A stretch of 33,580 nt of DNA from an uncultured Actinomycetes bacterium (GTDB lineage: Bacteria; Actinomycetota; Actinomycetes; Nanopelagicales; Nanopelagicaceae). Below the pieces are notes generated by a model. It saw only the letters and a program-made list of their open reading frames with translations, was not told the DNA's origin and ran no database searches. Each line of letters starts with the position of its first letter. Positions within the stretch are counted from its first letter, which is position 1. The position numbers and the translations under genes were made by a program. Positions 1 to 33,580 of the stretch are shown piece by piece. The DNA lies in contig CAIMNT010000214.1 in assembly GCA_903842855.1 (NCBI GenBank), positions 1 through 33,580 on the forward strand, read 5' to 3'.

Positions 1-390
1 GGCCCGACTATTCCGATACTGAAAGAGATGGGCGTGGAGAGCTTCGCCGAACCTAATGATGTTCGTGAATTAACCGATGGAATAACCATTGAGGTAGCAG
101 GATTCACGCTTAAAGCGTTACATGCACCCGGACATACTCCCGGTTCAACCGTTTTTATCGTGGACGACGAACATTTGATTAGCGGCGATGTTCTCTTTCA
201 GAACTCCATAGGAAATACAACTCAACGACTGGGATCAGATTCAGCGATGAAAAAGACGCTTAGAAATGTGATCTTGCCTCTCGCCGATGAGTTAATTGTG
301 CTTCCTGGTCATGGAGCGGAAACTACAATTGGGCGCGAGCGAAAAAATAATGCGTATTTGCAGGAGCGATATTTAAGGAGTGCTGAGTGA
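1..390 (+). CDS. MBL-fold metallo-hydrolase (glyoxalase II-like), 5'-truncated by window edge
   Basis: Frame is open from base 1 (GPTIPILKEMGVES...); C-terminal MBL motifs HAPGHTPGS, SGDVLF and LPGHGAETTIGRE; stop TGA 388-390. Confidence 0.85.
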   Translation, partial: GPTIPILKEMGVESFAEPNDVRELTDGITIEVAGFTLKALHAPGHTPGSTVFIVDDEHLISGDVLFQNSIGNTTQRLGSDSAMKKTLRNVILPLADELIVLPGHGAETTIGRERKNNAYLQERYLRSAE

Positions 391-1661
391 TGGCAAAGAT
401 TGCCGCGCCTAAGGGAGTAAGTGAGTATTTCCCTGACCGCTCCAAACACTTTGAGTTCATTCGCGAAGTCTTAATTCATTCTGCAAAAGTTGCCGGATAT
501 GAATTAATCGAACTGCCAGTCTTTGAAGATACTGAACTTTTTAGACGTGGTGTTGGCGAATCAACCGATGTCGTAAGCAAAGAGATGTTTAGCTTTGAAG
601 ATCGTGGGGGAAGGGCGATAACTCTTCGCCCCGAGGGAACCGCCGGAGTGATGCGATCTGTCATCGAGAACAACCTTGATCGTGGCCGACTGCCCGTAAA
701 AGTTTACTATTCGGGTCAGTTTTTCCGAGCTGAGCGTCCACAGCTTGGAAGGTATCGCCAGTTTTATCAAGTCGGGATTGAGGCAATTGGAGTGGCCGAT
801 CCTCAACTCGATGTTGAAGTTATCGCGGTGGCAGATCGCGCATTTAAGAGATTGGGATTGAAGCGTTACCGTCTGGAGATCACCTCACTCGGAGATTCGA
901 CATCCCGACAGAACTATTTGACCGACCTCCGGGCATACATAGCAGGTATTTCCCTTGACGAGGCAACCCGAGAACGAGCCAATATAAATCCCCTGCGATT
1001 ATTTGATGACAAGCGTTTAGAGGTTCGCGACCAGTTAATTGACGCTCCAGTCTTACTGGATTACTTAACTGAACAGAGTGCGCAGGATTTTGCCGCTGTG
1101 CAGGAGTCTCTTACGATTTTAGGAATTGATTTTGTTATAAACAAACGCATGGTTCGCGGTTTGGACTATTACACGGATACGGCATTTGAATTCGTCCATC
1201 AAGACTTAGGTGCTCAATCTGGAATCGGAGGCGGCGGACGATACGACGGCCTCATGTCACAACTCGGTGGGCAAGATCTCTCTGGAATTGGATTCGGGTT
1301 GGGTGTTGATCGAATCCTTCTCGCATGTGAGGCCGAACAAATTTTATTGCCTGAAGAGTTGGGCCTTGATCTTTATATTGTGCCTTTAGGGACTGGAGAA
1401 GCGGCTCTCAAGCTGGCAGAAGATCTTCGTGCCCGAGATATTCGGGTTGATCTTGCCTTTGGCGACAAGGCTCTTAAGGGAGCCATGAAGTCCGCCGATA
1501 AAAGTGGGGCTAAGTACAGTCTGGTCCTTGGCGCCGATGAATTGACCTCCGGATTGGTCAAATTAAAGGATATGAAAACTGGCGAGTCGGACTCGGTTAC
1601 TCTTAGTTCTTTAGCAAACGAACTTAATGCACGAATTTCACGCAATGGAGAGCTCTCTTAA
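387..1661 (+). CDS. hisS: Histidyl-tRNA synthetase
   Basis: Class II aaRS motifs: [66 protein letters not shown]. Start GTG 387 or ATG 390; overlaps the upstream stop. Confidence 0.97.
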
Positions 1662-1662
1662 C

Positions 1663-3411
1663 ATGCTACGTACACATGACGCAGGTCTACTTACGAAGTC
1701 CGATGTCGGAACCACCGTTGTTCTTGCAGGTTGGGTGGCTCGGCGTCGAGATCACGGGGGAGTCGCCTTCATTGATCTGCGTGATTCATCTGGTGCTGTG
1801 CAGATTGTCATCAAGGACGAGATCGCAGGCGCATTGCGTGCCGAGTGGTGCGTCCTCATTACAGGTACCGTTAGACAGCGACCTGCAGGAAATGAGAATC
1901 TCAATATCGCGACAGGTGAGATAGAGATCGACTGTGAAAAGTTGGAAGTGCTCAGCGAAGCTGCCCCTCTACCATTCCCGGTTGATAGTGGTGATCTTTC
2001 GAATATCAGCGAAGAGATCCGTTTGAAGTATCGATATCTTGATCTGCGCCGTGAAGGACCAGCAAGGAACTTGCGTCTTCGTTCGAAGGTAACATCGACG
2101 ATTCGTTCAGTTATGGACCGACTGGATTTCCATGAGATCGAGACCCCATACCTCACTCGTTCAACCCCAGAAGGTGCAAGAGATTTCCTCGTGCCAGTCA
2201 GATTGCAACCTGGAAGTTGGTATGCCCTGCCTCAATCACCACAACTTTTCAAGCAGTTATTGATGGTTGCGGGGATGGAGCGCTATTACCAAATCGCGCG
2301 CTGTTTCCGAGATGAAGATTTCAGAGCTGATCGCCAACCTGAATTCACTCAGTTGGATATCGAGATGTCGTTCATCGACCAGGAAGATATCTTGCGAGTG
2401 GCAGAGGAGATTCTAGAAGAGGTCTTCCTCAAAACAGTGGGGTACCAAATCCCTCGTCCGATCCCGCGGATGACATATGCCGAGGTTATGCGTCGATTTG
2501 GTTCCGATAAACCAGATCTACGTTTTGGCCAAGAAATTGTGGATGTTAAAGATTTCTTCAAAGATACAACCTTCCGCGTCTTCCAAGCTGATTACGTAGG
2601 AGCGGTTGTAATGCCTGGGGGAGCAGGCTCCCCTCGTCGCGAACTAGATGCTTGGCAAGATTGGGCGAAGGCACGCGGAGCAAAGGGGTTGGCCTACATT
2701 CTTGTTCAGGCTGATGGCTCTCTAGGCGGCCCAGTTGCTAAGAATTTGTCTGAAGGTGAGGCGGCAGGAATTGCAGCGTATACACAGGCTCAGCCAGGTG
2801 ATGCAATTTTCTTCGCTGCCGGGACCAAAAGCACTTCTCAAGCCTTGTTAGGTGCTGTGAGACTCGAGATTGCAGCTCGCTGCAATCTCATCGCGCCAGG
2901 TCGTTGGGAGTTTTTATGGGTCGTCGATGCGCCTATGTTTGAACAAGTCGATGCCGATAACGCCGCCGCGGGTTGGACTGCAGTACACCACCCCTTTACA
3001 GGTCCTAAACCTGAATTTGCGGACTCCTTTCATAGCGATCCAGGCAACGCTTTGGCCTATGCCTATGACATTGTTCTTAATGGAAACGAGATCGGTGGCG
3101 GCTCAATTCGTATTCACAAACGCGAGATGCAACAACGGGTCTTCGATGTAATCGGGTTAACCCCTGAAGAGGCGAAGAGTAAGTTTGGCTTCTTGCTGGA
3201 AGCGTTTAACTACGGTCCACCTCCCCATGGTGGAATCGCTCTGGGCATGGATCGACTCTGCGCTCTCTTGACCGGTGCCGATTCGATTCGTGAGGTAATC
3301 GCCTTTCCAAAGACAGCCAGCGGCGGTGATCCTTTGACCGGAGCGCCAACCCCCATTACAGCGGCACAACGCAAAGAGGCTGGCGTTGATTTTGTACCTG
3401 AAGCCAAGTAA
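1663..3411 (+). CDS. aspS: Aspartyl-tRNA synthetase (bacterial type with GAD insertion)
   Basis: [10 protein letters not shown] start at ATG 1663 just after the hisS stop; motifs [52 protein letters not shown]. The supplied ORF extends upstream to 1627, but that overlaps hisS. Confidence 0.96.
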
Positions 3412-3438
3412 TTAACTTTACCCACTCGTAAGTTCAGG

Positions 3439-3450
3439 TAGGCTAGCGGT
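3439..3450 (+). promoter_or_regulatory. Putative leaderless promoter -10 (TAGGCT-N6-ATG) for the DUF948-like gene
   Basis: TAGGCT 3439-3444, AGCGGT spacer, ATG 3451; no SD. Confidence 0.6.
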
Positions 3451-3738
3451 ATGGGTCCAGGAGGAATTGCAACCATTATTGTGGCGAGCTCACTGCTCAT
3501 CGTCGCAGTTGCTATCGCCTATGCCATCAATCGAGTTGGTAAACTCATCGATGAGGTCAAGAAGACCGTTCAAAGCGTTAACAAAATTGTCTCCACTGCA
3601 GAGAATTTCACCGAGAAGGTCACCGGTTCTATCTCCAACCTAATTGAGAAGAACTCGGGATTTCTAAAAGTCATTGGCTCGCTTGTGGGCGCCTTTGCCG
3701 GGAAGAAGTTCGGACGCTCCGATCGGGAGCACGAGTAA
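3451..3738 (+). CDS. Small membrane-anchored DUF948-like protein
   Basis: 95 aa; N-terminal TM helix (IATIIVASSLLIVAVAIAYAI) followed by an amphipathic helical region; sits between aspS and alaS, where DUF948 proteins occur in Actinobacteria. Confidence 0.7.
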   Translation: MGPGGIATIIVASSLLIVAVAIAYAINRVGKLIDEVKKTVQSVNKIVSTAENFTEKVTGSISNLIEKNSGFLKVIGSLVGAFAGKKFGRSDREHE

Positions 3739-3741
3739 TAG

Positions 3742-6414
3742 GTGGAATCTGCAGAAATTAGAGCGCGATGGCTGCGCTTCTTTGAGTCCGACAATGCCCT
3801 GGGACTAAAACATACAGTGGTTCCCTCAGCCTCTTTGATCGCTGACGACCCAAATCTCCTCTTAGTGAATGCTGGGATGGTTCCCTTTAAGCCGTACTTC
3901 TTAGGGGAGGTAAAACCTCCTTTTGCTCGCGCTACCTCTGTTCAAAAGTGCGTTCGTACCCTAGATATTGATGAAGTTGGCAAGACAACCCGTCACGCCT
4001 CGTTCTTTCAGATGTGTGGCAATTTCTCTTTCGGAGATTATTTTAAAGAGGGTGCCATCACGATGGCTTGGGAGTTGCTAACCAAGCCAATATCAGAGGG
4101 TGGATATGGTTTCCCAGAAGATAAATTGTGGGTAACTGTCTACCTCAATGATGATGAGGCAGCGGATATCTGGCATAAGAAAGTTGGAGTACCTAAAGAG
4201 CGCATTCAACGTCGCGGTATGGCCGACAACTTTTGGTCAATGGGAGTAGCGGGGCCGTGCGGTCCTTGCTCTGAGATTTATTACGATCGCGGGCCTCAGT
4301 ATGGACGCGAAGGTGGTCCGATCGCTGATGAGGATCGATATCTTGAGGTCTGGAACTTGGTCTTCATGCAGAATATTCGCGCAGATGGCGGAAGCAAGGA
4401 TGATTACCCAATCATCGGAGAGTTGCCGGCTAAGAATATTGATACCGGTCTTGGACTAGAGCGGACCGCAGCACTTTTACAAGGTGTAGAAAATATTTAC
4501 GAGATCGACACCACCATGCAGATTCTCTCCAAGGCCTCAGAGCTTGCCGGTGTTACCTATGGCAAAGATGCTAAGAGCGATGTCTCTCTTCGAGTAGTCG
4601 CCGACCATGCCAGAACATCGATGATGCTCATAGGTGATGGGGTGTTACCCGGTAATGAGGGTCGCGGATATGTGTTGCGTCGCATGATGCGTCGCACCAT
4701 TCGAAATATGCGCATCCTCGGAGCACCTGATCACAATTCAAAAGAACTCCTGTTGGCTGCGATTGGTGCGATGTCGCCGCAGTATCCTGAACTCACCGAG
4801 AAGCGTGATCGGATCATTGAAGTTACTGAATCCGAGGAGGAATCCTTCCTCTCCACTTTGAAGAGTGGAACCCAAATATTTGATCTCGCATCTTCTGAGG
4901 CGAAGAGCCAGAACGGTTCAACTCTTGCGGGAGATACCGTTTTCAAATTACACGATACATATGGTTTTCCATTTGATCTCACCCTAGAGATGGCTACAGA
5001 GTCCGGACTCAAGGTAGATGAGATCGGGTTTAGAAAATTAATGAAGGAGCAGAAAGATCGGGCCAAGGCCGATGCTAAAGCCAAGAAGAGCGGACACACC
5101 GACCTCTCTGAGTACCGCAAGATCGTAGATTCGCATGGCAAGACGGATTTCATTGGATATCAACACCTTGAAGGTGAAGCGAAGATCCAAGCGATCATGG
5201 TTGATGGGGAAAATGTTGTCGAGGCTCACGAGGGTGATGTAGAGATAATCTTGGATCGGACTCCTTTCTACGCAGAAGGTGGCGGACAACTCTCCGACGG
5301 CGGTTTCTTGCAGCTAGCCAATGGCGCCAGAATCGCAATCGAAGATGTGCAATCACCCGTCCCGGGCTTGTATGTCCACCGTGGAAGGATTATTTCTGGC
5401 GCGGCTCAGATCAACGATCAATTATTTGCACAGATCGATCAATCTAGGCGTAAGGCGATATCCCGCGCGCACACTGCAACTCACATGGTTCATAAGGCTT
5501 TTCGCGAAGCCTTAGGTGAAAGCGCAACGCAGGCAGGATCGGAGAATGCTCCAGGTCGTTTTAGATTTGATTTCCCAGCGAGCGGGGCTGTGCCAACGAG
5601 CGTGCTTAATGATGTAGAGGCTCGAGTTAACTTGGTTCTCATTGAGAACTTAGAGGTCACTGCAGAACAGATGAGTCAGGCTCGCGCGAAAGAGATCGGC
5701 GCCATGGCACTCTTTGGCGAGAAATATGGCGACGTTGTACGAGTTGTGAGTGTGGGTGATTGGGCGCGCGAGCTTTGCGGTGGAACCCACGTTCACTCAT
5801 CCGCTGAGTTAGGTGTTGTTAAGTTGCTTAGTGAGTCATCTATTGGGGCCGGAGTTCGTCGCGTTGAAGCGTTAGTTGGAGCAGACGCATTCTCCTACCT
5901 GGCTCGAGAACATATCCTGCTCAACTCCTTGACTGAGATCATTAAAGGGGCGAGAGTCGAAGAGCTTCCAGAGCGAATATCCGACCTTCTTACTAAGATG
6001 AAAACTATCGAGAAAGAGTTGGCCTCGTATAAATCTGCGCAAGCCTTGGCATCAGTCAATGAACTCGCCAAAAATTTTGAATCAATTGGTCAACATCGAG
6101 TTCTGATCTCTCAAGTGGCGGATGGTATTTCCGGAGATGACCTAAGAGTCATGGCGTTAGATCTACGCAATCGCGATCCGCGTTCGGTGGTTGGTTTGCT
6201 CTCTATACAATCTGAGAAAGTTGTTCTTGTAGTCGCTGTCTCTGCGGACTCAATCTCCAACGGCATCAAAGCGGGTCAACTAGTCAAAATTGGATCTGCC
6301 ATTCTCGGTGGTGGCGGCGGCGGAAAAGATGATTTTGCACAAGGCGGGGGAGTGGATCCCACTAAAATAGAAGCTGCGATTGCTGATTTAAAGGCAGCGA
6401 TAGGTTCTATCTAA
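3742..6414 (+). CDS. alaS: Alanyl-tRNA synthetase
   Basis: GTG start; [71 protein letters not shown]-terminal [15 protein letters not shown]. Confidence 0.98.
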
Positions 6415-6417
6415 GCC

Positions 6418-6855
6418 ATGAAGAACGGCCGGCGCATTGCCTTTGATTACGGCCAAGTTCGGATTGGTGTGGCGGTCAGTGATCAATCGGGTCTCATAGC
6501 ATCGCCGGTCGCGACTCTTCAATCACGTGATCCGGAGTTGGTAGCGCAATTGAATTCACTATTCGTTGAATACGAGCCGATCTACATTGTCATTGGTGAG
6601 CCAAAGCATTTATCAGGTGCATCAAATCCCTCGCTCATTGCCGCGCGCGAATTTGGCGATGTAGTGCGAACTATTACAGATGCACCAATTCATTTTATAG
6701 ATGAACGAATGTCAACGGTCTCGGCCTCGAGAGTTTTGCGGGGTGCGGGATTCAATGCCAAAGAGAGCAAGTCAAAGATTGATGCAATGGCCGCGGTCGC
6801 AATTTTAGAGAGTGCTCTGGAACGCGAGAGAGTCGCAGGTGGGCTCGATGAATAG
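6418..6855 (+). CDS. ruvX: Putative Holliday junction resolvase YqgF/RuvX
   Basis: RIAFDYGQVRIGVAVSD, IVIGEPKHLSG, FIDERMST, KIDAMAAVAILESAL; directly downstream of alaS, a conserved position. Confidence 0.93.
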   Translation: MKNGRRIAFDYGQVRIGVAVSDQSGLIASPVATLQSRDPELVAQLNSLFVEYEPIYIVIGEPKHLSGASNPSLIAAREFGDVVRTITDAPIHFIDERMSTVSASRVLRGAGFNAKESKSKIDAMAAVAILESALERERVAGGLDE

Positions 6856-7864
6856 ACCCAAGCAACGCAATCTCATTACAGCTTTCGTTGTCCTAGTGCT
6901 GCTTCTAGTGACATTGATAGTCCAAAGAGTTATGGTTTTAAACGGCAACTCTGATTATCCTAAAGGCACGCCGGGTCAAGATGTACGCATCGTGGTGACA
7001 AAAGGTGAGAGCGGGACTGCGATTGCAGAAGACCTTGCCACGCAGCATGTTGTGGCAAAGGCCTCCACCGTTATTAAGAAATTAATCGCCGGGAAAGTTG
7101 TCGGTATCGCTCCCGGGATTCACTTGATTCAGAGCGTTATCCCAAGTGACCTTGCAATCTCCGAGCTCCTCGATCAGAAGAGAATTATCGACTCTATCTA
7201 CGTTCTGCCGGGCTCTACTGAGGCAGATATCTTGAACGAGTTGCATCTAGTTACCTCACTCACGCAAGCCGACTCTCTCAGCACCATCACTCCAGTTTTT
7301 CCAAATCCTTTAAACTCTCTTGAGGGACAGCTAGCTCCGGTTCAGTATTCATTTCAGCCTAATACGACCACTCACGATGCTCTGGTAAATATGCTCAAGA
7401 CTTTCTCGGAGGAGATCGCTGCCACCAAACTGAGTGGAGGATTTGAACACCTCAGCCCTTATCAAGTTCTGACGGTCGCATCCCTGCTGCAAATTGAGGC
7501 GGACCCGGCTGACTACGGGAAAGTTGCGAGAGTTATATATAACCGTTTGGCGATCGGCATGCCGCTACAACTCAATTCTACGGTGCAATATGCACTAGGG
7601 CTCAGGGGGCAGATTGGACTTAGCATCAAGGCAACTAAGGTTGATTCGCCCTACAACACTTACCTCCACACCGGCTTGCCTCCGACGCCAATATCCAACC
7701 CTTCTATCTCGGCGATATCGGATGCTCTCAACCCGGAAGCTGGAAATTGGCTCTATTTCATCACGGTCAAGCCGCATGACACCAGATTTACCAGCGACTT
7801 CACCACATTTGAAAATTGGTTCACGCTCTATAAACAGAATGTAGCGGCAGGCGCATTCAAGTGA
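6848..7864 (+). CDS. mltG: Endolytic transglycosylase MltG (YceG-like)
   Basis: Single N-terminal TM; SLLQIEADPADYGKVARVIYNRLAIGMPLQLNSTVQYALG; PYNTYLHTGLPPTPISNPS; ATG 6848 overlaps ruvX. Confidence 0.93.
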   Translation: MNRPKQRNLITAFVVLVLLLVTLIVQRVMVLNGNSDYPKGTPGQDVRIVVTKGESGTAIAEDLATQHVVAKASTVIKKLIAGKVVGIAPGIHLIQSVIPSDLAISELLDQKRIIDSIYVLPGSTEADILNELHLVTSLTQADSLSTITPVFPNPLNSLEGQLAPVQYSFQPNTTTHDALVNMLKTFSEEIAATKLSGGFEHLSPYQVLTVASLLQIEADPADYGKVARVIYNRLAIGMPLQLNSTVQYALGLRGQIGLSIKATKVDSPYNTYLHTGLPPTPISNPSISAISDALNPEAGNWLYFITVKPHDTRFTSDFTTFENWFTLYKQNVAAGAFK

Positions 7865-8667
7865 TAAAGGCAGCCGTCCTTGGTTCTCCGATCACGCATA
7901 GCCTTTCACCCGCGTTGCATAAGAGAGCCTATGAACTGCTTGGTCTTCCAGCCAGTTACAGTTCCATAGAACTCACTCCCGACCGATCCCTTGATTTTTT
8001 TACACGTGCACTTAAAGAGGATTGGACTGGCTTCTCCCTCACCATGCCGTTGAAGGAGACCATCTTCGATTTGGCTGGTTCGTTAGATTTTGAAATCGAG
8101 CCAATCGCAACGCGAATGAGATCTGCAAATACCATTCTTAAAGTTGGAGAAGTATTTAGAGCTAGTTCAACTGATCGAACCGGGTTTATTCGCTTATTGG
8201 AGAGAGTCAAGAAAGATCGAGTGGCTGTTATCGGCGGGGGAGGCACTGCGCGTGCAGTTCTTGGAGCCCTCGACGGTGTGGCGCGAAACATCGATTTTTT
8301 GTTACGAAATTCTGCGAGATCAGAAGCCCTCTCCACAATCGCAAGTTCAAGTTCAGTGAACTTCTATTCTTTGGACCACTCCCTTGAAGGATATGACTTA
8401 GTTATTTCCACAGTTCCTGCGGGAGCTTCCGATCTAATCGCAGATTCACTTAACTTCAACGTTCCCACCCTCTTTGAGGTGCTCTATAACCCATACCCAA
8501 CCAAACTCCTTGCCAAGGCAATATCCCTTGAGAGCACCGTCTTTGATGGAATAGATCTCCTCGTGGAGCAGGCTTTGGATCAGATAGCTCTATTTAGCGG
8601 CGCAGCCTTTGAATACTCTGGAATGCGTCAAGAATTGTTAGCAGTGGGGCGCGCTCACTTAAAGTAG
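7861..8667 (+). CDS. aroE: Shikimate dehydrogenase
   Basis: GSPITHSLSPALHKRAYELLGL, GFSLTMPLKE, AVIGGGGTARAVLGAL, DGIDLLVEQALDQIALFSG. Confidence 0.93.
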   Translation: MIKAAVLGSPITHSLSPALHKRAYELLGLPASYSSIELTPDRSLDFFTRALKEDWTGFSLTMPLKETIFDLAGSLDFEIEPIATRMRSANTILKVGEVFRASSTDRTGFIRLLERVKKDRVAVIGGGGTARAVLGALDGVARNIDFLLRNSARSEALSTIASSSSVNFYSLDHSLEGYDLVISTVPAGASDLIADSLNFNVPTLFEVLYNPYPTKLLAKAISLESTVFDGIDLLVEQALDQIALFSGAAFEYSGMRQELLAVGRAHLK

Positions 8668-8704
8668 TTGTGGATAGATAAAGGGTGCTTTCGTAAAGTC
8701 TCCC

Positions 8705-8716
8705 TAGATTTCGATC
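8705..8716 (+). promoter_or_regulatory. Putative leaderless promoter -10 (TAGATT-N6-ATG) for the prepilin peptidase
   Basis: TAGATT 8705-8710, TCGATC spacer, ATG 8717; no SD. Confidence 0.6.
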
Positions 8717-9124
8717 ATGGCTACCTGGTTGCCCTTGGCTCTTGTCGCACCTTGGATAATCGCGAGTGACATAACAAAACACATCATCCCTAACAGAGCT
8801 CAACTAGCACTTCTTCTGCTAACCGAGATCTCCCTCATCCACCAAGGCCTCACAATCATGCTGCACGCGAATCTCATGGGAATTTATACGCTGCTCACTT
8901 GCTTAATAATCCGAGCCCTTAGTGCTTCGAGAGTCGGCATGGGCGATGTGAAACTAGTAGCGATTCTGGCCATCCTTCTTGGGAATACAGGAGAGCTACT
9001 GTCATCCCTGACTCTTGCCTCTCTTTTTGGTTTGATCTGGGTAATTGCCACTCGTAAAAAGGTGATTCCATTCGCTCCCTCCCTGATATTGGGTGCGTTA
9101 TTCGTGTCGACGCTCGCTTCTTAA
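8717..9124 (+). CDS. Prepilin peptidase, A24-type peptidase domain only
   Basis: 135 aa hydrophobic protein; SDITKHIIPN and GMGDVKL (GxGD aspartyl protease) motifs; no N-terminal cysteine-rich methylase domain. Confidence 0.82.
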   Translation: MATWLPLALVAPWIIASDITKHIIPNRAQLALLLLTEISLIHQGLTIMLHANLMGIYTLLTCLIIRALSASRVGMGDVKLVAILAILLGNTGELLSSLTLASLFGLIWVIATRKKVIPFAPSLILGALFVSTLAS

Positions 9125-9168
9125 GAGATCTGCGACGAGGTGGGTGCTCAATCTGACAGAAGAGGACC

Positions 9169-10353
9169 ATGTTGAGATGGCTTACTGCTGGTGAATCCCA
9201 TGGCCCCGCGCTCTCTGCGATTTTGGAAGGGTTACCTGCCCACGTCCGCATCTCCACCGAGGCTATCGATTACGACCTGCGCAGACGCCGCCTTGGATAT
9301 GGCCGAGGAGCGCGACAAAGTTTTGAAGCCGACCTTGTCACCATACTGGGAGGCGTACGCCATGGCGAGAGCCAAGGTGGACCAATAGCAATCCAGGTTG
9401 CTAACTCTGAGTGGCCGAAATGGGAGAAGGTGATGGCGGCAGATGTTGTACCGCCAGATGAACTTGCTGCCCTCGCCAGAAATTCTCCGTTAACTCGCCC
9501 TCGACCCGGCCATGCTGATTTAGTAGGTATGCAGAAGTATGACTTTCAAGATGCTAGGCCAATACTCGAGCGCGCCAGTGCAAGAGAGACCGCTGCTCGC
9601 GTTGCCCTAGGAGCAGTCGCTCGGGCATTTTTAGAGCAGTCAGTCGGTATTCGAATTATGAGTCATGTGCTCTCTATTGGCGGAGTTGGCAGTGGTGAGG
9701 ATTACTTATTGCCTACCTACAAAGATCGTGATGCTGTCGATGCAGATCCAGTTCGCTCATTCGATCCGGTGGCAAGTGCCGCCATGGTTGCCGAGATTGA
9801 TGCGGCGCACTCTGCGGGAGACACCTTGGGAGGAGTGATCGAGGTATTAGCCTTTGACCTTCCGCCTGGACTCGGATCCCACACGCATTGGGATCGCAGG
9901 CTAGATGCTCGCCTTGCTGGAGCCATGATGGGAATTCAAGCAATCAAGGGTGTGGAAATAGGTGATGGTTTTACGACTGCGAGGCGCCGTGGCTCGGTAG
10001 CGCATGATGAGATTGAGCGTGGAGCAGATGGCAAGATCGTTCGAAGAACAGATCGTGCTGGAGGAACCGAAGGTGGAATGTCCAATGGTGAAATTCTGCG
10101 CGTGCGCGCTGCCATGAAGCCAATCTCTACTGTTCCCCGTGCTTTAGACACGATTGATGTATCGACAGGTGAGCCCGCAAAAGCGATAAATCAGCGTTCA
10201 GATGTCTGCGCCGTTCCCGCCGCTGGAATCGTCGCCGAGGCCATGTGCGCACTCGTTCTAGCGGATGCTGTTTTAGAGAAATTTGGTGGAGATAGCGTTG
10301 CCGAAGTTAAACGCAACTTTACGAGTTATATAGATTCGCTAGAAATCAAATAG
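9169..10353 (+). CDS. aroC: Chorismate synthase
   Basis: [80 protein letters not shown] agagga upstream. Confidence 0.97.
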
Positions 10354-10869
10354 ATGCTACGAGCAATTCTCATAGGCCCTCCTGGGTCTGGAAAGAGTTC
10401 CGTAGGCAAAGCGCTTTCTCGAGAGTTGTCCACCAGTTTTGCAGACACTGATGAATTAATCGTTGAGAAGATCGGCCAATCTATTGCAGATATCTTCGCA
10501 GAACGGGGCGAGGCTGAATTTCGCGCCATCGAACGTGATGTGGTCTTGTTGGCGCTGCGATCAAATATCGGTGTGGTCTCGCTTGGTGGCGGAGCGGTAC
10601 TAGATTTACAAGTGCAAAAGGCGATCAGAGAGAGCGCGGCCCAGGTGATTTTGCTGCACATCGGTCTCAAAAATGTGCTCGCTCGAATATCTAACAAATC
10701 CGATCGTCCGCTGGTGACGCAAGATCCAGAACGTCAATGGAAAGAGCTTCTTGCCGCGCGGACTCCTATCTACGAGAGTTTGGCTACCATTGTTATCGCT
10801 ACCGACAATAAGAAGCCATATGAGGTAGCTCGTGAATTGATGAGTCGAATGGGGCTAGCTCGTGAATAA
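10354..10869 (+). CDS. aroK: Shikimate kinase
   Basis: LIGPPGSGKSSVGKALS P-loop, FADTDELIVEKIGQSIADIFAERGEAEFRAIE, SLGGGAVLD. Confidence 0.95.
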   Translation: MLRAILIGPPGSGKSSVGKALSRELSTSFADTDELIVEKIGQSIADIFAERGEAEFRAIERDVVLLALRSNIGVVSLGGGAVLDLQVQKAIRESAAQVILLHIGLKNVLARISNKSDRPLVTQDPERQWKELLAARTPIYESLATIVIATDNKKPYEVARELMSRMGLARE

Positions 10870-11920
10870 AATATCTGTGCACGCCGATATCGACTACGAG
10901 GTTGAAGTTGGGGGAGAGTGGTTCCCATTTCTCTCTAGCGCTCTTAAGGAGCATGAGAAAGTATTGGTGGTTGCGCCACCTATTATCATTGATCTTGCCC
11001 AGCTAGAAAAGTTATCGCAGATTCATGGCTTCGATTTATTTACTTCCCCTGATGGCGAGGCGCAAAAGGATTATGCGACTGTTGAGCGGATCTGGCAGAC
11101 CTTAGGAACACTCGAGTACGGCAGATTAGATGCAATTGTTGGAATTGGTGGGGGAGCAACCACAGATCTAGCTGGTTTTGCTGCAGCCACTTGGTTAAGA
11201 GGAGTCTCCTGGTATGCGATCCCGACCACTCTCGCCGGCATGGTAGATGCTGCAGTGGGTGGCAAGACCGGTATAAATACAGAAGTCGGTAAAAACTTAG
11301 TTGGATCTTTCTATTCACCCAAAGGTGTCTGCGCAGATATGAGTTGGCTCGACTCACTTTCGGATCGTGACTACTCCGCAGGTTTAGCGGAGGTTATCAA
11401 AACCGGATATATCAGAGATACCTCGATCCTCTCCTTGCTCAATGGTGTGCAGGATCTAGGAGAGGCGCGTGAGTATTCGTTGGAAATTGTCACTAAGAGC
11501 GTTGCTGTGAAAGCCCATGTCGTCTCCAGTGATTTTAAAGAAGGCAAGTTGCGCGAGATACTCAACTTCGGTCATACCTTGGGTCATGCCGTGGAGAAGA
11601 GTGCTAACTATTCATTGCGACATGGTGAAGCAGTCTCGATCGGTCTTGTTTTCGCCACGCTCCTCAGCGAATCAACTCTTCAATTTCCTAACTCCGAGAC
11701 CAACCAGCTCACCGCACTTCTAGAAAAGTTCAAGTTGCCTACCCACATAAGTCGTGACGCATACCCTTGGGAGGATCTGCTCTCGTTAATGAGCGGAGAT
11801 AAGAAGAGCCGAAATGGGCGAATCCGATTTATCGGGTTGAAAGCCGTTGGCCAACCAGACTGGATTGAGACTGTCGATCCCAACCTGCTGAAGGCTACGT
11901 ATGAGAGAATTGCCACATGA
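10862..11920 (+). CDS. aroB: 3-dehydroquinate synthase
   Basis: DGEAQKDYATVERIWQTL, VGIGGGATTDLAGFAAATWLRGV, PTTLAGMVDAAVGGKTGIN, NFGHTLGHAVE. Confidence 0.96.
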   Translation: MNKISVHADIDYEVEVGGEWFPFLSSALKEHEKVLVVAPPIIIDLAQLEKLSQIHGFDLFTSPDGEAQKDYATVERIWQTLGTLEYGRLDAIVGIGGGATTDLAGFAAATWLRGVSWYAIPTTLAGMVDAAVGGKTGINTEVGKNLVGSFYSPKGVCADMSWLDSLSDRDYSAGLAEVIKTGYIRDTSILSLLNGVQDLGEAREYSLEIVTKSVAVKAHVVSSDFKEGKLREILNFGHTLGHAVEKSANYSLRHGEAVSIGLVFATLLSESTLQFPNSETNQLTALLEKFKLPTHISRDAYPWEDLLSLMSGDKKSRNGRIRFIGLKAVGQPDWIETVDPNLLKATYERIAT

Positions 11921-12357
11921 GCGCTGCACAGAGAATTCTTGTTCTTAACGGTCCGAATTTAGACCGCTTGGATCTTCGAGATTCCAACATCTACGGTTCG
12001 ATGAACTTCCAAGAGTTGTCAGCCTTCATCACAGCAGCGGCAGATGAATTAGGCTTTGCGGCAGAGGTGCGGCAGAGCAATTCTGAGGTTGAAATCATCA
12101 CCTGGCTTCATGAGGCGGCCGATGCTCAGATTCCAGTAATTTTTAACCCTGCAGCCTTTACACATTATTCCTATGCGATTCGAGATGCTGCCGCCATGTT
12201 GCGCGCCCCTCTCATAGAAGTCCATTTGAGCAATCCTCTCTCGCGAGAGGAGTTTCGTCACACCTCGGTGATCTCCGGCGTAGCTAAGGGCACAATTGCG
12301 GGATTTGGCCCAAACTCCTACAAGCTGGCTATTTTGGCGATGAAAGAGTTGATCTAA
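11917..12357 (+). CDS. aroQ: Type II 3-dehydroquinate dehydratase
   Basis: [66 protein letters not shown]. Confidence 0.95.
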
Positions 12358-12365
12358 CCTTCAGG

Positions 12366-12377
12366 TATTCTGCCCCA
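12366..12377 (+). promoter_or_regulatory. Putative leaderless promoter -10 (TATTCT-N6-ATG) for efp
   Basis: TATTCT 12366-12371, GCCCCA spacer, ATG 12378; no SD. Confidence 0.6.
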
Positions 12378-12941
12378 ATGGCTACTACAAATGACCTTAA
12401 GAACGGCATGACCCTCGAAATCGAGAACAAGTTGTGGACCGTTGTTGAATTTCAACACGTTAAGCCCGGCAAGGGCCCTGCTTTCGTGCGCACCAAATTG
12501 AAGCTGGTTCCAGGCGGCAAAGTCGTCGAGAGAACCTTCAACGCTGGTGTAAAAGTGGAGATTGCTCAACTCGAGAAGCGCGATATGCAGTATCTGTATC
12601 GCGATAGTGATGGATTTATCTTCATGGATACCCAGAACTACGATCAGATCAATATCAGCCCTGAGGTGGTGGGCGATGCTGCCGACTACATGTTGGAAAA
12701 TACCGAGGCTGTTGTCGCGGTACATGATGGAAATCCGCTCTACATCGATCTGCCAGCTTCTGTGGAGCTAACCATCACTTATACCGAGCCAGGTCTCCAA
12801 GGTGATCGCTCCTCTGGAGGAACCAAGCCAGCCACTGTAGAAACTGGAATTCAAATTCAAGTCCCTCTCTTCATCAAACAAGATGAGAAGGTGCTCGTCG
12901 ATACCCGCACAGGTGCCTACCTGGGCCGAGCTAATTCCTAG
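12378..12941 (+). CDS. efp: Elongation factor P
   Basis: [77 protein letters not shown]. Confidence 0.97.
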
Positions 12942-12956
12942 TTCGGCTTCTGCTAA

Positions 12957-13367
12957 GTGAGCGCTAGGCGCAAGGCACGCAAACGAGCCTTAGATATCCT
13001 CTTTGAGGCGGATATGCGCAGTACTCCCGCAGCAGCTCTTCTCAACGAACGTCCAGTCGATGAGATTTCGCAGGCAGAGTACCTTCGCACCTTAGTTCAA
13101 GGGGTCGGTGAGCATCGTGAAAAGATCGATGAGCTGATCCATACCTATGCCGAAGGCTGGGACATGGATCGCATGCCAATTATCGACCGAAATCTGCTTC
13201 GCATAGCCCTCTTTGAGATTTTGTGGAATCCAGAAGTTGACGACAAGGTCGCCGTATCAGAAGCGGTTGAGATCGCTCAAGAACTCTCCACTAAGGACTC
13301 CGCCTCCTACATAAATGGAATATTGGGACGAGTAATCCTCCTTAAGTCGGTCATCTCGCTGACATAA
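12957..13367 (+). CDS. nusB: Transcription antitermination factor NusB
   Basis: GTG start; MSARRKARKRALDILFEADMR, MPIIDRNLLRIALFEILWNPEVDDKVAVSEAVEIAQELSTKDSASYINGILGR. Confidence 0.94.
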   Translation: MSARRKARKRALDILFEADMRSTPAAALLNERPVDEISQAEYLRTLVQGVGEHREKIDELIHTYAEGWDMDRMPIIDRNLLRIALFEILWNPEVDDKVAVSEAVEIAQELSTKDSASYINGILGRVILLKSVISLT

Positions 13368-13388
13368 AAGGACTGGTACCCTTGCCCA

Positions 13389-13446
13389 AGCGGGAAATCC
13401 CGCTGATCCTTTAACTGACGTCCTGTGAGGCGGCAAAGGAGCTTAG
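13389..13446 (+). promoter_or_regulatory. pyrR 5' leader: hairpin AGCGGG-AAAT-CCCGCT (13389-13404) followed by a PyrR-binding-loop-like hairpin (about 13407-13440) containing the SD
   Basis: TCCTTT (13407-13412) pairs with AAAGGA (13435-13440) and encloses ...ACGTCCTGTGAGGCGG..., which resembles the known PyrR RNA site (TCCNGNGAGG-type). AAAGGAG at 13435-13441 is the pyrR SD, 5 nt before ATG 13447. Confidence 0.8.
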
Positions 13447-13968
13447 ATGAGTGTTGTTTTGGATCAGAGCGAAATAGATCGTTCGCTTAAGCGTATTGCT
13501 CACGAAATCATTGAGCGCAATCATGGACTCGATTCGGTAGTTCTTTTGGGAATTCCAACTCGCGGAGTCACACTGGCCCATCGCATTGGATCGTTTCTAT
13601 CTGCGATAGATACCCCGGTACCTGTTGGGGCGCTGGATATCACGATGTATCGAGATGATCTTCGACTACGACCACCAAAACCTTTAGTCGCCACCCAGAT
13701 TCCCGCCGGTGGATTGGAGGGGAAGGATCTCGTTTTGGTCGACGATGTCCTCTTCTCAGGTCGCACCATTCGCGCCGCGTTAGATGCGATTGGAGAGTTG
13801 GGCAGGCCAAAGACAGTTCAATTAGCGGTGCTTATTGATAGAGGGCACAGAGAGCTACCCATCCGTGCTGATTACGTTGGCAAAAATATTCCTACTAATT
13901 CCCGTGAAAATGTGCGAGTTCAACTTCGTGAAATTGATTCAATAGACCAGGTTGAGGTGACCTTGTGA
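13447..13968 (+). CDS. pyrR: Bifunctional pyr operon regulator / uracil phosphoribosyltransferase PyrR
   Basis: [37 protein letters not shown] (PRPP loop), [24 protein letters not shown]. Confidence 0.97.
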
Positions 13969-14927
13969 TTACTTCTGGGCATCTCTTATCTGTTAACGAT
14001 CTTTCGCGAGAGGGGGCGCTAGAGGTTCTCGATACCGCGCGTGAACTCTCCCGCATTACAGATGGGGCAATAAAGAAATTGCCAACGTTGCGCGGTAGAA
14101 CGGTCGTCAATCTTTTTTTTGAAGATTCAACGCGAACTCGACTTAGTTTTGAGGCTGCTGCTAAGCGTTTATCAGCCGATGTTATTAACTTCTCTGCCAA
14201 AGGTTCGAGCGTGAGCAAGGGCGAGTCTCTTAAGGACACCGCTCAAACCTTAGAGGCGATGGGTGCGCAATTAGTAATAGTTCGTCACGGATCTTCAGGT
14301 GCCGCTGCGCGATTGGCACAATCAGGTTGGATTAGTTCTCATGTGGTGAATGCTGGGGATGGTATGCACGAACATCCCACCCAGGCCTTGCTCGATGCCT
14401 ACACAATTCGCGATCACTTCCCAGATCACGATCGAGATTTCACTGGTCTTCGCGTCGGAATTGTGGGCGACATCTTGCATTCGCGAGTTGCACGCAGTAA
14501 CGCGCTACTTCTTACTTCGTTGGGAGCAGAGGTGGTGTTAATTGCTCCTCCGACTTTAATCCCAATCGGAATTGAAAGTTGGCCGGTGCGTGTCTCATAT
14601 GATCTCGATGCAGAAATTGAATCGTTGGATGCAATCATGATGCTGCGAGTGCAGAGCGAGAGAATGAGCGATGCCTTCTTCCCCAGCGAGCGCGAGTACG
14701 CGCGAGATTTTGGATTAGGTGCAGAACGGGTCAAAGCGCTTAAAGAGAGCGCAATTATTATGCATCCAGGACCAATGAATAGAGGTCTTGAGATCTCTGC
14801 ATCGAGTGCAGACTCACAGCGTTCTGTGATTTTGGAGCAAGTTGCCAATGGAGTAATTGTTCGAATGGCCGTTCTCTATCTCTTGATGGGCGGGGCAGCA
14901 ATTCCAACCGAGGGGGTCTTGGTATGA
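13965..14927 (+). CDS. pyrB: Aspartate carbamoyltransferase catalytic subunit
   Basis: [52 protein letters not shown]. Confidence 0.97.
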
Positions 14928-16225
14928 CTAGCTCTGAATTTATTTTGCGAAATGTTCGCCTTGCAGATGGCGCCGTTGTTGATGTTGAAATCCGCGGGGA
15001 GAGAATCTCGAAGATCTCCGAAAGAATCGATTCCGCGCTACCAGTGATTGAGGGAGATGGTCACTTACTGCTGCCAGGGTTAGTTGATCTGCATACTCAC
15101 CTGCGCGAACCAGGTAAGGAGAGTTCGGAGACTGTATTGTCAGGTAGCCAAGCGGCAGTCAAAGGCGGCTACACAGCAGTAAGTGCTATGGCTAACACCT
15201 CACCGGTTGCTGATACCGCGGGCGTGGTTGAGCAAGTGGCGCGGCTTGGCGTTACTGCCGGGCTCTGCGATGTCTTTCCCATTGGTGCGGTGACGGTCGG
15301 ACTACAAGGTGAGCAACTGGCCGAGCTCTCTGCAATGGCGCACTCGGCGGCGAAAGTTCGCATCTTCAGCGATGATGGGCGTTGCGTGAGCGATCCGCTT
15401 TTAATGCGACGCGCATTGGAATATGTAAAGAGTTTTAATGGAGTCATAGCGCAACATGCCCAAGATCCGATTTTGACAGTTGGAGCCCAGATGAACGAGG
15501 GTGCGGTTTCAAGCAGACTTGGCCTTCAGGGATGGCCTGCAATAGCAGAGGAGTCGATTATTGCCCGCGACATCTTGTTGGCAAACTATGTTCAAAGCCG
15601 CCTGCATATCTGTCACCTAACAACTAAGGGTGGAGTCGAGATTGTGCGATGGGCCAAAAGCCATGGAATGGCGGTCACTGCAGAAGTAACTCCGCACCAT
15701 CTTTTTCTTACAGAAAAATCAGCAGAAGGTTACGATCCAATCTACAAAGTTAATCCTCCGCTGCGAACTCAAGAAGATGTAGTAGCGCTCAGGCAAGGTC
15801 TGGCAGATGGAACTATCGATATTGTGGCTACCGATCACGCGCCTCATCCAGCTGAGGATAAGGATTGTGAGTGGAATGCAGCGGCCTTTGGTATGACGGG
15901 ACTTGAGACGGCCTTCGCCGTGGTCAATACAGCGATGGTGCAATCGGGTTTAATGGATTGGAGCACTCTGGTTACTCGTATGTCCACTTCTCCTGCTCAG
16001 ATCGGTGGATATCAGGACCATGGCAGAATTGCCATCGGATCTCCGGCGAACGTGGTTCTGGTTGATCCTCTCAAGCAGTGGAAGGTAGACAGGTCAAAGA
16101 TGCTCTCGCGTAGCTCCAATACGCCATTCCACGATCTCACTTTGAGCGGTGAGGTACTCCACACCTTCTATCGCGGAGTCCAGGTATTGCGCGATGGTCA
16201 ACTGACGGGGTTGAAGCATGAGTAA
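14924..16225 (+). CDS. pyrC: Dihydroorotase
   Basis: [64 protein letters not shown]. Confidence 0.96.
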
Positions 16226-17354
16226 GGCCTACCTCGTATTCGATGATGGAGCGATCTTCGAAGGGGAGAGTTGGGCAGCCCACGGTGAAACTTTTGGAGA
16301 GGCTGTCTTTTCCACTGGAATGACCGGTTATCAAGAGACTCTGACAGATCCTTCATATCACAAGCAGATAGTCATAATGACGGCACCTCACATAGGTAAC
16401 ACCGGAGTAAATGCTGACGATATGGAGTCAACCAAGATTTGGGTCGCTGGTTTTGTAGTTCGTAATCCCTCACCTCGAGTTAGCAACTGGCGTTCAGAAA
16501 ATTCTCTTGAGAGCGCTCTTATCGAGGCAGGCGTTGTGGGAATTCAAGGCGTTGACACGCGAGCGATTACCCGTCATCTTCGCGAGCGCGGTTCGATGCG
16601 AGTAGGGATATTCTCTGGAAATTCTCACACGAGAGATGAGATGGTTGTAAGAGTGCGCGCTACATCGCAAATGACGGGAGCTTTCCTAGCTAGCGAAGTT
16701 ACAACTGCCCAGCTTTATGTCGTCTCTCCTCCTCTGGGGGTTGCGACTAAGTTCCGCGTAGCTGCAATTGATCTTGGAATCAAGAATGCAACTCCTCGCT
16801 CCATGTCTGAGCGTGGGATGGAAGTCACCGTCTACCCACTGGGTACTTCGGCGGAGCAGATCAAAGCAACTCATCCGGATGGATTATTTATCTCAAATGG
16901 CCCAGGGGACCCTGCGACCATGACTCAGGTTGTGGATCTTGTCCGTGATTTCCTTATCGAGGAGATTCCGGTCTTCGGCATCTGTTTTGGCCACCAAATT
17001 TTGGGTAGAGCGCTTGGATTTGAAACCTACAAACTTCCCTTTGGGCACCGCGGTATTAATCAACCGGTAAAGAATATGCAGAGCGGACGTGTAGAAATAA
17101 CAGCACACAACCACGGTTTTGCTGTCGAGGCGCCGCTCGATACCAACTTCCGTACCGTCTTCGGCGCGGGATTTGTAAGTCACATCTGCCTCAATGACGG
17201 AGTAGTTGAAGGACTTGAACTCCTCGAAAGACCCGCCTTCAGCGTCCAATATCACCCTGAATCAGCCGCTGGTCCACACGACGCCGTTTATCTCTTTGAT
17301 CACTTTGCTGAGATGATGTCGAAATCCCGTTCCTCGAGAGGTACGCATGCCTAA
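16218..17354 (+). CDS. carA: Carbamoyl-phosphate synthase small subunit
   Basis: [60 protein letters not shown]. Confidence 0.97.
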
Positions 17355-20300
17355 AGACACAAGTATCGAGAGCGTTCTCGTAATTGGTTCAGGTCCCATT
17401 GTTATCGGACAAGCGTGTGAATTCGATTATTCCGGCGTTCAAGCCTGTCGCGTGCTGAGAGAAGAAGGCATTCGAGTAATTCTTATCAACTCTAATCCTG
17501 CAACAATCATGACCGATCCGGAATTTGCGGATGCCACCTATATCGAACCAATTACACCTGAGTTCATACAAAAGATTATGGAGATTGAGAAGCCCACAGC
17601 TGTGCTTGCCACCCTTGGAGGACAGACCGCTCTCAACGCTGCCATGGCTCTGCATGAACGGGGATCATTCGAGAAATACGGGGTTCGGTTGATCGGCGCC
17701 AACGTAGATGCCATCAAGCGCGGAGAAGATCGCGAAATCTTTAAAACGATCGTCGCAAAAGTAGGGGGCGAGTCGGCTAAATCCAGAATCTGCCACTCCA
17801 TGGATGAGTGCCTGGCGGCGGCTGTTGAACTCAATTATCCGGTCGTCGTTCGTCCCTCTTTCACGATGGGTGGACTCGGTTCGGGTATCGCTTTTAGCCA
17901 AGAGGAACTGGCACTGATAGCAGGGGCCGGGCTTCGACACAGTCCTACCCACGAAGTGCTTTTGGAAGAGTCAATTTTGGGTTGGAAAGAGTTTGAGCTC
18001 GAGGTGATGCGTGATCATAAAGACAATGTTGTGATCGTCTGCAGTATCGAGAATGTGGACCCCATGGGAGTTCATACTGGCGACTCGATCACTGTTGCGC
18101 CGGCACTTACCTTGACCGACGTTGAATATCAGAAGCTTCGCGATCTCTCCATTGAGATTATTCGCGAGGTTGGAGTTGAAACTGGCGGTTGCAACATTCA
18201 ATTTGCGGTAAATCCTATTAATGGTCGCATTATTGTCATTGAGATGAATCCACGAGTTTCCCGTTCGTCGGCACTCGCTTCCAAAGCAACTGGATTTCCA
18301 ATTGCCAAAATTGCAACCAAGTTAGCGGTCGGTTATACCCTTGATGAAATTGAAAATGATGTTACAAAGAGTACGCCAGCATCCTTTGAACCGACTCTAG
18401 ATTACATTGTGGTCAAAGTCCCTAGATTCGCATTTGAAAAATTTGCCGAGGCCGATCCCAGACTTACTACCACCATGAAATCAGTTGGTGAAGCTATGGC
18501 TATGGGACGCTCCTTCGCCGAAGCACTTCAAAAGGCGCTTCGGTCATTAGAGAAGAAGGGAAGCGTCTTCTCGTGGCAAAGGAAGGGTGATGAGCTAATT
18601 TCTCTGCTCTCCAAAATTGGAATTCCAACTGAGTGGCGATTACAGCAGGTGCAGCGGGCTCTGTGGCTGGGTGCAACCATTGAGGAAGTTCATGAGATCA
18701 GCAAGATAGATCCATGGTTTCTGGCTCAAATTCAAGCCATCAATCTCTTAGCTGATGAAATTTCAAGTACTCCACAACTTGATCTCGCATTGCTAAAGAA
18801 GGCGAAGGTAAATGGCTTCTCAGATGCGCAAATTGCCGAGCTTCGCAATGTGACTAGCTTTTCCATTAGAAATGAGCGAATTAGTGCTCACATTCGTCCT
18901 GTCTACAAGATGGTGGATACATGTGCCGCGGAATTCGAATCAAGGACTCCGTACTACTACTCATCGTATGATCTTGAATCCGAAGTCTTGCCGCGTAGCA
19001 AGCCGGCGGTAATCATCCTTGGAAGCGGGCCTAATCGGATCGGTCAAGGTCTTGAGTTCGACTATTCATGTGTGCATGCCGCCTTTGCCTTACGTGAGGC
19101 GGGATATGAAACCATCATGATTAACTGCAACCCTGAGACTGTTTCTACCGATTACGATACTTCGGATCGACTTTACTTCGAACCTCTAACTCTAGAAGAT
19201 GTACTTGAAGTTATTGCCGCTGAGACCGCTGCAGGTCCTGTATTAGGTGTTATCGCTCAACTTGGAGGACAGACTCCTCTGGGCCTAGCGCGTGGTTTAC
19301 TTGAAGCAGGAGTGACTATCCTAGGAACGAGCCCTCACGCCATTGATATGGCGGAAGACAGAGGAGAGTTTGGAAGAATTCTGCAAGAGAATGAGCTCAA
19401 TGCTCCACAATTTGGCCTTGCCCGCTCGTATGAAGAGGCGGTGGCGGTTGCTGCAGAGATCTCATACCCGGTTCTGGTTCGACCATCCTTTGTTCTAGGT
19501 GGTCGAGGCATGGAGATCGTTTACGACGATGAATCCCTGAAAGGCTTCATAGAGAAGGCAACAGAAATTACTCCAAATCAACCGGTCCTGATCGACCGCT
19601 TCTTGGATGATGCTATTGAAATTGATGTCGACGCTCTTTTCGACGGCGATGAGCTTTATATGGCTGGCATCATGGAGCACATCGAAGAGGCAGGGATCCA
19701 CTCTGGAGATTCGGCGTGTGTATTACCAAGCATCTCGCTGACAGATAAACAGCTGATAGCGATAAGAGCTGCAACCGAGAAGATAGCGCGTGGCGTTGAT
19801 GTTCGAGGTCTTATAAATATTCAGTTCGCTATCTCTAGAGCAGATGGAGTTCTCTACGTCCTTGAAGCAAACCCTCGCGCATCGCGAACCGTCCCGTTCG
19901 TCTCCAAGGCCACTGGAATTCCATTGGCGAAGGCTGCGGCGTTGATCTCTATCGGCAGATCGATTCGCGACCTTAGAGATTCTGGGCTTCTTCCTCTCCA
20001 GGGGGATGGGGTTCCATTCGGAATCTGTGTAAAGGAGGCGGTACTACCTTGGAATCGCTTCCGCAGAGTAGATGGCACGGGAGTCGACTCAGTGCTAGGC
20101 CCCGAGATGCGATCTACCGGTGAAGTAATGGGAATTGCAGAAACTTTTGGAGAGGCATATGCCAAAAGTCAAACAGCCTCCTTTGGGGCCCTGCCTAAGA
20201 GTGGGAGCGTATTCCTCTCTTTATCGGAGAGAGATAAAGCTGCGAGCGTTGCACCGGCGCGGGAACTCACGAAGTTAGGTTTCACTCTCTTCACCACAAT

Positions 20301-20613
20301 CGGGACGCACACTTTGCTCGCATCTCACGGGGTGGCTTCAACAGTAGTTCGAAAGAATTCGGAGCCAGGTTCAGATCTATCTGCCGTTGACATTATCAAC
20401 ACAGGACAGGTCAACCTCGTGATCAACACTCCATTAGGACGAGGAACGCGACACGATGGTTGGCTAATCAGAACTGCATCTGTTCAACGCGGTATTCCTA
20501 TCATCACGACCATAGCTGGATTTAAAGCGGCTGTGGCGGGAATCGCTGATTTAAGTAATCGCGATGCTTCAGTTCTCTCGCTGCAAAAGTGGCAGAAGTT
20601 GGTGGGACGCTAA
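17347..20613 (+). CDS. carB: Carbamoyl-phosphate synthase large subunit
   Basis: 1088 aa; duplicated ATP-grasp; [45 protein letters not shown]-type motif, [39 protein letters not shown]. Confidence 0.98.
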
Positions 20614-21458
20614 TGAACCCTAAAGCTTCTCAGGTCCTGGCGGAGGTGCTCTCTAATAAACGCGTGGGTTCTTATAATCATATGGTCTTTGCTGTTGATG
20701 GGTTGGCCGCCCATTGCAAACCAGGAAATTTCGTCGCCATATCCGTCGGAGGTCCAACGTCTGCAATGATTTTGCGTCGGGCATTTGCTATCTATAGAGC
20801 AACGATGCGCAGCGATGGAATGGGTTTGCTTGAGTTGGTTGTTGCTCCTATGGGAAGCGGAAGTAAATGGTTAGCGGGTGCGCAGCCAGGCGACCGTGTC
20901 GACCTCATTGCGCCACTAGGAACTTCTTTTGGAATCCCTACAGAGCCCGTCAACGCTCTACTCATTGGCGGCGGTTACGGCTCCGCTCCACTCTTTGCTC
21001 TTGCAGAAACGCTGAAACAACGTGGCTGTCGGGTGGATATGGTTTTAGGGGCGAGCACCGCTGGGAAGATTTACGCACCACTCGAGGGAAAGAGATCGGT
21101 CAATTCTTTGACCATCACCACCGATGATGGCAGCGCCGGAACAACAGGTCGCGTAAGTGATGTCTTGCCTGATTTAATTAAAGAACATGAGATAGATGTT
21201 ATTTACTCCTGCGGTCCTATGGCGATGCTCGAGGCAATTACAATCATTGCAAAGGAATTTGGTGTGGTTCATCAATGCTCCGTCGAGGAGTCAATGGCCT
21301 GTGGTATTGGTGTCTGCATGACGTGTGTGTTACCAGTAGAGAGCGAAGATGGCCTAATTAGGATGGTTCGCTCATGTATTGATGGACCTGTCATGGATGG
21401 AAATAAGGTTCTCTGGACGCGATCACGCGAGGTCCCAGATGGAGTGTGGGGAAAATGA
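20613..21458 (+). CDS. pyrK: Dihydroorotate dehydrogenase electron-transfer subunit (PyrK-like)
   Basis: FAD/NAD reductase fold (LLIGGGYGSAPLFALAETL) and C-terminal [2Fe-2S] motif CSVEESMACGIGVCMTC...SC; ATG 20613 overlaps the carB stop; followed by pyrD. Confidence 0.9.
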   Translation: MNPKASQVLAEVLSNKRVGSYNHMVFAVDGLAAHCKPGNFVAISVGGPTSAMILRRAFAIYRATMRSDGMGLLELVVAPMGSGSKWLAGAQPGDRVDLIAPLGTSFGIPTEPVNALLIGGGYGSAPLFALAETLKQRGCRVDMVLGASTAGKIYAPLEGKRSVNSLTITTDDGSAGTTGRVSDVLPDLIKEHEIDVIYSCGPMAMLEAITIIAKEFGVVHQCSVEESMACGIGVCMTCVLPVESEDGLIRMVRSCIDGPVMDGNKVLWTRSREVPDGVWGK

Positions 21459-22387
21459 GCCTTAATTTTTCTACCTCACTCGCCGGGGCTTTCTTCCCAA
21501 ACCCGATCTTTACCGCATCAGGTTGTGCAGGTTCTGGTAAAGAACTCTCGCAATTTTTTCCACTGACATCGCTTGGTGCTGTGGTAACCAAATCAATCAT
21601 GATTAAGCCTCGCAGCGGTCGCGCTACTCCTCGCATGGCTGAAACACCAAGTGGAATGCTCAACTCCATAGGACTTCAAGGTCCAGGGATTGACCTCTTT
21701 CTCGAAAAAGATATTCCTTGGCTACGAGAACAAGGCGCACGAATCATCATCAGCATTGCGGGGGAGAGCGTTGATGACTACGCAGTTCTCGCACGCAGAT
21801 TACGAAGCGTTTCAGGTATTAGCGCTCTCGAAGTAAATATCTCCTGTCCAAATGTTGAAAATCGTGGTCAGGTATTCGCCTGTAATCCCGTGACGGCGGC
21901 TGAAGCAATCACCGCTGTTCGTAGAAATATTGGAGGGGAACTTCCAATCATCGCTAAACTCTCTCCGGATGTCACTGATATAACGGAGATTGCGCAAAGC
22001 GTTGTTGGGGCCGGTGCAGATGGGCTTGCTCTCATAAATACTCTTTTGGGAATGGTGATTGACACTAATTCAATGTCACCAAGGCTCTCTCAGAAGACTG
22101 GTGGTTTATCTGGACCAGCCATACGACCAATAGCAGTGCGCGCTATTTATCAAGTTCATGCCGCGCTTCCGCAGATCCCTATTGTGGGGATGGGCGGAGT
22201 TACATCGGGGCGTGATGCCTTTGAACTAGTGCTAGCCGGTGCACGAGCTATCTCGGTTGGGACCGCAACCTTTGGCAACCCCTCTGCCGTTATCAAGGTG
22301 CGCGATGAGTTGGAAGAGATCTGCACCGAACGTGGATTTTCATCTTTCTCCGATGCCGTTGGATATGCACATAGAGTGGAGTCGTAA
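21455..22387 (+). CDS. pyrD: Dihydroorotate dehydrogenase, class 1B-like catalytic subunit
   Basis: NPIFTASGCAGSGKE, EVNISCPNVENRGQVFACNP, IAKLSPDVTDITEIA, GGLSGPAIRPIAVRAIYQV, GMGGVTSGRDAFELVLAGARAISVGTA. Confidence 0.94.
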   Translation: MSLNFSTSLAGAFFPNPIFTASGCAGSGKELSQFFPLTSLGAVVTKSIMIKPRSGRATPRMAETPSGMLNSIGLQGPGIDLFLEKDIPWLREQGARIIISIAGESVDDYAVLARRLRSVSGISALEVNISCPNVENRGQVFACNPVTAAEAITAVRRNIGGELPIIAKLSPDVTDITEIAQSVVGAGADGLALINTLLGMVIDTNSMSPRLSQKTGGLSGPAIRPIAVRAIYQVHAALPQIPIVGMGGVTSGRDAFELVLAGARAISVGTATFGNPSAVIKVRDELEEICTERGFSSFSDAVGYAHRVES

Positions 22388-22388
22388 A

Positions 22389-23090
22389 ATGAAGTCTCTC
22401 TCACCCATTATTTTGGCGCTCGACACCGATGAGGTAGAAACTGCCCTCTCCTGGATTGAACTTACTCGCGACTCGGTTGATGTCTATAAGGTGGGTTTGG
22501 AGTTCTTTCTCAAACATGGAGCTGCTGGATTGCAGCTTTTGCGAAAGAGCTCAGATTTTGAGCTATTTTTGGATTTAAAATTGCACGATATTCCTAACAC
22601 AGTTGCTGGCGCTGTCGCCTCGGTTGTTGGTTTATCGCCGCGTTTTTTAACGGTACATGCGTCGGGTGGCGCAAATATGGTGCGAGCGGCTGTGGAGCAA
22701 GGGCCACAGATCGCCATAACTGCGGTTACCGTTCTCACCTCAATTGATCAAGAGGAATTGGTCAAGATGGGAGTCTCACTCACTCCGATTGATTATGCAC
22801 TTGCTTTAGCAAAGAATTCAGTGGATGCAGGTGCCCGTGCAATTGTCTGCTCACCTTTAGAAGTCGAAGCGATTCGGCAAGCGGTGGGTCAAAGTGTTGA
22901 ACTCATTACTCCTGGCGTGCGCCCTGCAGGCTCCGATGTGGGAGATCAGAGTCGGGTAATGACTCCGCGAGATGCGATTTCGGCAGGTGCTGACTTTTTG
23001 GTCATGGGTCGTCCCATCACTTCGTACTTCCAAAAATCTCCCCAAGCTATGCGGGAGCGAGCACTAGAGATGCGAGAATCCCTCAATTGA
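22389..23090 (+). CDS. pyrF: Orotidine-5'-phosphate decarboxylase
   Basis: MKSLSPIILALDTDE, FLDLKLHDIPNTVAGA, TPGVRPAG, FLVMGRPIT; the longer ORF (from 22239) overlaps pyrD, so ATG 22389 with upstream GGAG is preferred. Confidence 0.94.
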   Translation: MKSLSPIILALDTDEVETALSWIELTRDSVDVYKVGLEFFLKHGAAGLQLLRKSSDFELFLDLKLHDIPNTVAGAVASVVGLSPRFLTVHASGGANMVRAAVEQGPQIAITAVTVLTSIDQEELVKMGVSLTPIDYALALAKNSVDAGARAIVCSPLEVEAIRQAVGQSVELITPGVRPAGSDVGDQSRVMTPRDAISAGADFLVMGRPITSYFQKSPQAMRERALEMRESLN

Positions 23091-23962
23091 GCAAAGTTCC
23101 TCCTCCTCGTCTCTCACTCGAGGAGCGTCGTGCGGCGTTAGAGAAAGCGAAATCCTCCAGGCAAGATCGCGCCGGCGTTAAACGTTCTATTGCTTTAGGG
23201 GAGATATCGATCTTTGAAGCGATCAGCGACCCTCGTGAATCTATTAGGCGGATGAAAGTGATAGATCTCCTATCGGCCCTGCCTGGCGTCGGGAAATCTC
23301 GGGCAACTTTAATTATGGAACGCCGTAATATTTCCCTCACGCGCAGAATTGGCGGTTTAGGGCAACTGCAGGTCAAAGCACTGGGAAAGGAGCTCGCTGT
23401 GTCTAAGGGAGAGCCGACCCGAGGGAACCTCATCGTGATTTCAGGGCCAGGAGGAGTGGGCAAGAGCACCATAACCTCAGCCCTGCGTGGTGATCCTAGA
23501 TTTTGGATTAGCGTCTCTGCCACAACTCGCGAACCCCGTGTGGGAGAGCGAGATGGCGTCGATTACTTCTTCCACACACACGCGAAATTTATGGAGCTCA
23601 TCGAAAAAGGGGAGTTCTTGGAGTGGGCAGAGTTTGCAGGAAATTTGTATGGGACACCTCGAACTCCCGTTGAAGAGTGGCGCCGCCTAGGAAAACACGT
23701 CATATTGGAGATCGAGATTGCAGGTGCTAGGCAGGTCAGGGTTCAAGAGCCTGGAGCGACCTTGGTATTTATTGCCCCTCCATCATGGGATGAGTTAGTC
23801 AGAAGGCTGACCGGCAGGGGTACTGATTCTCCAGAGAGGCGGGCAGCCAGGCTAGCCTTAGCAGAGGAAGAGATGGCTGCATCTGGCGAATTTGACGCCA
23901 TCCTTGTAAATGAGAGTGTCGAAGGGTTGATAGCTGAACTGGTATCCTTGGCGACTGCTTAA
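23087..23962 (+). CDS. gmk: Fused actinobacterial integration host factor (mIHF) and guanylate kinase
   Basis: Residues 1 to about 104 match the mIHF pattern (PPPRLSLEERRAALEKAKSSRQDRAGVK...MKVIDLLSALPGVGKSRATLIMERRNISLTRRIGGLGQLQVKALGKEL). The rest is Gmk (NLIVISGPGGVGKSTI, ISVSATTREPRVGERDGVDYFF, EWAEFAGNLYGTP, ILEIEIAGARQVR). One uninterrupted frame, TTG start. Confidence 0.9.
   Translation: MSKVPPPRLSLEERRAALEKAKSSRQDRAGVKRSIALGEISIFEAISDPRESIRRMKVIDLLSALPGVGKSRATLIMERRNISLTRRIGGLGQLQVKALGKELAVSKGEPTRGNLIVISGPGGVGKSTITSALRGDPRFWISVSATTREPRVGERDGVDYFFHTHAKFMELIEKGEFLEWAEFAGNLYGTPRTPVEEWRRLGKHVILEIEIAGARQVRVQEPGATLVFIAPPSWDELVRRLTGRGTDSPERRAARLALAEEEMAASGEFDAILVNESVEGLIAELVSLATA
23386..23401 (+). 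promoter_or_regulatory. Possible internal translation start for Gmk: AAAGGAG-N6-GTG
   Basis: AAAGGAG 23386-23392, 6-nt spacer CTCGCT, in-frame GTG 23399-23401 at the mIHF/Gmk domain junction. Confidence 0.55.
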
Positions 23963-23984
23963 CTGACGAATAGAGGGGACATAC

Positions 23985-24275
23985 ATGTCTGCTGAACTTA
24001 CTGATGGAATCACTCACCCTTCAATCGATGAGCTTTTAGAGGCGGCTGGATCCAAGTACAGCTTGGTTCTATACGCAGCCAAGCGCGCGCGTCAGATCAA
24101 CGCTTACTATTCTCAACTCGGAGAGGGTCTCCTTGAATACGTAGGACCCCTAGTAGAGACATACGTGCACGAGAAGCCACTTTCAATCGCGCTTCGTGAG
24201 ATCAACCAAGGTCTTTTGACCATTGAAAACTTAGAGCCCGTTGCGGAAGCTCCTATCTCAGAAGTCTCAGCTTAA
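23985..24275 (+). CDS. rpoZ: RNA polymerase omega subunit
   Basis: [52 protein letters not shown]; follows gmk; SD-like gagggga upstream. Confidence 0.96.
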
Positions 24276-24287
24276 TTTAGCCCTTTC

Positions 24288-25484
24288 ATGTACCCACCAG
24301 GACGCGAGATTCTGCTCGGCGTAACTGGGGGTATCTCGGCATACAAATCATGCGATCTCTTGCGTCGACTACGCGATGAGGGCTACCTAGTAACGGTTGT
24401 TCCGACACGAGCTAGTCTCAACTTTGTTGGAATCGCCACATGGGAGGCCCTGTCAGCTCGTCCCGTCCCAGTCGATATTTGGAATAACGTGCACCAAGTT
24501 CCTCACATCTCACTTGCTAAGCGCGCCGATGCGATCGTAATCGCACCAGCTACCGCAGATCTTCTCGCCAAATGCGCCGCCGGTATCGCTGACGATCTTT
24601 TGACTAATGTACTTCTCGCTAGCCCTGCCCCAGTTCTCTTTGTTCCCGCCATGCACACCGAGATGTGGTTGAGTGCGGCTACACAGGAGAACGTTCGCCG
24701 CCTTAAAGAACGCGGTTTCATTGTGATGGAGCCCGAGGTCGGAAAACTGACCAGTGGGGACAGCGGAGTAGGTCGTTATCCAGAGAGTCCCACGATCATT
24801 AATTCACTCAGCGCGATGCTCGATCACCGCGCTGACCTCAAGGGGAGAAGGATTCTCATCTCAGCAGGTGGGACGAGAGAAGACATAGATCCAGTGCGCT
24901 ACATTGGAAATCACTCCTCGGGCAAACAGGGGTATGCCCTGGCGTATGCCGCCGCAACAAGAGGGGGCGAAGTCACTTTGGTCTCCGCCAACGCCTCCCT
25001 CCCTGACATCGAAGGGATAAAGACAATCCACGTTCGCAGCGCCATCGAGATGCAGAGTGCTTTAGAAAGCGAATTTGATAGCACGGATATTTTGATTATG
25101 GCTGCAGCTATCGCAGATGTGCGTCCTGCCCACGTAAGTGACGTAAAGATTTCCAAGGATGAGCTTTCTGAGATTGCTCTGACTCGAAACCCGGATATTA
25201 CACAGCTGCTATCGACCCGTAAGGTCAAGCAGGTCATGATTGGTTTCGCCGCCCAGACAAACACCGCCGAATCCGGTGGCTTGCATGCCGCTGCGAGTAA
25301 GTTGCAAGTTAAGGGTCTTGATTATATTTACTATAATGATGTATCTGGTGGTCAGATATTTGGTTCGGAGGAAACCCAAGGTGTGATCCTAGGCAGTGAT
25401 GGATCTAAACAACCTTTTCCGCGTGCATCTAAAATGACACTGGCGAACAAACTTCTAGATTTGGCCAAGAATAAGTTAGGTTAG
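24288..25484 (+). CDS. coaBC: Bifunctional phosphopantothenoylcysteine decarboxylase / phosphopantothenate-cysteine ligase
   Basis: [72 protein letters not shown]. Confidence 0.96.
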
Positions 25485-25488
25485 CCCA
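25477..25488 (+). promoter_or_regulatory. Putative leaderless promoter -10 (TAGGTT-N6-ATG) for metK
   Basis: TAGGTT 25477-25482, AGCCCA spacer, ATG 25489; the hexamer lies in the last codons of coaBC. Confidence 0.45.
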
Positions 25489-26682
25489 ATGACTAAGCGC
25501 CTTTTCACATCTGAGTCCGTAACAGAGGGCCATCCCGACAAGATTGCAGATCAAATTTCCGATGCCATTCTTGATTCACTCCTGAGCCAAGATATCAAGA
25601 GCCGTGTAGCGGTTGAAACCTTAATAACCACTGGTCAAGTTCATGTTGCTGGAGAGGTAACCACAAAGGGTTACGCAGATGTGATGAGCATCGTGCGGGA
25701 TACTGTACTTGAAATTGGTTACGACTCATCGGATAAAGGCTTTGATGGAAATTCCTGTGGCGTATCACTCTCGATCGGGCAGCAATCTAGTGATATCGCG
25801 CAAGGCGTGAATTCCGCCTTTGAAAATCGCGTCTCTTCCTCCCAAGATCCTTTGGATTTACAAGGAGCGGGCGACCAAGGGCTGATGTTCGGTTATGCCT
25901 GCCAAGATACCGCCGAGCTCATGCCTCTGCCTATCTCGCTAGCTCATCAGCTCTCTCAACAACTTGCCCACGTTCGCAAAACAGGAGAGCTTGATTACCT
26001 CCGTCCAGATGGAAAGACTCAAGTCACCATTGAGTACGACGGGAATCGGGCAGTTGCGCTCAATACGATCGTTATCTCCTCGCAGCATGCTGCACATGTT
26101 GATCTCACTACACAGCTATCACCAGACCTTGAGAGGTTGGTGATAGCTCCAGTCCTATCAGAGTTAGAACTTGATCACTCCAACGTGCGCATTCTCATCA
26201 ACCCAACTGGTCGTTTTGTGACGGGTGGTCCCATGGGGGATGCAGGGCTCACTGGTCGCAAAATCATCGTTGATACTTATGGCGGAATGGCACGTCATGG
26301 CGGGGGAGCTTTCTCCGGAAAGGATCCTTCAAAGGTCGATCGATCTGCCGCCTATGCGATGCGCTGGGTTGCGAAGAATGTCGTCGCTGCCGGGTTAGCT
26401 TCACGCTGTGAAGTACAAGTTGCCTATGCAATTGGAAAGGCTCAGCCCGTTGGTCTCTTTGTTGAATGCTTCGGAACAGAGAAAGTTCCAGTTATTCAGA
26501 TTGAGTCAGCGATTGAACAAGTGTTTGACCTACGTCCTGCAGCCATCATTCGCGATCTGGATCTCTTGCGTCCGATATATCAAAAGACTGCAAGTTACGG
26601 CCATTTTGGGCGCGAACTTCCGCAATTCTCATGGGAGAAGAGTGATCGAAGTGCGCTCCTACAGAAGGCTGTTCAAGGCTAG
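25489..26682 (+). CDS. metK: S-adenosylmethionine synthetase
   Basis: [78 protein letters not shown]. Confidence 0.98.
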
Positions 26683-26688
26683 TTCGCC

Positions 26689-28569
26689 GTGGCTGAGTTA
26701 AAGCCACTCAAGCTCAAAGCGCAGAGCGCGCAGATCACTCGTCCCTTGGCAAGTGAAGAACCTTTCGTTCGCGTGCTCGTAGATCACCAGATTCCGCATC
26801 TTGACAAGATATATGAATACACCGTGCCGCAAGATTTCAGTAGCGCAACTCAAATTGGTGCCTTAGTTGAGATTGAGTTTGGACACTCGCTCACCCAAGG
26901 CATAATTCTTTCCCGTTCTACCGAGAGCGAAAACGCTGGAAAACTTAAACAGATCAGGAAGATCCTCTCCCAAGAGCCTTACATTCTCGAGCAACAGATT
27001 TCATTAATTTCGTCCGCCAGCAGACTGTACGGTGCTTCAGAATGGGATTTCATTCGAAGTACTGTCCCGCCGTTCTCAAAACAAGGGGAGAGGCAACCCC
27101 TTGAAAATCCGAATCAAGATACTAAGCCGCGGAGTACAGCTAACCTACCTGAGTCATTACAGGAGATTTTATCGAGTACTGCGCACTTGAACTGTGCCAT
27201 TGAGCTTCCTATCTCCACTCCCTATTGGCAGATCGCGTCACAGATCGGGTTGGAGCGGGGGAGATTCGGACCGGTCTTGTTTCTCTTGCCCAACGAAAGA
27301 GAACTCAACCTCTTCGAACGCTACCTCACAGCTCTTGGAGAAGATGTCGTGAGCGTGCGATCGAGCGATCCGAAGAGTGAGCGCTATCGCAAATATTTAC
27401 GAAGTCGCTCTAGATCATACGGTTTCATTTTGGGTACACGGAGTTCCGCCTTGCTTCCACTTGTAGATGGTGGCTCCATCGTTCTAGTTGATGACGGCGA
27501 TGAGTCTCACTACGAACGCAAAGCGCCGACCTGGAACACTCGAGAATTAGTTCAGTTACGTGAATCGGACGGTTCAGTTCTTTATGTGAGTTCTAGCCTA
27601 AGTGCAGAGTTGGCGGATCGCGTGGAGCGAGGCGAATTACGCCTTTATCGCTTCCCGAAACCAACGTCACCTGCCTATACATCTGAGAAATCTTCAGGAG
27701 AGCGCGAGTATCACTCCATCATACGATCGGGTCTTGCTGAAGGCTCGGTACTCATCAGCGTCCTTGGGTCGGGATATGTAACCTCATTTTCTTGCCAAAA
27801 ATGTCGCAACATCGCTTTGTGCACCTGCGGCGCCAAACTCTTCATTCCTAGCCGCGGAATCAATCCACGATGCGCAACATGCACATCAGAATTTATTGAA
27901 TGGAAGTGCGCTTGGTGCCAAGAAAATAAGCCTCGAATCGTTCGAAGTGGAGTGAATCGTCACGCCGAAGAATTTGGTCGAGCATTTCCTCGTTATCCGG
28001 TGATCACATCAAGTGGTCTTAACCCAGTTCCAGAACTTCCGATGGGTAGAAATCTGGTCCTAAGCACTCCTGGCGTTGAACCACGTGGGATTTATGCCGC
28101 TCAAGTATTTCTTGATTTAGAAGTTCAACTTTTGCGCACAACCCTGCGAGCTAAAGAAGAGTTACGCCTTCATCTAGCGCGAAATCTCACCTCTCTTAAA
28201 CCTGGCGGGGCCGTCTACTTCTCGCTCTTGCCGAGCGATCCATTCCTACAGAGCATCTTGCGTGGAAATTCGCTCATAGCGGCAGAGCGCGAGATTGAGG
28301 AGCGCGACTCCGTCTCATTGCCTCCCCATTTTCTCGCCATCTTGATCCATGGGGAGGGGATCGAATCACTCATCAATGTTTTGAGCGACTTACCTAGCGT
28401 TCAAATGACCGGGCCTTTTTTACGAAATAAGAAGAAAACCCTGCTAGTCAAGGCACCGATGATAGATCGAGCAAGACTCGTAGAACTGTTGTCACAGATC
28501 AACAGGGTGCAAAGTATGCGTAAAGAGCCACTTTTGACCTATCAGATTAATCCCTATTCTTTGAATTGA
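26689..28569 (+). CDS. priA: Probable replication restart protein PriA (actinobacterial, helicase motifs degenerate)
   Basis: N-terminal 3'BD-like region (VRVLVDHQIPHLDKIYEYTVP); zinc-binding cysteines CQKCRNIALCTCGAKL...CATC...CAWC; metK-priA-def-fmt order; no GxGKT or DExH motif. Confidence 0.82.
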   Translation: MAELKPLKLKAQSAQITRPLASEEPFVRVLVDHQIPHLDKIYEYTVPQDFSSATQIGALVEIEFGHSLTQGIILSRSTESENAGKLKQIRKILSQEPYILEQQISLISSASRLYGASEWDFIRSTVPPFSKQGERQPLENPNQDTKPRSTANLPESLQEILSSTAHLNCAIELPISTPYWQIASQIGLERGRFGPVLFLLPNERELNLFERYLTALGEDVVSVRSSDPKSERYRKYLRSRSRSYGFILGTRSSALLPLVDGGSIVLVDDGDESHYERKAPTWNTRELVQLRESDGSVLYVSSSLSAELADRVERGELRLYRFPKPTSPAYTSEKSSGEREYHSIIRSGLAEGSVLISVLGSGYVTSFSCQKCRNIALCTCGAKLFIPSRGINPRCATCTSEFIEWKCAWCQENKPRIVRSGVNRHAEEFGRAFPRYPVITSSGLNPVPELPMGRNLVLSTPGVEPRGIYAAQVFLDLEVQLLRTTLRAKEELRLHLARNLTSLKPGGAVYFSLLPSDPFLQSILRGNSLIAAEREIEERDSVSLPPHFLAILIHGEGIESLINVLSDLPSVQMTGPFLRNKKKTLLVKAPMIDRARLVELLSQINRVQSMRKEPLLTYQINPYSLN

Positions 28570-28581
28570 GTTAGCCCCTAG

Positions 28582-28593
28582 TAGACTCTTCGT
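28582..28593 (+). promoter_or_regulatory. Putative leaderless promoter -10 (TAGACT-N6-ATG) for def
   Basis: TAGACT 28582-28587, CTTCGT spacer, ATG 28594; TTGAAT at 28561-28566 is a possible -35 with a short 15-nt spacer. Confidence 0.65.
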
Positions 28594-29154
28594 ATGTCTA
28601 TCCAGCCCATTCGTCTCTTTGGCGACCCTGTTCTGACGACTCCCGCATCCCCTGTTGCAGTTTTCGATAAAGAGCTGCGCAAGCTAGTCAAAGACCTAAC
28701 CGATACGATGAAAGATGCCCCTGGGGCGGGTCTAGCAGCACCGCAAATCGGCGTTCCGCTTCGCGTCTTTGTCTGGGATGTAGATGATGAGATTGGTCAT
28801 TTAATCAATCCATCGCTCTCGCTAAGTGAAGAGATGCAAGATGGACAAGAAGGATGTCTCTCCTTTCCTGACATCTATTTTGATACCCCCAGGGCTCTGC
28901 GCGTAGTGGCTCGCGGCATGAATATGCACGGGGAGCCAGTTACTGTCGAAGGCTCTGAGTACTTAGCTCGGGCGATTCAACATGAAACGGATCACTTGGA
29001 TGGGATCCTCTTTATTGATCGCATGCCAGGAGAATCTCGCAAACTTGCCATGAAGGAGATCAGGGAGAGCGAATGGTTTGGCTCTGCCGTAGCCCATGGT
29101 CGCGAACCCGTGATCAAGGTCTCTCCGCATGCCACCCGCGGCTTAGGAATATAG
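28594..29154 (+). CDS. def: Peptide deformylase
   Basis: GAGLAAPQIGVPLRVFVWD, EGCLSFPDIY, IQHETDHLDGILFIDRM. Confidence 0.97.
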   Translation: MSIQPIRLFGDPVLTTPASPVAVFDKELRKLVKDLTDTMKDAPGAGLAAPQIGVPLRVFVWDVDDEIGHLINPSLSLSEEMQDGQEGCLSFPDIYFDTPRALRVVARGMNMHGEPVTVEGSEYLARAIQHETDHLDGILFIDRMPGESRKLAMKEIRESEWFGSAVAHGREPVIKVSPHATRGLGI

Positions 29155-29160
29155 GTTCTC

Positions 29161-30081
29161 TTGCAAATATCTGTAGCGTCATCTTCCCTAATAGCGGTCC
29201 CTATCGTTGAGGCGATCTTAGCCTCGGAGCACACTCTGGCATCTGTTATCTCCACCCCGGATAGAAAATCTGGACGAGGGCAGATTGAAACTCCTACCCC
29301 TTTGGCGAAATGGAGTGAGGATCAGGGTTTTATCGTCGCCAAACCGTATGACACTCCAACCTTGAACCAACATCTCCTAGCGGTACAACCCCAACTGATC
29401 ATCACCGCCTCCTATGGTCGATTGATACCCGTTGAAGTTCTGCATGGACCGCGTTTTGGTTGGCTTAACGTGCATTTCTCCCTTTTACCTAGATGGCGTG
29501 GGGCAGCCCCGGTCCAATGGGCACTGCTTGAAGGAGATGCCGTCACTGGGATCTCAATCTTCAAGCTAGATAAAGGGATGGATACCGGTCCCATCTATCT
29601 TCAAGAGGAAGTCGAAATTGGTCAGAATGACACATCCACTGATCTCCTAGATCGGATGAGTCAGGTGGCCGCAGCCCGAATCATGGATGTTGTGGCCGAT
29701 ATTCGAAAGGGAGTTAAGCCCAGACCACAACCTGCAGCCGGTGTAACTCTTGCGCCAAAGATCTCGAAGGAGATGGCTAAAATTGATTGGTCGACGGGAG
29801 CGGATGCAATACTCCGTCAGGTTCGGGCCTTAGATGAACGCCCTGGTACCTGGTCAACTTTCCGTACAGAACGAGTTGCCATTCATAAACTTCACGAATC
29901 ACTCCTTCCTAATTCCCTTAAGAAACCGGGTGAGATCGCTTTAGTAGATTCCTCACTCTTGGTTCGATGTGCCGATAGCGTCCTAGAAATATCTGAATTG
30001 ACCCCCGCGGGAAAGAAGAGGATGTCGGGAGCCGACTTCGCAAGAGGTGCTCGTCTGAATCCAGGAGAGAGCTTCGAGTAG
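29161..30081 (+). CDS. fmt: Methionyl-tRNA formyltransferase
   Basis: TTG start; SVISTPDRKSGRGQ, GWLNVHFSLLPRWRGAAPVQWALLEGDAVTGISIFKLDKGMDTGPIY, RALDERPGTWS. Confidence 0.96.
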   Translation: MQISVASSSLIAVPIVEAILASEHTLASVISTPDRKSGRGQIETPTPLAKWSEDQGFIVAKPYDTPTLNQHLLAVQPQLIITASYGRLIPVEVLHGPRFGWLNVHFSLLPRWRGAAPVQWALLEGDAVTGISIFKLDKGMDTGPIYLQEEVEIGQNDTSTDLLDRMSQVAAARIMDVVADIRKGVKPRPQPAAGVTLAPKISKEMAKIDWSTGADAILRQVRALDERPGTWSTFRTERVAIHKLHESLLPNSLKKPGEIALVDSSLLVRCADSVLEISELTPAGKKRMSGADFARGARLNPGESFE

Positions 30082-31433
30082 TGGCCAACGTCGGGAAGAA
30101 ACCCATGGCGGAACCGGCACGATTGCTCGTCTTCCAATTGCTCACTCAAGTAAATCGTCAAGGGGCATACGCAAACTTGCGACTTCCTGAACTTTTGGCG
30201 CAGTCGACTCTTGCGGAGCGAGATAGGGCATTTGCTACTGAACTTGGATACGGAACGTTGCGAATGCAAGGTAAACATGACGCTCTCATCAAGAGACATA
30301 TTGATAGACCCTTTGAAGAAGTAGATCCAGGAATTATCGACATCTTGCGTATGGGGATTCATCAAGTCAAAGAGATGCGGGTTCCAGATCATGCTGCGGT
30401 GAGTGAAACTGTGGAAGTAGCGCGAGCAACCATTGGTGAGTCGAGAGCAAGCTTCGTGAACGCCATACTGCGGAAGGCAACTTCGGATAGCACCTTCGAA
30501 TCAGATTTAGCTTCTATTTCAGATGAAAAGAAGAGGCTCGCATCTATCTACTCGCACCCCGAGTGGGAGGTCGCAGCTTTCTACGACCAACTGCGTGACT
30601 GGCAAAGGGTAGAAGATCTACTTGCAGCTAATAACCGCCCGGTCAAACCACATCTGATTGCTTGGTCTGGAAGAAGTACAAAAGAGGAATTAATGGAAGA
30701 GGGCGGAGAGGTTCTTGATTGGACTGAGCGCGGTGTGCTTTCAGCCAAGATGCCAGGACTATACAAGGCAGTCCGCGAGCGCCGAGCAGGTGTACAAGAT
30801 CGAGGATCTCAACTGGTCTCGAAGATCTTCCTAAACACTGCAAAAGATTCGATCGTGCCGCTCACTTGGCTAGATATGTGTGCTGGTCCGGGAGGCAAAG
30901 CTTCTGCAATTTTTTCGGAGTTGTTACAAACTCGCCCAGGTGATCAGTTCACCGCTAATGAGCCAAGCGAACATCGCGCCAAACTTGTTGCACAGGTGAT
31001 TCCCCACGAACACGTAATTAGTTATCCGGGTCAAGATCTACCCAGCCTAGGTATTACCTATGACCGAATCATTATTGATGCGCCATGCACCGGATTGGGT
31101 GCGTTGCGACGCAGACCCGAAGCGCGATGGAGAAGAACTCCTCAAGACCTTAAAGAGTTAGTGCACACGCAAAAGGAGCTACTTACTGCAGGATTGCAGT
31201 TATTGAGACCCGGGGGAGTGTTGGCCTATGTCACCTGTTCGCCCCATCTACTTGAGACTAAGGCACAGATTTTAGAAGTGCTGCACCGTAACCCCGATTT
31301 GCATCTGTTGGGTGTTGAAGATTTCCTTCCAGCAGGCGTGCCCCACCGTGTTATTACAGAGCAGGGAGCCTTGCAGTTGTGGACTGATACAGATGATTCC
31401 GACTCGATGTTTATGGCCTTCCTAACTCGTTAA
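30081..31433 (+). CDS. rsmB: 16S rRNA (cytosine-5)-methyltransferase RsmB/Sun, with NusB-like N-terminal domain
   Basis: N-terminal NusB-like domain; WLDMCAGPGGKASAIFSEL, IIIDAPCTGLGALRRRPEARWR, GGVLAYVTCSPHLLET. Confidence 0.94.
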   Translation: MANVGKKPMAEPARLLVFQLLTQVNRQGAYANLRLPELLAQSTLAERDRAFATELGYGTLRMQGKHDALIKRHIDRPFEEVDPGIIDILRMGIHQVKEMRVPDHAAVSETVEVARATIGESRASFVNAILRKATSDSTFESDLASISDEKKRLASIYSHPEWEVAAFYDQLRDWQRVEDLLAANNRPVKPHLIAWSGRSTKEELMEEGGEVLDWTERGVLSAKMPGLYKAVRERRAGVQDRGSQLVSKIFLNTAKDSIVPLTWLDMCAGPGGKASAIFSELLQTRPGDQFTANEPSEHRAKLVAQVIPHEHVISYPGQDLPSLGITYDRIIIDAPCTGLGALRRRPEARWRRTPQDLKELVHTQKELLTAGLQLLRPGGVLAYVTCSPHLLETKAQILEVLHRNPDLHLLGVEDFLPAGVPHRVITEQGALQLWTDTDDSDSMFMAFLTR

Positions 31434-31444
31434 GTCCCTTTCGG

Positions 31445-31456
31445 TAGAGTATCTAC
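31445..31456 (+). promoter_or_regulatory. Putative leaderless promoter -10 (TAGAGT-N6-ATG) for rpe
   Basis: TAGAGT 31445-31450, ATCTAC spacer, ATG 31457; no SD. Confidence 0.6.
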
Positions 31457-32113
31457 ATGGCGATTCGGATCTGTCCTAGCATTCTCAATGCCGATCACTC
31501 GCAACTCCATAATGAGATTCACCGAGTTGCAACCGCTGATCTATTACATCTCGATGTGATGGACAATATCTTTGTGCCGAACAAAACCTTCACTTTGGAA
31601 GAGTGCGCGGAAATCATCGCTGATTCAGATATACCCGTGGACTCACATCTCATGATCGCAGATCCAGATACCTCTGCAATTAAATATGCGCAAGCAGGAA
31701 GTGCCAGTGTTACCTTTCACTTTGAGGCGAGCCAAAACCCTCGCGCAACAATTCTGCAATTGAAGGCGAGCGGAGTTCGCGTTGGAGTGGCAATCAAACC
31801 CAAGACAACTTTTGAGAGAGTTGCCGATCTGCTTGAACATATCGACATGCTTCTCATCATGACCGTGGAACCTGGATTCGGCGGGCAGAGCTTCATGGCC
31901 GATCAACTGCCAAAGATTTCAGAGGCTCGGAGAGCTCTCCTAGAGCTGGGTGGCTCTGTGCCGTGGCTTCAGGTGGATGGAGGAATATCACTTGAGACGA
32001 TAGCTCTGGCATCTCAGGCTGGAGCAGATACCTTTGTGGCGGGAAGCGCGATCTACAAGGCCAAGAGCCCCGCAGAGATGATTGCCGCACTCAGGGTTGC
32101 AGCCACCATCTAA
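31457..32113 (+). CDS. rpe: Ribulose-phosphate 3-epimerase
   Basis: RICPSILNADHSQL, LHLDVMDNIFVPNKTF, DSHLMIADPD, LIMTVEPGFGGQSFM, LQVDGGISLETI. Confidence 0.97.
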   Translation: MAIRICPSILNADHSQLHNEIHRVATADLLHLDVMDNIFVPNKTFTLEECAEIIADSDIPVDSHLMIADPDTSAIKYAQAGSASVTFHFEASQNPRATILQLKASGVRVGVAIKPKTTFERVADLLEHIDMLLIMTVEPGFGGQSFMADQLPKISEARRALLELGGSVPWLQVDGGISLETIALASQAGADTFVAGSAIYKAKSPAEMIAALRVAATI

Positions 32114-32156
32114 CCGTTAGAGTGGAATTTTGTACTCCCTGTGAGACAATTAGCCC

Positions 32157-32283
32157 ACGTTGTTCCGGGGTCGGTGTAATTCCGAACCGGCGGTTAAAGT
32201 CCGCGACCCGATGGCATCCAGTTATCGGTGGATTTGGTGAAATTCCAGAACCGACGGTGAAAGTCCGGATGAGAGGGACACGT
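32157..32283 (+). ncRNA. FMN riboswitch (RFN element) aptamer
   Basis: Conserved RFN segments in order: GGTGTAATTCCGAACCGGCGGTTAAAGTCCGCGACCC ... GGATTTGGTGAAATTCCAGAACCGACGGTGAAAGTCCGGATGAGAG. P1 closes as ACGT(T)GTTCC with GGGACACGT. Confidence 0.96.
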
Positions 32284-32400
32284 AGAGGTTAGATTCATTT
32301 TCAATTGGATCAATGTTCAATTGAATTACTCTTGAATCGCGCCTTCATGTGGCTACCCCGGAGTATGCGCTGAAACTAAAGAAAAAAGGGGGAACAACAA

Positions 32401-33084
32401 ATGTCATTCATTCACTGGTTATTTAATGCTCAGGTGCATTTTGGTAATAAGTACACGCAAGCAATCTATTGGAAAGAGATCATCGGAAACATTTTTGGAT
32501 TGGGAAGTGCCCTGCTCGGAATGAGACGAAAGATGTGGGCGTGGCCAATTGGAATTATTGGAAATGTCCTACTCTTCACGCTCTTCATCGGAAGCATTTG
32601 GGATCCACATCAAACCAGTCGAATCATGCTGGGGCAGGCAGGTCGCCAACTTCTCTTGATCGCAGTCAGCCTCTACGGATGGTGGACATGGAGTCAAAAC
32701 CGCAGAAAACCTTCTTATGATGGAAAACCTCCAGTCGCGATTCGATGGACTACCACCAGCGAGAAGTTAGTTTTGGTTCCAGCAACCGTTGCCTTCTATT
32801 TCGCAACCTTCTTCATCATCACCGCAATCGGAGGCTCTTGGAACATTGCTGCCGACTCGTGGATCTTTACTGGCACCGCGCTAGCTACATATGGGCTGGC
32901 TCGCGGATTTGTCGAATTCTGGCTGGTCTGGGTAGCCGTGGATGCCGTGGGTGTTCCATTGGATATTCGCGGTCATTACTATCCAACCGCCTTCATGTAT
33001 ATCTTCTATGGCGCCTTCGTTATCTGGGGCTTTGTAACGTGGTTGCTGACAGCCAAGCGTGAGAAGGTAGCGGTCGCGGCATAA
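32401..33084 (+). CDS. ribM: PnuC-family transporter, probable riboflavin transporter RibM (PnuX)
   Basis: Polytopic protein with PnuC-like segments (WKEIIGNIFGLGSALLGMRRKMWAWPIGIIGNVLLF, QAGRQLLLIAVSLYGWWTW). FMN riboswitch upstream supports riboflavin rather than nicotinamide riboside; SD aaggggga. Confidence 0.88.
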   Translation: MSFIHWLFNAQVHFGNKYTQAIYWKEIIGNIFGLGSALLGMRRKMWAWPIGIIGNVLLFTLFIGSIWDPHQTSRIMLGQAGRQLLLIAVSLYGWWTWSQNRRKPSYDGKPPVAIRWTTTSEKLVLVPATVAFYFATFFIITAIGGSWNIAADSWIFTGTALATYGLARGFVEFWLVWVAVDAVGVPLDIRGHYYPTAFMYIFYGAFVIWGFVTWLLTAKREKVAVAA

Positions 33085-33112
33085 TCTGGCACTTGAGAAG
33101 CGGCACTCCAAT

Positions 33113-33124
33113 TAGAATGATGAC
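33113..33124 (+). promoter_or_regulatory. Putative leaderless promoter -10 (TAGAAT-N6-ATG) for hisE-hisG
   Basis: TAGAAT 33113-33118, GATGAC spacer, ATG 33125; no SD. Confidence 0.6.
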
Positions 33125-33388
33125 ATGAAGTCATTCGATGAACTGTGGATAGAACTGAGCGAAAAGGCGAACTCTCGCCCCGCCGGTTCATCCACGGTGG
33201 CCGCTTTAGATTCTGGCATCCATGCAATGGGTAAGAAGATCATTGAGGAGGCCGGCGAGGTCTGGCTTGCTGCAGAACACGAGAGTGACTCTGCTCTGGC
33301 CCTTGAAATCTCACAACTTCTCTACCGTCTCCAAGTTCTAATGCTGGCTCGGGGTATTACTCCGGAAGATGTTTATAAAGTTCTTTAA
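33125..33388 (+). CDS. hisE: Phosphoribosyl-ATP pyrophosphatase
   Basis: 87 aa; [53 protein letters not shown]; followed by hisG. Confidence 0.94.
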
Positions 33389-33418
33389 TCAGGTCCGGAA
33401 TATCGCGAGGAGTTTTGC

Positions 33419-33580
33419 ATGCTTAAAGTAGCTATCCCAAACAAAGGAAGTCTCTCTGACTCCGCTATCGCGGCGCTTAAAGAGGCGGGCTATCGGCAAC
33501 GCACTGATGCGCGCGATCTGACCCTCATCGATCCTGAAAACGAAGTTGAGTTTTACTATTTGAGACCTCGCGATATAGCA
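33419..33580 (+). CDS. hisG: ATP phosphoribosyltransferase, 3'-truncated by window edge
   Basis: [56 protein letters not shown] gcgaggag; frame open to the window end. Confidence 0.95.

Follow-up and report, generated by a model that had tools for sequence, protein, structure and literature searches.

Guanylate kinase (Gmk) has a central place in the supply of GTP, and in its described bacterial form (TIGR03263; 1znw, 1s4q) it is a complete P-loop kinase domain with a set of invariant residues and, usually, a short N-terminus. The other partner in the gene analysed here belongs to the stand-alone mIHF/sIHF proteins (Rv1388, SCO1480), which are free proteins ending at a stop codon of their own and encoded in a gmk-rpoZ neighbourhood; the next two genes after mihF in M. 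tuberculosis are gmk and rpoZ, and mIHF there is an essential chromosome protein (PMC6155035). The window, a stretch of 33,580 nucleotides from an uncultured actinobacterium of the Nanopelagicaceae, has the same mIHF domain family in the same gmk-rpoZ neighbourhood and the same complete kinase domain with its invariant residues; however, its mIHF has no stop codon and carries Gmk, and the kinase has a DNA-binding-type domain where the short N-terminus would be. A third point of comparison is provided by bacterial N-terminal proteoforms made from internal in-frame starts (PMC11005335), in which one frame gives a long and a short product, as may be the case here, although the short product of the present gene would be a complete enzyme that formerly had its own gene, and is supported by conservation only. 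Our literature search found no description of an mIHF-Gmk fusion, and no paper that dealt with both mIHF and guanylate kinase. Both parts are known; what is new is their permanent joining in one frame that has kept a nested start. The architecture may nevertheless already sit unremarked in annotation, since NCBI lists NF041260, the profile for the mIHF part, as a domain-type model.

Our main reading, to which we give a probability of about 0.68, is that in the window's clade this locus yields a bifunctional mIHF-Gmk fusion together with free Gmk from the nested start. A single open reading frame of the pyr operon would encode an N-terminal mIHF nucleoid-protein domain, a short linker and a complete, presumably active guanylate kinase. 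The positions of its features are listed in Table 1.

Table 1. Features of the fused locus and its downstream neighbour, with positions in the window.
Feature	Position	Strand	Basis or remark
Fused mihF-gmk ORF	23087..23962	+	291 aa; TTG start overlaps pyrF stop (TTGA)
mIHF (actinobacterial IHF, S13-like H2TH) domain, residues 7-103	23105..23395	+	NF041260, PF22525
-10-like hexamer site over the Arg86-Arg87-Ile88 codons	23344..23349	+	clade A consensus TAGAAT; window CAGAAT, degenerate
Putative internal Shine-Dalgarno AAAGGAG	23386..23392	+	52/57 clade A genes have GAG (Glu)
Putative internal start codon GTG (Val105)	23399..23401	+	41/57 clade A genes have xTG; predicted free Gmk of 187 aa
Guanylate kinase domain, residues 113-289, P-loop GPGGVGKS at 120-127	23423..23953	+	TIGR03263
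Extended -10 TGNTANNNT, in window TGGTATCCT, inside gmk 3' end; likely rpoZ promoter	23940..23948	+	third-base invariance
rpoZ (RNA polymerase omega), 96 aa, next gene (presumed)	23985..24275	+	ORF; position after gmk

A full-length mIHF domain and a complete guanylate kinase in one frame

The sequence-only reading had described one uninterrupted 291-codon frame that passes from an mIHF domain into a complete Gmk. This was borne out both by an ORF check of the window, in which the plus-strand frame runs from its TTG to a TAA ending at 23962 without a stop, and by the two family profiles, each of which scored above its cut-off. The TTG (23087-23089) shares bases with the TGA stop codon of pyrF (23088-23090), an overlap that suggests that the fusion would be translated by coupling to pyrF. 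The mIHF part is full length and longer than the segment that had been quoted: NF041260 (actino_IHF) matched residues 7-103 at 89.8 bits, against a curated cut-off of 60, with a match that spans profile positions 3-101 of 102. The H2TH_5 profile PF22525 gave 62.6 bits for the same part (cut-off 27), and its best solved relatives were the sIHF structure 4itq (E 1.2e-17) and the mIHF structure 6tob (E 7.2e-14).

The kinase part (residues 113-289) scored 208.3 bits with TIGR03263, for which the equivalog cut-off is 160.45, and its top solved relative was M. tuberculosis Gmk (1znw, E 1.3e-46). Residues G120, P121, G125, K126, S142, R148, R151, Y160, E179, G189 and T190 were invariant in the 81 aligned rows; the GMP-site roles among them are ones we assign from family knowledge. 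An AlphaFold model of the fusion, made with 81 aligned sequences, had a pLDDT of 95.0 and a pTM of 0.87; its mIHF part was helical with pLDDT mostly >90, and its kinase domain matched the fold of the solved Gmk 1z8f (E 3.4e-22). Among close relatives the pN values of the two domains were alike (0.128 and 0.108), synonymous sites being saturated so that no dN/dS can be given. As amino-acid divergence is similar in the mIHF and Gmk parts, both domains appear to evolve under purifying selection. Because no stop codon remains between them, all mIHF made from this gene should carry the kinase unless proteolysis cuts the protein.

Distribution and history of the fusion

Matches were found in 271 of the 296 genomes of the order, including 108/108 of those of high quality. 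Within the window's family, the genes for which DNA was examined comprised 116 that are fused, in 11 of 17 genera, and 28 that are split, in the six other genera, so that close relatives do not all carry separate genes. We conclude that the fusion is family-wide and old, and no peculiarity of the window's genome. Neither a further Gmk nor a further mIHF was detected in the fused genomes, single-contig ones such as G280, G152, G263 and G159 among them; apart from pieces at contig ends and a weak mIHF-like hit in G033, each fused genome gave a single match. The fusion would accordingly be both the sole detectable mIHF and the sole detectable Gmk of the cell. Two records in the set (L056 and L061) are titled Bifidobacterium breve and have genes of the freshwater clade; their organism names look wrong.

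In a class-wide sample, a separate mIHF was present in almost all other genomes, with the exception of the distant family f35, which may be Microbacteriaceae. Here long open frames (260-459 aa) were found in 11/11 sampled genomes, and all five that were examined (loci L155-L159) were true mIHF-Gmk fusions. The f35 fusions (G375, G384, G393, G411, G419) have the window's domain order in one stop-free frame, but their origin is independent, their linkers contain no start codon and their mIHF is more diverged (64-78 bits). It can also be seen that in families f41 and f5 there are high-quality Actinomycetes genomes (G436, G447, G040, G326 and others) in which no mIHF was found, despite the essential role of the protein in M. 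tuberculosis.

On an rpoB tree, the genera that branch early in the family (g34, g6, g33 and g39) are split, and the fused genera fall into two groups, X (g5, g4, g37) and Y (g36, g32, g2, g30, g31, g1); between the two lie g35 and g40, which are split, and g38, which is fused. The fused/split label needs four changes on this tree, three of which are forced by well-supported branches, and since one of these three falls on f35, the fusion in that family is independent. The fusion has therefore arisen at least twice; within the window's family, either a single fusion followed by later splits or several fusions are possible.

As to how the genes were joined, in split relatives mihF and gmk either overlap as ATGA or the mihF stop abuts the gmk start in frame. 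In the g35 loci L119-L122 and L117 a mihF stop codon, TAG or TAA, is followed immediately and in the same frame by the ATG or GTG of gmk, one substitution away from a fusion. Loss of the mihF stop, the origin that had been proposed for this one gene, appears plausible because some g35 relatives have a mihF TAG abutting an in-frame gmk ATG; what does not stand is that the event is specific to this genome, given that it is old, family-wide and convergent in f35.

An internal start and promoter-like elements within the frame

The AAAGGAG and in-frame GTG at 23386-23401 were confirmed at the place where they had been reported, with a spacer of 6 nucleotides. To assess their conservation we used a codon alignment of clade A, the window's clade (g1, g30, g2, g31 and g36; 57 distinct genes), and of clade B, which holds the other fused genera and is mostly g37. 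In clade A, GTG or TTG accounted for 35 of the 45 V/L codons in the V105 column, against 10.6 expected (z 8.6), which placed this column first of 78 V/L columns; the true start-codon column (col 8), which served as positive control, showed an xTG bias with a z of 6.95, below that of the V105 column. In clade B, the negative control, the bias at V105 was absent. The position keeps GTG, TTG or ATG while the encoded residue changes (41 of 57 clade A genes), and of the 16 genes that have no xTG there, ten have an ATG one codon downstream. All ten Met codons in that next column sit in genes without xTG at V105. A start is thereby kept in 51/57, and those with none at either junction position are five g1 members and the g36 member. 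A junction start preceded by a Shine-Dalgarno of four or more nucleotides was found in 39/57 clade A genes, whereas only 6 have such a sequence before the true start.

In simulations on the tree, run at substitution rates fitted to this gene, P was 0.002-0.02 for the start column, or 0.002-0.006 given the fast first base of that column, and P<=0.0002 for the GAG of the Shine-Dalgarno in clade A. Taken by itself and after allowing for phylogeny, the internal-start signal is of moderate strength; start and Shine-Dalgarno are conserved in clade A beyond codon usage and shared ancestry. The former gmk signals, a Shine-Dalgarno followed by GTG, TTG or ATG, would thus be under selection in the linker, where ribosomes may also initiate and make a free Gmk of about 187 aa. 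The proposal that one locus makes both products gains from this conservation in clade A, but it does not extend to the whole family, as about half of the sampled linkers of the sister clade (many g37 and some g4 members) are without any start codon. In these genes the signals are gone and Gmk would come from the fusion only; because there is neither a linker start nor any other detected Gmk, the kinase must work while fused.

A further element, a -10-like hexamer, is found within the mIHF-coding part, some 49 nt before the internal start. At this site 40/53 clade A genes have TANNNT, where 2.9 would be expected, with exact TAGAAT in 32; the corresponding figures are 20/58 against 3.2 for clade B and 3/28 against 1.5 for split genes, and at this Arg-Arg-Ile site none was found in f35 and other Actinomycetes. 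The CGT column of the hexamer gave P<0.0002 in the clade A tree simulation. The window's own genome has CAGAAT at this fixed place, and a two-hexamer sigma-70 scan of window positions 22900-24100 returned no match. We conclude that the -10-like element is a clade feature that is probably weak or lost in the window. In many members it may supply a separate transcript for free Gmk, whereas the internal start of the window would rely on the long transcript because its hexamer is degenerate. By raw count in g37, a -10 and an in-frame linker start occurred together (15/16 versus 6/33, Fisher 4.6e-7); a coupled gain and loss of the two was dropped, as it was not significant with phylogenetically independent pairs.

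It is tentatively conceivable that clade A keeps by selection a full nested expression unit, made up of the -10 in the mIHF coding sequence, the Shine-Dalgarno and the start, that would give a kinase-bearing nucleoid protein plus separately regulated free Gmk; all chromosomal mIHF would then carry Gmk, and GDP synthesis would be placed on the nucleoid.

At the other end of the frame, the third bases of columns 292 and 293, which lie in the extended -10 near the gmk 3' end, are invariant in the 57 clade A genes, and this element is likely to be a promoter of rpoZ embedded in gmk. We take the following ORF to be rpoZ from its place after gmk and from established knowledge of the family. The extended -10 TGNTANNNT was found too in clade B, in split relatives and in several high-GC relatives.

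Alternative explanations and what the fusion means

The alternative that survives best is that the joining was neutral, the fusion being tolerated only by means of internally made free Gmk, with a functionless tether. Streamlined genomes with overlapping genes, and the overlapping or abutting mihF and gmk of split relatives, speak for such a history, but the fusion has arisen more than once, and f35 and part of the sister clade keep it although they have no internal start. Sequence alone cannot separate a benefit of tethering from tolerance, and we consider neutral joining possible, if doubtful. A physical tie between the two functions and tolerance through internal initiation had been offered as alternatives; they are not mutually exclusive, and where no internal start remains the fusion must supply Gmk.

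A second potential explanation is that the fusion is obligate, with the internal Shine-Dalgarno and GTG being functionless relics and the 32 kDa protein the only product. This state is evidently viable, as seen in the many g37, some g4 and five f35 members that have no linker start and no other detectable Gmk. In clade A, however, a relic would decay, whereas the start codon and the GAG resist codon drift and a lost start reappears one codon downstream. For the window's clade we therefore think it unlikely that the fusion is the sole product.

We also think it unlikely that the mIHF part has turned into an accessory of the kinase, acting in stability, oligomerisation or regulation, and has given up its nucleoid role. 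Fused mIHF domains do score below stand-alone mIHF on the profile (about 93 against about 150 bits in the class-wide sample), and in the RR[VL]RGLG motif the window has Gly at the position of an Arg in sIHF and mIHF. Against this, the H2TH motifs PGVGK, RR and GLG are retained in the window and, along with Q, across the fused genes, the sIHF and mIHF structures match, and M. tuberculosis cannot do without mihF (PMC6155035); the domain may still bind DNA.

Programmed frameshifting at the Shine-Dalgarno-like sequence could free mIHF in place of internal initiation, and many genes do have out-of-frame stops within 16 codons of the junction; this is nonetheless very improbable, as the alternative frames contain stops in 49 and 39 of the 57 clade A genes, so that neither is universal, no slippery sequence common to the genes was seen, and frameshifting has no need of an xTG codon, which is the feature that is conserved. 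An assembly or sequencing error that deleted a stop, which might be suspected in a window from a 1.44 Mb metagenome assembly that is 80% complete, is ruled out by the same stop-free frame in the 116 family genes from independent assemblies, single-contig genomes included.

On our main reading, a fusion with nested free Gmk, an annotation that mentions only the kinase would leave the sole mIHF and a second product out of sight. The states with and without an internal start that are found in the family amount to a natural experiment on the need for free Gmk. The presence of the fusion throughout a family of streamlined freshwater actinobacteria, and its repetition in another family, indicate that mIHF and Gmk can be permanently tied, which raises the question of a link between GDP synthesis and chromosome organisation.
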